The notes beneath the pieces are model-generated. The model saw only the letters and a list, made by a program, of their open reading frames with translations. It was not told the origin of the DNA and ran no database searches. A program made the position numbers and the translations under genes. From positions 10,044,001 to 10,108,000 of the forward strand of contig NZ_CP107989.1 in assembly GCF_041435015.1 (NCBI RefSeq): a DNA stretch of 64,000 bases. The letters are read 5' to 3'. This DNA comes from Streptomyces canus (GTDB taxonomy: Bacteria; Actinomycetota; Actinomycetes; Streptomycetales; Streptomycetaceae). Positions 1 through 64,000 of this stretch are shown here, one piece after another; positions within the stretch are counted from its first letter, which is position 1; each line of letters starts with the position of its first letter.

Positions 1-377
1 GCCGCAGAAAGGGGTGCGGCGCGTTTGACAGCCGCTCGCAGTCGGGCGGCGAGTTCGGCGAGGTGGAACGGCTTGGGCAGATAGTCGTCGCCCCCGGCGG
101 AGAACCCGGACAGCCGGTCGGTGAGCCGGTGATGGGCGGTCAGAAAGATGACCGGGGAGAGGAATCCGTTCGCCCGCATCGCCTGGCACACGTCCCGCCC
201 GTCCGCGTCGGGCAGGCCGACATCCAGGACGGCCGCGGCGATGTCACCGGTGGCCAGCCGCAGGGCGGATGCCCCGTCCGGGGCCGGCACGGGCTTGAAG
301 TCCTCGTCGCGCAGGCCGCGCAGCAGGACGTCACGCAGGGCGTGATCGTCCTCGACGACCAGGATCTTGTGACGCAT
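1..377 (-). CDS. OmpR/PhoB-type response regulator (C-terminus outside window)
   Basis: About 125 N-terminal residues are visible on the minus strand; the rest runs off the left edge. The receiver domain is complete: an acidic pocket after ILVVEDD (D10, D11), the phosphoacceptor in AVLDVGLPD (D52), and the conserved Lys in DDYLPKPF. The family normally adds a winged-helix DNA-binding domain, which would lie beyond the window. The ATG at 377 lies inside the 3' end of the upstream PAP2 gene (46-47 bp overlap), so this is probably the fourth gene of the DedA-PAP2-PAP2 operon. A sensor kinase would be expected next but cannot be seen. Confidence 0.88.
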   Translation of the reverse strand, partial: MRHKILVVEDDHALRDVLLRGLRDEDFKPVPAPDGASALRLATGDIAAAVLDVGLPDADGRDVCQAMRANGFLSPVIFLTAHHRLTDRLSGFSAGGDDYLPKPFHLAELAARLRAAVKRAAPLSA

Positions 378-1059
378 GGCCCTCCGTCGGCTGTTGGTCT
401 GTGTCCGTCGTACCTGTGAAGAACCCTTCGGGCAGCCGCCAGGTAGCGGCGCACAGGCACAGCCCCAGCCAGCCGACGGCAACCAGCCAGCCACCGACGA
501 CATCGGTGAACCAGTGCACCCCGAGGTAGACGCGGGTCAGCCCGACCAGCGCACCCCAGCAGCCGAAGACGAGGGCGAGCAGGGCCCTGCCGGGCGGGGA
601 GCGTGTGTACACGGCGATGACGAGCAGTCCGGCGGTCAGGGCGGCCGTGGTGGTGTGGCCGGAGGGAAACGCCCACCCCGAAGCGTGCGTGGCCCAGTGC
701 GCAGGCGCCGGGCGGGGCCGGGCGACGAGCACCATCACGCCGTACCGTGCCGCTTGCCCCGCCCCGAGGCAGACGAGGCAGAGCGCGGCGGCCAGGGTCC
801 GTCGGCGCAGCGTGCGCCCGGCGATGATGCCCGCCAGCACGGCGAGGACGTACGGGATGACGCCGGTTCCGGTGGCGGTCAGCCCGCGCGCCAGCGCCAC
901 CGCCACGTCCGGCCGGTGCCCGACGGACCAGGACAGCAGGTCCTCATCCCCGTAGAGCGGCTTCCCGTCGCCGATCACGGCCATGGTCAGTACGCCGAAC
1001 GCCGTCCACGCGCCCAGGGCGACGCTGCCGGCCAGCTCGCCGAGGTCCGTGCGTTTCAT
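331..1059 (-). CDS. PAP2-superfamily membrane phosphatase (first copy)
   Basis: A 242-residue protein with several hydrophobic segments. The type-2 phosphatidic acid phosphatase signatures are partly present: ARPRP, then PSGHTTTAALTAG, then TRVYLGVHWFTDVVGG with the catalytic His and Asp. The Lys expected seven residues before the first Arg-Pro appears to be missing (Gly there), so motif 1 is degenerate. The family removes phosphate from lipid phosphates or undecaprenyl pyrophosphate at the outer membrane face; the substrate here is unknown. Its ATG overlaps the stop of the next upstream gene in ATGA (1056-1059), implying translational coupling. Confidence 0.85.
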   Translation of the reverse strand: MKRTDLGELAGSVALGAWTAFGVLTMAVIGDGKPLYGDEDLLSWSVGHRPDVAVALARGLTATGTGVIPYVLAVLAGIIAGRTLRRRTLAAALCLVCLGAGQAARYGVMVLVARPRPAPAHWATHASGWAFPSGHTTTAALTAGLLVIAVYTRSPPGRALLALVFGCWGALVGLTRVYLGVHWFTDVVGGWLVAVGWLGLCLCAATWRLPEGFFTGTTDTDQQPTEGHASQDPGRRGRSRPA

Positions 1060-1661
1060 GACGCCAGTACCAGCGGGCGGAGCCGCGTGCCGGTGATCCA
1101 CCCGACTATCGAATCGGGCCGGCGGCGCAGCGTGACCATCGCGAGCGCCGCGACGAGGGCGCCGACGACCACTGCTGCGACAACGTCGTGCGGATAGTGC
1201 GCGCCGACCCAGACCCGGGAGGCCGCCATCACGCAGGCCGCCACAGCCGCAACGGCACCGAGCCGGCGGGAGACGAACCACAGCGCCGTGGCGGCAGCGG
1301 CGGCGATGGCCGCGTGATTGCTGGGGAAGGACCAGTCGCCCGGCGCAGGGCACGCCTCCAGCGTGATCACCTGCAGGCTCTGACAGGGCCGGTCCTCGCG
1401 AACCAGCAGCTTCAGCACGTCGTTCACGCCGTATGCGGCGATGACGATCACCGGAACGGCCAGCGCGGTCACCGCGGCGGCCGGGCCCACCTGTCGCGCC
1501 CGCCACCAGGCCACGGCCATCAGCGCGGCGAACACCGCCAGCCCGTACGTCGACCAGGCCGACACCATGTCGTCCAGCCAGCCGGGCGAGCGGTGAGCGA
1601 GCTCCACCACGTCGGTGTAGGCGGAGCCGTCGATCGAGGAGCCGTCGAAGGCGAGGATCAT
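1056..1661 (-). CDS. PAP2-superfamily membrane phosphatase (second copy)
   Basis: A 201-residue membrane protein with all three PAP2 motifs: K-x6-RP in KLLVREDRP, PSNHAAIAA (Asn for the usual Gly), and SRVWVGAHYPHDVVAA with the catalytic His/Asp. Family knowledge points to hydrolysis of lipid phosphate or pyrophosphate, for example undecaprenyl pyrophosphate recycling. The gene is coupled at both ends by 4-bp ATGA overlaps, to DedA upstream (1658-1661) and the other PAP2 gene downstream. Two PAP2 enzymes with a DedA protein suggest lipid-carrier handling at the envelope, which is inference. Confidence 0.88.
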   Translation of the reverse strand: MILAFDGSSIDGSAYTDVVELAHRSPGWLDDMVSAWSTYGLAVFAALMAVAWWRARQVGPAAAVTALAVPVIVIAAYGVNDVLKLLVREDRPCQSLQVITLEACPAPGDWSFPSNHAAIAAAAATALWFVSRRLGAVAAVAACVMAASRVWVGAHYPHDVVAAVVVGALVAALAMVTLRRRPDSIVGWITGTRLRPLVLAS

Positions 1662-2326
1662 CCACGTACCTCCCTGGCCTTGGCCGCCCGGTGGGAGCGG
1701 TACAGCTCGGCGGCGAGGGGAATCAATGACACGGCCACGATCACGGCGATGATGGGCAGCAGATAGCGGTCCACGTTGGGGATGGAGGAGCCCAGCACGT
1801 ATCCGCCCAGCGTCAGTCCCAGACTCCACACGAGTCCGCCGGCGACCTGCCACACGGTGAAGGTCCGCGCAGGTACGCCCAGCGCGCCCGCCATCGGATT
1901 GAGCACGGTGCGTACCACCGGCACGAACCGGGCCAGCACGATGGCCTTCGCGTGCCCGTACCGCTCCAACAGCTCCTGGGCCCGATGCGCGCCTTCTTGG
2001 AGGCGGACCGAACGGCTGCGCGCAAGGAGCGCCCCGCCGGCCTTCCGGCCGAGCAGATAACCGCACTGCGCACCGGCCAGGGCACCCACGACCGCGGCCA
2101 CCAGTAGGGGAGGGAGCGACAGTTTCACGCTGTGCCGGCCGCTCCCCGTGCACAGCAGACCTGCGGTGAACAGCAGGGAGTCGCCGGGCAGGAAGAAGCC
2201 GATCAGCAGCCCGGTTTCCGCGAACATCACCACCCCGACCCCCAGCACACCGAAGGCGGTCAGCAGGGACTGCGCGCTCAGGACACTCACCGCGAGCTGT
2301 GAGGCCCCGAACAAGGGTGCGGTCAT
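1658..2326 (-). CDS. DedA/SNARE-associated family membrane protein
   Basis: A 222-residue polytopic membrane protein with the DedA signatures ETGLLIGFFLPGDSLL and RFVPVVRTVLNPMAG. The second carries the conserved Arg-Phe-x-Pro-x-x-Arg-Thr element. DedA proteins include flippases that recycle undecaprenyl phosphate and other lipids. An in-frame ATG exists at 2344, but AGAGGG lies about 9 bases before the ATG at 2326, so the shorter start is preferred. It is the first gene of the minus-strand operon and its promoter must lie in the short interval holding the two BlaI-like palindromes. Confidence 0.88.
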   Translation of the reverse strand: MTAPLFGASQLAVSVLSAQSLLTAFGVLGVGVVMFAETGLLIGFFLPGDSLLFTAGLLCTGSGRHSVKLSLPPLLVAAVVGALAGAQCGYLLGRKAGGALLARSRSVRLQEGAHRAQELLERYGHAKAIVLARFVPVVRTVLNPMAGALGVPARTFTVWQVAGGLVWSLGLTLGGYVLGSSIPNVDRYLLPIIAVIVAVSLIPLAAELYRSHRAAKAREVRG

Positions 2327-2384
2327 GGACGCGGGCCCTCTCATACTGGACGTGCGGGCGCACACGAAAGCAGCACCCGAGTGA

Positions 2385-2419
2385 CTACAATTCTGTAGAC
2401 GGTCTACTGAACTGTAGAC
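2385..2419. promoter_or_regulatory. Tandem palindromes, probable BlaI operator
   Basis: Two perfect inverted repeats lie between the divergent DedA and BlaI-like genes: CTACA-ATTC-TGTAG at 2385-2398 and GTCTAC-TGAACT-GTAGAC at 2402-2419, with centres about 19 bp apart. TACA/TGTA half-sites are typical of BlaI/MecI-family operators. Their position suggests autoregulation of the repressor and possible control of the DedA-PAP2 operon. Confidence 0.75.
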
Positions 2420-2444
2420 GAAGATTGGGGTGAGGATCGTTCCC

Positions 2445-2816
2445 ATGAACGACGCAAAGGACGAACGCCGACCGGCCGGCGAGCTGGAAGCCGCCGTCAT
2501 GGCCGCCCTGTGGGCCGCCGCTGCGCCCCTCACCCCGGGGCAGGTGCAGACCGAGCTCGCCGCCGACCTGGCCCGCACGACGGTGACGACGATCCTGTCC
2601 CGCCTTTACGACAAGGGCGTCGTCGACCGCCGCCCGCAGGGGCGCGGCTATGCCTACCACCCCGTGCAGGACGCCCAGGGGCTCACCGCCCGGCGCATGC
2701 ACACCGAACTCGACCGCGACACCGACCGGGAGACCGTCCTGGCCCGCTTCGTCGCCCAGCTCAACCCGGACGACGAACAGCTTCTGCGCCAACTGCTGGA
2801 GGCGGACGAGGGATGA
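2445..2816 (+). CDS. BlaI/MecI/CopY-family transcriptional repressor
   Basis: A 123-residue winged-helix repressor. The recognition region contains LARTTVTTILSRLYDKGVV followed by the wing GRGYAYHPV, as in BlaI/MecI proteins; the C-terminal helices would dimerise. A GTG at 2430 is in frame, but GGGGTGAGG lies about 9 bases before the ATG at 2445, which is chosen. The stop overlaps the ATG of the M56 peptidase (ATGA, 2813-2816), the usual repressor/antirepressor arrangement. Two palindromes just upstream are its likely operators. Confidence 0.92.
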   Translation: MNDAKDERRPAGELEAAVMAALWAAAAPLTPGQVQTELAADLARTTVTTILSRLYDKGVVDRRPQGRGYAYHPVQDAQGLTARRMHTELDRDTDRETVLARFVAQLNPDDEQLLRQLLEADEG

Positions 2817-3745
2817 CTGCCCTGCTGCTGATTCCCCTCCTGCTGCCCCTCATGATGCCCCTGCTCGCCCGGCGGGCCCTCGGCCGACTGGCCCCCACCG
2901 CCGCTCTGTGGGCGCTCACGGCCGCTGCGCTGGTGCTGGCGGGTGCCTGTGTGACCGCCCTGGGCGCACTCGTTCTGACCGGACTGCTCAAACTGCCGGC
3001 GTTCGCGGCGCTCGGCGAACTCGTCCACCCGCTGCGCACGCCGTCGCGGTACCTGGCCCTTCCCGCAGCCGCGATCGCCACCGGCCTGCTGACCATCGGC
3101 GCCTGGACCCTCGCCCGCTCGGCCCTGCGCCAGACGCGCGCCTTCCGCACTGCCCACGCCGAAGCCGACCGGCGGCCCACCGCAGGCGACCTGTGCGTGG
3201 TCGACTCACCGCACCCGGATGCGTACGCCCTGCCCGGGCGTCCACATCGCATCGTCGTGACCACCGCCATGCTGCGCAGCCTCGGCCCGGACGAGCGCGA
3301 CGCCCTTTTCGCCCACGAACGCGCTCACAACCGGGGCGGCCACCACTTCTTCCTGGCCGCCGCCGAACTCGCCGCCCACTGCCACCCCGCACTGCGCCCG
3401 GTTCGCACGGCCATCCGGCTGGCAGCCGAACGCGCCGCCGACGAGGCTGCAGCCACAGCCATGGGCGACCGCCGTCTGCTGGCCCGTGCCATCGCCCGCG
3501 CCGCCCTCGCCGGCCAGGCCGCGCGCTCTGCCCGCCCGGACTTCGCCCCTGCCGCGACAACCGGCCCTGTTCCCCAGCGCGTCGCAGCCCTCCTCGCCGC
3601 ACCCGCGGGACACACTCGGCAGTCGGCGTGCTGGATTGCCCTTCTCCTCGCCGCCTGCGCGGCCGTGTCCGCCACCGCCGCGACGACGGGCGCTATCGCC
3701 TTCCACCACGAGGTAGAGATTGCCCAGGGCGAGGAGCCCCGCTGA
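2813..3745 (+). CDS. M56-family membrane metallopeptidase (BlaR1/MecR1-like, no sensor domain)
   Basis: A 310-residue protein with hydrophobic N-terminal segments (LLLIPLLLPLMMPLLARR and further helices), a zinc motif HERAH (H168, E169, H172) in FAHERAHNRGGHH, a downstream ERAADEAA that may supply the third ligand, and a final membrane helix near residue 290. In staphylococci such proteins cleave the BlaI/MecI repressor. This one ends shortly after the last helix and has no penicillin-binding sensor domain, as is common in actinobacteria, so its signal is unknown. It is translationally coupled to the repressor gene. Confidence 0.88.
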   Translation: MTALLLIPLLLPLMMPLLARRALGRLAPTAALWALTAAALVLAGACVTALGALVLTGLLKLPAFAALGELVHPLRTPSRYLALPAAAIATGLLTIGAWTLARSALRQTRAFRTAHAEADRRPTAGDLCVVDSPHPDAYALPGRPHRIVVTTAMLRSLGPDERDALFAHERAHNRGGHHFFLAAAELAAHCHPALRPVRTAIRLAAERAADEAAATAMGDRRLLARAIARAALAGQAARSARPDFAPAATTGPVPQRVAALLAAPAGHTRQSACWIALLLAACAAVSATAATTGAIAFHHEVEIAQGEEPR

Positions 3746-3757
3746 CGGCTACTGACC

Positions 3758-3931
3758 ATGGCCACCGCCGACACCGTCCGGCTGCAGCAGCTGCCCAAGG
3801 ATAATCTCGACGCGACGACCCCGAACCGCCTCTACGACGTCACCGGTCAGCTACTCAAGGCGCACCACATGCCCTGCCCGGCCCCGCTGCTCGACCCGGC
3901 GGACGACGTCCTCTGCGGAGGCACTCAGTGA
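3758..3931 (+). CDS. Small hypothetical protein (57 aa)
   Basis: A 57-codon frame beginning MATADTVRLQQLPKDNL, 12 bases after the M56 gene and on the same strand. Its codon use resembles its neighbours, but no family is recognised, no clear ribosome-binding site precedes it, and it has two Cys near the C-terminus. It could be a third cistron of the BlaI operon or the remnant of a larger gene. Confidence 0.3.
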   Translation: MATADTVRLQQLPKDNLDATTPNRLYDVTGQLLKAHHMPCPAPLLDPADDVLCGGTQ

Positions 3932-4095
3932 ACCTGGAGTTGGTGGAGGTGGCTGACGGTCTGCTGAGTTATGAGTGCTGGGCCGATCGACTACATGGCT
4001 CCGCCTGCAGTTTCCCCTCATTTTCAAGGTCGGCAGCGCCCCTCCTGTGTTGTCAGTCCCAACAACCGAACGGAAAGATCATCAGGGAGGGGTAG
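3928..4095 (+). CDS. Possible small ORF or gene remnant (55 aa)
   Basis: A GTG frame overlapping the previous stop (GTGA) and beginning MNLELVEVADGLLSYECWAD. The first 25 residues look protein-like; the remainder has atypical composition, suggesting a truncated gene. No family could be assigned. It ends 3 bases before the convergent reductase gene. Confidence 0.2.
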   Translation: MNLELVEVADGLLSYECWADRLHGSACSFPSFSRSAAPLLCCQSQQPNGKIIREG

Positions 4096-4098
4096 AGG

Positions 4099-5031
4099 CT
4101 AGGGCACCCTGTATCCGGCGGCGCGGAACAGTTCGTACCATTCGGATCGGGTGAGCGGGAGGTCGGAACCGAGCGCGGCGGCCGTGACGCGTTCTGGCGT
4201 GGTCGTGCCGAGCACGACCTGCATCTGCGCGGGATGGCGCGTGATCCAGGCGACCGCGATCGCCTCGCCCGGCACGCCGTACTTGTCGCTCAGCCGGTCG
4301 ATCACCGCGTTCAACTCGGGGAAGCGGTCGGAACCGAGGAACGGGCCGTCGAAGAAACCGGCCTGGAAAGGCGACCACGCCTGGATGGTGATGTCGTGCA
4401 GGCGGCAGTAGTCGACGACTCCGTCATCACGTACGACCGACTGATCGAGGTCCTGCATATTCGCGGCAACGCCCTGCGCGATCATCGGCGCGTGAGTGAT
4501 CGACAGTTGCAGCTGGTTCGCCACGATTGGTTGCGTCACGTGCTTGCGCAGCAGGTCGAGCTGTCGGGGGGTCTGGTTGGAGACGCCGAAAGCGCGCACT
4601 TTGCCTGCCGCCGACAGCTCATCGAAGGCGCGGGCCACCTCTTCCGGCTCGACGAGGGCGTCGGGACGGTGCAGCAGCAGGATGTCGAGATAGTCCGTGC
4701 CCAGTGCCTGGAGTGAACCGTTCACGGACTCGATGATGTGGTGGTGAGAGAAGTCGAAGTACGGCCCGTCCTTGACGATGCCGGCCTTGGACTGAATGAC
4801 GAACTGCTCACGCTCCGACGAGCTGAGCTTCATGGCTTCAGCGAAACGACGCTCGCAACCGTGGTCGTCCGAGCCGTAGACGTCGGCGTGATCGAGGAAC
4901 GTGACGCCGGCGTCGCGCGCAGTGTTCACCAGCCTGCGCACCGCCTCGTCGGTCATGTTCTCGATGCGCATCAGGCCAAGGACGACGTTCGGGACCACCA
5001 TGTTGGTGCCGGGCAGAATGAAGGTCTTCAT
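4099..5031 (-). CDS. Aldo/keto reductase
   Basis: A 310-residue NADP-dependent TIM-barrel oxidoreductase. The AKR tetrad is recognisable: Asp47 and Tyr52 in FLDHADVYG, Lys in IQSKAGI, and His in LLLHRPDAL. C-terminal cofactor-binding features include ITRHPAQMQVVLGTTTPER. The sequence most resembles the YdhF-type subfamily. The ATG at 5031 gives the standard N-terminus (MKTFILPGT) and is preceded by AAAGAG; an upstream in-frame start at 5073 would add a poor extension. A decayed relative lies just upstream on the same strand. Substrate unknown. Confidence 0.9.
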   Translation of the reverse strand: MKTFILPGTNMVVPNVVLGLMRIENMTDEAVRRLVNTARDAGVTFLDHADVYGSDDHGCERRFAEAMKLSSSEREQFVIQSKAGIVKDGPYFDFSHHHIIESVNGSLQALGTDYLDILLLHRPDALVEPEEVARAFDELSAAGKVRAFGVSNQTPRQLDLLRKHVTQPIVANQLQLSITHAPMIAQGVAANMQDLDQSVVRDDGVVDYCRLHDITIQAWSPFQAGFFDGPFLGSDRFPELNAVIDRLSDKYGVPGEAIAVAWITRHPAQMQVVLGTTTPERVTAAALGSDLPLTRSEWYELFRAAGYRVP

Positions 5032-5059
5032 GTGACTCTTTCGCTGTGACTTGAACGTT

Positions 5060-5506
5060 TCAGACGGAAGCAAGTGCGAACTGGTCAGCCGTGGGCTCGA
5101 GATCGGCCGCGGCTGCGGAGTCGCGCATGCTTGCGGAGCGCGAGGCCGCGAGGTCCTCCTTCACGACCGCGATACCGCCGAGCGGGTTCCAGGGCAGGAA
5201 GGAGAGGCCGAGCTCGGTGCGCTGCTCGAGTTCTCCCCGGTTGGAGCGGAAGGCGGGCGAGAACTGGTCCTGCACCGACATGAGCCGACCGCCGAGCACC
5301 TCGCGGGCTACGTCGATCTGCGAGACGCCGGCGTTTGAGATGTCGGCCATCACGACGACACCCTCGTCGAGCAACTCCCGTATTGCACGGGCCGGGACGG
5401 CGGGCTCGGACGATGGAACCAGTAGAGACCGATCGCGTCGACGCCGAGCCGACGGGCGGGGCCCGATCACGGAGACGGGGTGGTCGTCGGGAGTGCGATG
5501 CGGCAT
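5060..5506 (-). pseudogene. Frameshifted remnant of an aldo/keto reductase
   Basis: One frame reads RAIRELLDEGVV, then DISNAGVSQIDVA, then SVQDQFSPAFRS and LGLSFLPWNPLGG, which matches the middle of AKR proteins. The preceding segment, LGVDAIGLYWFHRP, is in a different frame (about 5405-5450), so a frameshift lies near 5405. The N-terminal half of the barrel is missing and the C-terminus is degenerate. The real gene would have been about 280-330 codons. It sits directly upstream of an intact AKR gene. Confidence 0.75.
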
Positions 5507-5509
5507 GGG

Positions 5510-5963
5510 TTTCCTCCTCCCGGACGCCTTGGCGAGTGTGCGGTGCAGTGCGGCGTCGCGTGCTCACTCTAGAAATCGCCGATCTAGAAATCCAACAGCC
5601 ATTGGTTCTGATATTGAGAACTCTGGGATGTGAATGGATCTGCGCCAGAAGGTGTGGGTGCCTGCGACCGCTGGGTGTGGGGTGTGTGCGGCGCGGACTG
5701 GTTGGTCGGGTGCGGGTTCGCGAGGGGGGCGACGCCCTCGCCCCAGATGCACACGCTGCCGGACAGGCAGCCGTACGCCGTGGAGTTGCCGGCAGGCGCG
5801 GCCTGCGCCGGCCGCTCATCGACGGGATCAGCCTGTTCCGGGGGACTGCCGGGGTCGACGGGTTTCCTGTTGCCCGTTCCAGGAACGACCGGGAAACCCG
5901 GTGTGAGCTGGGGTTTCGCGGGCGGTGGTGAACCGGCGGCTCGGACGGGGCAACCGGTCGGGG
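5510..5963. other. Interval without a convincing gene
   Basis: Several overlapping frames exist on both strands but none combines a start, ribosome-binding site and recognisable domain. A minus-strand stretch around 5740-5800 reads GCLSGSVCIWGEG, faintly like small secreted Cys-containing proteins, but lacks a plausible start. Confidence 0.4.
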
Positions 5964-6065
5964 TCAGAGGGTGACGAACGGCGAGTGCTCGGCGAGCAGG
6001 AGCCTGCGCAGCGCCCCGTGGATGCGTGACAGGACCCGGCGTCGAGACGGCACAGGTGTGGACAT
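5964..6065 (-). CDS. Short basic ORF (33 aa) divergent from ArsR regulator
   Basis: A 34-codon frame with a strong ribosome-binding site (GGAGGGG, 3-4 bases before ATG). The product starts MSTPVPSRRRVLSRIHGALR and is Arg-rich with a Leu-rich centre, so an amphipathic helix is possible. It begins 17 bases from the first ArsR-type box, so its transcription would pass through the regulator's operators. No family is recognised. It could be a genuine small protein, a leader peptide, or the surviving 5' end of a truncated gene. Confidence 0.4.
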   Translation of the reverse strand: MSTPVPSRRRVLSRIHGALRRLLLAEHSPFVTL

Positions 6066-6081
6066 GGTCCCCTCCAGCGGT

Positions 6082-6134
6082 AAGGTACGCCCAGTGGCGT
6101 ACCTTCATGCAAGGTACGTCAGTAGCCGTACCTT
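6082..6134. promoter_or_regulatory. Two palindromic ArsR-type operator boxes
   Basis: Box 1 (6082-6105) is AAGGTACGCC-CAGT-GGCGTACCTT with perfect 10-bp arms. Box 2 (6111-6134) is AAGGTACG-8 bp-CGTACCTT with perfect 8-bp arms. Centres are 29 bp apart, close to three helical turns. They lie just before the ArsR-family start and between it and the divergent 33-codon ORF, so autoregulation is likely. Confidence 0.85.
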
Positions 6135-6150
6135 GTCGAGAGGTGGAGTG

Positions 6151-6474
6151 ATGGCGCCGAGTGAGTTGCCGCATCCTGGTGCGGACGATCTGGAAGTCGG
6201 GCCGATCCTTCTGGCGCTCGCTGACGAGAACCGTCGGCGGGTCATCGCCGAACTCGCCGCACAACCGGACGAGGAGCGCCTCTGTGCCTCCTTCGACCTG
6301 CCGGTCAGCAAGTCGAGCCGCACCCATCACTGGCGCGTGCTCCGTGAGGCGGGCCTGGTCCGGCAGCGCGACGCCGGCAACCGGCTTTACATGCGCCTCC
6401 GCAAGAAGGACCTGGACCGTCGGTTCCCCGGACTGATCGAGGCTGTCGTCACCGCAGACCGGCACACCCGGTGA
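6151..6474 (+). CDS. ArsR-family winged-helix transcriptional regulator
   Basis: A 107-residue regulator with ILLALADENRRRVIAEL at the start of the DNA-binding domain, a helix-turn-helix around LPVSKSSRTHHWRVLREAGL, and a wing RQRDAGNRLYMRL. The usual metal-binding ELCVC motif is absent, so it is probably not a classical metal sensor. The ATG at 6151 follows AGGTGGAG by a few bases. Two strong palindromes immediately upstream suggest autorepression and control of the divergent short ORF. The inducing signal is unknown. Confidence 0.9.
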   Translation: MAPSELPHPGADDLEVGPILLALADENRRRVIAELAAQPDEERLCASFDLPVSKSSRTHHWRVLREAGLVRQRDAGNRLYMRLRKKDLDRRFPGLIEAVVTADRHTR

Positions 6475-6519
6475 GTGCTGCGGAACTCAGGGTGCGGTTC
6501 GGCCCGGTGGGCGAGCGCG

Positions 6520-6564
6520 CCGGGACGGTTCTCCGAGCGAAGATCACTCGGAGAACTGTCCCGG
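6520..6564. terminator. Bidirectional hairpin between convergent genes
   Basis: Arms at 6520-6537 and 6547-6564 pair over 18 bp with a single G/T wobble and a 9-base loop. It lies between the stop of the ArsR gene and the stop of the convergent trypsin-fold gene, the position expected for a shared terminator. Confidence 0.75.
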
Positions 6565-6628
6565 ACTACCGCCGCCTTCGCCGCGCATCTCGGCGTCGTG
6601 GCGGCAGGATCGAGATCATCCCCGCCGC

Positions 6629-8170
6629 TCAGATGATGCGGTAGGGCCCCCAGCCGGTGCCTGCCTGGTAGCGGGTGCCGAGGGTTTCCATGCCGGGCTT
6701 TCCGGTGCCGGGGTAGACCCACAGCGTGTTGTCGGACGCCTGACGGGAGAGCACGTCGGTGAGCCCGTCACCGTTGTAGTCCCCGGTGCGGACGGCGTTC
6801 TGGGTCTGCCAGCTCCTGCCGACCTGGTAGCGGGTACCGAAGGCACCCCCGCTCGCCTTTCCGGTGCCGGGGTAGACCCACAGCGTGCCGTCGGACGCCT
6901 GACGGGACAGCACGTCGGGGCGCCCGTCGTTGTTGAGGTCGCCGGTGGTGATGATGTCCTGGCTCTTCCAGCCGGTGCCGACCTGGTAGCGCGTGCCGAG
7001 GGTTTCCATGCCGGGCTTTCCGGTGCCGGGGTAGACCCACAGCGTGCCGTCGGACGCCTGGCGGGTCAGTACGTCGGTGAGACCGTCGGTGTTGAAGTCC
7101 CCGGTGCGGGTGACGTCCTGGGTCTGCCAGCTCCTGCCGACCTGGTAGCGGGTGGCGAAGGCTTCCATGCCGGGCTTTCCGGTGCCGGGGTAGACCCACA
7201 GCGTGCCGTCCGACGCCTGGCGGGACAGCAGGTCGCCGATGCCGTCGTTGTTGAGGTCTCCGACGGTGACGGCGTTCTGGCTCTGCCAGCTGGTGCCGGC
7301 CTGGAAGCGGGGGCCGAAGGTGCTGCCGCTCGCCTTTCCGGTGCCGGGGTAGATCCACAGAACGCCGTCGTCCTTGATGGCCGCGAGGTCGGCCTTGCCG
7401 TCATCCGTGAGGTCGTCCGGGTTGCGGGAGATCGCGTACGCGACCCAGTCGCTGATGTCGTCGACCCGGGTGTCGACGGCACCGGTACGAGTCTCGGCGG
7501 GATCGTTTCCGAGACATCCGCCCTGCCAGGAACGGGAGTTGACGGCGACGAGTTCCGTGGTGCCGTTGACGGTGCGCAGGGCGGGGCCGCCGGCGTCGCC
7601 CTTGCAGACGGTCGCGGTGTCGGAGCCGTTCAGGTCCACTGTCGTGTCCGCGGTGGAGGCGACGGTGAACGTACCGGTGTGGAGCTTGTCGGGTACCCAT
7701 TCGGTCCTGGTGCGTCCGAATCCGGCCTTCACCAGCTCGTCACCCGCGGCGGCGGGCGTGGTGGCCAGCCGGACCGGCGTGATGCTCGGATCGGTGATCC
7801 TGGCGGCGAGTTTGACGAGCACCAGATCCCGGTCGGCATGGGGGACGAGCCGGATGGCCGGCAGGACGCTGCCGCTGGTCTGCGTCAGGTCGGTGCGGCC
7901 GACGGTGACGGTGGTGGTGACGGCGGGCCTGCCCGCGGGGGGCTTGCCGTCCGCGGCGAAGCAGGTGGCCGCGGTCAGGACCCACTGCGGGTCGACGAGG
8001 GTGCCGGTGCAGGCACTCTGCTCGCCGACGTTGATCTTGGCGACGTAGTTCAACTGCGCCGGGGCGTCCGCTCCGGTGAGCGCGGTGGCGTCGGCGGAGC
8101 TCAGGGCGACGGGGGCCGCGACCAGCGCAGCGGCCAACGCGGCGAGACGGGGGCGTCTGGAGAGGTGCAT
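6629..8170 (-). CDS. Secreted trypsin-fold pseudoprotease with FG-GAP/VCBS repeats (left copy)
   Basis: A 513-residue secreted protein. Residues 1-30 form a signal peptide; about 38-245 form a chymotrypsin-fold domain; about 250-513 hold five repeats around GDLNNDGIGDLL and DGTLWVYPGTGKPG, FG-GAP/VCBS-type blades. The catalytic His is Thr69 (LTAATCF for LTAAHC) and the catalytic Ser is Ala193 (CKGDAGGP for GDSGGP), while Asp115 remains. By family knowledge it should not be an active serine protease and may be a binding or scaffold protein. It follows the small secreted gene by 86 bases on the same strand and probably shares its promoter. A divergent paralogue lies at 13614-15830. Confidence 0.88.
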   Translation of the reverse strand: MHLSRRPRLAALAAALVAAPVALSSADATALTGADAPAQLNYVAKINVGEQSACTGTLVDPQWVLTAATCFAADGKPPAGRPAVTTTVTVGRTDLTQTSGSVLPAIRLVPHADRDLVLVKLAARITDPSITPVRLATTPAAAGDELVKAGFGRTRTEWVPDKLHTGTFTVASTADTTVDLNGSDTATVCKGDAGGPALRTVNGTTELVAVNSRSWQGGCLGNDPAETRTGAVDTRVDDISDWVAYAISRNPDDLTDDGKADLAAIKDDGVLWIYPGTGKASGSTFGPRFQAGTSWQSQNAVTVGDLNNDGIGDLLSRQASDGTLWVYPGTGKPGMEAFATRYQVGRSWQTQDVTRTGDFNTDGLTDVLTRQASDGTLWVYPGTGKPGMETLGTRYQVGTGWKSQDIITTGDLNNDGRPDVLSRQASDGTLWVYPGTGKASGGAFGTRYQVGRSWQTQNAVRTGDYNGDGLTDVLSRQASDNTLWVYPGTGKPGMETLGTRYQAGTGWGPYRII

Positions 8171-8256
8171 GAACGTGGATTCCTAGTCACGAGGGCTGCG
8201 CGTCCTGTGGGGCACCGGACCGCGCAGCGGTGAGCATGGCGGGTGTCGGCCTGGGG

Positions 8257-8799
8257 CTACTTGGAGGACCTGATCTCCAGGAGTGTGAACTCACGGCCCT
8301 GTTCGTCCGTGCTCTCGCCCACCGGGGTCCAGGCGTTCTTGGCGATGTCGTACGTCGTCTCCTCGGTGCCGACCGTCATGTCGACCTCGGTCGTGTAGTC
8401 GTTGCCGCGGACGAGGTAGACCGACGGCAACTCCAGGGTCAGCCAGCCCGAGTTGCCCTTGACGTCGAAACACACCTTGCTCTTGTCGCGCGCCTGGACC
8501 TCCAACTGACCGGTGCCGCTCGCGCAGTCGGCGAGTGTGATGTGGCCGTCGCCGCGCTTGAGCAGGATGTTCTTCTCGGCCAGGATCTTGTCCGCCTGCG
8601 GATAACCGAAGTCCTCCACCGCATAACCGGGGGCGCCCTCCGCGACCAGTGCGGTGGGGCTCGTCTGCTGCGACGCCCCGCCGGGAATGCCCGTGGCCGC
8701 CATGATCCAGGCCAGGGCGCCGACCCCGGCCGCACCCAGGGCGCGCAGCGCAAGCCGCCTGCGCCGCGGTTGCGCGGACGTTCTGTTGTATTTCCTCAT
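8257..8799 (-). CDS. Small secreted protein of unknown function (left copy)
   Basis: A 180-residue protein with an Arg-rich signal region (RRRRLALRALGAAGVGALAW) and a mature part starting near GYAVEDFGYPQADKILAEK. It contains two Cys (LADCASG, KVCFDVK) that could form a disulfide, and ends FTLLEIRSSK. No enzymatic motif is seen; I recall similar uncharacterised secreted proteins in Streptomyces. GGGGGA six bases before the ATG at 8799 supports that start over an upstream TTG. About 121 residues are identical to the right copy, whereas the signal peptide and linker differ. It is first in a two-gene unit with the pseudoprotease. Confidence 0.85.
   Translation of the reverse strand: MRKYNRTSAQPRRRRLALRALGAAGVGALAWIMAATGIPGGASQQTSPTALVAEGAPGYAVEDFGYPQADKILAEKNILLKRGDGHITLADCASGTGQLEVQARDKSKVCFDVKGNSGWLTLELPSVYLVRGNDYTTEVDMTVGTEETTYDIAKNAWTPVGESTDEQGREFTLLEIRSSK
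8269..8631 (-). repeat. 363-bp inverted repeat, left arm
   Basis: This segment, read on the minus strand, matches 13243-13605 on the plus strand over 363 bases with one difference seen (8284 versus 13590). It covers nearly all the mature coding part of the small secreted gene. Homology stops sharply at both ends, inside the coding sequences. Confidence 0.95.
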
Positions 8800-8925
8800 T
8801 GCATCCCCCAAGTTCGTCGCCTACGGCCGGATGCTCATCACCGGGCGTGAATTCGGGTGCACAGGAATGCGATATCGACATCGCTCCGCCGGGTATGCCC
8901 CCAACTCCTGTGGAAAGCAGTCCCC

Positions 8926-8948
8926 GTACCTCTCGCAGCGAGAGGTAC
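8926..8948. promoter_or_regulatory. 23-bp palindrome upstream of left secreted unit
   Basis: Perfect 11-base arms, GTACCTCTCGC and its complement, flank a single central A. It lies about 127 bases before the ATG at 8799 on the minus strand, in a 380-base interval with no gene, so it could be a regulator binding site. The rest of 8800-9180 shows nothing recognisable. Confidence 0.5.
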
Positions 8949-9180
8949 CCCCGTCTCGGTAATCGTCATCCGCGTCGCCATATCAACATGAAGTGACACC
9001 CAGGTCGAGTGCCTAGAAGCGTGCGTAAAGCGACATTCTTCGTTGATGTTTCGTGATCCGTGCCACACTCCGCAAAGGTTGTGCCGGAGGCTGTGAAGGA
9101 TCGGTGAATGCCTCTCGACGGCCCGTCAGAAGTTGCAATTTCAATGGAAGTTGGAGAGTGAGGTTCGTTGAGAGCCCGGG

Positions 9181-9215
9181 GACCGGGCGGCACCTATGTG
9201 CGGTGCCGCCCGGTC
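9181..9215 (-). terminator. Strong hairpin terminator after ALF-repeat gene
   Basis: Arms 9181-9194 and 9202-9215 pair perfectly over 14 G/C-rich bases with a 7-base loop. The hairpin starts 8 bases after the stop of the minus-strand gene ending at 9223. Confidence 0.85.
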
Positions 9216-9222
9216 GCCTGAG

Positions 9223-12200
9223 TCAGAACATCGAAGAGAGGCCGCTGGTGATCGAGGAGACGAGTTCCTTTCCTTCCTCGGCGACCTCCTTCACCACGGG
9301 AGCCACCCTCTTGGCGACGGGAGTGATCCACTTGGACTGGCCGTAGGTGACCAGGCTCAGCGCGGTGCCGGCCGCGGCCCACATGAACTCGCTGCTGGTG
9401 AAGCCGTGTTCGATGCCGGTGAACAGGGTGCTCAACGCGCCGGCGCCCATCGCTATGCCGCCGAAGATCGCTGCGGCCGGCACACCGACCACGGCGAACG
9501 GGGGGAAGACGAGGCTGGCGACTCCCAGGCCGGCGGAGATGAGTCCCGCGCCGACGCTGACGTAGCTGAAGGCATCGGCCCACCAGCCCGCGTCGGAGTA
9601 CCACGCGTCGTTGTCGCCGCCGCTGCCGTTCTGGTTGACGTCGTCGTTGGTGTCGCTGTCGGCCGGGTTGTGGCCGTTGTCCCGGTCCTGCTGTGCCTTC
9701 TCGGCCGCCTCGCGGGCGGCCTCGCGGGCCTCCGCCTGGCGCTTCTGGACGACGATGGCGCGTGCCTGGTTCGCCGCGGCGGCGGCCGTGGCCGCGTCCC
9801 GGCCCGCTTCGAGCGCGGACTGGCGGGCGCCGGCCGCGGACTGCTGGGCGCTGTAGGCGGAGGCCAGGGCCGAACGGGCGGCGTCGATCGCCTTGTTCGC
9901 GGAGTAGTTGGCCGACCGGGAGGCGGTCCGCGCTGTCGAGGCGGCGGCCGAGGCCTTGTTCGCGGAGGCCTGTGCGTCGGCGGCCGACTTGTCCGCCGCA
10001 TCGGCGTTCTGCCGGGCCTGGTCGGAGTACTGGCCGGCCTTCGTGCCCGCGGCGATGGCCTTGTCCGCCCATTCCTGGGCCTCCGCGGCGGCGTTGCGGG
10101 CGGTCGCCGCCACCTGCGACGCCAGGGCGGCGGTCTGCTGCGCGGTGTAGGCGGTCTTGGCCGCGGCGGCGATGGCCCCCTGGATCGCGGCGACGTGGGT
10201 GGCGGCGTCGTGGTCCAGCTGGGCCGCGGCGTACTGCACGACCTGGACGAAGTTCCGGCGCATCCACGTCGGCCCCTCCAGGGCGACGTCCCCGTATGCC
10301 TTGGTGTAGTCGCCGCCGTTCGCCACCGAGGTGGCCGTCTCGACCGCGTCGTCCTCCCGTACGGCGGCGGGGTAGGTGCGGTCGAAGAAGTCCTGCAACG
10401 CCTCCGGGGTGTTCTTGTCCAGTGCGTCGTTGGCCGCCTTGGTGACGGCCTTGCCGGGCTTCTGGTCGAGGATGCGGCCGATTTGCACCCGGTTGTCGTC
10501 CTGCGAGGCCCGGATCACCCCGGAGGTCAGGAAGTCCCCGATCGCCGTGGCACTGCCGCTGTCCAGCGCGGCCAGTGCCGCCTTGGCGATGGCGGGGTTG
10601 GACACCTGGGCGATGTAGAGGACGGTCTCCCGGTCGTCCTGGTTCTGCGCGACGGCCCGGTCGAGGTCGATCCAGGAGAAGACGTCGTCGTCGCTGCCGG
10701 ACAGCGCGAACTGGGCGGCCTCCCGTGTCCACGCTCCCTTGGCCTCCAGCAGCCCGGTCGCGGCCTTGCGGCCCAGGGTCGAGGCGAGGGACAGGTCGCC
10801 GTCTGTGAAGAGGGCCTTCTCGGCCGCGCTGATCAGGTCCTTGAGCGCTTGATCGGTCTGTGCTTCCTGGGCCCGCTTGTTCGCGTACTCGGCCTGCTGC
10901 TGGGCCTCGATCTCGGCCAGCAGCCGGGCCTCGTCCAGGCCCTGGAGCCGTTCCTGCTCCAGGCGCGCGAGTTCCGCCTCCCGCGCCGCCTTGGCGACGG
11001 CGATGGCATCCGTGACGGCCTGGGTGGCCGTGTCGGCGGCCTTGACTGCCTCGCCGGCGTGGGCGGTGGACTTGTTCGCGAAGTCGATGGCCTTGCCCGC
11101 GTTCGCCACGGCCTCGTCGACGGCGGCGGCCGCCTTCTCGGCGTGGGCGGCGGCGGAGTTGGCGGCATCCCGTGCGGTGCTCGCCGCCTTCGCGGCCGTG
11201 TTGGCCAGGGCCTGCGCGGTGGAGGCGGCGTTCGTGGCGCGGTTGGCGGCAGCGGAGGCGATGGCGGCCTGGCGCTTGGCCTCGGCGGCCTGCGACTGGG
11301 CGACGCCGGACGCGGCCGCTGCCTGAGCGGAGGCGGCAGCCGCGGCCGCGGAGTTGCGAGCTGCGGAGGCGGCGGAGGAACTGGCGCTGACGGACTGCGC
11401 GCAGGCGGCCCGCGCGTAGTCGGCGGCCTTGGCCGCGGAACGCGCCTTCGCGGCGGAGTTGCGGGCGGCGACCGCCGCGTCCTTGGCGGCCTGGGTCTTG
11501 CTCGCGTCCTTGGAGGCCGCGATAGCCGCGTTGTAGGCCCGGGACGCGGCGCCGCCGGCGGCGGACGCGGCCTGGGAGGCGGCGGTGGCCGCCCAGGAGG
11601 CGCGACGGGAGGCGTTCACGGCCGCGTTGGAGGCGTTGATGGCGATCCGGGCGGCGTTCGCGGCCCCCGAGGCCGCACTGGCCGCCTTGCGGGCCGCGGC
11701 CGCGGACTTCTGTACGTCCTCCTTGGCGGCCTCAGCCTCGGCCGCGGCCTTCTCCGCCGCCTTCTTCGCCTCGGCCGCGGCGGCCTGGGCCCGCTCGGAC
11801 GCCTCGACGGCCAGGTCGGTCTCGGCCTGGGCACGCTTGCCCTCCCGGTCGACGACCGCGACGAGTTCCTCGATGGTCGCCGACTCCTGGTCGCGCGCGC
11901 GGGCGATGTGCTGGCCGGTGTCGAGGAACCACTGGATGTCCGTGGCGGAGCCGTTCAGGGCGCGGTTGGCGTACTTCTGCACCTCCGGCCCGGTGTTGAC
12001 CAGCATGGCGGAGACCTGGAGCTTCGAGTCCTCCAGGCGGGCGGTGTACTGGCCCTCCGTCAGGAAGGCCTCCAGCGCCGAGCGCGTGCCCGTGTCCAGA
12101 GCGGCGGACGCCTTGCGCTGGACCGCCTTTCCGCCGGTGGCCGACAGGATGGCGGTCGCCACCCGGAGGTCTTCCAGGAGCGCCGAATCGTAACCGTCCT

Positions 12201-12588
12201 CGAGGAAGGCCGCGATGGCGCTGTCGCCGTTGTCGAGAGCGGCGACGGCCTCACGGCGCAGGCCCTTTCCGGAGCGGGCGAGGCAGCTGGCGATCGCGAC
12301 GCGGTTGTCCTCCGTCGTCACCGTCGGCAGGGTTTGGCCGAGGAAGACCTGGATGTCGGCATCGGTGCCGAAGAGTGCGTCGGCCGCCGCCGCCTTGGTG
12401 GCCCTGCCACCGGTCATCCAGGCCTTGACCACCTTGGCCCGGTCGGTGTTCGGCAGGGTGAGCGGATCGGGCGTCGCCGTCTCGGCAGCGCGGGCCACGG
12501 GGGTCCACGCCAGGGGTGCGGCGGCGACGGCTGTGACGGTGGCGAGCGAGCCGAGAAGCCGTCTGCGACTCCAGAAAATCGTCTGCAT
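9223..12588 (-). CDS. Giant secreted ALF-repeat, Ala-rich coiled-coil protein
   Basis: A 1,121-residue protein. The N-terminus MQTIFWSRRRLLGSLATVTA is a Tat-like (twin/triple Arg) signal ending near ARAAE. Residues about 45-285 hold ALF-type repeats (for example RREAVAALDNGDSAIAAFLE), recurring near 660-860. The rest is extremely Ala-rich and likely long coiled coil. Near the C-terminus a hydrophobic Gly/Ala stretch (GAGLISAGLGVASLVFPPFA and onward) could insert into a membrane. The ATG at 12588 is preceded by GAGGA and gives a clean signal peptide; in-frame starts further upstream would bury it. Function unknown; the architecture suggests an elongated extracellular structural or effector protein. 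It lies between two outward-facing paralogous units. Confidence 0.85.
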   Translation of the reverse strand: MQTIFWSRRRLLGSLATVTAVAAAPLAWTPVARAAETATPDPLTLPNTDRAKVVKAWMTGGRATKAAAADALFGTDADIQVFLGQTLPTVTTEDNRVAIASCLARSGKGLRREAVAALDNGDSAIAAFLEDGYDSALLEDLRVATAILSATGGKAVQRKASAALDTGTRSALEAFLTEGQYTARLEDSKLQVSAMLVNTGPEVQKYANRALNGSATDIQWFLDTGQHIARARDQESATIEELVAVVDREGKRAQAETDLAVEASERAQAAAAEAKKAAEKAAAEAEAAKEDVQKSAAAARKAASAASGAANAARIAINASNAAVNASRRASWAATAASQAASAAGGAASRAYNAAIAASKDASKTQAAKDAAVAARNSAAKARSAAKAADYARAACAQSVSASSSAASAARNSAAAAAASAQAAAASGVAQSQAAEAKRQAAIASAAANRATNAASTAQALANTAAKAASTARDAANSAAAHAEKAAAAVDEAVANAGKAIDFANKSTAHAGEAVKAADTATQAVTDAIAVAKAAREAELARLEQERLQGLDEARLLAEIEAQQQAEYANKRAQEAQTDQALKDLISAAEKALFTDGDLSLASTLGRKAATGLLEAKGAWTREAAQFALSGSDDDVFSWIDLDRAVAQNQDDRETVLYIAQVSNPAIAKAALAALDSGSATAIGDFLTSGVIRASQDDNRVQIGRILDQKPGKAVTKAANDALDKNTPEALQDFFDRTYPAAVREDDAVETATSVANGGDYTKAYGDVALEGPTWMRRNFVQVVQYAAAQLDHDAATHVAAIQGAIAAAAKTAYTAQQTAALASQVAATARNAAAEAQEWADKAIAAGTKAGQYSDQARQNADAADKSAADAQASANKASAAASTARTASRSANYSANKAIDAARSALASAYSAQQSAAGARQSALEAGRDAATAAAAANQARAIVVQKRQAEAREAAREAAEKAQQDRDNGHNPADSDTNDDVNQNGSGGDNDAWYSDAGWWADAFSYVSVGAGLISAGLGVASLVFPPFAVVGVPAAAIFGGIAMGAGALSTLFTGIEHGFTSSEFMWAAAGTALSLVTYGQSKWITPVAKRVAPVVKEVAEEGKELVSSITSGLSSMF

Positions 12589-13053
12589 AGAAAGTTGTCC
12601 TCGTGGTTTCTGCCGGCGAGGCAGATCGGCGATCACTGACACGGCAGGCTTCCCCCGCATGGCCGGGCAGTCATGTGTGGCACCGGTGAGGCGTATGCGT
12701 TGCCTGCGCAATGACGTGACCATACCAACGCAGGCGCACCGGGCAATCAATTTGGCGCCGTGAATTAAATCCATCTCGCGTGAAAGGTGCCCCAGCTTCG
12801 TTACCGCTTCTTTATAAGGGTCGGTACAACCCTTCCGGGAGTGTGGCGAGGGTCACAGGGGACCATCAACTGTCGTCCGTTTTATGGCCGTTGGCGGAGT
12901 GGACAAGCCGGGAGAAGCGAGGTGGCATGTGGGAGGCAAAGCGACCCCCGGGGCCCGGGGTGAGCTCTTTGTGCGGGGGAAAAGCGATTCCTTCACGCCT
13001 GCCCTGAACCACGTTACGGATTTCTTTTAATAAGCAACGAGTTGAGGAAAGTG
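12589..13053. other. Divergent intergenic region of ALF-repeat and right secreted genes
   Basis: These 465 bases separate the ALF-repeat start from the right small secreted gene and must hold both promoters. Its AT content rises near 12770-12830 and 13010-13040. No gene is supported, and the 23-bp palindrome seen upstream of the left unit has no evident counterpart here. Confidence 0.5.
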
Positions 13054-13617
13054 ATGAAGTCGCGCACCACATTTGCCGTGAAGCCGCGCCCCTTTGCGGC
13101 GCAGACACGGCGCGGAAGATTTCTGGCCCGCGCCGTGGGCGCGGCAACCGTCGGCGCCCTGGCATGGACCGGCCTGGCGGCCGGGCTGCCCGGAGGATCC
13201 CACGCCGAGGCCGGCACTGCCACGACCGTCGCGGACAGCGCTCCCGGTTATGCGGTGGAGGACTTCGGTTATCCGCAGGCGGACAAGATCCTGGCCGAGA
13301 AGAACATCCTGCTCAAGCGCGGCGACGGCCACATCACACTCGCCGACTGCGCGAGCGGCACCGGTCAGTTGGAGGTCCAGGCGCGCGACAAGAGCAAGGT
13401 GTGTTTCGACGTCAAGGGCAACTCGGGCTGGCTGACCCTGGAGTTGCCGTCGGTCTACCTCGTCCGCGGCAACGACTACACGACCGAGGTCGACATGACG
13501 GTCGGCACCGAGGAGACGACGTACGACATCGCCAAGAACGCCTGGACCCCGGTGGGCGAGAGCACGGACGAACAGGGCCGTGAGTTCACGCTCCTGGAGA
13601 TCAGGAGCACCAAGTGA
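13054..13617 (+). CDS. Small secreted protein of unknown function (right copy)
   Basis: A 187-residue paralogue of the protein at 8257-8799. Its signal region (RRGRFLARAVGAATVGALAW) and linker differ, but from GYAVEDFGYPQ to LLEIRS the residues are identical to the left copy. GAGG about six bases before the ATG at 13054 supports that start; TTG 13042 and GTG 13051 are in-frame alternatives. Its stop overlaps the GTG start of the adjacent pseudoprotease (GTGA), so the two proteins are translationally coupled and probably act together. The near-identical coding DNA beside diverged flanks indicates recent gene conversion or duplication. Confidence 0.85.
   Translation: MKSRTTFAVKPRPFAAQTRRGRFLARAVGAATVGALAWTGLAAGLPGGSHAEAGTATTVADSAPGYAVEDFGYPQADKILAEKNILLKRGDGHITLADCASGTGQLEVQARDKSKVCFDVKGNSGWLTLELPSVYLVRGNDYTTEVDMTVGTEETTYDIAKNAWTPVGESTDEQGREFTLLEIRSTK
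13243..13605 (+). repeat. 363-bp inverted repeat, right arm
   Basis: Right partner of the repeat at 8269-8631, in opposite orientation, 362 of 363 bases matching by eye. The arms enclose 4.6 kb containing the ALF-repeat gene plus the promoters and signal-peptide codons of both small secreted genes. Confidence 0.95.
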
Positions 13618-15830
13618 CCCGACGGATCAGCCCCCTTCGCCGCCTCGCGCCGACCGCGGCCCTGTGCGCGGGTGCCGTGGTGCTGGCCGGCGTTCCCGCC
13701 GCCGCCGTGACCGGTCCCGAGGTCGCCGCCGCCGACACCACCTACGCCTACACCGCCCAGATCACCGTCGGCGACCACGACCGCGGCTGCTCCGGGGTCC
13801 TCGTGGACGCCGAGTGGCTGCTGACCGCGGCCAGTTGCTTCGCCGCCGACCCGGCCACCAGCCTGAGCGTGCCTTCCGGCAAGCCGGCCACCAGGACCAC
13901 CGCGGTCATCGGCCGCTCCGACCTGACCGGTACCGCCGGCGCCGCCCGCCAGATCGTCCAACTGGTCCCGCGCACCGACCGCGACGTCGTTCTGGCCCGC
14001 CTGAACCGCCCGGTCACGAACGTCGCCCCGCCGGCCCTGGCCACCGCCGCGCCCGCCGCCGGCGAGACCCTCACCCTCGCCGGCTACGGCCGCACCGCGA
14101 GCGAATGGGCACCGCTGAAGCTCCACACCGGCGCCTTCTCGGTGAACTCGTCCACCGCCACCACCGTCACCGTCACCGGCAAGGACGGCGTGGCCGCCTG
14201 CATGGGTGACACCGGCGGACCCGTCGTCCGCGTCAGCGGCGGCACCGCCCAACTGGCCGCGCTCGCCAGCCAGTCGTACCAGGGCGGCTGCTACGGCATC
14301 GACTCGACCGTGACCAGCACTGGCGGGATCGCCGCCCGCGTGGACGACCTCGCCTCCTGGGTCAGCTCCACCACCGGCGCCGTCCGCGCCACCGACTTCA
14401 ACTGCGACGGCGTCGAGGACACCGCTGTATCCGACCCCCAGGCCACCGTCGACGGCGCCGCCAAGGCCGGCCTGGTGCGGATCGTCTACGGCGGCGGCAA
14501 GGGCACCGCCGAGATCAACCAGGACCTCGACTGGGTCTCCGGAGCCGCCGAGGCCGGTGATGGATTCGGCCAGGCCATCGCCACCGTCGACTACGACGAG
14601 GACGGCTGCACCGACCTGGTCGTGGGCACCCCGGCCGAGGACATCGGCACCGTGGCCGACGCGGGCATGGTCGACATCCTGCACGGCGCGACCGGCGGCC
14701 TCGGTACCGGCACCGCCAAGGACAGCCACCTCGAACAGGGCGCGGGCACCGGCTCGTTGGCGGCTTCCGTCAGCGAGACCGGCGACCGCCTGGGCCACGC
14801 CCTGGCCGCCGGCACCACCGCGTCCGGAGAGCCGTTCGTCGTGATGGGCGTGCCCGGCGAGGCCCTCGGCTCCATCGCCAAGGCCGGCAGCGCGATCTAC
14901 CTGCACGGCACCACCAACATCGCGATCAACCAGGAGGCCACGGGGGTCTCCGGCGCGGCCGAGGCGAACGACGGCTTCGGCACGAGCGTCGCCGCCGACG
15001 CCAACTACCTCGCGATCGGCGCACCCGGTGACGCCATCGGCTCGGACGCGAACGCCGGAAACCTGGCCGTCTTCTCCCACACCCTGAACTCCGAGAACCG
15101 CCCCACCCCGAGGTTCGGCCTGGACCAGGACCTCGACACGGTCTCCGGTGGCGCCGAGGCCGGTGACCTCTTCGGGCAGTCCCTGGCCCTGGTCCCGTAC
15201 CGCCCCTCGGGTGCCGCTGCCGCCACGGAGTCGATCCTCGCGGTCGGCGCACCTGGCGAGGGGCTCGACGTCGACGGCGTGGACAAGGCGGAGGCCGGCC
15301 TGGTGCAGACCTTCCGGATCACCGCTGCCGGCACCTACACCCAGCTCCAGGGCTACGACTCGGGCACCGCCGACGACGACGTCTCCGGCACCGCGGAGGC
15401 CGGCGACCACTTCGGCCAGACTCTCGCCGCGGTCAATACGACACCGCGCGCGGTGAGCACCACGGCGACGATGAAGCTCGCCGTCGGCATCCCGGACGAG
15501 GCCATCGGCACCACCGCGAGCGCGGGCGCCGTGGAGACCTTCTCGCTGCTGGGCACTCCCGGCGCCAACGACCGCTGGCTGGAGGCCGGCGACGGGGACG
15601 GCATCCCCACCGCCCCGGGCGCGAACCAGAAGCTCGGCAGCAGCCTCCACTACACCGGCACCCGCCTGTACGTCGGTCTGCCCTACGGGCCGTCCACGTA
15701 CGGCACCCTGTACGCCCTGCCGCTGTCCAACGTGACCGCAGGCGGCGCCGTCGCCGCGGTGACCACGTACCAGCCCGGAGCCGGTGGCCTCCCCGCCGCC
15801 GGAACGGACTTCGGCTACGCCGCACGGTGA
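13614..15830 (+). CDS. Secreted trypsin-fold pseudoprotease with FG-GAP repeats (right copy)
   Basis: A 738-residue secreted protein starting at GTG, with AGGAG about 7 bases upstream. A signal peptide covers residues 1-31, a chymotrypsin-fold domain about 43-255, and about six FG-GAP-type blades follow, marked by recurring EAGDxFGxxLA and LAVGxPGE patterns. Integrin-type FG-GAP propellers bind protein or carbohydrate partners. The catalytic His is Ser74 (LTAASCF) and the catalytic Ser is Thr (CMGDTGGP), so activity is unlikely. It is longer than the left paralogue and its propeller repeats differ, suggesting two binding specificities coupled to one shared small partner. Confidence 0.88.
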   Translation: MTRRISPLRRLAPTAALCAGAVVLAGVPAAAVTGPEVAAADTTYAYTAQITVGDHDRGCSGVLVDAEWLLTAASCFAADPATSLSVPSGKPATRTTAVIGRSDLTGTAGAARQIVQLVPRTDRDVVLARLNRPVTNVAPPALATAAPAAGETLTLAGYGRTASEWAPLKLHTGAFSVNSSTATTVTVTGKDGVAACMGDTGGPVVRVSGGTAQLAALASQSYQGGCYGIDSTVTSTGGIAARVDDLASWVSSTTGAVRATDFNCDGVEDTAVSDPQATVDGAAKAGLVRIVYGGGKGTAEINQDLDWVSGAAEAGDGFGQAIATVDYDEDGCTDLVVGTPAEDIGTVADAGMVDILHGATGGLGTGTAKDSHLEQGAGTGSLAASVSETGDRLGHALAAGTTASGEPFVVMGVPGEALGSIAKAGSAIYLHGTTNIAINQEATGVSGAAEANDGFGTSVAADANYLAIGAPGDAIGSDANAGNLAVFSHTLNSENRPTPRFGLDQDLDTVSGGAEAGDLFGQSLALVPYRPSGAAAATESILAVGAPGEGLDVDGVDKAEAGLVQTFRITAAGTYTQLQGYDSGTADDDVSGTAEAGDHFGQTLAAVNTTPRAVSTTATMKLAVGIPDEAIGTTASAGAVETFSLLGTPGANDRWLEAGDGDGIPTAPGANQKLGSSLHYTGTRLYVGLPYGPSTYGTLYALPLSNVTAGGAVAAVTTYQPGAGGLPAAGTDFGYAAR

Positions 15831-15836
15831 CCCATG

Positions 15837-15872
15837 GCCCCCTGGTCCGGCCAAGGCCGGTTCCCAGGGGGC
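15837..15872 (+). terminator. Hairpin terminator after right pseudoprotease
   Basis: Outer arms GCCCCCTGG (15837-15845) and CCAGGGGGC (15864-15872) and inner arms CCGGCC/GGCCGG form an almost continuous stem with a small asymmetric bulge and a 2-base loop, starting 6 bases after the stop codon. Confidence 0.8.
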
Positions 15873-16190
15873 TCATCCGGCGTCGAGCGCCGACGAATCC
15901 ACCGAGCTTCGCTGCCGACGGTGTCGCACGGTATCCGCGCAGGCAGGAGGAGGACCGCCCCTGCCGGGACTTCGGCGTCCGCAGCGGCCCGACCACCGAC
16001 GACTTGGACGCACCGGCGGCATCAATCGGCGCGGCCCGTCGGCGACGTGGACCGGTCCCGAAAGCCGACGCCGCCCGGGTGCCCCGCCACCCAGTGCGGA
16101 CCTGACGCTCCACCTCCCCGAGAGCCGGGCAGCGTCCGCGGTCCACGGCACCGCCGTGCCGTTCCCGCCAAGAAAAGGGGTATGACGATC
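15873..16190. other. Interval without a supported gene
   Basis: A plus-strand open frame continues into the following nuclease gene but has low-complexity Arg/Pro-rich translation and no ribosome-binding site. The interval probably only carries the promoter and leader of that gene. Confidence 0.5.
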
Positions 16191-18164
16191 ATGCACGCGA
16201 TACGACCTGAACGGCCCGGACGAAGACGAGCCCGGTCGGCCCTGTTGGCCCTCCTGACCGCGGTGACGCTGGGCCTGTCCACCGGTGTGAGCTCCGCCCA
16301 GCAAGGGGAGGGAGAACAGGTGCGACAGGTGGGCAGGCCCACGTCGGCGGAGGCGCCGGCGACCGCCCCGCTCACCAGGACCAGCGCCTTTCCCGCGGAA
16401 CCCGGGGAGCACTGCCGGCCCACCCGTGCGGGCTCGAAGGAGCGCCGGGCGGGCGCCACCGAGGCATGTGTGAGCACGAGCCCGGCCCCGGTCAAGCACT
16501 CGGCGACACAGCAGCAGCGTCTCACCGCGCTCGCGGCCGCCGACTCCGGCAGCTGCGACATCACCACCCCCGGCAGCTACTCCTACAAGCGCTTCGCGTA
16601 CTGCGTGAGCGGGGTGAGCGTCGTCTACATCCTGCGTGACAGCAACGGCAAGGACATCGGACGGGGCACCCTGGCGGTGTCGACCAGTGCGACCCTGCCC
16701 GCCAAGGGCACCAAGTGGGACGAGCAGGTCACGGTGACGATGACCGCCGCGAGCGGCAGCGTCACCGCCCTCAACGCCAAGTTCAGGGCCTCCTGCGGAA
16801 CCGGCTGCACGGCGACGAAGACCGCCCCCTGGTACGGCGGTGACCTGACCCTGGGCCAGTCCCTCAGCGGCACCGTCGCCTACTCCTCGGCCCCGGCCCC
16901 GGGCACCGACGTACAGTTCACCACCTCGTACAAGCTGTACGTGACGTCCCCGGGCGCCACGGCCGTCGACCCGAACGCCTCATGGGACAACCCCCGCAAG
17001 ATCCGCTGCGACGACGCGGTCCGGGACGTCACTGCCACGAGCACGGCGTCACCAGGTTGCGTCATCCCCTCTGTCATGGCCGTCGTGCCGATGAGCGCGC
17101 AGGGCTCGGACCCCGGTGGCGCGGTGGCCGCCTACCAGTGGGCGCAGCAGAACCTCGCGGACGGCTGGGGGCAGAGCAAGCCGCTGACCAGGGAGAAGAG
17201 CGGGACAGCCGACCGTACGGCGCGCACCTGCGGAAGCGCGGGCACCGAGCCCTTCGAGGCCAACACGGACCTCGTCGACACCGACACCTGTGGCGAGTTC
17301 CCCTTCGCGGAGGTCAAGGAGGGAGGAATCGACGGCGGTGAGTGCGTCGAGGTGATCCCGAATGCCAGCAGCGGCGCATGGGATACCTACGTCCTCGGCG
17401 ACAGCCGGGACATGGATCCCGCCGCGCCCTGTGTGCGCGCCCATGTCCCGGCCGCCGACAAGCAGTTCGCCGACGGGAAGCTCACCGAGGGCTTCGAGAA
17501 CCAGCGGGTGATCGACGCCGACCAGTTCAAGGTGGCCTTCACGACGCCGGCCGACGTCCCGCAGGCCCCTTGCCTGGCGAACCTGCCGACCGGTGCGCTT
17601 CCTTCCGGCACCGGGTGGATCAAGAACACCACCGAAGCGGTCGCCCACGTCAACAAGACCACCACCCCGCTCGGCTCGCCCGGCACCCGGCCGACGACGG
17701 CGCAGGCCTGCCTGGGGAAGACGCTCGGCAAGGGCAAGGAGGCCTCGGGGGACATCACCGGCTGGCAGGACGCTCAGCTGTTCGCCCAGGCGAACCCGCC
17801 CGTCGTCGCACAGGCCCGGTGCCACCTGATCGCGAACATCCTCGGCGGACCGGGCAGGATCCGGGACGGCGGGCAGAACAACCTCGTCCCGTGCTGGCAG
17901 GTGGGGATGAACACCGGTACCCCGAGCATGCGGACCTACGAGTTCGAGGCTCAACGGACCGTGGCGCTGGACTCCTTCGGGCCGAACGACGCGATCTTCT
18001 ACCAGGTCACGCCCGTCTTCCGGGACGAGACCAGCACCATTCCGGTGGGTGTCACGATGAGCGCTAACATCCAACGGGCGAACGGCACGACGGAGCAGCT
18101 GTTCCCCAACGTCTTCGTCCCCAACACCCAGGCGGACACTGGGTTGCTCAACCTCGGAAACTGA
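16191..18164 (+). CDS. Secreted protein with NucA/NucB-like and DNA/RNA endonuclease-like domains
   Basis: A 657-residue protein with a signal peptide (RARSALLALLTAVTLGLS). Residues about 115-255 form a Cys-containing beta-rich region. A NucA/NucB-type segment is near 355-400, with DTCGEFPFAEVKEGG matching the family's C-D-E-Y-P-F-A block. Near 540-620 CHLIANILGG and NNLVPCWQVGMNT resemble the R-G-H-L-I-A/N-L-V-P core of DNA/RNA non-specific endonucleases, though Gly before His is Cys here. It may be an extracellular DNase for nutrition or competition. The ATG at 16191 is chosen because AGGGG lies 10 bases upstream; the ATG at 16182 is too close to it. No immunity gene is evident, as expected for an exported scavenging nuclease. 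Confidence 0.7.
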   Translation: MHAIRPERPGRRRARSALLALLTAVTLGLSTGVSSAQQGEGEQVRQVGRPTSAEAPATAPLTRTSAFPAEPGEHCRPTRAGSKERRAGATEACVSTSPAPVKHSATQQQRLTALAAADSGSCDITTPGSYSYKRFAYCVSGVSVVYILRDSNGKDIGRGTLAVSTSATLPAKGTKWDEQVTVTMTAASGSVTALNAKFRASCGTGCTATKTAPWYGGDLTLGQSLSGTVAYSSAPAPGTDVQFTTSYKLYVTSPGATAVDPNASWDNPRKIRCDDAVRDVTATSTASPGCVIPSVMAVVPMSAQGSDPGGAVAAYQWAQQNLADGWGQSKPLTREKSGTADRTARTCGSAGTEPFEANTDLVDTDTCGEFPFAEVKEGGIDGGECVEVIPNASSGAWDTYVLGDSRDMDPAAPCVRAHVPAADKQFADGKLTEGFENQRVIDADQFKVAFTTPADVPQAPCLANLPTGALPSGTGWIKNTTEAVAHVNKTTTPLGSPGTRPTTAQACLGKTLGKGKEASGDITGWQDAQLFAQANPPVVAQARCHLIANILGGPGRIRDGGQNNLVPCWQVGMNTGTPSMRTYEFEAQRTVALDSFGPNDAIFYQVTPVFRDETSTIPVGVTMSANIQRANGTTEQLFPNVFVPNTQADTGLLNLGN

Positions 18165-18195
18165 TCTCAGCCAGTACGTGCCTACGGGAGCCAGT

Positions 18196-19242
18196 ATGAG
18201 TCGCACCACCCCGCCGCGGCCGTTCGACATCGCCGCGCTCTTTCCTCAACTGGCTCCCCTGGCACGCACGGCGACTCGGCTGCATCCCCTTCCCGGGTCT
18301 CCGTCACCGCACGACAGCTCCGTCGGCGGACCGTTGCTGTGGCCCGCCGACGAGCCGTGGCCGCAGTGCGAGGGCCCGCACAAGTGGGACGGGGTGAACG
18401 CGGCCCTCTCACCGCAGGACGTACGGCAGTGGCGTCGCAACCGGGCGGAGTCGGAAAGCCGACGGCGCCGCGAGCCCGAGGGGCCCTGGGCCACGCCCGA
18501 GGAACTGGCGACGGAGGAGCGGCTCATGGCCGGCCGTCCTTGGCCTGAGGGCCCGATCGCCATGCTGCCCGTCGCACAGCTCTCCGCACGCGACATCCCG
18601 CTGCTGCGCCCGCCCGGCGGGTCCGAAGCCGATCTGCTCCAGGTCCTCTGGTGCCCCTTCGACCACCCGGCCCACCCCAGGACCGCACTGTTCTGGCGGT
18701 CCGCCGCCGAGGTCACCGACGTACTCGACACACCACCCGAGCCGCCCGCGGTCCAGTTCCCCGGCTATGTGCCGGAGCCGTGCCTGTGCACGCCGGAGCA
18801 GGTCACCGAATACCCCAGCTATCTGGAGCTGGACAAGGAGCTGCAGGAGCAACTGGCCGACTGGAGCAGGTGGCAGGCGGCCGGTCCCGCACTGGACACT
18901 TCCTACGAGGTCGCCCCCGAGGAGCTCTACATGGACATGCTGTCCGTCTCCCCGGGCTGGAAGACCGGTGGCTGGAGCCGCTGGGGCCTCACCGACCCCA
19001 TGCCCCGGCTCTGCCCGGCATGCGGCACGGGGATGGACCCGCTGCTGACGATCGCCTCGACCGAATGGAACGACGGCACCGAGAGCTGGGCCCCCGAAGA
19101 GGAGCAGACCGACCCCACGCCGCTCCTCCCCGGAACCCCGCCGGCGAACTTCACCATGCTCGACCTCGCCCGAGGCTACGACCTGCAACTCCACGTGTGC
19201 CCGGCATCCGCGGACCACCCGCACATCGAACTGATCCAGTAA
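18196..19242 (+). CDS. DUF1963/YwqG-like protein
   Basis: A 348-residue cytoplasmic protein without signal peptide. SSVGGPLLWPADEPWPQCEG near the N-terminus and KTGGWSRWGLTDPMPRLCP followed by CGTGMDPLLTIASTEW near the C-terminus match the DUF1963 layout. A CxxC pair (LCPACGTG) may bind zinc. GGGAG five bases before the ATG at 18196 sets the start. It follows the nuclease gene by 31 bases and may be cotranscribed. The biochemical role of the family is unknown; members often occur in variable regions, but nothing here shows it is an immunity protein. Confidence 0.75.
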   Translation: MSRTTPPRPFDIAALFPQLAPLARTATRLHPLPGSPSPHDSSVGGPLLWPADEPWPQCEGPHKWDGVNAALSPQDVRQWRRNRAESESRRRREPEGPWATPEELATEERLMAGRPWPEGPIAMLPVAQLSARDIPLLRPPGGSEADLLQVLWCPFDHPAHPRTALFWRSAAEVTDVLDTPPEPPAVQFPGYVPEPCLCTPEQVTEYPSYLELDKELQEQLADWSRWQAAGPALDTSYEVAPEELYMDMLSVSPGWKTGGWSRWGLTDPMPRLCPACGTGMDPLLTIASTEWNDGTESWAPEEEQTDPTPLLPGTPPANFTMLDLARGYDLQLHVCPASADHPHIELIQ

Positions 19243-19604
19243 CCGGGTCTGACGCGGAGCCAACCGCAGCCGGAAGCCCTCTCGTGCGGACGCTTGGTGT
19301 TGCCGGCCGTCCAGCGAAGCCATGGCAGCGCTCTCCTCGGCGTCGTACCTCGACATCCCACACCGACCCGCGCGCCGTCGCGGCGCGGTTCCGCTGCGCG
19401 TCCCGTCCAGAGTCACCGAGGCGCCGCGTCGAAACACGTCCGCGAAGCCAGCAGGCAGCCCGACGCATCACGCGTCCCGAGCCGTGCGCAGGAACAGCGG
19501 TCGAAACCCTCGTCGCGTCAGCTGGGCGGGACCGCAGCGCTGATCCTTGGCTTCCCACGGTCCACCCCGCCACGTGGCGCACGCGGGTTCCCTGGGCGCG
19601 GGCG
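19243..19604. other. Interval between convergent genes, nothing recognised
   Basis: These 362 bases separate the DUF1963-like gene from the convergent PQQ-repeat gene. Frames on both strands translate into Arg/Ala/Ser-rich sequence without domains or ribosome-binding sites. Confidence 0.5.
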
Positions 19605-21743
19605 TCAGGTGTGAACCGCGTACAGGAAGTTGTCCTGGCTGCTGACGTACACAGTTCCGTCCGCCACCACGGGCGACGAATTCACCTTTCCGCGTGTGTG
19701 CAGCCGCCAATGTTCCTCGCCCGTGGCCGCGTTGACGGCCCAGAGCGACATGTCCTCGCTGCCGATGTACACGGTCCCTTCCGCCACCGTCGGCGACGAT
19801 TGATGAGCGGCTCCGGTCTCCTGCTTCCAGCGTTCCTTCCCGGTGGCCGCGTCGACGGCCCACAGGTACCAGCCGTTGCTGCCCATGTACACGGTCCCGT
19901 CGACGACCGCCGGCGTGGACCATGTGTCCCTGCCGTAGGACCGCTGCCACCGCCTTCCGCCGGTGGCGGCGTCCACCGCGATCAGACCGCGGTCGCCCCC
20001 GACGTAGAGGGTGCCGTCGGCCACTACCGGTGCGGTGTAAGGCGGAGAGTAGGTTTTCACCCCCCACAGCCTGTTTCCCGTGGCGGCGTCCACCGCCCAC
20101 AGGGAATCGCCGGGGAAGCTGACGTAGACCCGGCCGTCGGCCACCGTGGGGGAGGTGAACCGGCGGTAGGACCGTGGCCGGCGCGGCCGAAGCCTCTGCT
20201 TCCACCGCCTGCGGCCCGTGGCCGCGTCCACGGCCCAGACGCATCCGTTCCGGCCGGCTGTGTACACCGTGCCGTCGGCCACCGCCGGTCGGGTATCTCC
20301 CACATAGTCGGTCGCACGCTTCCACCGCACATGGCCGGTGGCCGCGTCCACGGCCCACAGGTGCCTCCCGTTGCCGACGTACAGCGTGCCGTCGGCAAGC
20401 ACCGGTGATGAGTCGAACAGGTGGGCGGACGTCAGTTTCCACCGTTCCTGGCCCGTGGCGGCGTCCAGTGCCAGCAAGCCGCGGTAGGTGCTCAGGTACA
20501 CGACGTCGTCGGCGACAGTCGGCGAGAAACGTCCCGCACCGCTGATCCGCACCCGCCAGCGCACTGTGCCGGCGATCGGGGCCGGGGCTGCCGGAACTGA
20601 TCCTCGACGTATGCCGGTTCGCAGCGCGGGGGCCAAGGCAGCGCGGCGGTCCTCGGCAGCTGCTTCGCCCGGCCGGTGAGCCCGTACGGCGTAGAGGTGC
20701 TCGTCGAGACTGTCGATGTACACCGTGTCACCCCTCACCAAGGGCGTGGAGTGCACCGGCCCTGCGGTCCTGACCTTCCACCGTGCCTGGCCCGTGGCCG
20801 CGTCCACCGCCCACAGGCGCCCGTCAGCGCTGCCTGCGTACACCGTGCCGTCGGCGACAGCCGGCGTCGCGTGGATCTCACCGCGGGCCTTCAGCCGCCA
20901 CCTTTCCCGACCCGATTCGGCGTCCACCGCCACCAGGTACCAGCCGCTGACACCGGCGACCACGATGCCCTCGGCCACCGCGGGCGTCGCCCACACCGTC
21001 CCTCCCGGGGACAACCGCCAGCGTTCCTCGCCCGTCGCCGCGTCCATCACGACCAGGCCCTCACGGTTGCCCACATACACGCTTCCGCCGGCCACCGTCG
21101 GCGTCTGCTGAACGCCCCAGCGGGGAACGACATCCCATCGCCTGTCTCCGGTGGTGCTGTCCAGCGCCAGCAGGTGCCCGCCCTCGGCCGCGTACAGAAC
21201 ACCGTCGGCCACCATGGGCGGTGGATTCAGGAATGTGCGATGGTCCGCCACCCCGACGTCCCACACCGGCCGGCCGGTGAGCCCGTCCAGCGCCCACATC
21301 CGGCTGTCGTGTGCGGCGTACACGATGTGGCCGGCCGCCGCCGGCGTCGACATGTTCGTCTTCATCCTGGTCTTCGACCGGCGCGCTCTCCACTTCCAGC
21401 GCACCTCGCCGGTCGTGGCGTCCACCGCCGTCAAGTAGCCGGTCATGTCGGCGAAGTACACAACGCCGGTGCCGGCCACCGGCGATGACTCGATCGTGGA
21501 GTCGTTGCGCAGTGTCCAACGCCGCTCTCCGGTGCTCGCGTCGATCGCTGCCAGAGCGCTGAGGTCGTCGAGGACGTAGACGGCGCCGTCGGCCATCGCC
21601 GGCCTCCGGTAGAGGACGCCCCCGCCAGGCACCCTCCACAACGTTCTGTCGCTGACGTCGACACCGGCCACCGCTTTCCCCCTCCCCGCGCGCGGTACGC
21701 CTTTCGCGGCCGCCCGGCGCCCCGCGGCCACCTCACCGTGCAA
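19605..21743 (-). CDS. PQQ-type beta-propeller repeat protein
   Basis: A protein of up to 712 residues made almost wholly of about sixteen 38-45-residue repeats of the form GTVYxGS...LWAVDAATGxxRW. A linker lacking the motif (around residues 355-400, Glu/Ala/Arg-rich) divides them into eight plus eight, suggesting two eight-bladed propellers. No signal peptide, kinase domain or PQQ-dehydrogenase active-site motif is seen, so it is probably a protein-interaction scaffold rather than a quinoprotein. The first available start is TTG 21743 and a GTG occurs at 21731; neither has a strong ribosome-binding site. A MITE-like element sits 44 bases upstream, so the native 5' end may have been altered. 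Confidence 0.8.
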   Translation of the reverse strand: MHGEVAAGRRAAAKGVPRAGRGKAVAGVDVSDRTLWRVPGGGVLYRRPAMADGAVYVLDDLSALAAIDASTGERRWTLRNDSTIESSPVAGTGVVYFADMTGYLTAVDATTGEVRWKWRARRSKTRMKTNMSTPAAAGHIVYAAHDSRMWALDGLTGRPVWDVGVADHRTFLNPPPMVADGVLYAAEGGHLLALDSTTGDRRWDVVPRWGVQQTPTVAGGSVYVGNREGLVVMDAATGEERWRLSPGGTVWATPAVAEGIVVAGVSGWYLVAVDAESGRERWRLKARGEIHATPAVADGTVYAGSADGRLWAVDAATGQARWKVRTAGPVHSTPLVRGDTVYIDSLDEHLYAVRAHRPGEAAAEDRRAALAPALRTGIRRGSVPAAPAPIAGTVRWRVRISGAGRFSPTVADDVVYLSTYRGLLALDAATGQERWKLTSAHLFDSSPVLADGTLYVGNGRHLWAVDAATGHVRWKRATDYVGDTRPAVADGTVYTAGRNGCVWAVDAATGRRRWKQRLRPRRPRSYRRFTSPTVADGRVYVSFPGDSLWAVDAATGNRLWGVKTYSPPYTAPVVADGTLYVGGDRGLIAVDAATGGRRWQRSYGRDTWSTPAVVDGTVYMGSNGWYLWAVDAATGKERWKQETGAAHQSSPTVAEGTVYIGSEDMSLWAVNAATGEEHWRLHTRGKVNSSPVVADGTVYVSSQDNFLYAVHT

Positions 21744-21786
21744 GACGACAACGCTCCGAACCCTGACATCTCGCGTTTGCGGAGCG

Positions 21787-21903
21787 CATCCGTGAAACCA
21801 CGTAGCCTCACAGCCCTTGGCCGCGTGACTCCGTCCTTCCTTGGCGGGTTCAGCGCGATCGAGCGGACAGTCTTGGTGAAGCAGTTACGTGGTTTCACGG
21901 ATG
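21787..21903. mobile_element. 117-bp MITE-like element with 18-bp terminal inverted repeats
   Basis: CATCCGTGAAACCACGTA at 21787-21804 is exactly complementary to 21886-21903, enclosing 81 bases with no coding capacity of their own. Perfect 18-bp terminal repeats on a short non-coding core are typical of miniature inverted-repeat transposable elements. No obvious target duplication is visible at the immediate borders. It lies between the starts of the divergent PQQ-repeat and membrane-protein genes. Confidence 0.6.
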
Positions 21904-21974
21904 GTTCGCGGCCGCGTGGCCGGGACACTGATCACACGGGGCTTGTCGTGGGGCGGGAGCGATCGGGGGATGTC

Positions 21975-22541
21975 GTGCGGGAACTGGACCATGCGTGGGG
22001 GAGCGCGGCCGCGCGCGGCTTCGGCCACTACGAGGGGTTCGCATGCCCCGAGAAGTCGCCCGATGGACCCTCATGGGTGTTCTTCCTGCCCTTGGCCGCG
22101 GGGTTCGGGTTCTTTGCTTTCCGTCTCCTGCACGGCCTTGACGAGGGTTACCGGTGGCTCCGGTTCTCGGGCGCCGTCCTCTGCCTGATGATGGCCGCCG
22201 GAGGCGTAGTGATCGTGTTTCTGCCCCTGTACCTTCGGCGGCCGGGCGGCCCGGCGCCTCGGCTCTACTGTTTCGAGGACGGTGTCGTGGTGGCTACCCG
22301 CCGCACACTGCGGCCCTTGGGCTGGCACGAGGTCTCCGTCGACAGCGTGGAGTGGTGGGGGCACGAGGACCAGGGAACACGTATCACCGTGAAGGGACCT
22401 GACGGCAGCGTCCTCGCCCTGTTCCCCCGGAAGGAGATCTACGCCAACGGGGCCTGGCGGATCGAAAGCCTCCACAAGGCCGCCGTCGCGGGGGGTGCCG
22501 CGGACGGCGGCCCAGACCACCACGACCACAGCCCGGACTGA
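21975..22541 (+). CDS. Two-helix membrane protein of unknown function
   Basis: A 188-residue protein. Residues about 30-55 (WVFFLPLAAGFGFFAFRLL) and 65-90 (FSGAVLCLMMAAGGVVIVFL) are membrane helices. A cytoplasmic C-terminal domain follows, with alternating strands (RLYCFEDGVVVATRR, LRPLGWHEVSVDSVEWWG) like a small PH-type fold, and a His-rich tail. GGGGGA four bases before GTG 21975 supports this start; GTG 21948 is an alternative. Much longer in-frame starts would translate through the MITE-like element and are rejected. No function can be assigned. Confidence 0.6.
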   Translation: MRELDHAWGSAAARGFGHYEGFACPEKSPDGPSWVFFLPLAAGFGFFAFRLLHGLDEGYRWLRFSGAVLCLMMAAGGVVIVFLPLYLRRPGGPAPRLYCFEDGVVVATRRTLRPLGWHEVSVDSVEWWGHEDQGTRITVKGPDGSVLALFPRKEIYANGAWRIESLHKAAVAGGAADGGPDHHDHSPD

Positions 22542-22649
22542 CTGACGGCGAGAACTGACGGTATGTCATACGGCCTGTCCAGAAGGGGGCGCACGCCTTC
22601 GTTTGCAGGCGCACTGCCCGGGACCGGCTTCACCAAGGGAGCACCAGGC

Positions 22650-24248
22650 ATGCCAGAAGGGCTGGCCCAGTGGGGGCATGAGCTTTTTCGGACTCGGGAA
22701 CGGGAGCTGCGTCGCGGCCTTGCACCGGAAAACCACACCGGAAGAGACGTCGTGCAAAGGGGGTTCGAGCCCTGTCTGCTGACCCTTTTCCGGTTGTCGG
22801 TGGGCAGGGACCCGGGCACCGGTCTCGTCGACGGGTGGGTTCCGAAAGCACTCGCCCGCACCGGCCACCTCGCCCGCGCGGCTGAGCTGGCGTACACGGT
22901 CAGCGACGAGCTCGAACAGGGCGATGAACTCCTGGAGCTGGTGAAGGCCGCGGCCGGCGCGGCAGACCTGTGCGGCGCCCAGGCGCTGGCCGAGTCGATT
23001 CCCTTGCGGCAGCTGCGAGACCAGGCACTGGTCGCCCTCGTGCCTCAATGGGCCCGTGCCGGTGAGCGTGACGAGGCGGTCGCTCTGGTGGAAAGGATCC
23101 GCTACCCGCACAACTGGGGGAGGGCCTGGGCCATGCTGGCGAAGGCGGCAGCGGACAACGGTGACACCGATGAGGCGCTCAGGTTCGCCGCTCGCGCCGA
23201 GGCCGAGCTGAGTGCCTTCGCCGTCGCCGGAAGGGAACAGGTGCTCGCCCTCCTCGCGGAGGTGACCGTCGCCATCGGCGACCACGACCGGGCCGTAGCG
23301 CTCGCCGACCGCGTGGAGGACATCACCCGGTCCCGCCACACGACAGGGTGGTCCCAACCCAGGCCCTTGGCGATGGTGTTGGCCCGCGAGGCGGCCGGAG
23401 GAGACCTGGCCCGGCTCGACGCCTTCCTGCGCCCCCCACCCGGACTTGCCGCCGGCGACGCGGACACGGAAGGAGAGTGGCCGCACGGCGAAACCACGGA
23501 CAAGGACATGGCCCGGGAAGAAGAAGACGTGGACGAGGTCGGCGCTCGGCTGTCCTCCCCCGGATCACCGCTCAACGCCTGGGACTTGGCATGCGTGTTG
23601 GACGCGGTGGCCGAAACCGCCGACCACGACGTGGCCCTCGCCCTGGCCGACCGGGCCGAGACACTGCTCGGCACCGGCGCCGGCCTTGATCACGACATTT
23701 TGCTGAGGTCCGTGACCCTCCTGCTGGCCCGGCACGGGCACGTCGAGCGGGCGATGGCCCTCGCCGACCGGCTCGACCCCGATCTGCGCGTGGGGCGGCA
23801 GGCGGAGATCGTCGGAGAGCTGGCCCGCTACAGCGACACGGATGTGGCCGAGGCTCTCGCCCACTCGATCAACGACCGTGGGGCACAAGCCAGGGCGCTG
23901 ATCGAAGTAGCCCGGGAGCTGGCCAGGCACAGCGATCCGGGCCGGGCCGAAGCCCTCGCCCACCGGATCGACGACCGCTGGGCACAGGGCGAGGCACTGG
24001 TCGCGGTCGTCCGGGAGCTGGCCCGGCAGGGCGATCCGGGCCGCGCCGAGGCCCTCGCCCACACAATCGCCTACCGTGCGACACGAGCCCGAGCACTGGC
24101 CGCGCTCGCGGAGCTCTCCGAGTCGTCCCACGCCCGCAGGCTTGCTGCACAGGTCGTGGTTCTCGACGGCTGGGCCACCGTCCTGCCGGTTTTGGAGCGG
24201 GTCGTGCCCGGTTCGGTGGCAGTTGTCGCCGATCAGTTGATGAGCTGA
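22650..24248 (+). CDS. Helical-repeat (TPR/HEAT-like) protein
   Basis: A 532-residue soluble protein built of roughly 30-residue helical units, clearest near residues 390-500, where EALAHSINDRGAQARALIEV, EALAHRIDDRWAQGEALVAV and EALAHTIAYRATRARALAAL recur. Such alpha-solenoids bind partner proteins. AAGGGAG about 8 bases before ATG 22650 fixes the start; ATG 22563 is in frame but poorly supported. It lies between a membrane protein and a WD40 protein on the same strand, in a cluster of repeat-scaffold genes. No catalytic motif is visible. Confidence 0.7.
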   Translation: MPEGLAQWGHELFRTRERELRRGLAPENHTGRDVVQRGFEPCLLTLFRLSVGRDPGTGLVDGWVPKALARTGHLARAAELAYTVSDELEQGDELLELVKAAAGAADLCGAQALAESIPLRQLRDQALVALVPQWARAGERDEAVALVERIRYPHNWGRAWAMLAKAAADNGDTDEALRFAARAEAELSAFAVAGREQVLALLAEVTVAIGDHDRAVALADRVEDITRSRHTTGWSQPRPLAMVLAREAAGGDLARLDAFLRPPPGLAAGDADTEGEWPHGETTDKDMAREEEDVDEVGARLSSPGSPLNAWDLACVLDAVAETADHDVALALADRAETLLGTGAGLDHDILLRSVTLLLARHGHVERAMALADRLDPDLRVGRQAEIVGELARYSDTDVAEALAHSINDRGAQARALIEVARELARHSDPGRAEALAHRIDDRWAQGEALVAVVRELARQGDPGRAEALAHTIAYRATRARALAALAELSESSHARRLAAQVVVLDGWATVLPVLERVVPGSVAVVADQLMS

Positions 24249-24370
24249 TCGACGGGCGAGATACGACACCGTGCCGGACCGCACGTCACTTCGTTCTGCC
24301 GGGCCGCGGCATCTCCCCGCGCGCACAGGTGGTTCGCTGGGAGCAAGGGGTTGCCAGACACCGTGTCCCT

Positions 24371-24410
24371 TGTGTGTCACCGCTGATCGTTGTTTGTCAC
24401 CGCTGATTGT
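24371..24410 (+). repeat. Tandem 20-bp direct repeat upstream of WD40 gene
   Basis: Two adjacent 20-base units (24371-24390 and 24391-24410) share the core TGTCACCGCTGAT and differ at two positions. They end 12 bases before the ATG of the WD40 gene, overlapping where its ribosome-binding site should be. Confidence 0.7.
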
Positions 24411-24422
24411 GAGACTCACATC

Positions 24423-26450
24423 ATGATTCCCAAGCTGCCCTTGCACAGCCCCCGTTGGCGTGACCTCGACGGAGTGACAGCCGAGGAGGTGAAAGCGCTC
24501 CTCGAGCAGATGGCGTCCGCGGCTGTCACGGGCAGCGGCGATGAATGGCGGCAGGCCTGGACGTACATGACCGGCGGCCTGATGGATGACGGAACCGTGT
24601 CCGACGGGGCCTACGCGGCCCTGCCGCATCTCGTCGAGGCGGCAGCGGCCCTGCCTCCGGGGCAGTCCGTGGATTTCTGGGCGGACATGGGATTCATCGT
24701 GACCGCGACGGACAGGCCTCCCGTCCCGACGGATCTCGAGGCGGGGTTCAGCGCCGCACTGCGTCTGGCCGAGCGGGCGGCCACACACAGCCTCCTTGCC
24801 GCAAAAGCTCCCGCACAGGTCTGTGCCCACCTCGTGCTCTCCTGCGTGGCCTTCGCCGGCCACCGCACGGGCGAAGCGCTGTGGCGGCTTCTCGATCCCA
24901 AGGAGAGCGGTCTCCTGCTGGTGTGTCCGGGGTGCGGAAGCGATACCGAGATACCCGACTTCTTTGTGGACCCGGTGCATCCGACCTTCGAAGCTCCGGA
25001 GCTTCTTGAGCCCGTCCCTGTCCGCCAGGCAGAGCACCCGTGGGGCGAGGTGGCCGCAGCGTTGCGGGAGGAGGCGCTGGGGGAGGGGTGGGAGCCCTTC
25101 CTACGGGTGGCACGCCAAGTCGCGGAGACCGGAATACCTACCGAAACACCGGCGCAGGCCGTGCTGTGTCTGGTCGCCGCCATGGTCGCGGTCAAGGGCG
25201 CCCCACAATGGGCCGGGAAGGAGTGGGCCCGCGAACTGATGATGTTGACCGGGGACTTCTGCTGCTGGGACTGCGAGCGGACATGGACGATCGTTGACGG
25301 CCTGACGGAGAACCCGGACGGTGCCCGCCCCCAGAATCCTCTGACGACAACGTGCGCGGCCTCCGGCGGATCGGCAGCCACGGTGGAGCCGGCGGCGGCC
25401 GACCGAACACGCGAAGCGGCGACCCGGTTCCGACAGGACGGGAACGCTCTGCTCGCGGGCGACGGCACATCCTGGGGCCGCATATCGATGTTCTCCGATT
25501 CCGAGCCCGGTGGGCCAGGAGGTGTCGACGCGCTGACGGTGGTGCCCCGCCCGGGTCGGCCACCCCTCGTGGCCGGCGGCGGGGGCAGGGGCGTGGTGTG
25601 TCTGTGGGGCGTGGCCGACGGCCGACTCGTCCATGAACCGCTGCCAGGACATCCTGACCGCATCCGCTCGATGACCGCCCTGCCTCTGCCCGATGGCGGC
25701 ATCCTTCTGGCGAGCGGAGGCGACACCGGGACCATCGCCCTGTGGAATCCGCTCACTGGGCAGCCGGTTCGCGAACCGGTCGGCAACTGGCCCGGCGGGG
25801 TGACCGGAATGTGTACGGCGACCGTCCCCGACGGTCGGACCCTGCTCGTCACCGCAACGCCCCGCGGGGCCGTCCGGTTGTGGGACCCACTCACCGGTGA
25901 GCCCGTCGGGCGCCTCAACCCCTATGGCAGCCCGATCCAGTCGATCGCCGCCGTCCCGATCTCCACCGGCCACACGCTGATCGCGGCCTCGGACACCGGG
26001 GGCCGCGTTCACGTGTGGGATCCGGCCGTCGACGACCCCTGGGAACGAGGCGAGGCCGTCCAGTTGAGCGCACATGCGCTCAAGGACGCCGACCACCGTG
26101 TGGCAACGGTGGCGGCTGTGCCCGCATATCACCGAACGGTGCTGGCCACCGGAGACAACCGCGGCGTGGTCATGCTGTGGGACCTTGTCACCGGTGCCCC
26201 GATCGGCGACGGTCTGCCCGTCTCGACAGGCACCGCCGGCCTGCCGGTCATCACCGGCACCACCCTGCCCGACGGCCGCACCGTCCTGGTCACCGGCAGC
26301 AAGAGCAGTCACAGACTCCGGATATGGGAACCGGAGACCGGTGCGGTGCGGCACATCGCCCTGGAGGTGGCGCTCACCTGCCTGGCCACGGCAGGTCCGG
26401 AGCTGATCGTCGGACATGACCGCGGGGTCCTCAAACTCCCGCTCGCCTGA
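24423..26450 (+). CDS. WD40-repeat protein with HEAT-like N-terminal domain
   Basis: A 675-residue protein. Residues about 1-300 form a helical domain (SPRWRDLDGVTAEEVKALLE onward) with a possible zinc site near 160-170 (LLVCPGCGSD) and a later CCWDCERTW. Residues about 360-675 form six or seven WD40-type repeats ending in VVCLWG, IALWNPLTG, VRLWDPLTG, VHVWDP, VMLWDLVTG and LRIWEPETG. This suits a soluble protein-interaction platform. The start ATG 24423 has only a weak ribosome-binding site and is preceded by a tandem 20-bp repeat. WD40 proteins of this type are common in Streptomyces and mostly uncharacterised. Confidence 0.8.
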   Translation: MIPKLPLHSPRWRDLDGVTAEEVKALLEQMASAAVTGSGDEWRQAWTYMTGGLMDDGTVSDGAYAALPHLVEAAAALPPGQSVDFWADMGFIVTATDRPPVPTDLEAGFSAALRLAERAATHSLLAAKAPAQVCAHLVLSCVAFAGHRTGEALWRLLDPKESGLLLVCPGCGSDTEIPDFFVDPVHPTFEAPELLEPVPVRQAEHPWGEVAAALREEALGEGWEPFLRVARQVAETGIPTETPAQAVLCLVAAMVAVKGAPQWAGKEWARELMMLTGDFCCWDCERTWTIVDGLTENPDGARPQNPLTTTCAASGGSAATVEPAAADRTREAATRFRQDGNALLAGDGTSWGRISMFSDSEPGGPGGVDALTVVPRPGRPPLVAGGGGRGVVCLWGVADGRLVHEPLPGHPDRIRSMTALPLPDGGILLASGGDTGTIALWNPLTGQPVREPVGNWPGGVTGMCTATVPDGRTLLVTATPRGAVRLWDPLTGEPVGRLNPYGSPIQSIAAVPISTGHTLIAASDTGGRVHVWDPAVDDPWERGEAVQLSAHALKDADHRVATVAAVPAYHRTVLATGDNRGVVMLWDLVTGAPIGDGLPVSTGTAGLPVITGTTLPDGRTVLVTGSKSSHRLRIWEPETGAVRHIALEVALTCLATAGPELIVGHDRGVLKLPLA

Positions 26451-26940
26451 ACCGTTCCGGTCCGTACGGCGACGACTGGGCAACAGGTGCCGACACGCCT
26501 GTCACGGACGGCATCCAGTCGTACCACGGAAATCGGCTGTCCGACAGACAGTTGCCCCGGTTGCCCACGTACCGGCACAAGCAACTCACCACAAACCCCT
26601 CGGAATTACGCCTGGGCCCCGTTCTTCTACGTGCACGAGTCGGTAATTTCCCCGATGGATCCGGGGCTGCGTCTTGCGATCATGGTGAATCGCCTGACCC
26701 GGGCGGTCAGTGCGAAGGGGGGGGGCAGTACGTGGGGGATTCCCAGAGGCGGCGGGGAGACCGAGCGTCGCGGCTCCTCGGGGGACCAGCCATCGGCACT
26801 CGCCCCCGGGCTCGCCCGGGTCGCCGGCGAGTCGGCTCTGCCGAGAGGTCACGCAACGTTGGGCGGCCGAGGCATGCACGGTCGCCCGACGAGACTGACG
26901 AACGGTCCCAGCGTTTCACACGAAGAGAAGGACGCGTCCC
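26451..26940. other. 490-base interval without a supported gene
   Basis: No frame has both a plausible start and a recognisable product. It includes a run of nine G near 26717, a possible slippage or sequencing-error site. The 3' part must contain the promoter of the lipoprotein gene at 26941. Confidence 0.5.
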
Positions 26941-27396
26941 ATGAACCTGTCGATCCGCTCCCGTCCCGCCGTGCGAGGCGTTCTCGTCATGACAGGCACA
27001 GCCCTGCTGCTCACCGCCCTCGCCGGCTGCTCCAAGGACAAGGAGACGGTGGCGGGCTGGGCCAAGGACGGCGGCCAGGAACACATGAGTGCCATCGCCA
27101 CGGATGTGAAAACCCTGGGTGAGGTGAGTGATCAGTACACCGCGGACCCCACGATCGCGCCGCGTTGCAATCAGGTGCTCGATGACGTGAAGGCGGCGAA
27201 GGCATTCCGTGACCCGCCTGACAAGATCGCCAACTCCAGTTGGCAGCAGGCGCTCAACCGGGTCCAGACGGCCGCTTCCCACTGCGTGCGCAACGTCAAG
27301 GCCGGCAGGGGGTCGAGCCTCGTCGAGGCCATCGACGCCCAGACCTCGTTTCGCGATTTCCTCAGCGGGTTCGACCTTGCCCTCAGTCAGTCCTGA
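26941..27396 (+). CDS. Small lipoprotein of unknown function
   Basis: A 151-residue exported lipoprotein. The signal segment VRGVLVMTGTALLLTALAGC ends in a lipobox (LAGC) with the lipidated Cys near residue 30. The mature part is a short helical domain with two further Cys (APRCNQVL and SHCVRNVK). AAGGA about 9 bases before the ATG supports the start. No homology was recognised. It stands alone between the WD40 gene and the large LuxR regulator. Confidence 0.8.
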   Translation: MNLSIRSRPAVRGVLVMTGTALLLTALAGCSKDKETVAGWAKDGGQEHMSAIATDVKTLGEVSDQYTADPTIAPRCNQVLDDVKAAKAFRDPPDKIANSSWQQALNRVQTAASHCVRNVKAGRGSSLVEAIDAQTSFRDFLSGFDLALSQS

Positions 27397-27591
27397 TCCG
27401 CGCCGTGCCCTGCGCCCGGCTCCTCGGTAGAGGTCCGGTGGATCTCACAACGAGCCGAGTGCACAACGGTGTTCCGACGTACGCCGGCTTGCTGCCGCGC
27501 CGAAGCTTCGTCCGCAATGTATGTCAGTGGTCCCTTTTAGGATGGACGGGACTGCAGAGATCGACTGTGCGGGCAAGGCGGAGGCGAGCGC

Positions 27592-30504
27592 GTGGCACAA
27601 CTGGTGGGCAGATCAGCGGAACTCGCACGGCTCGACGCCCTGCTCGCGGGTCTGGACCGGCCCGGGGCACCGGCGGTCGTCGACATCTCCGGCGAACCCG
27701 GCATCGGCAAGAGTCGGCTGCTCAGCGAGGTCTGTGCCAGGGCCCGCCAGGCCGGCTTCACGGTGCTTCGCGGCCGGGCCACGGAGTACGAACAGCACCT
27801 CCCTTTCCAGGCTTTCGCCGACGCGCTGGCCGATGTCGACCCCGCCATCATGGCGGCTGACCCTGCCTTCCCCGAATTGGACCTGGCGCTGCACGGCATC
27901 CGGCAGGCCCCGGGCGAGGCGTCCGGCTCGGGGGCTGCTGCCCGCTTGGGGCTGCGTCGTGCGATCACCGCGTTCTTCACACGCCTGGGCGAGCGTGGTC
28001 TGGTGCTGGCCATCGACGACCTGCACTGGGCGGACCCCGCGTCGCGGGAACTCGTGGATCACCTGATCCGGCACCCCGCCCGCGGCCGGGTCCTCCTGGC
28101 CGTGGCCCGGCGGGTCCGGCAGACCCCCACGTCCCTCACCGCGGCACTGACGCGCGGCACCGACAGCGCAGACGTACTCCACATCGCGCTGGGGCCGCTC
28201 CCCGAGGACGAGTCCATCGACGCGTGGGCCTCCGACATTCCCCCCTACCAGGCACAACAGCTGTACGTCGCCAGCGAGGGCAACCCCCTCTACCTGCTCG
28301 CACTGTTGCACGCCTACCGGAGCGGAGCGCCTCTGCACACCATCCTCGCCCTCTCCGATACGACGGACGCCGTCGGAGTACCCAACGGGCTCGCAGCCCT
28401 GCTGCTCGACGAGCTGTCCACGCTGACCGCGCCACAGCACCATGTTGCCGAGGCGGTGGCAGTGCTCGGCGACCATGCCACACCCGCCATCGTGACCGAA
28501 GTAATCGGGCTGTCCGGCAAGAAGGTGGAGGAGGTGGGGGAGCAGATCCGCGCACTGACGGCGCGAGATGTGCTGCGCACCGCGCCGGGCGGCCATGCGC
28601 TGCGCACCGGGCCGGGCGGCCGCTTGGCATTCCGCCACCCGCTCGTGCGGGCACTTCTCTACGAGAACATTGGGCGAGGTCGGCGGGCCGAGCTGCATCA
28701 TCGGGCTGCGCAGGCACTGGCCCGCCGTGGTGCGCCCGCCACCGAGCGGGCCCATCACGTCGAACGGTCGATGACCGGATGGGATGGCGAGGCGGCGGCC
28801 ACGCTGGAGGAGGCCGCCGCGCAGTGCGCGGCGACCGCTCCGGCCACCGCCGCCCACCTGCTGCACGTCGTGCTCGCCCACATGCCGGACACGCCCCACC
28901 ACGTCCGACGGCGTGGGGAACTCGCCCTGGCGCGTGCCCAGGCCCTCGGCGTCAGCGGGAACCTTCGAGAGAGCCGGGACCTGCTGCACCGCCTGATCGA
29001 GACGTCGGGCAAGGACCATCCCGACCTCCGTACGGCGGCCATCGCCCAGTGCGCCGTGATGGAGCGGCACCTCGGCCACTCTCCGGAGGCCACTGCCCTG
29101 CTGCTCCGGGAGCTGTCCCACCAACCGGGCCCGTCACCCGGGCAGGCGGTCTCCCTGAGGCTCGCCCTCGGCATGTCCGCCCTGCTGACCGCGTCGTATC
29201 CCGAGGCACGCGCGGATGTGGCAGAAGCCGTTTCCATCGCCGGTTCCGACGACAACCCCACGGGTGAAGCGGCGGCCCTTGCCCTGGCGGCCCTGGGAGA
29301 GGCGTACGAGGGCGAGACGGAAGCGGCCGCCCGATTCGCCGACGCCGCGTCCCGACTCGTGGATGCGCTGACCGACCCCGGCCTCACGGATCTGTGTGAG
29401 TCGCTGGGATGGCTGGCCTGGGCAGAAGTCCTGCTGGAGCGCTATGACGACGCGGAGCGGCACTTCACCCGCGGGCTCGCCATCGCCCGGCGAGGCGGTC
29501 GGCTCCACGTCCTGCCGCACCTGCTGACGAGCAAGGCATTTGTCCACCTCACCACCTGCCGCCTGCCGTCCGCACTGGAGGCGGCCGAGGAAGCGGAGAC
29601 ACTGGCGCGGGCCGCGGGCAGCCCCGACCTCTTGGGGTTCACCCTCGCCATCAAGACGCTGGTGCTGCTGCTGGGCCGTCCCTTCGGGGACGGCAGGGCC
29701 CTGACCACCGCCGAGGAGGCCGTCGGGGTGACCAGCGCGAGCAAGGGCTGGTGGGCCAGCCTGGCGTGGTGCATGCTCGGGCACGCGGCGTTCGTGAGCG
29801 GCGACCCGCACCGTGCCCAAGAGGCCATCATCGCGGCCGGCGGGGGCCGTGAACTTCCCCTGCTGCAACCGTCGATCCGCCCGGGCCAGCTGGACACCCT
29901 CACGGGTGCGGCCCTCACCGCCGGTGACGTCGACCAGGCCGGACGCTGGGCCGCACAGGCGACACGCGAGGCCGACCGGCTCGGTCTCGACGGTCAGCGC
30001 GCAGGCGCCCTCCGAGCCCAGGCCTCGCTGGCCGAACACCGCGGCGACACCGACAAGGCTGTTCGTCTCCTCGAAGCAGCCGCAGAGCAATACGTCCGCT
30101 GCGGCCAGAGCCTGTGGGAGGCGTACACCCTCCTGCGCGCAGCACCCTTGGTACAGCGCGATGGGCAGGGTACGCGCGCCGCCGCCATGTGGCATCGCGC
30201 CCATCGGATCGCCGTCGGTGGCGGCGCACGCCTGCTCGTGGACCTTGCCGAGTTGACCCGCCCTCAGGTGATGTCCAACGCGCCCGCCGTCCCGGCGGAG
30301 CTGGCAGAACTGACGACACGTGAGGTCGAGGTGGCCGGACTCCTGGCGGAGGGGCTGAGCAACCAGGACATCGCCGCCCGACTCCACCTCAGCCGGCGCA
30401 CCGTTGAAACGCATCTGTCCTCGGTCTACCGCAAGCTGTCGGTACCTTCCCGCTCGGCGCTGACGCGCCTCATCACCCGCGTCGGGCTGGGAGTCGGCTC
30501 GTGA
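27592..30504 (+). CDS. LAL-type LuxR family transcriptional regulator
   Basis: A 970-residue regulator with an N-terminal AAA ATPase domain (Walker A GEPGIGKSR, Lys40; Walker B LVLAIDDLHWAD near 140), a long TPR-like middle region, and a C-terminal LuxR helix-turn-helix (LTTREVEVAGLLAEGLSNQD, then RTVETHLSSVYRKL). This matches the LAL family, often pathway activators in Streptomyces secondary metabolism or sugar use. GTG 27592 is preceded by GGAGG. No biosynthetic cluster is adjacent, so the target is unknown; the TetR/esterase divergon is the nearest downstream intact locus. Confidence 0.92.
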   Translation: MAQLVGRSAELARLDALLAGLDRPGAPAVVDISGEPGIGKSRLLSEVCARARQAGFTVLRGRATEYEQHLPFQAFADALADVDPAIMAADPAFPELDLALHGIRQAPGEASGSGAAARLGLRRAITAFFTRLGERGLVLAIDDLHWADPASRELVDHLIRHPARGRVLLAVARRVRQTPTSLTAALTRGTDSADVLHIALGPLPEDESIDAWASDIPPYQAQQLYVASEGNPLYLLALLHAYRSGAPLHTILALSDTTDAVGVPNGLAALLLDELSTLTAPQHHVAEAVAVLGDHATPAIVTEVIGLSGKKVEEVGEQIRALTARDVLRTAPGGHALRTGPGGRLAFRHPLVRALLYENIGRGRRAELHHRAAQALARRGAPATERAHHVERSMTGWDGEAAATLEEAAAQCAATAPATAAHLLHVVLAHMPDTPHHVRRRGELALARAQALGVSGNLRESRDLLHRLIETSGKDHPDLRTAAIAQCAVMERHLGHSPEATALLLRELSHQPGPSPGQAVSLRLALGMSALLTASYPEARADVAEAVSIAGSDDNPTGEAAALALAALGEAYEGETEAAARFADAASRLVDALTDPGLTDLCESLGWLAWAEVLLERYDDAERHFTRGLAIARRGGRLHVLPHLLTSKAFVHLTTCRLPSALEAAEEAETLARAAGSPDLLGFTLAIKTLVLLLGRPFGDGRALTTAEEAVGVTSASKGWWASLAWCMLGHAAFVSGDPHRAQEAIIAAGGGRELPLLQPSIRPGQLDTLTGAALTAGDVDQAGRWAAQATREADRLGLDGQRAGALRAQASLAEHRGDTDKAVRLLEAAAEQYVRCGQSLWEAYTLLRAAPLVQRDGQGTRAAAMWHRAHRIAVGGGARLLVDLAELTRPQVMSNAPAVPAELAELTTREVEVAGLLAEGLSNQDIAARLHLSRRTVETHLSSVYRKLSVPSRSALTRLITRVGLGVGS

Positions 30505-30720
30505 GTGGTCCGGTACGCCGTGTACCCACACGGACCGCAGCGGAAGGCCGCGGCGCGGGCTTCACACGATGGTCGACGGCCACGGCAGCAGATCTCCTTG
30601 TCCGAGGCCCGGCGAACGGCCCGTCGGCCACGGCGAGCCAGGAGGGTCAGCCGGTTCTTTCGGTTCCTTGACCTGGTGGGGCGGTGGGCAGTGCCACGAA
30701 GGCACCCACGATGGTCGGCG

Positions 30721-30912
30721 GGCGTACGGCCCGCGATCGCCCAGCGGGGACAGCCGTACGGGCCTGGCCTGGGCACCTTCCGTTGGGTCGTCGAGCGGAC
30801 GATCTCCTGGCTGCACGGCTTCCGCCGCCTGCGTGTCCGCTGGGAACGCGACGACATCCGCGAGGCGTTCCTCGGGCTCGTCGTCTGCCTGATCACCTAC
30901 CGGCACGTTCAG
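30721..30912 (+). pseudogene. C-terminal fragment of an IS5-type transposase
   Basis: The translation GVRPAIAQRGQPYGPGLG followed by TFRWVVERTISWLHGFRRLR and DDIREAFLGLVVCLITYRH matches the end of DDE transposases of IS5-type elements, including the catalytic-region Glu in VVERT. The first two thirds of the transposase are absent, and the frame runs on without homology. No terminal inverted repeats were identified. Confidence 0.8.
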
Positions 30913-31085
30913 GGCCCTGACAGAGCCGCCGCCGCATGGCAGGCCTCTGCGGAACTGGCCGACACGAGAGTGACCTCGTGCCACACCTTCCCTCCTGACC
31001 TGCGAATCGGTGATGGCTCTGCGGCTGCCGCTCCCGTGCGGCGCGCTGGATCGCCGTGGTTTCCCGGACGCGCCGCCGTCGGCGG

Positions 31086-31691
31086 TTACTGGAACAGGTG
31101 GTCAAGGTAGTAGTCGATGGCAGCGGTGGCTTGTTCGGGGGTACGCAGGCCCAGGACGACAGGTGGACCCTGCGAGTCGGCGAGGCCGAAGAGCAGTTCC
31201 GCTTCTCTGTCGGGGTCGCGGTCCGGCGCGATGTCGCCGGCTTCCTGGGCCGTGCGGACGAGGTCGGCGAGGAGCTGGTAGAGGCGGGGCAGCCCGTCGA
31301 CGTAGAGGGCTCGCAGGGTGGGGTTCGCCAGCATGCGGATGAGGTACGCGACGCCGACGAGCCACTCGCGGCGGCGCCGATCGTCCCTGGGAATCGTTTC
31401 CAGCAGCACCCAGCGCAGCGCCTCCCGGGGGGTGGGCTCGCCCCCGGGCCATGCCTGCTCGTTCCACCGCTGCTGGACCAGCCAGTCCTGGTACTCGATC
31501 GCATAGGCGAGCAGGGCGTCCTTGTTGGCGAAGTAGTGCTGGATGCGCCCGGTTGAGACGCCCGCCTGTGCCGCCACGGCCCGCACGGAGATCGCTTCCA
31601 GGCCATGATCGGCGACGATGTCCAGCAGCGCCTCGGCGATCTGGTCCCGGCGGGCCTTGTGGTCTACCTGTCGTGGCACGTCGACGGGCAC
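31086..31691 (-). CDS. TetR-family transcriptional repressor
   Basis: A 201-residue regulator. Its N-terminal DNA-binding domain reads EALLDIVADHGLEAISVRAV then AAQAGVSTGRIQHYFANKDA, typical of TetR. The C-terminal helical domain probably binds a small ligand. The GTG at 31691 is preceded by GAGGAAG; GTG 31679 is an alternative. It diverges from a secreted carboxylesterase, and a perfect palindrome at 31744-31759 sits between the starts, so it most likely represses itself and the esterase. Confidence 0.9.
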   Translation of the reverse strand: MPVDVPRQVDHKARRDQIAEALLDIVADHGLEAISVRAVAAQAGVSTGRIQHYFANKDALLAYAIEYQDWLVQQRWNEQAWPGGEPTPREALRWVLLETIPRDDRRRREWLVGVAYLIRMLANPTLRALYVDGLPRLYQLLADLVRTAQEAGDIAPDRDPDREAELLFGLADSQGPPVVLGLRTPEQATAAIDYYLDHLFQ

Positions 31692-31743
31692 CTGCCTTCC
31701 TCGTGGTTGCCTTCCTGGGCGAATCAGCCTAATGTCGCTTTAA

Positions 31744-31759
31744 CAATACGAACGTATTG
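31744..31759. promoter_or_regulatory. Palindromic TetR-type operator
   Basis: CAATACG-AA-CGTATTG is a perfect inverted repeat with 7-base arms, 52 bases from the TetR start and 51 bases before the esterase ATG, in an AT-rich patch that may include the -10 elements. Confidence 0.8.
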
Positions 31760-31810
31760 GAACGATGGGCCGTCTGCACGCCGCAGCGGCAAGCGGGGGA
31801 GGGCTGGACC

Positions 31811-33385
31811 ATGCCGAAGCGACGCTCCACTGCCGGCGCCGCGCTGGGCGCAGCCATCCTCGTGGCGGTGATGGGCACAGCGGATGCGGTGCAGACCTCG
31901 CCGGCGACGGCTGGGCAGGCCCCGCAGAGGCAACGTGCCCACGGTCAGCACCCCGAGGCCTGGTCGGACATCGCCCGTACCCGCCAGGGCCGCCTGGAAG
32001 GGGTAACCGCCGACGGCGTCACGACCTATCAGGGCATCCCTTACGCGGCGCCTCCGGTCGGCCCGCTGCGCTGGCAACCCCCGGCCGCGCCACCCACCTG
32101 GAGCGGCACGCGGACGGCTGCCGAACCCGGGCCGGCCTGCGCGCAGCCAGAGGTGGCGGACTCCGCGGAGGACTGCCTGTACCTCAACGTCACCACGCCC
32201 GCTGACGGAGCGGAGCGCGCGGCCCCGCGGCCCGTCGTGGTGTGGTTGCACGGCGGGGCCTTCAGCTCGGGCTCCGGGGATCAGTACGACGCCACCCGGA
32301 TGGCCCGGCAGGGCGACGTCACGGTCGTGACTGTCAACTCGCGCCTGGGCGCCCTGGGCTTCTTCGCCCATCCGGACCTGCCTGACTCCGGGGCCTTCGG
32401 CCTCCAGGACCAGCAGGCGGCGCTGCGCTGGGTACGGGACAACGCTGCCGCGTTCGGCGGTGATCCCGGCAATGTCACGCTCATGGGCGAGTCCTCCGGA
32501 GGCGCGAGCGTGTGCGCCCAGCTCAGCTCGCCCAAGGCCGCCGGACTCTTCCACCGCGCGGTCATCCAAAGCGGCTCCTGCCTGCAGAACTGGCCCAAGA
32601 ACACGATCGCGCCCGGCGACCCCGCCGCCACCTATTTCGCCCCCCAGGACAAGCTGGCCGCCAAGGGCCGCGGCGCCCTGGGCTGCCGCAGCCTGAAGTG
32701 CCTGCGCGACAAGCCCGCCAAGGACGTGTTGTCCCTCAACGGGCGCTTCCACCAGCCCGCCTACGGGACGAGTGTCCTGCCACAGTCGCCGGCCCGCGCC
32801 CTCGCCGCCGGCAACGTCCACCGCGTGCCCGTGCTGCAGGGCAACACCCGTGATGAACACCGACTGTTTGCCGCCCTGTTCACGCTGGACGGACCGATGA
32901 CGGCAGCGGACTACCGCCGCCTGCTCACCGAGACCTACGGCCGGCGGAAAGCGGCCCGCATCGCCCGCGAGTACCCGCCCGGTGCCACGCCCGCACTGGC
33001 CTGGGCCAAGGTCGGCACCGACCACAGCTGGGTGTGCCCCACCCTGGCCGCCGACCGGCTGCTGGCCCGGCATGTTCCGGTCTACAGCTACGAGTTCGCC
33101 GACCGCCACCCACCCGCCCCCGACCTCCGCCCCGACTTTCCGCTGGGCGCCTACCACAGTGCGGAGCTGCCCTACCTGTTCGGCATGGGCGACCTCCGCC
33201 TCGACGACGGGCAGGCCGCCCTGTCCCGACGCATGATCGCCGCATGGACGACGTTCGCCAGAACTGGTACGCCCGGCGACGGCTGGCCGCCCTTCCCGCA
33301 CACCCAGCAGCTGGCTCGGAACACGCTCTCCGGCGTGGACGCGGCGGCCGAACACCGCTGCGCCTTCTGGTCGCGCACCTCCTGA
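31811..33385 (+). CDS. Secreted type B carboxylesterase
   Basis: A 524-residue alpha/beta hydrolase with an N-terminal signal segment (AGAALGAAILVAVMGTADA). Family landmarks are the SEDCLYLN-like AEDCLYLNV, the oxyanion-hole HGGAF, the nucleophile elbow GESSGG (Ser228), an acidic residue near NTRDEHRLF, and the catalytic His in AYHSAELPYLFG. Family members hydrolyse carboxylic esters; the substrate is unknown. GGAGGG 8 bases before ATG 31811 selects this start over ATG 31757, which lies in the operator. It is probably controlled by the divergent TetR regulator. Confidence 0.92.
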   Translation: MPKRRSTAGAALGAAILVAVMGTADAVQTSPATAGQAPQRQRAHGQHPEAWSDIARTRQGRLEGVTADGVTTYQGIPYAAPPVGPLRWQPPAAPPTWSGTRTAAEPGPACAQPEVADSAEDCLYLNVTTPADGAERAAPRPVVVWLHGGAFSSGSGDQYDATRMARQGDVTVVTVNSRLGALGFFAHPDLPDSGAFGLQDQQAALRWVRDNAAAFGGDPGNVTLMGESSGGASVCAQLSSPKAAGLFHRAVIQSGSCLQNWPKNTIAPGDPAATYFAPQDKLAAKGRGALGCRSLKCLRDKPAKDVLSLNGRFHQPAYGTSVLPQSPARALAAGNVHRVPVLQGNTRDEHRLFAALFTLDGPMTAADYRRLLTETYGRRKAARIAREYPPGATPALAWAKVGTDHSWVCPTLAADRLLARHVPVYSYEFADRHPPAPDLRPDFPLGAYHSAELPYLFGMGDLRLDDGQAALSRRMIAAWTTFARTGTPGDGWPPFPHTQQLARNTLSGVDAAAEHRCAFWSRTS

Positions 33386-33444
33386 CGCCCGTGATCCGCG
33401 CACCCCCTGCGGACCGTACGAACGAACCCCTCCGGAGGAAGCCC

Positions 33445-33855
33445 ATGAACGACATCGGCACACCCCTCGCCGAGGCCGACTACATCGGCGCCACCGCCCA
33501 CGAGTTGAGGGAGAAGCGAGCAGCGGCCAAGATTGCCGCCGGCGTCAACCAAAAGACTCTCTTCCAGCGCCGCGGCCGGATCGTCCTGCACCCCGACCTG
33601 CTCGTGCTCACCAGCTGGTCCGACAACGGCGATCTCACCCTCACCCGCGCGGACATCACCGCGGCAGAAACCCGCTTCACCCACCTCTACGGCCGCTTCC
33701 TCGGCGGCCTGCTCAACGCCGGCCAACCCCTCATCCTCAACACCAGCGAAGCGTCGGCCGACGAGGTGTACCTGCTCATCAACCACCGCGGCTTCCTGGA
33801 GACCACGGACGATCGGGCCTGGCAGAAGCGCATTGAGCGGTGGCGCCGCGGCTGA
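33445..33855 (+). CDS. Hypothetical protein downstream of carboxylesterase
   Basis: A 136-residue soluble protein with a good ribosome-binding site (GGAGGA, 7 bases upstream). It contains RGRIVLHPDLLVLTSWSDNG and LTLTRADITAAETRFTHLYG, resembling a small PH-like beta fold, but I do not recognise the family. It begins 59 bases after the esterase stop on the same strand and is probably cotranscribed. Insertion-sequence debris begins about 200 bases later. Confidence 0.65.
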   Translation: MNDIGTPLAEADYIGATAHELREKRAAAKIAAGVNQKTLFQRRGRIVLHPDLLVLTSWSDNGDLTLTRADITAAETRFTHLYGRFLGGLLNAGQPLILNTSEASADEVYLLINHRGFLETTDDRAWQKRIERWRRG

Positions 33856-34060
33856 AGCGTCGGGAAACGAACGTCTGCCGACAGTCGCACCGATGATCAC
33901 AACCCGCAGGTGGGCTGGGTCGGCAACGCGTGTCGGTGGCCGGGCATTGCGCCGCCGGGAGACCCGACATCGTGGACGGGACCCGCTGCCGGCCCGAGCG
34001 GGCAGAGCGGGGTCATGGACGGCACGGGAATCCGGATTCGCCGCCCGGCCGCCGGGCGCA

Positions 34061-34576
34061 AAGGGCATGCACACCGTCGGGGTCCAGCGCCAGTACACCG
34101 GCACCGCCGGCAGAATCGAAAACTCCCAGGTCGCCGTCCACCTCGTCTACACGGGACTGCGCGGGCACGCGGCGGTGGACCGGGAGCTGTACATCCCGCG
34201 CTCGTGGACGTGCGCCCCGGACCGCTGCCGGGCCGCGGGACTGGACGAGGACACCGCTTCTGCGACCAAGCCGGAGCCGGCCGCCCGCATGATCGGCCGG
34301 TTCCTCGACGCCGGGCACCGCGTGGGCTGGGTCGCGGGCGACGAGGTCTACGGCGGCAAGCCGACACTGCGGACGGCCCTGGAAGAACGCGAGATCGGCT
34401 ACGTGCTGCCCGTCGCCTGCTCAGCCGAAGTCGCCACCCGCGCAGGGAAGTTCCGCGCCGGTGCCCCGGCCGCAAGGGTGCCCAAGCGGGCCTGGAAGAA
34501 GCTGTCGGCCGGGGCCGGCGCCAAAGGCCACCGCTTCTACGACTGGGCGGTCATCGACCTGCCCGAGCCCGGCCCG
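34061..34576 (+). pseudogene. Internal fragment of an IS701-type transposase
   Basis: The translation matches the middle of IS701 transposases: QVAVHLVYTGLRGHAAVDRE, then LYIPRSW, GWVAGDEVYGG (catalytic-region Asp/Glu), YVLPVACSAEV and GHRFYDWAVIDLP. Both ends are missing: homology starts abruptly at 34061 and stops near 34576, though the frame stays open to 34765. An N-terminal IS701-type fragment lies far away at 61718-61921, also on the plus strand. Confidence 0.82.
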
Positions 34577-34761
34577 ACAGCCACCGTCAGCTCCCGCGAG
34601 GACACAGCACCAGGCGTACTGGAAGACAGTGTCCGCGCAGTCCTCGTACGACTCCAGGCACAAGAAAACAAATCCACGGTCCAGGTCATACGGATGTGCC
34701 TTCCAGGGCGTCAACGGTTCGTAGGAACAACCCAGTTCGAATTCGCCCGGGGAGGATGCCG

Positions 34762-35742
34762 ATGAAGCGCGCCGACGCCTCACGCTGGACGGTGGTACCG
34801 AGTGGACGCAGCACAGCACGCGCGACCACCACGGTGGGTGTGATCGCCGCACTGGCCTCCCTCGTCCTGACCGGCTGCACGGCAGACACCGATGCGGCCC
34901 ACCGCACCTCACCGGCCGCACGGGTCAAGGCCGCGACGGTCGACGAAGGCATCACCGACGCGCAGGAGCTGCGGATCGCGGATGCCGAGCAGCGGCTGAT
35001 CAAGCAGTGTCTGAACCGGCAAGGCTTCACGTACTGGGAGGCGGAGCGGCCGAGTCTGGAGGAAAGTCGGACGCTCGGCTATGTGGCGGACGATGTCGCC
35101 TGGGCCCGCAAGCACGGGTACGGCAGCCGTATCGCGGCCAAGGAAGACCGCGCACGGCTCACCAACCCCAATCTCGTCTACCGCAAAGGCCTTTCAAAAG
35201 AGCGGCGCAAGGCGTACGACGACGCTCTGGACGGGGGGATCGACGCGCCGGAGATCACGGCCGCGCTCCCGAACGGTGGCACTATCCGCAGACAGATGGG
35301 CGGATGCGTGGCCGAGGCCGAGAAACGGCTGTACGGGGATCCGGTGGTGTGGTTCCGGGCCAACAAGATCGCCTCGAATCTGCAGCCGCTCTACGTCCCC
35401 CAGGTGATGCGGGACAAGAAGTTCGTCGCGGCGCTGCGCGTCTGGTCGACGTGCATGGAACGTGCGGGCCACCCCTACAAGGACCCGGGAGAGGCACGTC
35501 AGGCAGCGAAGGAACGGGCGTTGCGCAGCACGTCCGACAAGACGTTCGCAGCCGAGCGACAACTCGCCGTCGCCGATGCCACCTGCGCCCGCACCGCACA
35601 GCTGGCAGCCATCGGCAAGGAACGCGAGAGGCACTGCGTGAACGCCTTGCGCGGCCGGTACGGCCAGGCGCTGGACACGAGCCGCCGCATCGAGCGCGAG
35701 GCATACGTCCGGGCGGCGGGCATCGTCGGCCCCCGGACCTGA
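34762..35742 (+). CDS. Secreted lipoprotein of unknown function
   Basis: A 326-residue protein with a lipoprotein signal (TTVGVIAALASLVLTGC; lipidated Cys near residue 39). The mature part is charged and helical with scattered Cys (IKQCLNRQGF, GGCVAEAEKRL, WSTCMERAG, DATCARTAQL, ERHCVNAL), a pattern I recall from uncharacterised actinobacterial lipoproteins. GGGGAGG six bases before ATG 34762 sets the start; ATG 34756 is too close. The gene begins just after the IS701 fragment, so its native promoter may have been replaced. Confidence 0.8.
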   Translation: MKRADASRWTVVPSGRSTARATTTVGVIAALASLVLTGCTADTDAAHRTSPAARVKAATVDEGITDAQELRIADAEQRLIKQCLNRQGFTYWEAERPSLEESRTLGYVADDVAWARKHGYGSRIAAKEDRARLTNPNLVYRKGLSKERRKAYDDALDGGIDAPEITAALPNGGTIRRQMGGCVAEAEKRLYGDPVVWFRANKIASNLQPLYVPQVMRDKKFVAALRVWSTCMERAGHPYKDPGEARQAAKERALRSTSDKTFAAERQLAVADATCARTAQLAAIGKERERHCVNALRGRYGQALDTSRRIEREAYVRAAGIVGPRT

Positions 35743-35811
35743 CCCCACAGATTTCGCCGGTCCGGCAGAGGACCGGCGCGCCTCGAACGAGGCATACAAA
35801 TAGGGAGAATC

Positions 35812-36303
35812 ATGCGAAAGTTCGCTTCAGCCGCCGCGGTCATCGGCCTGGCGGCGCTCGGCCTGGCGGTACCGGCCACCTCCGCTCAGGCCTCGGTCCA
35901 GGGAGCCGGCTGCAACGCGAAGTGGCCGGGAAGGGACGGAAACGTCCGTGCCTGGGCCGACCCCGACTGCCAGGGCACACTGCTCGGGGTAACCCAGGGC
36001 AACGACCCCGACTGGTCTGACAACCTCGGCCCGTTCACCAGTGGTGACGAGAACAAGGCCTCGTCCGTCATGAACAGCGGAACGATCGGCGGCAAGGACG
36101 TCGTTGCGTTCTACTACAAGAGGGGACAGAGCGACGTGGACGGGTACACCTGCCTCGCACCGGGCGAGAAGTACGCGGACAACCTGCAGGACAACAGGTT
36201 CCAGAAGCGCGACGGCACCACCGTGGGCCCCGTGGACGACAACATCATGTCCCACGTGTGGGTCACCGCCTCCGCCTGCGCCTCCAACTCCTGGCTCACC
36301 TGA
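35812..36303 (+). CDS. Secreted I36-type/crystallin-fold small protein
   Basis: A 163-residue secreted protein with a signal peptide cleaved after TSAQA near residue 27. The mature part has four Cys and the elements NVRAWADPDCQGTLLG, KDVVAFYYKRG, TCLAPGEKYADNLQDNRF and SHVWV. These fit the peptidase-inhibitor I36-like, beta/gamma-crystallin-related family of Streptomyces; the inhibitory role is by analogy only. AGGGAG precedes the ATG. It follows the lipoprotein by 69 bases and ends before a strong terminator. Confidence 0.75.
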   Translation: MRKFASAAAVIGLAALGLAVPATSAQASVQGAGCNAKWPGRDGNVRAWADPDCQGTLLGVTQGNDPDWSDNLGPFTSGDENKASSVMNSGTIGGKDVVAFYYKRGQSDVDGYTCLAPGEKYADNLQDNRFQKRDGTTVGPVDDNIMSHVWVTASACASNSWLT

Positions 36304-36320
36304 CCTGACATGTCACTCAC

Positions 36321-36346
36321 GCCCGGGGGCACCACCGCCCCCGGGC
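36321..36346 (+). terminator. Hairpin terminator
   Basis: GCCCGGGGGC and its exact complement form a 10-bp stem around a 6-base loop, starting 18 bases after the stop of the crystallin-fold gene. The bases from 36347 to 36610 show no gene. Confidence 0.82.
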
Positions 36347-36610
36347 CGCCACCGCTCGGCGGGACACGCCTTGCCGGCGCCGGCGAGCACCGCCGCCGGC
36401 TGCTTCTGCTTCCCCGCGTCCCCTCGGTCTCCGAGTCGGCGCGGGCAGCCCGATCCTCGGCACGATCTGCTTCGCCTGCACCTGCTTCGCAGCGTCCGTG
36501 ACGACCTGGTGAGTCGGCCCGGGGGCGCGGTGTCAGGATTACTCCCGACCCGTTTCCCCGGACCGCTCTCCGAACCCGCCGTTCGGATCTCTCGGTAACG
36601 GGCACCAGGC

Positions 36611-36832
36611 TGGAAGGCCGCCCACAACAAGTCACACAAACAGGTCCGCGCCCGTGTCGAGCACGTCTTCGCCCGCATGAAGACCTGGAAGATCCTGCGC
36701 GATTGCCGCTTGAAGGGCGACGGCGTCCATCACGCGATCAGCGGCATCGTCGGTCTCGACAACCTCGCACTTGGCCGATGGGCGAGCAGGGGGCGACGAC
36801 CTACCCTGCCCAGATGCCTGGCCCCTGCTTAA
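36611..36832 (+). pseudogene. C-terminal fragment of an IS5-type (DDE_Tnp_4) transposase
   Basis: From TGG 36611 the frame reads AAHNKSHKQVRARVEHVFAR, MKTWKILRDCRLKGDGVHHA, ISGIVGLDNLAL, the standard ending of this transposase group including the conserved Arg-x-x-x-Glu. Upstream catalytic domains are absent. The reading frame runs into a TAA at 36832, overlapping the 3' end of the convergent gene at 36801. Confidence 0.82.
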
Positions 36833-37334
36833 CGACGACGAGTCCGTGAGTCCGGTCGGATGGCCAGAGATCTATCTGATACAGAAAGTGGTCACCGGGA
36901 CCTCCGTCGGTGTCGGCCGGCGGTGGTTCGGCCGAAACGTAGGAAACCCGAACACGTAGCAATCCAGCGGGAACAGCCAGGCGCGGCCCATCGGCGGGGT
37001 CGGTGCCTGGGCTGGACATGGTGAGCTGACCGGTCGGGGCGTCAAGGTCGGTCTCCACGATGTGCTCGGCTGTCGGATCCGCCGCGGGTGCGGAGGCGTG
37101 AACGGTGATCAGGGACTCGACCATGTCGTCCCGAGCTGTGCCGATGGAGATTGAGTGCGGTTCAACGCCGATGCGATGGAGGTAGACCGCTTCTTCCGTC
37201 CAGCCAGCGGGCGCCAGGTCCGGGTCCGTCGCGTGTTCGGCGATCCACGCGTCATAGGGGTCAAGGTCTTGGACGTAGAACTGGCCGTGATCGGCGTCAA
37301 TCATGAATCCCAGCGAAGCATCAACCACTAGCAC
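36801..37334 (-). CDS. Hypothetical protein (177 aa)
   Basis: An acidic, Pro/Asp-rich protein without signal peptide or membrane helix. Two segments of alternating strands (EEAVYLHRIGVEPHSISI, LRVRVSYVSAEPPP) suggest a beta-sandwich. It starts at GTG 37334, or GTG 37328, with no strong ribosome-binding site. Its last 32 bases overlap the transposase fragment on the opposite strand, so the native C-terminus may have been replaced by insertion debris. Family not recognised. Confidence 0.55.
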   Translation of the reverse strand: MLVVDASLGFMIDADHGQFYVQDLDPYDAWIAEHATDPDLAPAGWTEEAVYLHRIGVEPHSISIGTARDDMVESLITVHASAPAADPTAEHIVETDLDAPTGQLTMSSPGTDPADGPRLAVPAGLLRVRVSYVSAEPPPADTDGGPGDHFLYQIDLWPSDRTHGLVVVKQGPGIWAG

Positions 37335-37385
37335 AGACTATCGACGCCAACGAGGGTTACTGAGGCAGGCACCGGTCGGGAGGCT

Positions 37386-38375
37386 TCAGTCCCGCCGCTT
37401 GGTCGGCCCCGGCCGGTTTCGCCGCCGGTAGTCGCCCGGTGGGGTCCCGTAGGCGGTCTTGAAAGCCCGGCTGAAGTCCGCCGCACACCTGAAACCCCAC
37501 CGTGCCCCCACCGCGTGGACCGGCAGCTCGGCGAGTCGGGGGTCGAGGAGATCGCGGCGGCAACGCTCCAGCCTGCGGTGCCGGATCCACTCGCTCACCG
37601 TCGTCCCCTGGGGCAGAAAGAGCCGGTGGAGTTGGCGTACGGAGATGTGGTGCGCGGCGGCGACGAGGGCGGGCGACAGCTGGACGGTGCCCAGCCGGCG
37701 CTCGATGAAGGCATTGATGCTGACCAGCAGTACGCGCTGACGGCTCTCCGGCGGGACAGCGCCGCCGGACTCCGTGCGATGAGCCAGCACTGCCGTGGCA
37801 AGGTCCAGGACCACCGTGCCCAGCCGTACGGTGTCCTGCGGACGGTATGACTCCGACTCGGCGACCAGGTGCACCAGGAACTGCGCGAGGAGCCCCCCGA
37901 GCCCCGTACCGCCGGTCATCGGCGCAGCGAGCAGCCGGTCGACCTTCATCCGTGGCAGGGGCAGGGCGGCGCGTGGTATGCCCACAGTGATCGTCTCGAC
38001 CGCGCCCCTGTCAGGCAGCATCCACGACTCGTACGGATGCGAGGAGTCGTTGAGCACGAGGTCCCCCACCTCCGGTGCGACCTCAAGTCCACGTTGCGCC
38101 ATGGTCCGCCGTCCCTGCAGCGTCACGGCCAGCTGGTACTGATCCGGATCGAACCTGCGCACATGCACCGGCGTGCGCAGCACCTGCAGTGCGGGAAGTC
38201 TCAGCGTCGCCACATGCACCGGCCCGGCCTGCAACACCCTGGCCACGCCGCGGAAGTCGGCGGCTTCATCGCAGCTGACCACGGACGGCAGATACGACTG
38301 GGTGATCATCTCGCGCCAGCGGTCGAATCTCTCGTCCGGCGGCCACTCGTCACTGCTGTACACCGTCTCGAACAC
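37386..38375 (-). CDS. AraC-family transcriptional regulator
   Basis: A 329-residue regulator. The C-terminal 100 residues carry two helix-turn-helix units: LVAAAHHISVRQLHRLF with GTTVSEWIRHRRLERCRRDL, then ARWGFRCAADFSRAFKTAYG and TPPGDYRR. The N-terminal part (residues 1-200) has the AraC-binding-2 layout (FDRWREMI, GDLVLNDSSHPYE). The GTG at 38375 follows GGGGG by about 8 bases; GTG 38384 is close behind, and starts further upstream give an implausible extension. It diverges from a small secreted gene, its nearest candidate target. Confidence 0.88.
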   Translation of the reverse strand: MFETVYSSDEWPPDERFDRWREMITQSYLPSVVSCDEAADFRGVARVLQAGPVHVATLRLPALQVLRTPVHVRRFDPDQYQLAVTLQGRRTMAQRGLEVAPEVGDLVLNDSSHPYESWMLPDRGAVETITVGIPRAALPLPRMKVDRLLAAPMTGGTGLGGLLAQFLVHLVAESESYRPQDTVRLGTVVLDLATAVLAHRTESGGAVPPESRQRVLLVSINAFIERRLGTVQLSPALVAAAHHISVRQLHRLFLPQGTTVSEWIRHRRLERCRRDLLDPRLAELPVHAVGARWGFRCAADFSRAFKTAYGTPPGDYRRRNRPGPTKRRD

Positions 38376-38557
38376 GTGCAGCACCCCCGTGGGCCGACAT
38401 TCTGGCCCTCCGCTCGATCTGGTGGTGAGGCGTAATCCGGCCTGGCACGCGTTGCTAATCAGCCGTCGCTGTCTGATAACGCTCACACATGCCGCCGCGC
38501 CATAACTTCGGTCCGACAAACGACCGTTCGACTGTTCGTGAGTGAGAGGGGATCTGC

Positions 38558-38959
38558 GTGTTGCGCAACGTTTCACACCGCCGTCCGCTGAGGCTGTTCG
38601 CGTCCGTCCTGACCACCGGCCTGATGATGTTCGGCATGACCGTGGCGGTCACACCGTCGGCCTCAGCGGCAGCCTGTACCACCTGGAACCCCAGTGCGAA
38701 CGGCGAAGGGGGCGGATCCATCACCATATCCACCCACCTCAAGAACAGCGACTACTCCGGATGCGACAACCGCGCTGCGATCTCGGCCGGCGACTGGGTC
38801 TGGGTCCGGTGCCTCAAGTGGAACAGCGCCACCTCGCACTGGTGGGTGTACCTGCGGACCGAGGTGGGCTCGAACTACGGCTGGACGTCGTTGGACAACT
38901 TCACCAGCATCGCGTACGACGACGACGGCGACGGCACCGTCGAGTACGCCGATTGCTGA
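38558..38959 (+). CDS. Small secreted protein, SH3-like
   Basis: A 133-residue exported protein starting at GTG, with GAGAGGGG upstream. The signal peptide (LFASVLTTGLMMFGMTVAVT) is cleaved near SASA-AACTTW. The mature region is about 93 residues with four Cys and Trp/Tyr-rich strands (AGDWVWVRCLKWN, SHWWVYLRTEVGSNYGW), like bacterial SH3-type secreted domains. No enzymatic motif. It diverges from the AraC-type regulator across 180 bases. Confidence 0.7.
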   Translation: MLRNVSHRRPLRLFASVLTTGLMMFGMTVAVTPSASAAACTTWNPSANGEGGGSITISTHLKNSDYSGCDNRAAISAGDWVWVRCLKWNSATSHWWVYLRTEVGSNYGWTSLDNFTSIAYDDDGDGTVEYADC

Positions 38960-39061
38960 GGCGAGTGTCGGAAGCTCTGGGTTGGCTCACGCGAGGCCGT
39001 GGGGGCGGAGCGCGTCTGGAGGCGCCGGGCTCCGCTCACCCGTGCCACGAGGCGCTGTTGC

Positions 39062-39667
39062 CTACATCCGGCCTGATCCGCCGGGCAGGCCCCGGATTCC
39101 GGGCGCCCCCGCGCGCAACCCGTCCATGACGATGTCCAGCAGGCGCGTCGCCTGCGGCTGCCAGTCATCGCGCGGTGCGAGCTGCCACAGGCCGGCGATG
39201 GCCAGCATGAAGTCGTCGGGCGTGACGCCGGGACGGATCGCGCCGGCCTCCTCGCAGGCGCGGAGCAGGAGGCCGGCCGCCTCGGTCACCGGGGTGTGGC
39301 CCGGCTTCGCCGCCTTCCCGGACGAGGTGGCCTGGCGGATCGCCTCCGCCAGGCCGGCCTTGGTCATCGCGAACTGCGCGAGATGGTCCATCCACGCCCG
39401 CAACGCGCGGTCGGGTTCCCTGGTCTCCAGCAGCACGGACGCGGTGTCCGCGATCTGCTGTACCCCCTGCCGGTAGAGCTCGAGGACGAGCGCGTCGCGG
39501 TTGGGGAAGTTCCGGTAGAACGTGCCCTGGCCGACACCCGCCTTCTTGGCGATCGCGCTCAGCGGGGTGTCGGCGGCCCGGGAAAGCTCGGCGAGGGCCA
39601 CTTCCAGAATGCGTTCGCGGTTGCGTTGCGCGTCCGAGCGCAGGTGCGGGTCGTTCTTCTGTCGCAC
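39062..39667 (-). CDS. TetR-family transcriptional repressor of the molybdoenzyme operon
   Basis: A 201-residue TetR regulator. The helix-turn-helix reads LSAIAKKAGVGQGTFYRNF, the classical TetR_N signature; the C-terminal part (MTKAGLAEAIRQATSSGKA) is the ligand-binding helical domain. GGAGGA precedes the GTG at 39667 by 3 bases. It diverges from the aldehyde oxidoreductase operon, and two GGACA/TGTCC palindromes lie between the genes, so it likely represses itself and the operon. Its inducer may be an aldehyde or related compound, by inference only. Confidence 0.9.
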   Translation of the reverse strand: MRQKNDPHLRSDAQRNRERILEVALAELSRAADTPLSAIAKKAGVGQGTFYRNFPNRDALVLELYRQGVQQIADTASVLLETREPDRALRAWMDHLAQFAMTKAGLAEAIRQATSSGKAAKPGHTPVTEAAGLLLRACEEAGAIRPGVTPDDFMLAIAGLWQLAPRDDWQPQATRLLDIVMDGLRAGAPGIRGLPGGSGRM

Positions 39668-39712
39668 TCGTCCTCCTCGCCGGCTCGTGTCCGAGAACGG
39701 TCCTTGAGAAAC

Positions 39713-39758
39713 GGACAGTTGTCCACTACGTTCGGACCGATAGCGGACAGCTGTCCGC
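39713..39758. promoter_or_regulatory. Two palindromic TetR-type operators
   Basis: Box 1 (39713-39724) has GGACA arms, GGACA-GT-TGTCC. Box 2 (39743-39758) is the perfect 16-bp palindrome GCGGACAGCTGTCCGC. Their centres are 32 bp apart, about three helical turns. They lie between the divergent TetR and [2Fe-2S] subunit genes. Confidence 0.85.
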
Positions 39759-39823
39759 TTGAGCTCACTCTAGCGTCGGACTGACGCCCCGACGTGTCCG
39801 GGACACGTGAAAGAAGGCTGAAC

Positions 39824-40381
39824 ATGGCCCCAGCCCCCTCGTCGACGTTCAGCGACATCACCCTGAACATCAACGGTGAGAAGCACCCTCTGCCCGTCGA
39901 CCATCGCACCACCCTGCTCGACGCCCTGCGCGAGCGCCTCGACCTGACCGGTACCAAGAAGGGCTGCGACGAGGGGCAGTGCGGAGCCTGCACGGTACTG
40001 CTCGACGGGCGCCGGGCGGTCTCCTGTCTGCAACTTGCCGTGGCCGCCGAAGGACGTGAGATCACCACCATCGAGGGCCTGGCCGAGGGCGACCGACTGC
40101 ACCCGGTGCAGCAGGCGTTCCTCGACCTGGACGGCTACCAGTGCGGCTATTGCACACCCGGCCAGATCTGCTCGGCGATCGCGGTGATCGAGGAACACGC
40201 GGCCGGCTGGCCCAGCGCCGTCACCGACGACGTCCGCCCCGAGGCCGGACCACCACCCCTGAGCGCCGAGGAGATCCGGGAACGGATGAGCGGCAACCTG
40301 TGCCGCTGCGGAGCGTACGTGTCGATCGTCCAGGCCGTGGCCCGGGCAGCGGAGGCGAAAACCGGGGAGGCGGCAGCATGA
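39824..40381 (+). CDS. paoA: Aldehyde oxidoreductase [2Fe-2S] subunit (PaoA/YagT-like)
   Basis: A 185-residue electron-transfer subunit of the xanthine oxidase family. The N-terminal plant-type ferredoxin domain has KKGCDEGQCGACTVLLDG with a later Cys (VSCLQL). The second, helical cluster domain has YQCGYCTPGQI and GNLCRCGAY. The E. coli PaoA orthologue carries a Tat signal; this protein starts MAPAPSSTFSD and shows none, so the enzyme is probably cytoplasmic. AAGG precedes the ATG at 39824. It is first in a four-gene operon and its stop overlaps the next ATG (ATGA). Confidence 0.93.
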   Translation: MAPAPSSTFSDITLNINGEKHPLPVDHRTTLLDALRERLDLTGTKKGCDEGQCGACTVLLDGRRAVSCLQLAVAAEGREITTIEGLAEGDRLHPVQQAFLDLDGYQCGYCTPGQICSAIAVIEEHAAGWPSAVTDDVRPEAGPPPLSAEEIRERMSGNLCRCGAYVSIVQAVARAAEAKTGEAAA

Positions 40382-41370
40382 GGGAGTTCACGTACGACCG
40401 GGCCCTCGACGTCTCCGGCGCCCTCGCCCTGCTCGACGCCGACCCCGACGCCCGCTTCCTGGGCGGCGGCACCAACCTCGTCGACCTGATGAAGACCGGC
40501 GTCGAGCGGCCCGCCCGCCTGGTCGACGTCCGCGAACTGCCGCTGGACGGCATCGAGGTGACGGCGGACGGCGGACTGCGCATCGGTGCCACCGTCACCA
40601 ACAGCGACCTCGCCGCCCACCCCGAAGTCCGCCGCCGCTACCCGGCGTTGGCCCAGGCCGTACTGGCCGGCGCCTCCGGTCAGCTGCGCAACATGGCCAC
40701 CGTCGGCGGCAACCTGCTCCAGCGCACCCGCTGCGGCTACTTCACCGACGTGACCAAGCCCTGCAACAAGCGTGTGCCCGGCAGCGGTTGCCCCGCGATC
40801 CAGGGCGAGCACCACAACCACGCCGTCCTGGGCGCCTCCGAGCACTGCGTGGCCACCCACCCCTCGGACATGGGTGTCGCGCTGACCGCCCTCGACGCGG
40901 TTGTCTCGTACGAAACCGCCGACGGCCCCGGCGAGGTGCCCCTCGCCGACTTCTACCTGCCGGTCGGCGACACCCCGCACCGCGAGACCGCGCTGCCACC
41001 GGGCGCGCTGATCACCGGCGTCACCCTGCCGCCCGCTCCGGTGGCCGCCCACTCCCGCTACCGCAAGGTGCGCGAGCGTGCCTCGTACGCCTTCGCCATC
41101 GGCTCCATCGCCGCCGCGCTCGACGTCCGGGACGGCGTCGTACACGACGTACGCCTCGCCTTCGGGGCGGTCGCGTCCCGGCCGTGGCGGGCAACGGCGG
41201 CCGAACGCGTCCTGACCGGGGCGTCCGCCGACGCCGAGACCTTCGCCGCCGCCGCGAACGCCGAACTCGCCGCGGCGAAGCCCCTGCCGCACAACGCATA
41301 CAAGGTGACCCTCGTGCGCAACCTCGTCGTGGCCGTGCTGACCGAACTCGCCGAGGAGGCCGCCCGATGA
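40378..41370 (+). CDS. paoB: Aldehyde oxidoreductase FAD/[4Fe-4S] subunit (PaoB/YagS-like)
   Basis: A 330-residue FAD-binding subunit. FLGGGTNLVDLMK and ATVGGNLLQRTRC are flavin-binding motifs. The insertion RCGYFTDVTKPCNKR, then GSGCPAIQG and SEHCVATHPSDM, supplies the extra Cys residues that bind a [4Fe-4S] cluster in PaoB but not in ordinary xanthine dehydrogenases. This strongly supports the Pao/Yag subfamily. The C-terminal CO-dehydrogenase flavoprotein domain follows. It is coupled to both neighbours by ATGA overlaps. Confidence 0.93.
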   Translation: MREFTYDRALDVSGALALLDADPDARFLGGGTNLVDLMKTGVERPARLVDVRELPLDGIEVTADGGLRIGATVTNSDLAAHPEVRRRYPALAQAVLAGASGQLRNMATVGGNLLQRTRCGYFTDVTKPCNKRVPGSGCPAIQGEHHNHAVLGASEHCVATHPSDMGVALTALDAVVSYETADGPGEVPLADFYLPVGDTPHRETALPPGALITGVTLPPAPVAAHSRYRKVRERASYAFAIGSIAAALDVRDGVVHDVRLAFGAVASRPWRATAAERVLTGASADAETFAAAANAELAAAKPLPHNAYKVTLVRNLVVAVLTELAEEAAR

Positions 41371-43484
41371 CCACCGCCCCCACGGCACGCGAGAACGCCG
41401 TCGGCACCGCGCACACGCGCGTCGAGGGCCGCGACAAGGTCACCGGAACCGCCCGCTACGCCGGCGAGATCCCGTTCGCCGACCTCGCGCACGGCTGGCT
41501 GGTGCTGTCCACGGTCACCCGCGGCCGTATCCGCTCCATCGACACCGCCGACGTCCTCGCCATGCCCGGCGTGGCCGCCGTCCTGCACCACGGCAACGCC
41601 CCGCGGGTCGAGACCGGGTACGTCGGTCTGCTGGGCGTGCCGGACCCGACCGCGGCCGTCTTCCAGCACGACCGGGTGCCGCACGCGGGCTGGCCGGTGG
41701 CACTGGTCGTCGCCGACACCTCCGAACAGGCCCGGGAGGCCGCCGAAGCGCTGGTCGTGCACTACGAACAGGAGCCGCACGACGTCGACTTCACCGACGA
41801 GCACCCCGACGCGTACCCGGTCGACAACCACGGTCCGGCGGTGATCGAGAAGGGCGACCTGGAGTCCGAACTCGCCGCGTCCGCGGTCGTCGTGGACGCC
41901 GAGTACACCACCCCGGAAGAGCATCACAACCCGATGGAGCCGCACGCGGCGACGGCCCGCTGGGACGGCGGGCGGCTCGAACTCGTCGACTCCAACCAGG
42001 GCACCTTCTGGGTCGCGAGCGAACTCGCGGAGATGTTCTCGCTCGACCCGGCCTCGGTCCGGGTGCGCTCCGAACACGTCGGCGGCGGCTTCGGCAGCAA
42101 GGGCGTCCGCGCCCACCAGGTGGCCGCCGTGATGGCCGCGACCGAACTGCACCGCCCGGTACGGGTGATCATGACCCGCCGGCAGATGTTCTCGCTCGCC
42201 GGCTACCGCAGCCCCACCCGGCAGCGCCTGCGGCTCGGCGCCGACGCCGACGGCCGGCTGCGCGCGCTGGAACACCGCTCCCTGAACGCCACCTCCACCG
42301 TGCACGAGTTCATCGAGTCGGCCGCCGGCCCGGCCCGGACCATGTACGGCGCCGACGCCCACCACACCGCCAACCGGCTCGTGCGGCTCGACGTGCCGAC
42401 CCCGACCTGGATGCGCGCGCCAGGTGAAGCACCGGGGTCGTTCGCACTGGAGTCCGCGATCGACGAACTCGCCGAGAAGTGCGGCCTCGACCCGATCGAA
42501 CTGCGCGCCCGCAACGACCCGACAAAGGGCCCGGTGTCCGGGCTGCCGTTCAGCGGACGCCACCTGATCGCCTGCTTCCGGGAAGGCGCCCGGAGGTTCG
42601 GCTGGGCCGACCGCGACCCGCGCCCCGGCCTGCGCCGCGAGGGGCGTTGGCTGCTCGGCACCGGCACGGCGGCCGCCTCCTATCCGGCGGGCGCCGGCCC
42701 GTCCACGGCGGCGGTCACGGCGGAGGCGGACGGCACCTACACCGTGCGGATCAACGCCGCCGACATCGGCACCGGCGCGCGGACCGCGATGACTCTGGTC
42801 GCCGCCGACGCCCTGCGGACCGCGCCCGAACAGGTCCGCGTACGCATCGGCGACAGCGACCTCGGCCCCGCGTTCATCGCCGGCGGCTCGATGGGCACCC
42901 GCTCCTGGGCATGGGCGGTCACGATCGCCGCCGAGGAACTGCGGGAACGGCTCGCCCTCGGCGCCGACATCCCGCCGGAGGGGATCACCGTACGGTCCGA
43001 CACCACCGAGGCCATCGGCGCCCTCGCCCAGAAGGAACGGCACTCCTTCGGCGCCCAGTTCGCCGAGGTCGCCGTCGACCCCGCCACCGGCGAGGTCCGG
43101 GTGCGCCGGATGCTCGGCATCTTCGCGGCGGGCCGGATCGTCAACCCGCTCACCGCCCGAAACCAGTTCGTCGGCGGCATGACCTGGGGCATCTCCATGG
43201 CCCTGCACGAGGAGGCGGTCCGTGACCGGGCCTTGGGCAGCCACTACGGCGCCGACCTCGCCGGCTATCACGTCGCCGCCCACGCCGACGTTCCGGCCAT
43301 CGAGGCGGACTGGATCGACGACCCGGACCCCGACGACCCGGTCGGCATCAAGGGCATCGGCGAGATCGGCATCGTGGGCGCCGCCGCGGCCGTCGCCAAC
43401 GCGGTCTGGCACGCGACCGGCGTACGCCACCGGGACCTGCCGATCCGCCCCGACCGCGTCCTGATGGCAGGCGTCCATGCTTGA
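41367..43484 (+). CDS. paoC: Aldehyde oxidoreductase molybdopterin subunit (PaoC/YagR-like)
   Basis: The 705-residue catalytic subunit. It has the N-terminal Ald_Xan_dh domain (RVEGRDKVTGTARYAGEIPF), Moco-contact motifs GGGFGSKG and MRAPGEAPGSFALESA, and the C-terminal GIKGIGEIGIVGAAAA containing the conserved active-site Glu (GEIG). The MRAPGEAPG form matches YagR/PaoC rather than CO dehydrogenase (AYXCSFR). The reaction is probably molybdenum-dependent oxidation of aldehydes, often aromatic, to acids. Its stop overlaps the XdhC-family gene by 8 bases. Confidence 0.93.
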   Translation: MTTAPTARENAVGTAHTRVEGRDKVTGTARYAGEIPFADLAHGWLVLSTVTRGRIRSIDTADVLAMPGVAAVLHHGNAPRVETGYVGLLGVPDPTAAVFQHDRVPHAGWPVALVVADTSEQAREAAEALVVHYEQEPHDVDFTDEHPDAYPVDNHGPAVIEKGDLESELAASAVVVDAEYTTPEEHHNPMEPHAATARWDGGRLELVDSNQGTFWVASELAEMFSLDPASVRVRSEHVGGGFGSKGVRAHQVAAVMAATELHRPVRVIMTRRQMFSLAGYRSPTRQRLRLGADADGRLRALEHRSLNATSTVHEFIESAAGPARTMYGADAHHTANRLVRLDVPTPTWMRAPGEAPGSFALESAIDELAEKCGLDPIELRARNDPTKGPVSGLPFSGRHLIACFREGARRFGWADRDPRPGLRREGRWLLGTGTAAASYPAGAGPSTAAVTAEADGTYTVRINAADIGTGARTAMTLVAADALRTAPEQVRVRIGDSDLGPAFIAGGSMGTRSWAWAVTIAAEELRERLALGADIPPEGITVRSDTTEAIGALAQKERHSFGAQFAEVAVDPATGEVRVRRMLGIFAAGRIVNPLTARNQFVGGMTWGISMALHEEAVRDRALGSHYGADLAGYHVAAHADVPAIEADWIDDPDPDDPVGIKGIGEIGIVGAAAAVANAVWHATGVRHRDLPIRPDRVLMAGVHA

Positions 43485-44721
43485 TCTCGCCGTTGAACTG
43501 CGCCGCTGGATGGAGGAGGGCCGCGCGTTCGCCGTCGCCACCGTCGTGGCCGTCGGCGGCAGTGCCCCGCGCGGACCCGGCGCCGCCCTCGCCGTCGACA
43601 GCGAGGGCACGGTCATCGGCTCGGTCTCAGGCGGCTGCGTGGAGGGAGCGGTGTACGACCTCTGCGTCCGAGCGCTCCAGGACGGCGAGACGGTCGTCGA
43701 ACGGTTCGGCTACAGCGACGAGGACGCCTTCGCGGTCGGGCTGACCTGCGGCGGGATCATCGACATCATGGTCACCCCGGTCGGCACGGACGCGCCCGCG
43801 CGGCCGGTGCTCCGGTCGGCCCTGTCGGCCGCCGCCCGGGGCGAGCCGGCAGCCGTCGCCCGCGTTGTACGCGGCCCCGCCGAACTCCTCGGCACGGCAC
43901 TGCTCGTGCGGCCGAGCGAAGCGGTAGGGGAGCCCTCCCGTCCCTCCCGGGCGGAGTCCGGGGCAGGCTCGTACGAAGGCGGACTCGGCGGGCACGTGGA
44001 ACTGGACCGTACGGCGGCCGGTGAAGCCCGTGCTCTGCTGGACGCCGGCCGCACCGGCACGGTCGAGCTGTCGGCGGACGGCTCGCGCTGCCCCGGCGGC
44101 CTGACCCTGCTCGTCGAGTCGAGTGTGCCGCCGCCCCGTATGATCGTTTTCGGGGCGATCGACTTCGCGGCGGCACTCGTACGGGTGGGCAAGTTCCTCG
44201 GCTACCACGTGACCGTGTGCGACGCCCGCGCCGTCTTCGCCACCGAGGCCCGTTTCCCCGAGGCCGACGACGTCGTGGTCGACTGGCCGCACCGCTACCT
44301 TCGGGCCACCGCGACCGACGCGCGTTCGGTGCTGTGCGTGCTCACCCACGACGCCAAGTTCGACGTACCTCTGCTGGAAGTGGCCCTGCGGATGCCGGCC
44401 GCGTTCGTCGGTGCGCTGGGCTCACGGCGTACGCACGCCGACCGGGAACGACGGCTGCGGGAAGCGGGCCTGACCGAAGGGGAGTTGGACCGGCTGCGGT
44501 CGCCGATCGGCCTCGATCTCGGTGCCCGCACACCCGAGGAGACGGCCCTGTCCATCGCGGCGGAGATCGTCGCCACCCGACGCGGCGGGACGGGCACGCC
44601 CCTGACCGGGTCGGGCGAACCGATCCACCGCGAGGAGGAGACGCACGGCGCGGGGACGAGCTCCGGCCCCTGGGCGCGGAGCACCATCCCCATGCGATCG
44701 TCCGTGCCTAGCTTGCGGTAG
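43477..44721 (+). CDS. XdhC/CoxI-family molybdenum cofactor chaperone (PaoD-like role)
   Basis: A 414-residue protein. The N-terminal XdhC/CoxI domain has VGGSAPRGPGAALAV, GSVSGGCVEGAVYD and GLTCGGIIDIMV. The C-terminal Rossmann-like domain has IVFGAIDFAAALVRVGKFLG and ALGSRRTHADRERRL. Such proteins bind and sulfurate the molybdenum cofactor and insert it into the catalytic subunit. It is the last gene of the operon and overlaps the catalytic-subunit gene. A Ser/Arg-rich tail of about 30 residues may be a 3' extension. Confidence 0.92.
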   Translation: MLDLAVELRRWMEEGRAFAVATVVAVGGSAPRGPGAALAVDSEGTVIGSVSGGCVEGAVYDLCVRALQDGETVVERFGYSDEDAFAVGLTCGGIIDIMVTPVGTDAPARPVLRSALSAAARGEPAAVARVVRGPAELLGTALLVRPSEAVGEPSRPSRAESGAGSYEGGLGGHVELDRTAAGEARALLDAGRTGTVELSADGSRCPGGLTLLVESSVPPPRMIVFGAIDFAAALVRVGKFLGYHVTVCDARAVFATEARFPEADDVVVDWPHRYLRATATDARSVLCVLTHDAKFDVPLLEVALRMPAAFVGALGSRRTHADRERRLREAGLTEGELDRLRSPIGLDLGARTPEETALSIAAEIVATRRGGTGTPLTGSGEPIHREEETHGAGTSSGPWARSTIPMRSSVPSLR

Positions 44722-44997
44722 TGGCCGCCCATGCGCCGCGAGCCGCCGTGACGGCGCACGGCCGAGCCCACCAGGAGCTGCGGGCAGTGGCAGGGTCTGG
44801 TGCTTCCACGCCGCCGACGAGCTCGACCGCCTCTCCCCCCCCCGCCGCGGAACTTGTCCAGGACGCGGGCTTCGAGCCCCAGGACAGAGCGCCATCAGAC
44901 ACCTGCACCGCCAACAACGTGACAGCGCCGCTCGCCCAGCTGGCGGCCGAGCACGGCACCACCGCGGGGACCCGCCCGCGGCGGTGCCGGCCGTGGC
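44722..44997. other. Interval after molybdoenzyme operon
   Basis: These 276 bases separate convergent genes. A run of nine C near 44839 interrupts a protein-like plus-strand stretch (ELVQDAGFEPQDRAPSD), which may be the decayed end of an enzyme gene; no family could be assigned. Confidence 0.35.
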
Positions 44998-47900
44998 TCA
45001 GCGCAGGGCGCTGACCTCGGTCGCCGACAGCGTGCGCGGATAGACGTGGACGTCCGCGACGGAGCCGGGGAACGCCATGTAGGGGGTCGTGGCGGAGGCG
45101 CTGTTGACGCAGCCGCCGGCGGTCAGGGGCAGGGACGAGTCGTACTGCGGGCTGAGGTTCTTGGCAGTCCCCATCAGGGTGCCGTTCTGGTACAGGGTCA
45201 TGGTGCCGGTGCTGGAGTCCCCGGCGACCGGTGCCCGGTAGGTGGCCACCAGGTGGGTCCAGGTGCCCACCGGACCGGTGTTGTTGTCTCCTTCCGCGGT
45301 GGGGAAGTCGGCGTTGTCGTCGTTGGTGGTCGTGGTCTGGAACATCCAGGCGCCACTGGGTTTGTCGTAGGACAGGTAGAAGGACTGGTGCTCCGTGGTG
45401 CCCTGGCAGACCGCGGTGGTGCCGAGCGCCGAGTTGATCTTCACCCAGGCGGAGACGGTGTAGTCGCCGAGGGTGTCGACCGCGCTCTGCTTGCTCTTGA
45501 GGAAACCGGTGCTGCCGTCGAAGGCGGCGCTGCCGGACAGCCCGCTGGGTGCGTCGGTGCCGAAGCTGACGCTGCCGGACGGGGTGAGCGCGTTGAGGGA
45601 GGCGCTGTCACTGCCGTCGGAGCCGAGCTTCCACTCGTCCTCGGGCATACCGTTGTCCCAGCCGGAGGGGACGATCACGCTGTTGGCGCCGGCATCGCTC
45701 GCCGTCATGGCGTACGGGTAGACCTGCACGTCGGAGACGGAGCCGGGGAAGGCGTTGTACGGCGACGTCGCGTCGGGGCTGTTGATGCAGCCGCCGATGG
45801 TCAGGGGCAGGGACGAGTCGTACTGCGGGGTGAGGTTGGTGGCCGTCCCCATCAGCGTGCCGTTCTGGTAGATCGACATCACGCCGGTGCCGGAGTCACC
45901 GTCCACCGGAGCGGTGTAGGTGACCAGCAGGTGTGTCCAGGTGCCCAGGGCCCCGGTGTTGTTGTCTCCTTCCGCGGTGGGGAAGTCGGCGTTGTCGTCG
46001 TCGGTGGTCGTGGTCTGGAACATCCAGCCCTTGTTGCCCCGGTCGTAGCCGAGGTAGAAGGCCTGGTGCTGGCTGGTTCCCTCGCAGATGGCGGTGGCAG
46101 GGTTGTCCGCGGAGTCGAGCTTCACCCACGCGGAGACGGTGTAGTCGGCGAGGGTGTTGACCGCGGTGTGGTCGCTCTCCAGGAATCCGGTACTGCCGTC
46201 GAAGGACGTGGCGCCGGCGGGGGCGTTGACCGCGTCGGGCCCGGCCGCGTTGAAGGTGGCCCCGCCGACCGCGGTGAACGGGTTGTCCCCGCGCTGGTCA
46301 CTTCCGTCGGCGGACAGGGCCCACTCGTTGTCGGGAGTGTCGCTGCCGGTGGCTTCGGGGACGATCAGGTTCGGCGCGATGGCGACGACCTGGGTGTTGG
46401 TGTCGTTGAGGTACCGGGCGGCGAGATCGTCGTAGTAGGCGTTGGACGGGTTGCCGCCGGAGAGGTCGGCCGCCTTGACACTGGAGGAGGTGGCCGTGCC
46501 GTCCGTGGAGACCGCCGCCGCGAAGTCGATGACCTGCGTGGGGAAGGTGTCCAGCAGGTAGCTGTTGACCTGCTCGCGCGCGGACTCCTGCGTCGCCGTG
46601 CCCGTGTGGGCGGCGGTGAACGGCGGAATGGTGGTGAGGTAGACGGTGATGTTGGAGTTCTGCGTGACGGGCTGGCCGTTGATGTACGTCTGCCCGTCGT
46701 CGGTGCAGTACGAGCTGAGCTGGCTGTTGAGCGCGGCCAGTCCGTTCTCGACCTTCGCGGCGCAGGTGTTGGCGTCGCTGGTGCAGTTGAGCAGGTCGGC
46801 GGCGCCGGTGGAAACGAGCACGGTGCGCACGTTGCCCTGGGCCAGCACGTTGCGGTCCAGCGGGTTGAGCGCGTTGGTCGGAGTGTCGCTGCCGGCCTGG
46901 GGCAACAGGTTGTTGTTCAGGCCGGCGCTGTTGGTGCCGGCGTTGAGGACGCCGTAGTCGACGGTGTCGTCCCCGTTGGGGTCGTCGACGATGGCGCTGG
47001 TGATGGCGTCGCTGAGGTGGTGCTTGCCGTCGGCGCTCGCGGTGTCCGCGTTGACGCTCTGGTCGCCGTAGAGGACCAGGGAGCCGGTGGGCGCGGAGGT
47101 GGGCGTGGTGACGTCGATGCCGGCCAGGTACGGCAGACCGCTGTAGGTCGTCTGCGTGTACTTGGTGGCCGCGGTGTCACCGGTGCGGTTGGCCGCGTCG
47201 CTGACCCACACCGGAGTCTGGGCCGCGCCGTGGCCGGGCATGGCGGACACGGAGCCGTGCACCTGCAGGCTGACCAGCACGGTCGCCTGCTGGTCGACGT
47301 GCAGGGTGACCGGGTCGCTGGTGACGTCGCCGCCGGCCGGCACGGTGACGGAGGCGGAGCCGTGGTTGAAGGCGAGCGGCACCGGTGCCGCGGCCGCTGT
47401 GGCGCCGCCCGCGGTGGCGTCCTGCAGCGCGACGGAGGCCGCGTCGAAGGTCACCGGGCTGGTGCCCATCGCGTTGGACAGGTGGATGCGGACCCCGTCG
47501 CCGTCGTCGGTGCCGATGCTCACGTGGGCCGGGATGCGCAGCGTCTGCCCGTTCACGGTGGCGGTGGTGCCGCCGGACTGCTGGACCTTGGCGGTGTCCT
47601 GGACGGAGGAGAAGGTGCCGACGAAGTGCTGGGAGCTGTTGCCCGTCAGGGGCCGCAGGCCCAGCCCGAGGACGTGCAGGGTGGGCTGGCCGGCCTGCAC
47701 ACCGTTGGTGAACAGCGGCAGGGAGATGCTGCTGACGACCGAGCCGGGGCAGGCCAGCGGCACGCTGACGGCGTAGACCTTCGGGCCGGGGCTGGGGCTG
47801 GTCTGGGTGTTGTTGCTGTGGTTCTGGTGGACCAGGGTCAGCGTGGCCGCGGAGGCGGGACCGCTCAACCAGTCGGGCACGGTGTCCAGCGTGTACGACT

Positions 47901-50900
47901 GGTCGGCGGGGTTGCCGTCGGGGTCCAGGCAGTTGTTCTTGCCGTAGGTGATGGTGCCGGTGGCGCCCTTGGCCGCTCCGCCGGTGGCGAAGGCCAGGAA
48001 GACCACGGCTCCACCGGTGTTCACCACGCCGCTGCCCGGCACGGTGAGGGTCTGCCCGGAGGACAGCATGTTGTCGTAGGTGCCGGTGCCGAACTTCGGC
48101 AGCGCGATGGCGGCGCCGTCCACGGTGACCGACTTGCCGCTCTGCCAGCCCGCCGTGCTCGTCAGGTCGGCGGAGTTGATGCTGTTGCCGGAGCCGTCGG
48201 CGTCGGCCGTGCTGGTCGTGGTGGTGAAGGTGCTGGTCGCGGTGTTGTTCAGGCAGCTCGAGGTGCTGTTGACCGCGCAGGTCAGCGCGGGCGCGAGGCG
48301 CAGCACGTCGATGCCCGCCTGGTAGCCGGTCGAGGTGGGGTTCTTCCCGGTCAGGGTCAGGGTCAGGGTGTGCGCTCCCTGCTTGAGGGTGAGGAGCTGA
48401 CCGCTGGAGTCCCTGGGGATGCCGAGGTTGACGAACCGGGTGGTGACGTAGGAGTTGTAGGCGTCGAAGCCGTTGATCAGGGTGGCCTCGGTGGGCTTGC
48501 CCGCGTCCAGGACGAGGCGGTAGATGCCGTAGTCCTTGGCCCTGGTCAGGTTGACGCCGAAGCTCCAGGGACCGTCCTTGGGGATGTCGAAGCCGAAGGT
48601 GGCACTGTCACCGGAGACGACCTTCGTCGTGCTCTTGTTGGCGAGGAAGGCCTGGTAGCCGTCGGCGAACTCGTAACCGCTGCCCGCGGCCTGGCTGATC
48701 AGCTGACCGCCCTTGGAGGTGGTCGTCGCCTTGGGCACGGCCGTGGTCGTGCCGTCGGCGTTGGTCGCCGTCCACCCGGCGACCAACTTGTCGCCGTAGG
48801 CGTACGTCGGTGTGCTGGTCCCGGCGTAGAAGGCGTAGGACGTCTGGGTGATCGACGTCGAGCCGGCCTGGTCGACGGCCTTGGCGTACAGGGTGTGGGG
48901 TCCCGCGGTGCCGGGGGCGAAGGCGGGGGAGGCGCTGCCGTTGATCACCGCGGTGCCGGTGCCGGGCCCGTTGTCGGAGGTGACGTAGTACACCTTGCCC
49001 GGCGTGATCTTCGTGGTGGTGGTCCAGTGGGTGACGCTGCTGCTGTAGACGGTGTTGCCGAGCGTGGCGTCCAGCGCGAACAGGTAGCCGGTGACGTTGT
49101 TGGTGCGGTTGTTGCTCAGCGTGAACGTGCCCTTGTCCCCGAAGGCGGAGCCGATCTGCTTGGCCGGGAACTGGCTGGAGGTCACCGTGGGTGCGGGTGG
49201 CGCGCTGGTGTCCACCGTGAACGTCTGGGTCTTGGTCCAGATGCCGGAGCCGGTTCCGACCCAGTAACCGGCCGCGTTCTGCGCGGTGGCCTTCCAGGTA
49301 TAGGTGCCGTCGGGCAGGCTCGGTGTGGTCCAGTCACTGCCGTTGGTGTTGTACCGGGCGCGCTTCTTGGAATCCAGGTTGGGGCCGAATCCCTGGTGGA
49401 TCAGGGTGCCGGAGGAGTTGAAGACGTTGTAGTCGACGCGCACGAGTTCGCTGCCGCCGGCCAGGTCCGGGTCGACCGCCCGCGCCGACAGGGTCGGGGT
49501 GTGCGTGGTGGTCATCGTCTTGCCCGAGCTGACGATGGACGGCTTGATGGCGGGGGTGCCGGTGCCGTTCTTCAGCTTCGGGCGGTAGCTGTAGGTGACC
49601 GACATGGTGGCGCCGCCGCCGTGGGCGAGCTGCTTCCACTGGGTGGCGTCGTTCATGTCGGGCGACTGGACCATCAGCGTCATGCTCTTCCAGCCGCCGG
49701 CCGCCGCGCTCTTGGCCCGTGAGGTCACGTCGAACTCGAGCGACGGTGGACTCACCCAGGAGTGCGCACCGTCCGTGACCGGGCAGGTGCCGGCCTCGTG
49801 GCTGACGGGGTTGGTTCCCAGCGAGCCGGTGCGGCCGCCGGGCTCATGACCCCAGTACAGCGAGGACGACGACCATCCGGTGGGCCGGTCGGTGCCGTAG
49901 ACGGCGGCCGGGGTGTCCGCGCAGGAGGCGGCGGAAAGCTGCTTCACATAGAGCGAGGCTTTGGTGACCACGGCGCCCTGGATGCCGCTGGTGTTCATCT
50001 GGTAGTAGGTGCGGGCCCGTTCACCGTTGCCGGGGTAGGAGTTGTCCCACCCCTCGCGGGCGTTGGTCTCGCCCGAGGTGGACGTCGAGTTGTAGACGTT
50101 CCAACCGTTGTCGGAGATCCGCGCCCAGTGCAGCTGGGACGGCCTGCCGCTCCACTCCGGGTCCACGTAGACCGGGTAGGCGGTGCTCTTGGCGGAGAGC
50201 AGCTCCCGGTCCAGGCCCAGCAGTTGCCTGCCGGACTTCATGCTCAACTTCACCCGGGCGCGGTGCCTGCCGGCCTTGACCGCCGCATGGTGCTCGGCGC
50301 GGGCGGACGAGGCGGTCGCCGTGCGGGCCGGGGACGCGCCGGCGGACTTCTTGCCGGCACTGTCCCACATCAGCGCGGTGTCACTGTGGAACACCGTCTC
50401 GCCGGTGCGCTTGTCGGTGGCCTGCGCACCGCCGTCGCGTGTGGGAGTCACCTTGACTTGGGAGGAGGTGGTGTTCAGCGCGAGGCTTCGCAGGCGTGGA
50501 TCGGCCGCCGCCTTGCGTGACTTGACCACGAGGATCGAGGAGTAACCGGAGGCGTCCGCGGTCAGCTGCAGGTCGACCTGGGGCAGCACCTCGGGGTAGG
50601 TGGCGGTGTCCCCGGAGATCACCGGCCTGGGCAGCTCGCCCGGCCAGGAGAAGCCCAGCCTGTCGCTGCCGTCGCGCATCGTGACCAGCGCGCCCGAACC
50701 GCCGCCGGAGAACGTCACGTCGGTGACGGCGGCCTTGGGGGCCCAGGTGCCGTTCGCCTGTCGAACCAGCGTCGTGTCGATCGGCACCCACTTGCCGTGC
50801 TGCAAGGCGCGCTGCGGCATCGAGGAGTCGGTGCGCGTGAAGGTCCCGTCCGGGTTGGCCACCACCGTCGTGCCGACATCGGTGAGCTGGTCGACCGGCA

Positions 50901-51144
50901 CCGGCTTGCCGGTGGCCTTCGCCCGCGCGGACGCCGCCTGCGTCGGGTTGAGACGCCTCGTTGCGGCATGTGAGCGAGTGCTGTGCGGCTTCGCGTGCGG
51001 TGAGCGGGCAGCGGCGGAGGGCGCCGCTTGGGCCGACACCGTCGCGGTCAGCGACCCCGCGGCGAGGGCCGCGACGACAGCGACGGCGATGGGTCTGGAC
51101 GCGGCACGTCCGGACGCACGCAGGGGTGTGCCATGGGAAGGCAT
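44998..51144 (-). CDS. Giant secreted protein with SGNH-like and two LamG domains
   Basis: A 2,048-residue exported protein. Residues 1-40 are a signal peptide (PIAVAVVAALAAGSLTATVS). The next 700 residues resemble the N-terminal part of Streptomyces DNRLRE/RHS-associated wall proteins (VLPQVDLQLTADASGYSSIL). A central stretch holds Ig-like modules. Residues about 1380-1640 look like a degenerate SGNH esterase (LVLYGDQS, VLNAGTNSAG, VLAQGNVRTVLVSTGAADLL), with Gln between Asp and Ser of the GDS motif. Two LamG/concanavalin-type lectin domains end the protein. ATG 51144 is preceded by AAGGACC. The role is probably extracellular glycan binding or surface attachment. It diverges from the RHS gene across 332 bases. 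Confidence 0.82.
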   Translation of the reverse strand: MPSHGTPLRASGRAASRPIAVAVVAALAAGSLTATVSAQAAPSAAARSPHAKPHSTRSHAATRRLNPTQAASARAKATGKPVPVDQLTDVGTTVVANPDGTFTRTDSSMPQRALQHGKWVPIDTTLVRQANGTWAPKAAVTDVTFSGGGSGALVTMRDGSDRLGFSWPGELPRPVISGDTATYPEVLPQVDLQLTADASGYSSILVVKSRKAAADPRLRSLALNTTSSQVKVTPTRDGGAQATDKRTGETVFHSDTALMWDSAGKKSAGASPARTATASSARAEHHAAVKAGRHRARVKLSMKSGRQLLGLDRELLSAKSTAYPVYVDPEWSGRPSQLHWARISDNGWNVYNSTSTSGETNAREGWDNSYPGNGERARTYYQMNTSGIQGAVVTKASLYVKQLSAASCADTPAAVYGTDRPTGWSSSSLYWGHEPGGRTGSLGTNPVSHEAGTCPVTDGAHSWVSPPSLEFDVTSRAKSAAAGGWKSMTLMVQSPDMNDATQWKQLAHGGGATMSVTYSYRPKLKNGTGTPAIKPSIVSSGKTMTTTHTPTLSARAVDPDLAGGSELVRVDYNVFNSSGTLIHQGFGPNLDSKKRARYNTNGSDWTTPSLPDGTYTWKATAQNAAGYWVGTGSGIWTKTQTFTVDTSAPPAPTVTSSQFPAKQIGSAFGDKGTFTLSNNRTNNVTGYLFALDATLGNTVYSSSVTHWTTTTKITPGKVYYVTSDNGPGTGTAVINGSASPAFAPGTAGPHTLYAKAVDQAGSTSITQTSYAFYAGTSTPTYAYGDKLVAGWTATNADGTTTAVPKATTTSKGGQLISQAAGSGYEFADGYQAFLANKSTTKVVSGDSATFGFDIPKDGPWSFGVNLTRAKDYGIYRLVLDAGKPTEATLINGFDAYNSYVTTRFVNLGIPRDSSGQLLTLKQGAHTLTLTLTGKNPTSTGYQAGIDVLRLAPALTCAVNSTSSCLNNTATSTFTTTTSTADADGSGNSINSADLTSTAGWQSGKSVTVDGAAIALPKFGTGTYDNMLSSGQTLTVPGSGVVNTGGAVVFLAFATGGAAKGATGTITYGKNNCLDPDGNPADQSYTLDTVPDWLSGPASAATLTLVHQNHSNNTQTSPSPGPKVYAVSVPLACPGSVVSSISLPLFTNGVQAGQPTLHVLGLGLRPLTGNSSQHFVGTFSSVQDTAKVQQSGGTTATVNGQTLRIPAHVSIGTDDGDGVRIHLSNAMGTSPVTFDAASVALQDATAGGATAAAAPVPLAFNHGSASVTVPAGGDVTSDPVTLHVDQQATVLVSLQVHGSVSAMPGHGAAQTPVWVSDAANRTGDTAATKYTQTTYSGLPYLAGIDVTTPTSAPTGSLVLYGDQSVNADTASADGKHHLSDAITSAIVDDPNGDDTVDYGVLNAGTNSAGLNNNLLPQAGSDTPTNALNPLDRNVLAQGNVRTVLVSTGAADLLNCTSDANTCAAKVENGLAALNSQLSSYCTDDGQTYINGQPVTQNSNITVYLTTIPPFTAAHTGTATQESAREQVNSYLLDTFPTQVIDFAAAVSTDGTATSSSVKAADLSGGNPSNAYYDDLAARYLNDTNTQVVAIAPNLIVPEATGSDTPDNEWALSADGSDQRGDNPFTAVGGATFNAAGPDAVNAPAGATSFDGSTGFLESDHTAVNTLADYTVSAWVKLDSADNPATAICEGTSQHQAFYLGYDRGNKGWMFQTTTTDDDNADFPTAEGDNNTGALGTWTHLLVTYTAPVDGDSGTGVMSIYQNGTLMGTATNLTPQYDSSLPLTIGGCINSPDATSPYNAFPGSVSDVQVYPYAMTASDAGANSVIVPSGWDNGMPEDEWKLGSDGSDSASLNALTPSGSVSFGTDAPSGLSGSAAFDGSTGFLKSKQSAVDTLGDYTVSAWVKINSALGTTAVCQGTTEHQSFYLSYDKPSGAWMFQTTTTNDDNADFPTAEGDNNTGPVGTWTHLVATYRAPVAGDSSTGTMTLYQNGTLMGTAKNLSPQYDSSLPLTAGGCVNSASATTPYMAFPGSVADVHVYPRTLSATEVSALR
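45010..46340 (-). repeat. Tandem duplication of LamG-encoding segment
   Basis: Two consecutive coding units with a period of 678 bases (226 codons) encode near-duplicate LamG domains. Identity includes a 48-base exact block around 45276-45323 and its counterpart 678 bases further along. Both share DYTVSAWVK and DNADFPTAEGDNNTG. Confidence 0.85.
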
Positions 51145-51476
51145 CGAGGTTGGGGTCCTTCGCAGATCTCAGGCGGTCCCCCCGTGGGCCCGCGCCGCAG
51201 TGCATTCTGCGGGCCCCGGTGATCGAGGTCCATCACGAACTGACCGGCGGCTCTCCCTGGATGGTCCGCTTTTGGCGCATGAGAGATGGCTTGGGTTTCA
51301 ATCCGGGTGATCCTTTGGGGTTTTCACAGGAAATCCTTTGCCTGTGTGGATCGTGTGAGGTCCTAGCGTGATCCACCACGGGGGTGTGTGAGCTTTGCGT
51401 GCCCTCCGTTTGACGTGCACTCAGGCGCCCGCCGGGCGACCTGTGTGCTCTTGGCTCAGGGAGGGGATCGCACACC
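51145..51476. promoter_or_regulatory. Divergent promoter region of the two giant secreted genes
   Basis: This 332-base interval must contain the promoters for both the 2,048- and 2,229-residue proteins. It includes a short inverted repeat CACAGG-10 bp-CCTGTG near 51325-51347 within its most AT-rich part. No gene is supported and I cannot assign -35/-10 elements confidently. Confidence 0.45.
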
Positions 51477-54400
51477 ATGGTGCGGACAACGGGGTGGAGA
51501 TGGGGGCGGTCGGCCTCACGAACCCGAAGACTTCGACGCACGGCGTTCGTCACGGCCGGCGCCCTGCTGGTGTCGGGCCTGCTGCCCGCCGGTACGGTCG
51601 CGGCGGCCTCCGGGACGAAGGCGGGACGGCATGTGTCGGCTCCGGCGGCTCCGCACGACAAGCGGGTCCCGTTCACGCACGCCACTCCCCGGCGTGTCCC
51701 CTCACACAAGGGCTTCAGGCACTTCGATCCCGCCGCACACGCCAAGCTCCCGGCGGCGGGCAGTGCCGTGGTGACCCTGCCGGTCGCGACTGCTTCGGCG
51801 GGGCTGAGCACCAAGGCGACCCAGGTGCGGGCCGGAAGCACGCCCGTCCTTCTCGGCGCCGCTGCGACCGCCCGGCCTCAGGCCGGCACCGTGACCCGTG
51901 CGCAGCCGGTGCGGGTGAGCGTGCTGGGCCAGAAGGCGGCGCGTGCCGCAGGTGTCCACGGTGTGCTGTTCACCCTGCGGCGCACCGGCCCGGGCGGCGG
52001 CAAGGTCGCCCTGCGGGTGGACGACTCCTCCTTCCGCTACGCCTACGGCGGTGACTTCGCCTCGCGTCTGCACCTGGTGCAGTTGCCCGCGTGCGCCGTG
52101 ACCACGCCCAAGCTGCGCAGGTGCCAGGTCCAGACACCGGTGCGCACTGCCCCCGGGGCGCGGCTGTCGGGACAGGTCAGCGTGCCGGGCGCGGCGACCG
52201 GCAGCAGTGCTTTCCGCACCAGTGGGGCGACGGCGTCGTCCGGCGCCATGGTCGTCATGGCGGCGACCTCGGGCACGTCGGGTTCCTCGGGTGACTACTC
52301 GGCGACGAGCCTGTCGCCCGCGGGGACGTGGTCGACCTCCGGCAACACCGGGTCGTTCACGTACTCGTACCCCATCAGCGTGCCCGCGGCCGTCGGCGGA
52401 TCTGCGCCGAACGTGAAGCTGTCGTACGACTCCTCCAGCCAGGACGCGCGGACGGAGGGGACGAACAACCAGTCCTCCTGGCTGGGTGACGGCTGGACCA
52501 CGCAGGACAACTTCATCGAGCGCACCTACAAATCCTGCAAGGACGACTCCTCCTCCGGCGCTCCGAAGGACGACGGGGACGAGTGCTGGGCGGGTCAGAT
52601 CCTGACCCTCTCGCTGAACGGGAAGTCCACCGCCATCGTCTACGACGACGCGACCAAGACCTTCCGCCCGGTCTCCGACGACTCGACCACCAAGATCCAG
52701 AACCTGACCGGGGCCACGAACGGCACCGACAACAAGGAGTACTTCAAGGTCACCCAGGGCGGGACGCAGTACTTCTTCGGTCTGAACCGGCTGCCGGGCT
52801 GGTCGTCGGGCAAGGACGAGACGAAGTCCGTGTGGACCGAGCCCGTCTACCACGCGCACAGCGGCGTCTCGGCCTGCCCGGACAGCACGACCTTCGCCGA
52901 CACGTCCTGCAGCCTCGGCTACCGCTTCAACCTCGACTACGCCGTGGACCGGCACGGCAACGCCACTGCCTGGTACTACAGCCCGGAGACGGGCTACTAC
53001 GGCGCGGACATGAAGGACACCGCGGTCTCCTACACCCGTGGTGGCACGCTCTCGCGCATCGACTACGGCATGACGTCGTCCACGATCTACTCGGGTACCG
53101 CCCCGGAGCAGGTTCTCTTCGACACCGCCGAGCGCTGCATTGCCGGCACCCCGTCGGGCAACACCTGCGCGGACAGCCAGTTCACCGCCGCCAACGCCGC
53201 TTACTGGCCGGACGTGCCCATCGACCTGAACTGCAGCTCGGGATCGACGAGTTGCACGAACCACGGCCCGAGCTTCTGGTCCCGTAAGCGGTTGACCTCG
53301 ATCACCACGCAGATCCGCAGCGGTGGGGCGACCAAGCAGGTCGACAAGTACTCCTTCACGCAGTCGTTCCCCGACGGCGGCGACCACGCGCCCACGCTGT
53401 GGCTCGACTCGGTGCAGCGCACCGGCCTGGACACCCTGGGCGGAGCCTCCGGAGGCACCTCGACCCCGGCCATCAGCTTCGACCCGCCGCTGCAGCTGCC
53501 CAACCGGGTCGGCACCATCCCGCAGATGCCGCTGATGTACCACGACCGCATCCAGACGGTCACCAGCGAGACGGGCGCCCAGACCACGGTCACCTACGAC
53601 CGCCCGGACTGCTCCAGTGCTCCGGCCAGCGACCCGAACGACCCGGCGGACGCGGCGGCGCAGTCTTTCGCGTCCACGAACACGTTGTCGTGCTTCCCGG
53701 TGTACTGGACTCCGACGGGTCAGCCGGCGCCATGGATGGACTGGTTCCGCAAATACAAGGTGACCTCGGTCGTCACCACGGACGTGCACAACTCCTACCA
53801 GGACGGCACGCAGCCGGAGTTGGAGACGGACTACGCCTACAAGGGCAATCCAGGCTGGCACTATGACGACAACGAGGTCGTCAAGGCCAAGAACCGCACC
53901 TGGGGCCAGTTCCGGGGCTACCCCGAGGTGGACGTCACCACCGGTGACCCCAACGTCTTCCACAAGACCAACGGCACCTCCGTCCACGACCAGAAGACGC
54001 TGTCGAAGACGTACTACTTCCTGGGCATGAACGGCGACACGCTGCCCGGGGGCAAGACTCGCTCGGTGCCCGACCTGACCAGCCAGGACGGCGCCACGTC
54101 GGTCGCCGACGACAACGCGCTGGCCGGACAGGTCTTCGAGACCGACACCTACACCGCCTCCGGCGGCAGCCTGGACAAGACAGCCGTCACCGTACCGACC
54201 ATCATCGGTCCCACCGCCAGCCGCAACCGCAGCGGCCTGCCCGACCTCACGGCGCAGATGGTGCGCACCGCCAGGACACTCACCCGGCAGGCCGTCTCCT
54301 ACGGCTGGCGCAAGACGGAGACGGACACCTACTACAACCGGACGCTGGGCAAGCCGACCACCGGTATGCAGGTGCAGGTCGACGACCGGGGTGAGACCGC

Positions 54401-57400
54401 CGACAGCGACAACGCCACCAAGTGCACCTACACCCGCTACCTGACCGGGAGCGTCGACACCCTGGTGCTGCCGGCCGAGGTCATCACCACGGCCCAGGAC
54501 TGCTCCAGCGCCGGTGCGACCCCCGGTGGCACGCTGGTATCCGACCTCCGTACCTCCTACGACAACAAGGCCTTCGGTTACGACGGCGACGGCCGGTCGA
54601 GCCCGGACCTGCCCGCCACCGGTGACGCGACCCTGGTCCAGAAGGCGTCCGCGGCCTCCGGCGCCACCGCGACCACGTTCATGGACGCGGCCGTGACCAA
54701 GTACGACGACTACGGCCGTATCACCCAGGTGACGCGCACGCCCCACTCCACCGCTCCGGACGGTACGAGCCTGTCGCAGAGCGTGGTCACCGGCTACACC
54801 CCGGCCACCGGTGAGCTTCCGACCGACGTGGTCACCGCCGTCCAGGTCACGCCCGGAGCCGCCTGCACGGTCAGCAGCACGAGTTCCAAGGACTGCCAGG
54901 TCGCCACCAGCACATTGGATCCGGCTCGTGGTCTGCCGACCGCCAAGAAGGACGCGGGCGGCCTGCTGACCTCGCTCTCGTACGATGCGCTCGGCCGTCT
55001 GACGGCCGTGTGGCTGCCCAACGAGATCAAGGCCAACGGCGCGCCGGCCGGCATGACCTACTCCTACAACCTGGCCCAGTCGGCGCCCTCGACCGTCGCG
55101 ACCAACACGCTGCTGGACAACGGCAGTTACAGCACGAGCGAGACGCTGTACGACGCGATGCTCCGTCCGCTCCAGATTCAGACGACAGCGGAGAGCTCCA
55201 GCACCGCGGTCTCCGACGTCCAATACGACTCGCACGGCTGGACGGTCGTCGCCAACAACGCCTACAACGTCTCGGGCAACCCCGGAAGCAAGCTGGTCTC
55301 CGTCTCCCAGGTGTCCATCCCCGACACCACCGTCACCGACCACGACGGCTTGGGGCGCGCCGACCTCGTCACCGAGGAGCACGACGGCACCAAGACCTGG
55401 ACGGCGACCACCGCGTTCACCGGGGACAGGACCACCGTCCTGCCGCCCAAGGGCGGGGTCGCCACCACCACCGTCACCAACGCCCGCGGGCAGACCACCG
55501 AGCTGGACCAGTACACCGCAGCGCCCACGGTCTCCGGATCCGCGGCCACCGGCTTCACCACCACCGGCGGCACCACCTCGCCGACCACCTACGGCTACAA
55601 CCCGGCCGGACAGCAGACCCGGGTCACCGGACCGGACAAGACCGACTGGACGTTCGGCTTCGACCTGCTGGGCCGCAAGAAGTCCCAGCACGATCCGGAC
55701 GCGGGCGGCAGCAGTTACGGCTATGACGACGCCGGCAACCTGACCTCGACCACGGACGCCAAGAAGGTCGAACTCGACTACACCTACGACCTGCTCGGCC
55801 GCAAGCTCACCGGCACGGACAAGGCCGAGTCCGGCTTCAAGTTCGCCGAGTGGGCCTACGACACCCTCCGGGTCGGTCTGCCGACCTCGTCCACCCGGTA
55901 CGTGCAGGGGGTGAGCGGCGGCTACACGGTCGGCGTCACCGGCTACACCAGCCTCGGCAAGCCGACCGGCACGAAGATCACCCTGCCGGCGTCGGAGGCG
56001 CCGCTGCCGTCCACGTACACGACGACCTACACCTACTCCATCAACGACCAGCTGCTGAAAACCCAGTCCGATCCGCGTACCCAGGGCCTGAACAGCGAGG
56101 TCATCACCTACGGCCGCGACGCACTGGGCAACCCCACCACGACCGGCAGCAGCATCAACACCTACGTCGGCGCCTCCGTCTACACCAACTACGGGGAACC
56201 TTCGCGGCTGACGTTCGGCGCCTCGACCAACCCGGCCTGGGCGACGTACACCTACGACGACCAGACCCGCCGCCTCACCGACCGCCTCATCGAGCGGACC
56301 CAGGCTCCCGGTCCGACGGTGGACGACACCAAGTACACCTACGACGCCGCAGGAAACCCCACCTCCACCACCGACCAGCAGTCGGAGACCGGCAACACCG
56401 TCACCGACCAGCAGTGCTACTCCTACGACACACTGGACCGGCTCACCGACGCCTGGACCGCCAACGACAACTGCGCCGCCAACCCGCCCACCGGCAGCAC
56501 CCTGACCACCACGGCGGGCTCGTACTGGCAGTCGTTCGGCTACGACGCGATCGGCAACCGCAAGCAGAGCGTCGACCACGCCATCGGCGGCACCGGCACC
56601 ACGGCCACCACCACCTACACCGACGGCTGCACCACCGGCTGCAACTCCACCGGCACCCAGCCGCACACCCTGACCGCCACCACCGGAGGCACCAACCCCA
56701 CCGAGTTCGGCTACGACGAGAACGGCAACCTCCACACCCGCACCCCCACCAGTGGCCCCGGCCAGACCCTGACCTGGGACGACGAGAACCATCTCGCCCA
56801 GATCGACACCACAGGTGCCGGCCCGTCCACGACGAAGTACCTGTATGACGCCGACGGCAACCAGCTCATCCGTCGTGACCCCGGCCAGACCACCCTCTTC
56901 GCCGGCGACACAGAGATCATCGTCAACACCGGTGTGACCCCGAACGTTCTGCTCGGCGGGGTGCGCACCTACAGCCACGGCGGCGCGGGTGCCCCGGTGG
57001 CCGTCCGCTCCAGCCTCTCCGGCGGAGGCCTGAAGTACCTCTTCAGTGACGCCCACGGCACGGCGACCCTGGCCATGGACGCCACCACCCAGCAGGTCGC
57101 ACGCCGGCAGTACACCCCTTACGGCCAGCCACGTTCCAGCGCCAACACCACGACCTGGTCCGACCCCACCCACTCCTTCCTCGGCAAACCACAGGACGCG
57201 GCCACCGGCTACACCGATGTGGGCGCCCGCAAGTACGACCCCGCTCTCGGCGCCTTCATCAGTGTCGACCCCGTCTTCGAAGCCACCAGCCCCCAGGAAC
57301 TCGGCGGCTACGCCTACGCCTCCGACAACCCGCTTTCCGGATACGACCCCACCGGTCTGGACAACTGGTGGGCCGACCCGACGATGAACAAGCCGCTCAA

Positions 57401-58166
57401 GGGCGGCACCCCCGTCTCGCAGCAACTCGCGAACGAGCAGGGATTCGGCGACCTCTGCAACGCGAGCAACTGCTCGCACTACAACCCCAAGCTGAAGCCC
57501 AGCTACCTCAACTCGGCTGCCGTGACGGCACTGGCGGCGGCTGCCGGATGGGGCAGGGACAAATACATCCTTTCGATCAGCGGCAAGAACACCGTGAGCG
57601 GTGCCGTCGCTGTCGCGGATCAGGAGTGGGAGACGCAGGACTACCTCAAAGCCTCGCGGCAGATCCGCTCAGCGGTGTACGCACGGCTTCAGGCACTCGC
57701 TGACGAAGGCGAGTTGAGCAAGACCCAGCTCAACAGGTTCGCCACGATCACCGTCGCCTGGGACGAGAAGAAGCAGATGATCTACTGGGCGGCCTACAAG
57801 GCGGGCCGGAGAGGCCCGGGGGACTTCTGCGCCGAGGATCACTGCGACATGGAGGCCGCGGCGAACGGTTCGGAGAAGGAGGACCTGCAGTACACCGAGG
57901 CGGTGGGCGCCCGCGACGGGGCGGAAGTGAGCGTGTGTACCCGGTGCCAGGAGAGTCGCGAGCTGGAGCAGTTCGAGGCATCGGGCGCCGAGATGCGCAA
58001 GGGCGGCCGGCTCTGGCTCCAGCAGATGGCCGAGAGCGGTGCGGACGCCGGCGGCGAAGCCGAGGCGGAAGCTCAGGCCGAGGCGCAGGCCGAGGCACAA
58101 GCGGAGTCCAGGGCCGAATCGGAGGCTCTGCTCGAGGGCTTCGAGATGGGCATGGAGGACGAGTGA
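51477..58166 (+). CDS. RHS-repeat polymorphic toxin-like protein with deaminase-like C-terminus
   Basis: A 2,229-residue secreted protein. The signal peptide (RRTAFVTAGALLVSGLLPAG) is followed by an SpvB/TcdB-like N-terminal region and many YD/RHS repeats (TYGYNPAGQQTRVTGPD, YGYDDAGNLTSTTDAKK). The RHS core ends with GARKYDPALGAFISVDPVFE and YDPTGLDNWW near residue 1960. The last 270 residues form a variable tip: FCAEDHCDMEA (Cys2118-Ala-Glu2120) and VCTRC (Cys2154, Cys2157) match the zinc-binding C/H-A-E...C-x-x-C layout of toxin deaminases. An Ala/Glu/Gln repeat tail follows. GGAGGGG precedes the ATG. No gene follows on the same strand; an acidic protein is encoded convergently. Confidence 0.85.
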   Translation: MVRTTGWRWGRSASRTRRLRRTAFVTAGALLVSGLLPAGTVAAASGTKAGRHVSAPAAPHDKRVPFTHATPRRVPSHKGFRHFDPAAHAKLPAAGSAVVTLPVATASAGLSTKATQVRAGSTPVLLGAAATARPQAGTVTRAQPVRVSVLGQKAARAAGVHGVLFTLRRTGPGGGKVALRVDDSSFRYAYGGDFASRLHLVQLPACAVTTPKLRRCQVQTPVRTAPGARLSGQVSVPGAATGSSAFRTSGATASSGAMVVMAATSGTSGSSGDYSATSLSPAGTWSTSGNTGSFTYSYPISVPAAVGGSAPNVKLSYDSSSQDARTEGTNNQSSWLGDGWTTQDNFIERTYKSCKDDSSSGAPKDDGDECWAGQILTLSLNGKSTAIVYDDATKTFRPVSDDSTTKIQNLTGATNGTDNKEYFKVTQGGTQYFFGLNRLPGWSSGKDETKSVWTEPVYHAHSGVSACPDSTTFADTSCSLGYRFNLDYAVDRHGNATAWYYSPETGYYGADMKDTAVSYTRGGTLSRIDYGMTSSTIYSGTAPEQVLFDTAERCIAGTPSGNTCADSQFTAANAAYWPDVPIDLNCSSGSTSCTNHGPSFWSRKRLTSITTQIRSGGATKQVDKYSFTQSFPDGGDHAPTLWLDSVQRTGLDTLGGASGGTSTPAISFDPPLQLPNRVGTIPQMPLMYHDRIQTVTSETGAQTTVTYDRPDCSSAPASDPNDPADAAAQSFASTNTLSCFPVYWTPTGQPAPWMDWFRKYKVTSVVTTDVHNSYQDGTQPELETDYAYKGNPGWHYDDNEVVKAKNRTWGQFRGYPEVDVTTGDPNVFHKTNGTSVHDQKTLSKTYYFLGMNGDTLPGGKTRSVPDLTSQDGATSVADDNALAGQVFETDTYTASGGSLDKTAVTVPTIIGPTASRNRSGLPDLTAQMVRTARTLTRQAVSYGWRKTETDTYYNRTLGKPTTGMQVQVDDRGETADSDNATKCTYTRYLTGSVDTLVLPAEVITTAQDCSSAGATPGGTLVSDLRTSYDNKAFGYDGDGRSSPDLPATGDATLVQKASAASGATATTFMDAAVTKYDDYGRITQVTRTPHSTAPDGTSLSQSVVTGYTPATGELPTDVVTAVQVTPGAACTVSSTSSKDCQVATSTLDPARGLPTAKKDAGGLLTSLSYDALGRLTAVWLPNEIKANGAPAGMTYSYNLAQSAPSTVATNTLLDNGSYSTSETLYDAMLRPLQIQTTAESSSTAVSDVQYDSHGWTVVANNAYNVSGNPGSKLVSVSQVSIPDTTVTDHDGLGRADLVTEEHDGTKTWTATTAFTGDRTTVLPPKGGVATTTVTNARGQTTELDQYTAAPTVSGSAATGFTTTGGTTSPTTYGYNPAGQQTRVTGPDKTDWTFGFDLLGRKKSQHDPDAGGSSYGYDDAGNLTSTTDAKKVELDYTYDLLGRKLTGTDKAESGFKFAEWAYDTLRVGLPTSSTRYVQGVSGGYTVGVTGYTSLGKPTGTKITLPASEAPLPSTYTTTYTYSINDQLLKTQSDPRTQGLNSEVITYGRDALGNPTTTGSSINTYVGASVYTNYGEPSRLTFGASTNPAWATYTYDDQTRRLTDRLIERTQAPGPTVDDTKYTYDAAGNPTSTTDQQSETGNTVTDQQCYSYDTLDRLTDAWTANDNCAANPPTGSTLTTTAGSYWQSFGYDAIGNRKQSVDHAIGGTGTTATTTYTDGCTTGCNSTGTQPHTLTATTGGTNPTEFGYDENGNLHTRTPTSGPGQTLTWDDENHLAQIDTTGAGPSTTKYLYDADGNQLIRRDPGQTTLFAGDTEIIVNTGVTPNVLLGGVRTYSHGGAGAPVAVRSSLSGGGLKYLFSDAHGTATLAMDATTQQVARRQYTPYGQPRSSANTTTWSDPTHSFLGKPQDAATGYTDVGARKYDPALGAFISVDPVFEATSPQELGGYAYASDNPLSGYDPTGLDNWWADPTMNKPLKGGTPVSQQLANEQGFGDLCNASNCSHYNPKLKPSYLNSAAVTALAAAAGWGRDKYILSISGKNTVSGAVAVADQEWETQDYLKASRQIRSAVYARLQALADEGELSKTQLNRFATITVAWDEKKQMIYWAAYKAGRRGPGDFCAEDHCDMEAAANGSEKEDLQYTEAVGARDGAEVSVCTRCQESRELEQFEASGAEMRKGGRLWLQQMAESGADAGGEAEAEAQAEAQAEAQAESRAESEALLEGFEMGMEDE

Positions 58167-58200
58167 CCGTGTGGACGGTGAGCCGTCCATCTCCGTAGCG

Positions 58201-58248
58201 CGTCGCGGGCGGCGCCCCTCCCCACTCGGAGGGGCGCCGCCCGCGACG
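58201..58248. terminator. 21-bp perfect-stem bidirectional terminator
   Basis: Arms 58201-58221 and 58228-58248 are exactly complementary over 21 bases with a 6-base loop. The hairpin fills most of the interval between the RHS stop (58166) and the stop of the convergent gene (58249), abutting the latter. Confidence 0.9.
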
Positions 58249-58788
58249 TCACGGATTCCGCACCCAGCGGTGGCCGTGGGGGAGGGAGGTACCTTTCGGG
58301 ACGAAGGAGCGCGGCCAGGGTTTGCGGTCCAGCTCGATCATGGAACGGCTGACGATCTCCTCGAACCAGTCGGCGGCGATCCTGCCCAGCTCCTCGGGCG
58401 ACCCGGTCGCCTCCAGCGGCTCGACGTCCGTGACCGGCTCGGGGTGGTATGTGCTGCTGTTCCGCTCGCTGCAGAAGAGACGGTCACCGGCCACGGTCGC
58501 GCCCAATGTCATGACGACGAGCTTCTGGTCCCGGTGCTTGAGATCCACGATCAACGTGAGCACCGCCTGTCCGGCGGCGAACGCCTCGTCCCACGCGGCA
58601 TCGTAGGCGTCGCGCGGGGCGCGCGCGTCCTCTTCCTCGTCTTCCTCGTCGGCGGGAAAGACAAGCACAGCAGTCGCGTCGGGCGGGCATTCCGGCCACC
58701 CGCGTGCGCGCTCGCGGACGATACCCACCAGGGCAGTGTGTGGGGGGCTCAGTTCGCCCTCGTCCACCTCGAACCAGTCGTCGTTCAT
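58249..58788 (-). CDS. Acidic hypothetical protein convergent with RHS gene
   Basis: A 179-residue acidic cytoplasmic protein starting MNDDWFEVDEGELSPPHTAL, with an Asp/Glu cluster (ADEEDEEEDARAPRDAYDAA) and a later ISRSMIELD-like helix (EEIVSRSMIELDRKPW). No family is recognised. Its acidity and position beside the toxin-like tip make it a possible immunity protein. Against this, it is on the opposite strand, whereas immunity genes normally follow the toxin co-directionally. Start ATG 58788 has no strong upstream ribosome-binding site. Confidence 0.6.
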   Translation of the reverse strand: MNDDWFEVDEGELSPPHTALVGIVRERARGWPECPPDATAVLVFPADEEDEEEDARAPRDAYDAAWDEAFAAGQAVLTLIVDLKHRDQKLVVMTLGATVAGDRLFCSERNSSTYHPEPVTDVEPLEATGSPEELGRIAADWFEEIVSRSMIELDRKPWPRSFVPKGTSLPHGHRWVRNP

Positions 58789-59119
58789 GGCCGAATATTA
58801 CGGCGAGGCCGAGAGCACCGTAGCTCCGGTCCGCACCACCGAGTCCCTCACCCGGCAGGCGGTCGCAGCTGCATGAACGCAGTCTGTCCGTCAGGTTCTG
58901 AGGCCGGGTAAGGGGCACAGACGCCTTCGGCAGGCGCAGGCCGGTGTCAGCTACAAGACGGGGGCGCTTGGTTTCACCCACCTGAACTGGTCAGTGAAAC
59001 CTGGAAGCCGTATCTCAACCGAACCCGATCCGTTGAATTCTGCTGGTCAGGCATGGTGTGGCTCGGAATGAGAGAGGCATCCGGCGTCTTGTTTCCGCTC
59101 CGCGAGCGAAGGGTGCGCG
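58789..59119. other. Interval without a supported gene
   Basis: No frame is convincing. A short inverted repeat (GGTTTCAC 58970-58977 and GTGAAACC 58994-59001) marks the approach to the insertion-sequence remnants and may be part of a mobile-element end. Confidence 0.4.
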
Positions 59120-59446
59120 ATGGCGTCGGTGCGGGGAATGCTGGAGGAGCGGGAGACAGCGGCCCGTATACGGGTGGAAGGGCTACGGGAGGAAGCCGCT
59201 CGGCTGGCTGAGGTGTTGGAGGCCGCCGAGATCGGGCTGGCCAGCGGGTGATCGCGCGGGAAGAGCTGGTCGAAGCCCTGGCAGCCTCGGTTGCCGAGAC
59301 CACCGCAGGGACCCAGGCCGAGGAGAAAGCGGTGCTGTCGCTCGCGCCGGCGCCAGGGCTCGACGGTGCCGCCCTGGCGGGAAGGGCTGCCGGTGACGGT
59401 TCTGGCGCCGGACCATCAGCGCATTCTGGGCGTGTGGGAACCGCGG
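59120..59446 (+). pseudogene. Frameshifted coiled-coil gene associated with insertion sequences
   Basis: ATG 59120 begins MASVRGMLEERETAARIRVE, a coiled coil that meets TGA at 59249-59251. The protein continues in a second frame from 59248 (VIAREELVEALAASVAETTA) and then a third (VPPWREGLPVTVLAPDHQRI), so two frameshifts break it. The three pieces together match a helical protein I recall beside Streptomyces insertion sequences. Confidence 0.6.
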
Positions 59447-59454
59447 CGATCCAC

Positions 59455-59846
59455 GGGTCACGGACCGTGCCGCGCAGCCGGTCGTGGAACTCGGCGATCA
59501 GCCCGTGCTCGCGCCAGCGGCGGAAGAAGGTGTAGACCCGGGCCCATGCGGGGAAGTCGGCGGGCACGGCCCGCAATGAGATCCCGCCCGCGACCAGGTA
59601 GCGGATCGCGTCCAACTGCTGCCGGTGGCAGTAGCCCTCGGGCCGTCCACCCCGCCCCTGGAACCAGGCCGGCACCGGCAGCAACGGCCGGCCGGCCACC
59701 CACTCCGCGTCCGTCATGTCCGACGGACACTCGCGCACCCGGTCCGGATGGTCGGCCGTGTTGCCGTACACGTGCGCAAGGCAATCGCACGACACGGCGG
59801 GCGAGTTGAAGTCAACGTGCTCGGGCACGTACCGCCCTGCTTTCAC
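59455..59846 (-). pseudogene. N-terminal fragment of an IS5-type transposase
   Basis: The minus-strand frame from ATG 59846 reads VSCDCLAHVYGNTADHPDRV, MTDAEWVAGRPLLPVPAWFQ, GRGGRPEGYCHRQQLDAIRY and VYTFFRRWREHGLIAEFHDR, the helix-rich N-terminal domain of this transposase group. Homology ends abruptly at RLRGTVRD near 59460, where it joins the broken coiled-coil gene; the catalytic core is absent. Confidence 0.82.
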
Positions 59847-59924
59847 GCGCGGATACCGCCGCAGTCACCCGATCGAGACTCCCGTTCGATCGACAGCCTT
59901 CGAGATCGGTACGGGCACAACCAC

Positions 59925-60428
59925 TTACGTGTCGGGATGCTCCGGCAGGGCGAGCCAGTCCGACCAGGAGATCTCGCGGCCGAGGAAGCGCGGCTGCTCG
60001 AAGGGCCAGTCGGCGACGATCCACTGCGGCACCAGCGCGTCGAGGGCCTGCTCGACCTTGCTGCCCACCAGCTCGTCCACTACCCACCAGGAGATCTCGC
60101 CGTCCGCGTCGGCCCTCTCCGGTGGGTCGATGTAGACACAGCCGAGCAGAGCTGTCTCCGCCGCGTCGAACAGCGCGTAGTTGAAGGACTGGTGTGCGGC
60201 GATCTCCTTCTCGTGCCGCAACAGGTCGGCCTGGTCGGCCTCGTAGGTCATGGTGGCCGCGGGCCAGCCCCAGGCCGGGCCGAAGATGGTCCACAGCCGC
60301 TCGCGCGAACCCATCACAGCCGGATAGTCGAGCGGGGTGTCCGCCTCCCGGATCGGCCGCAGGTGATGACCACCGCCCGGCAGCGGTACCAGGACGGGGT
60401 GGACGAAGTCATCGGGAAGCCAGCTCAT
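59925..60428 (-). CDS. GNAT-family N-acetyltransferase
   Basis: A 167-residue protein fitting the acetyl-CoA-dependent GNAT fold: HHLRPIREADTPLDYPAVMG at the N-terminus, a central NYALFDAAETALLGCVYIDP strand pair, and GEISWWVVDELVGSKVEQAL in place of the usual acetyl-CoA-binding segment. The loop lacks the strict Q/RxxGxG/A pyrophosphate motif, so activity is uncertain. ATG 60428 is used. It stands isolated between insertion-sequence fragments and a divergently transcribed hydrolase. Confidence 0.7.
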   Translation of the reverse strand: MSWLPDDFVHPVLVPLPGGGHHLRPIREADTPLDYPAVMGSRERLWTIFGPAWGWPAATMTYEADQADLLRHEKEIAAHQSFNYALFDAAETALLGCVYIDPPERADADGEISWWVVDELVGSKVEQALDALVPQWIVADWPFEQPRFLGREISWSDWLALPEHPDT

Positions 60429-60667
60429 GGAGCCCGACCGTAGCAGCGCGCGGCCGTCCGCTCCCCTGGATTTTCCCCGCATACCGCCAGGCCCTGCTCT
60501 CATGCCGGGCAGGCGAGCGCGATCCCCGCAACTACCGGGCTTTTCTCGGACTGGCACCCGCCCTGTTTTGCTACAAAACGACGCGCCCGCCTCACCACGT
60601 AGGACACGGTCTTAGCACGCTCTTTAACCTTTGGCGGAGCCTCAATGACACCGGTAGGTTCTCCGCG

Positions 60668-61537
60668 GTGACCTTGATGGAGACGCAGGGCCTCGCGTCG
60701 ATGACCGACGAGGCGCAGTTACGTTGGATGGCGTTGGGCGACACGACTCGGCAGCCGCCGGTGGTCATGCTCCACGGCGGTCCGGGGCTGCCGGACTATC
60801 TGGGCGATGTCGCCCCCATGGTCGCGGACCTCGCGCCCGTGTACCGATACGACCAGCGTGGCACAGGCCAATCCCCGTGGCAGGGCCGCCATTCCTTCGC
60901 CCGGCATGTCGACGATCTCGCCGAGCTGCTCGACGCATGGGACGTTCCCAAGGCCGTGCTGATCGGGCACTCCTACGGCACTGATCTGGCGAGCCGGTTC
61001 TGTCTGACACATCCTGACCGGGTTGCCGCGATGCTGCTGATGTGCGGGCCGTTCGTCGGTGATTGGCGTACCGGGGACCGAGCGGAGCGCGGACGCCGCA
61101 TGTCCGCAGCCCAGCAGGAGCAGCTCCGCGCGTTGGAGGAGTTGCCGCACCGCACGGAGGAGCAGGAAGTCGAGCTGCTCACCCTGGCCTGGTTCACCGA
61201 CCACGCCGATCCCGAACGCGGGTGGCACTGGGCAGCGCAGGGTGCCCGGCGGCGTCGCCCCATCAACTGGGCGATGAACAGCGAGCTCGGCAAGGAAGGC
61301 CGCGCGGACCCGCTCGATGAACATCTTGCCGAGCTCCGCGCATGCCTGCCCGCGCGGGCGGAGCTCCTCGGTGGAGCCGACGACCCCCGTCCTGTGGCGG
61401 CGCTTGAAGTACTCGCACTCAGGCTCGACATTCCGCTGACCCGGGTCGACGACGCCGGGCACGAGCCCTGGTTGGAGCAGCCCAACACCATGCGGGCGCA
61501 CCTTCGGCGCTTCGTGCAACGCACGGTGGGCTCATAG
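60668..61537 (+). CDS. Alpha/beta hydrolase, proline iminopeptidase-like, with TTA codon
   Basis: A protein of about 289 residues. The oxyanion/cap motif HGGPGLPDYLG, RYDQRGTGQS, the nucleophile elbow GHSYGTDLA and a late DDAGHEPWLEQ (His) match proline iminopeptidase-type hydrolases. Possible starts are GTG 60668, ATG 60677 and ATG 60701; GTG 60668 is used because GGTAGG lies about 9 bases upstream. Codon 18 is TTA (60719-60721), rare in Streptomyces and read by the bldA tRNA, so expression may depend on developmental stage. The substrate is unknown. Confidence 0.82.
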   Translation: MTLMETQGLASMTDEAQLRWMALGDTTRQPPVVMLHGGPGLPDYLGDVAPMVADLAPVYRYDQRGTGQSPWQGRHSFARHVDDLAELLDAWDVPKAVLIGHSYGTDLASRFCLTHPDRVAAMLLMCGPFVGDWRTGDRAERGRRMSAAQQEQLRALEELPHRTEEQEVELLTLAWFTDHADPERGWHWAAQGARRRRPINWAMNSELGKEGRADPLDEHLAELRACLPARAELLGGADDPRPVAALEVLALRLDIPLTRVDDAGHEPWLEQPNTMRAHLRRFVQRTVGS

Positions 61538-61717
61538 GGCTTCGACCGGATTGCCGGCCGGCCTCATCCCCGGCTGTCGGCATCGCGGCAGGGCTGGCGT
61601 CGAAATGGTCCTCGAACCAGGCCGCTCACCTGGGTGTTCGCCGGACACCGAGGCGGCCTTCATCTGATCATGTGCTCCGACCAAGGACACACATGAGCAC
61701 GACGAAGGCCGTTGAAG

Positions 61718-61921
61718 GTGAGTTTGCTGCCTGATCATGTTCCAGGGGAGGCGTTCGCGAAAGCGTCACGCTTCCGGGAGGGTTTACTCGACTGCCCGAC
61801 CACGCGGGGGGACGAACTGTTCGACCTCGCCGACGCGTTGCTGCGCGCGGGCGGACCGGTGACGGCGCCGGTCGACCTGACGCTGGTGGCTGAGCACCCG
61901 CGCGGACACGGCGCGATGTAG
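61718..61921 (+). pseudogene. N-terminal fragment of an IS701-type transposase
   Basis: From GTG 61718 a 67-residue frame reads SLLPDHVPGEAFAKASRFRE, then DELFDLADALLRAGGPVTAP and VDLTLVAEHPRGHGAM, the start of IS701-type transposases, and ends in TAG where the parent would continue. The catalytic part is missing here; a middle fragment of the same family lies at 34061-34576. Confidence 0.72.
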
Positions 61922-62354
61922 GCATGTCCGTGTCGGCGAGTTGGGATCGTTGTTGTCGCTCGTTCTTGTGGTCGTCGTGACGCGAGCGGGAGCATGGTGC
62001 GCGAGGCGCGCAGCGCGGGGGCGCCTGGGCCCCCGTTGAGTTTGTTCCGCTTTTGACGGGCGCCATCGGTGTGGTGGCGGTGGCCAGGCCGCGAGTGCGG
62101 TCTCGTACTCGGCGGGACTGCGGTAGCCGAGGCTGCTGTGCAGTCGGTGCAAGGTGTACCAGCCCTATGGTGGCGAAGAACGACCCGGCCGCTGCCGTCC
62201 GCGAGAGCGTCGCCAGCCCGCGGGCCCTGGAGGAGCGCGCCGCGCGGGTGCCGCTGGACGAGCTGCGCGAGCGCAGTTCCGGCACGACGCGATGGCCGTG
62301 CAACGCATCGTGCGCACCGCGCTGTTCGGCTGGGGGCCGGACTGCATCGGATGG
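61922..62354. other. Insertion-sequence graveyard without intact gene
   Basis: Apart from the IS3 fragment at 62084-62161, a plus-strand stretch from about 62167 reads VAKNDPAAAVRESVASPRAL and RVPLDELRER, protein-like but truncated and unassigned. It ends against the 3' end of the GH43 gene. Confidence 0.4.
62084..62161 (-). pseudogene. C-terminal scrap of an IS3-family transposase
   Basis: Twenty-six codons read WYTLHRLHSSLGYRSPAEYE followed by TALAAW, the near-universal end of IS3-family OrfB transposases. Nothing of the rve catalytic core precedes it. Confidence 0.85.
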
Positions 62355-63974
62355 TCAGGGCGTGCTCAACTCGAAGCGTTCCACCAGCACTTCGCCGCCG
62401 AGGGCCTGGGTGGCGTGGTTGAAGACGGCGAAGCGGTAGCCCAGGAAGAACTCCCACGCGTTGGTCATGGTGAAGGCGGGGCCGAGCGGGGTGAAGGTGG
62501 TGCCGTCGGTGCTGTAGGAGAACGTCGCCTGGCGGCCCGATTCCGGGCTGATGTCGGCGGTGGCGCGCAGCCAGACGCGGCTGCCGGACGCGGGGAGGTC
62601 GGCGCGGGCCTGCTCGGTGCCGGTGCCGGTGGTGTTCCAGCTGGCGTCCATGGTCAGGCCGTCGAACATCACCAGCCTGCTGACGCCGTTTTGCCGCGTG
62701 ACGCCGATCCAGGCGGAGGAGTCGCGCAGCATCGCCAGCCCGGCCCGGTCGCCGTCCGCCATCCCGGAGCAGTCGAGCACGACGGTCGCGGTGGAGGCGG
62801 GACCCTGGATGCGGCGGGTGAGGGTGTTACGGGCGTTGTAGAGGTCGTCGGTGACGGTGGCGGTCCTGAGGGTAAGCCCGTTGTCGACGGTGAACGCGGC
62901 GGTGTCGGGGTTGTGGTTCCACTCCCAGTACGGCGCCAGCGCCGTCCCCTCGAAGGTGTCGGAGCCGGTCATCGGCGGGAGCGGGTGCGGGGTGACCGGG
63001 TAGGGGTATGTCTCGCCCCACGCGCCGTCGACGAGCTGGAGCTCGGGCCAGCCCTCGGCGTCCCAGGTGACCGGGGCCAGGGCGGGGACGCGGCCGCCGG
63101 GATAGGCGTCGATGAAGCCCATGTAGTACCAGTCGCCGTTCGGGGTGTCGACCAGCGCGCCCTGGTGCGGCACGCCGCCGCCAGGGATCGGGCGGGGCAG
63201 GTCCCACAGCACCTCCCGCATCTCGTACGGGCCGAAGGGGCCTGAGGTGGACTGCCAGATGTACTGCCCGGCGGTGCCGTCGGCCGGGCGGGTGACGAAG
63301 ATGTAGTAGTTCCCGTTGATCTTGTAGAAGCGGGAGCCCTCCATCAGGCCGAACTCGTCGGGCTTGGTGAGCACGTGCTCGGACCTGACCTCGGTGCGCA
63401 TGTCCGGGGCGAGCTGCGCGACGTGGATCTCGTTCGCGCCGTACGCCACGTACGGGGTGTCGTCGTCGAAGAGCAGCCCCGCGTCGTAGTAGATGCTGCC
63501 GATCTCGGCGTGCCGGGTCCAGGGGCCCGCCGCGTCGGTGGCGCTGTATACGTACGACCGCTGGAAGCCGATCTGGCCCAGCCAGTAGAAGGTCTTGTCG
63601 CTGGGGCGGTAGCGCATCGAGGACGCCCAGATGCCCTGGACGTACGCCCGTCCGCCGTTGAGGTCGTATGCGTCGCCGAAGTCGAGGACCGGCACCGAGT
63701 GGCCGATGAACTCCCAGTTGACCAGGTCGTAGGAGCGCAGGACGGGCGCGCCCGGCGAGTAGTGCATGGTCGAGCCGGTGTAGTAGTACGTGTCGCCGAC
63801 GCGGATGACCTCGAGGTCGGCGAAGTCCTGCCAGATCACCGGGTTGGTGAACTGCTCCTGCTGGGCCGTCGTGGCCGCCGCCGCGCGCATCGCCGGCAGT
63901 GTGGCGCCCGCGACCAGGCCGGCGGTGGCCGCCATGACTCTCCGGCGGCTGTGGGGGTGTTGGAGCCAGGACAT
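62355..63974 (-). CDS. Secreted GH43-family glycoside hydrolase
   Basis: A 539-residue exported glycosidase. SRRRVMAATAGLVAGATLPA is a Tat-type signal. Residues about 40-330 form a five-bladed propeller with GH43 landmarks: NPVIWQDFADLEVIRVGDTY (catalytic-base region), YYDAGLLFDDDTPYVAYG (pKa-modulating Asp region) and LMEGSRFYKINGNYYIF (general-acid Glu). A C-terminal lectin-like beta-sandwich (about 345-539) resembles the xylosidase C-terminal domain. The likely substrate is arabinoxylan or xylo-oligosaccharide, which is inference. ATG 63974 follows GAGGAAG by about 11 bases. Confidence 0.9.
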   Translation of the reverse strand: MSWLQHPHSRRRVMAATAGLVAGATLPAMRAAAATTAQQEQFTNPVIWQDFADLEVIRVGDTYYYTGSTMHYSPGAPVLRSYDLVNWEFIGHSVPVLDFGDAYDLNGGRAYVQGIWASSMRYRPSDKTFYWLGQIGFQRSYVYSATDAAGPWTRHAEIGSIYYDAGLLFDDDTPYVAYGANEIHVAQLAPDMRTEVRSEHVLTKPDEFGLMEGSRFYKINGNYYIFVTRPADGTAGQYIWQSTSGPFGPYEMREVLWDLPRPIPGGGVPHQGALVDTPNGDWYYMGFIDAYPGGRVPALAPVTWDAEGWPELQLVDGAWGETYPYPVTPHPLPPMTGSDTFEGTALAPYWEWNHNPDTAAFTVDNGLTLRTATVTDDLYNARNTLTRRIQGPASTATVVLDCSGMADGDRAGLAMLRDSSAWIGVTRQNGVSRLVMFDGLTMDASWNTTGTGTEQARADLPASGSRVWLRATADISPESGRQATFSYSTDGTTFTPLGPAFTMTNAWEFFLGYRFAVFNHATQALGGEVLVERFELSTP

Positions 63975-64000
63975 GCGAGATCAGCTTCCTCACGTGTGGG

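Follow-up and report, generated by a model that had tools for sequence, protein, structure and literature searches.

A hybrid umbrella-toxin locus in Streptomyces canus in which the mature part of one adaptor gene appears to have been overwritten by the other

Genes and features of the locus

The window, a stretch of 64,000 nucleotides from Streptomyces canus (contig NZ_CP107989.1), contains what is, judged from its genes, an umbrella-toxin (Umb) locus, where umbB adaptors correspond to the small secreted genes, umbA lectins to the 'pseudoproteases' and umbC to the ALF-repeat gene. Across the whole genome a single umbC can be detected, along with two umbB and two umbA-type trypsin-lectin genes, and every one of them lies inside the window. 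The features discussed below are as follows.

6629–8170, minus strand: umbA_L, trypsin-like pseudoprotease with FG-GAP repeat lectin (Pfam Trypsin and FG-GAP_3; PDB 8w20_C; L-type orthologs at 80–92% in six loci)
8257–8811, minus strand: umbB_L, adaptor whose signal peptide is L-type and whose mature part is R-type (ORF, ortholog identities, diagnostic sites)
8269–8631, minus strand: left arm of the inverted repeat, the putative converted tract (arm comparison, diagnostic sites)
8812–9156, minus strand: promoter region of umbB_L, L-type (collinear with the L loci of other genomes)
9053–9082, minus strand: shared umb promoter motif, left copy (motif comparison)
9157–9221, no strand: junction of the putatively imported L unit with the R-type locus (L homology stops at 9100–9157, R homology begins at 9219–9222)
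9223–12774, minus strand: umbC, ALF-repeat polymorphic toxin of the particle (Pfam ALF; PDB 8w20_A)
12826–12856, plus strand: shared umb promoter motif, right copy (motif comparison)
13042–13617, plus strand: umbB_R, resident adaptor and putative donor of the converted tract (PDB 8w20_B; R-type orthologs)
13243–13605, plus strand: right arm of the inverted repeat (arm comparison)
13614–15830, plus strand: umbA_R, trypsin-like pseudoprotease with FG-GAP lectin (Pfam; match to the 8w20 structure)

Both UmbA proteins combine Trypsin and FG-GAP domains and match 8w20_C, and sugar binding is predicted from the domains. By reading, their catalytic triad is incomplete, with T or S at the His motif position and A or T at the Ser motif position, as judged against the canonical trypsin motifs. 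The umbB_R product matches 8w20_B (E 5.2e-19) with the AVED motif aligned, and the umbA_R start overlaps the umbB_R stop. Each of the three protein types thus has a counterpart among the chains of the solved Umb1 particle (PDB 8W20 / 8W22), these entries being the deposited Umb1 structures of Streptomyces coelicolor (PMC11062931, PMC13274773).

The umbC product aligns with 8w20_A over query residues 67–1035 (E 2.8e-105) and has seven ALF stretches in Pfam; the umbrella-toxin paper gives eight ALF repeats for UmbC (PMC11062931). Its start is possibly the ATG at 12588, with a twin-arginine-like signal read from residue 63; several homologs align from residue 63 only (e.g. L037, L042, L044, L064 and L066) and others from further upstream. 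The C-terminus is hydrophobic by reading and, beyond ALF, had no toxin family match in two profile libraries; NCBIfam matches were confined to a FusH esterase model and one XAC2610 domain, each under its cut-off. No obvious ORF for an immunity gene lies beside umbC in 8812–9222, and for UmbC2 the 2024 paper likewise found no candidate immunity protein (PMC11062931).

The exact pattern of the promoter motif occurs only twice in the genome, and the R-type promoter is weakly conserved (57–82%), a point against the explanation proposed below. A perfect palindrome of 11 bp, located in the left promoter, was rejected as an element, being single-copy and imperfect in relatives. The shared motif bears on how umb genes are regulated, which the 2024 paper lists as an open question (PMC11062931).

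The inverted repeat

A repeat search of the window returned a sole long inverted pair, at 8254–8646 and 13228–13620, with 98% identity over 393 nt and 4581 nt between the arms. Position-by-position comparison reveals an unbroken 363-bp core (8269–8631 and 13243–13605) with a single mismatch, 13590 versus 8284, where the codons ACG and ACA both read as Thr and the difference is synonymous. A repeat of 363 bp with one mismatch cannot have arisen by chance. In both cores the first base is codon position 1, and the arms share their reading phase. Mismatches cluster just outside the core, at 13236, 13237 and 13242 on one side and at 13606, 13607 and 13609 on the other. Identity between the umbB copies is 50–53% in an alignment of the signal-peptide codons, reaches 60–76% in ungapped 25-nt windows over 13100–13199, and drops to 12–36% (ungapped windows) immediately downstream of the arms. 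A reading made earlier from the sequence alone had described a near-perfect 363-bp inverted repeat with one difference and sharp ends, and its coordinates, count and boundaries are all correct. The divergence that it noted in signal peptides and flanks is borne out by the identities above, and the ORF positions confirm its account of the enclosed segment, which holds umbC together with the 5' end of each outward gene.

An L-type unit joined to an R-type locus

Positions 9222–15834 are collinear with loci of other genomes that we call R-type, and the right part from 9222 onward is 82–92% identical to five of these (G014 falls to 75% in one piece). Positions 6520–9156 are instead collinear with L-type loci, which elsewhere go with a different umbC. 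The left part is 84–88% identical to six L loci over 2.5–2.6 kb, with collinearity beginning at 6520 (G189) or at 6616–6629 (the five others) and ending at 9100–9157. A hairpin at 9167–9229 begins within the junction. In a DNA search the join of L unit and umbC was found in no second genome among the matches listed: among 394 genomes G000 alone covered the query end to end, and the best listed match outside it ended at query position 1058, about 9157 in the window. By its collinearity the locus is a hybrid of R-type and L-type parts.

Direction and extent of the conversion

The out-of-type portion of the left unit is the mature part of umbB_L only. At 31 diagnostic sites, the left arm is R-type in 28, L-type in one and of another type in two, whereas the sites upstream of it are L-type in 24 of 25 cases (one R-type) and the single downstream site is L-type. 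The left arm is 87–93% identical to R orthologs versus 78–80% to L orthologs, and its length of 363 nt is that of R orthologs (L orthologs, 366 nt). The 5' switch point falls between 8669 and 8563 by diagnostic sites alone and at 8632 by arm identity. Since the mature part of umbB_L is R-type amid L-type flanks, R appears to have overwritten L by gene conversion. Gene conversion, or concerted evolution, of bacterial paralogs leaves a tract that is closer within the genome than to orthologs, with sharp ends and flanks of other ancestry. The tract has one mismatch in 363 against its paralog, compared with 78–80% identity to its own L orthologs, and the type switches sharply at the tract ends while the flanks keep their own ancestry (one site in the case of the downstream flank). 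Recent conversion had been the fallback proposal of the sequence-only reading; diagnostic sites and ortholog identities strongly support it and now indicate its direction, R to L.

Third codon positions differ in 1 of 121 cases between the arms versus 17 of 121 between the R copy of the window and the G201 R ortholog, so the conversion looks younger than the split from the latter. The mature L and R parts of other genomes are about 76–79% identical; at the protein level, R differs from three L orthologs at 27–29 positions in the last 81 columns and at 3–5 in the first 41, which include AVED. The longest exact run common to the right arm and L mature parts elsewhere is 17–32 nt, which is low for recombination and counts against the conversion account. 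The conversion may have occurred in situ or in another strain followed by transfer; both fit.

Proposed explanation and alternatives

We consider it highly probable that a resident R unit was joined by an imported L lectin unit whose mature umbB_L was overwritten by umbB_R, so that the adaptor would now fit the resident UmbC. The resident unit would comprise umbC, umbB_R and umbA_R, and the imported one umbA_L and umbB_L with their own promoter, its partner elsewhere being a different umbC. After or along with the arrival of the L unit, homologous recombination in the form of gene conversion without crossover would have copied mature umbB_R into umbB_L, leaving the L promoter, signal peptide and lectin in place; the inverted orientation would be a by-product of the landing site. 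Given that UmbB joins the ALF ring to the lectin arm and that the UmbC1 of S. coelicolor is selective for its cognate UmbB1 (PMC11062931), converted UmbB_L would let UmbA_L mount on the resident UmbC, giving two lectins on one particle; UmbB has been modelled with AVED inserted in the UmbA cleft (PMC11062931). The identity of the locus, its hybrid make-up, the direction and extent of conversion and the parental linkage on both arms can be read from the sequence itself, and by analogy with S. coelicolor the conversion probably lets a second, foreign lectin arm plug into the resident particle. A lectin unit that keeps its promoter, signal peptide and lectin and acquires the resident adaptor would be a concrete route to particle compatibility. 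Mixing lectins on one toxin has been proposed as a form of hedging by umbrella particles (PMC13274773); the consulted parts of PMC11062931 and PMC13274773 do not address the compatibility of a new lectin with an existing particle.

A neutral origin accepts the same conversion and disputes its cause alone: mature umbB, as the best-conserved paralogous stretch, would recombine most, with no selection for adaptor compatibility. We regard this as a real but lesser possibility. The tract end coincides with the end of homology between the two umbB genes, and in 30 of the 39 multi-copy genomes examined, no two umbB copies exceed 90% identity across the mature part. On the side of the proposed explanation, homogenisation restricted to the mature part, with diverged upstream sequence, is found in G264, G014 and G038, and in the related case of G159 identity extends downstream too, which suggests that such exchange happened more than once. 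In G264 and G159, however, the homogenised pairs belong to loci whose two UmbCs differ (41% and, over 357 residues, 53% identity), and compatibility with a single UmbC therefore cannot be the only cause. Against neutrality, the homogenised block spans the full mature umbB in four genomes despite the L–R divergence given above, and the R-type umbC is the only one detectable here, which favours selection.

It is unlikely that mature umbB (and, in G038, the trypsin part of umbA as well) serves as a recombination module, inverted copies of which would reversibly reassort the expressed lectin as bet hedging. Such modules are inverted and near-identical around promoters (the window and G268) or around lectin halves (G038, where a 634-nt inverted repeat, 100% complementary, encloses two convergent lectin-coding parts). 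Alternative orientations were sought among 120 genomes: the G268 locus had no orthologs (one genome at E <= 1e-30, G268 itself), and the G038 locus had partial matches only, in 13 genomes including G038 itself.

Equally doubtful, if not slightly more so, is the invertible switch put forward by the sequence-only reading, in which the umbB arms recombine and turn the 4.6-kb segment round, so that two lectin operons trade promoters and signal peptides. The arms are long, near-perfect, inverted and in phase, and G268 has a similar topology (perfect umbB arms of 572 nt enclosing 541 nt). Linkage is nevertheless parental on both arms: on each, the promoter, the signal peptide and the lectin gene downstream share one ancestral type, just as they do where L-type and R-type loci stand apart in other genomes, and swapped linkage occurs in none of the 11 L or R orthologous loci fetched (10 informative; the G201 R locus has lost umbA_R). 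The outer genes thus keep their own promoters, as in the fetched relatives, and the switch is not supported. Both promoters carry one motif, so their exchange might change little, and homogenised pairs elsewhere are not only inverted but also direct (G264) or on different contigs (G014). Nor do the arms diverge independently in all relatives, the outcome named beforehand as refuting the switch: in some of them umbB copies evolve in concert, but this concerns the coding part and no invertible cassette. Rare, low-frequency inversion by homologous recombination may occur in the strain, which is represented by one assembly.

Although the arms are near-identical, the idea that one umbB-umbA unit was recently duplicated in inverted orientation and its flanks then diverged fast is refuted by the collinearity of the left flanks with six L-type loci, as they are not diverged R sequence, and a collapsed or chimeric repeat in the assembly is scarcely credible given that the arms differ at one site and lie between unique flanks, both sets collinear with other genomes, within a 10.4-Mb contig.

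Comparison with known systems

The umbrella system is already known, whereas no description of umbB adaptor homogenisation was found in literature on umbrella toxins of Streptomyces and gene conversion. A broader literature search on concerted evolution and gene conversion within Streptomyces led only to work on rRNA operons. The consulted parts of the 2024 paper (PMC11062931) held nothing relevant on inversion, gene conversion, duplication or recombination, nor did those of the 2025 paper (PMC13274773) on the first three. With the S. coelicolor particles (PMC11062931, PMC13274773) the locus shares the three protein types, AVED, umbB next to umbC, UmbA without a full catalytic triad (here by reading) and more than one UmbA per genome. 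Over the arm, its two adaptors do not differ in mature protein sequence, while S. coelicolor UmbB1-3 average 39% identity (PMC11062931). Unlike the S. coelicolor loci, one umbC is here flanked by two umbA-umbB units of different ancestry.

Phase-variable inversion between homologous coding segments operates in shufflon-like or inverted-promoter switches. The locus resembles these in that its inverted coding arms point outward, are in frame and enclose a segment bearing promoters, and differs in that no alternative orientation was seen in the fetched orthologous loci and conversion explains the arms. With gene conversion of paralogs the locus has in common a umbB tract that resembles its paralog more closely than its orthologs, abrupt tract ends and flanks of other ancestry; unlike in such conversion generally, the tract coincides with the module that bridges lectin and toxin scaffold.

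The umb genes and the inverted repeat

Domain searches detected Trypsin and FG-GAP domains in both outward genes downstream of the small genes and seven ALF stretches in the enclosed gene (9223-12774). By sequence match, the enclosed gene, the right-hand small gene and both outward genes correspond to chains A, B and C, respectively, of 8W20, which like 8W22 is a structure entry deposited by the 2024 umbrella-toxin paper (PMC11062931). On this similarity the enclosed gene is identified as encoding UmbC, the small genes UmbB and the outward genes UmbA, the left and right copies being called umbB_L/umbA_L and umbB_R/umbA_R. The UmbB of the window contains the AVED motif, which that paper places in the UmbA cleft; the paper also reports UmbC1 to be specific for UmbB1. 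With these queries one umbC, two umbB and two trypsin-type umbA genes were detected in the genome, all inside the window, and the UmbA_L query gave three more matches, which cover only its later part and miss the trypsin domain largely or entirely. UmbB relatives were found in 138/392 genomes of a genus sample (E <= 0.001), 80/395 of an overlapping sample of relatives and 61 of the 394 in a family sample that overlaps the others and was searched at a stricter E <= 1e-30.

As the sequence-only reading had given, the inverted repeat 8269-8631 / 13243-13605 spans 363 bp with a single mismatch, which proves synonymous, and its homology does end abruptly on either side of both arms. Both arms start in codon phase and umbB_L and umbB_R encode the same protein across them. 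Both adaptors would thus be expected to bind the same UmbC, so that one particle could display both lectins.

Hybrid make-up of the locus

Many fetched relatives carry umbA-umbB divergent from umbC, with different layouts in, for example, loci L060, L069, L072 and L079. Two ancestry classes of umb loci in other genomes, L-type and R-type, match different parts of the window. The right part (9222-15834) aligns to R-type loci at 82-92%, in one piece in genome G172 and in two in G141 and G068; the G201 locus has umbC-umbB_R (92%) and the outer flank in common with the window and lacks umbA_R, and in G014, where the contig stops inside umbC, one piece aligns at just 75%. The left part matches L-type loci in G189, G141, G201, RP5T (another label for G242), G006 and G107, each in a single alignment at 84-88% that starts at 6520 (G189) or 6616-6629 (the others) and ends at 9100-9157. 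In those six loci umbA_L-umbB_L is divergent from another umbC, 64-69% identical to that of the window.

The two homologies join at 9157-9221, a junction spanned by none among the matches listed in the other 393 family-sample genomes. Past the umbC 3' end, comparison of the window, G201, G172, G141 and G068 with one another (blastn, E <= 1e-4) gave just stretches of 25-58 bp at the extreme end of umbC, and no obvious immunity gene was seen in the adjoining stretch 8812-9222. The flank 16112-19241, common to R-type loci, also adjoins two L-type loci, those of G107 and G006, where it lies on the umbC side; this suggests that different umb loci share one chromosomal site. Positions 60618-61640, some 54 kb from the left unit, resemble (83%) the sequence adjoining umbA_L in G189 (L042:6851-7872).

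Gene conversion of umbB_L

The left arm is 87-93% identical to R orthologs and 78-80% to L orthologs, and lacks one extra codon present in the latter. L-type ancestry holds for the left promoter, the signal peptide, the intergenic tail and the start of the lectin gene (66-96%, depending on segment and ortholog). Diagnostic sites were those at which at least 6/7 L orthologs agree and 5/5 R orthologs agree on another base. Inside the left arm 28 of 31 are R, one is L and two are other; upstream 24 of 25 are L and one R, and the single downstream site is L. The 5' switch of type lies between 8669 and 8563 by diagnostic sites alone and at 8632 by arm identity. R-type sites in the arm with L-type sites in its flanks indicate that gene conversion, the fallback of the sequence-only reading, ran from R to L. 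The arms differ from each other at 1/121 third positions, and the right arm differs from the five R orthologs at 17-27/121, so the conversion looks younger than the split from the relatives carrying those orthologs. At the protein level, differences from three L orthologs number 27-29 in the last 81 columns and 3-5 in the first 41 residues, which include AVED, a skew that fits replacement of the putative UmbC-facing side.

Inversion and the shared promoter motif

A 4.6-kb segment flipping between the arms had been proposed to swap promoters and signal peptides. Once flipped and retained, it would put umbA_L behind the promoter and signal peptide of the R side; the window has no such joint, which speaks against the switch, and no swapped promoter-lectin joint occurs in the orthologous loci, six of them L and five R, of which ten are informative (the G201 R locus is not, because it lacks umbA_R). 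The R promoter is just 57-82% conserved among R loci, so that on the R side the evidence against inversion is mostly collinearity.

Both umbB promoters share a stretch of 49 columns (75.5%) with the core ACAACC-N8-12-GTG-N5-GRTCAC:

9053-9082, minus strand, umb promoter motif, left copy, pointing at a umbB
12826-12856, plus strand, umb promoter motif, right copy, pointing at a umbB

The exact pattern occurs twice in the 10.68-Mb genome; it was derived from these copies, which therefore match by construction. A scan covered 700 nt upstream of the mature part in each of 111 umbB genes, with 2220 single-base shuffles and 107 downstream stretches as controls. At up to two mismatches the motif was found in 36/111 genes vs 10/2220 shuffles and 4/107 downstream stretches; at up to three, in 54/111 vs 164/2220 and 19/107. 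Thirteen of the 111 have it exactly and 57 have no match even at three mismatches. Many of the genes with a match are L or R orthologs. The right half of the motif looks like a possible Crp-type site, and in umbrella toxins the motif is a candidate regulatory site; if it matters, a swap of the two umbB promoters would probably change little. The left promoter also holds a perfect 11-bp palindrome (8926-8948), single in the genome up to three mismatches and imperfect in L-type relatives.

Homogenised umbB pairs in other genomes

The umbB survey covered 113 genes from fetched loci, one truncated G202 copy having been dropped. The loci carry 56 genome labels, two of which are duplicates, and stand for at most 54 genomes; 39 had at least two fetched copies and were counted as multi-copy. 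A mature-part pair at least 95% identical was present in 9/39 and no pair above 90% in 30/39. Ten intragenomic pairs had mature parts at least 96.5% identical. Those of G264 (99.7%), the window's own genome G000 (98.9%), G014 (98.9%) and G159 (96.8%), and two of three G038 pairs (99.5% and 98.7%), are just 55-77% identical over the 150 nt upstream. The third G038 pair and those of G316, G268 and G201 are alike upstream too (93-100%), which looks like plain duplication or a recent exchange of larger extent. Six pairs between genomes reached 96.5%; two of these pair a genome with itself under another name, and the remaining four are 85-96% identical upstream, so there is little to compare with.

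In G000, G264, G014 and G038 near-identity begins at about the mature start and ends close to the stop codon, with 1-7 mismatches in between; in one G038 pair it reaches 115 nt further upstream. The G159 pair, which has an indel, is also identical over the first 60 nt downstream, and homogenisation there is therefore not mature-only. The homogenised copies are direct in G264, on different contigs in G014 and mixed in G038, so an inverted arrangement is not what these pairs have in common. G264 and G159 each have two different umbCs, which is against a simple compatibility explanation.

Inverted arrangements elsewhere

In G316 (L158 and L159) two umbB genes, identical in mature part and upstream 150 nt, lie on opposite strands of a single contig, separated by about 130 kb. 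The G268 pair forms a 572-nt inverted repeat (L050:9167-10851), 100% complementary with 541 nt between, one copy facing umbC and the other leading into two umbA genes. In G038 (L048:8443-12112) a 634-nt, 100% complementary inverted repeat of two umbA trypsin parts encloses both convergent lectin-coding parts (2402 nt), in a locus that also has three near-identical umbB genes. No orthologs of the G268 and G038 loci fit for comparing orientations were found in the 120 genomes searched. Both arrangements are compatible with recombination-driven, reversible lectin reassortment, which we consider improbable; the topology of the G038 locus is shufflon-like.
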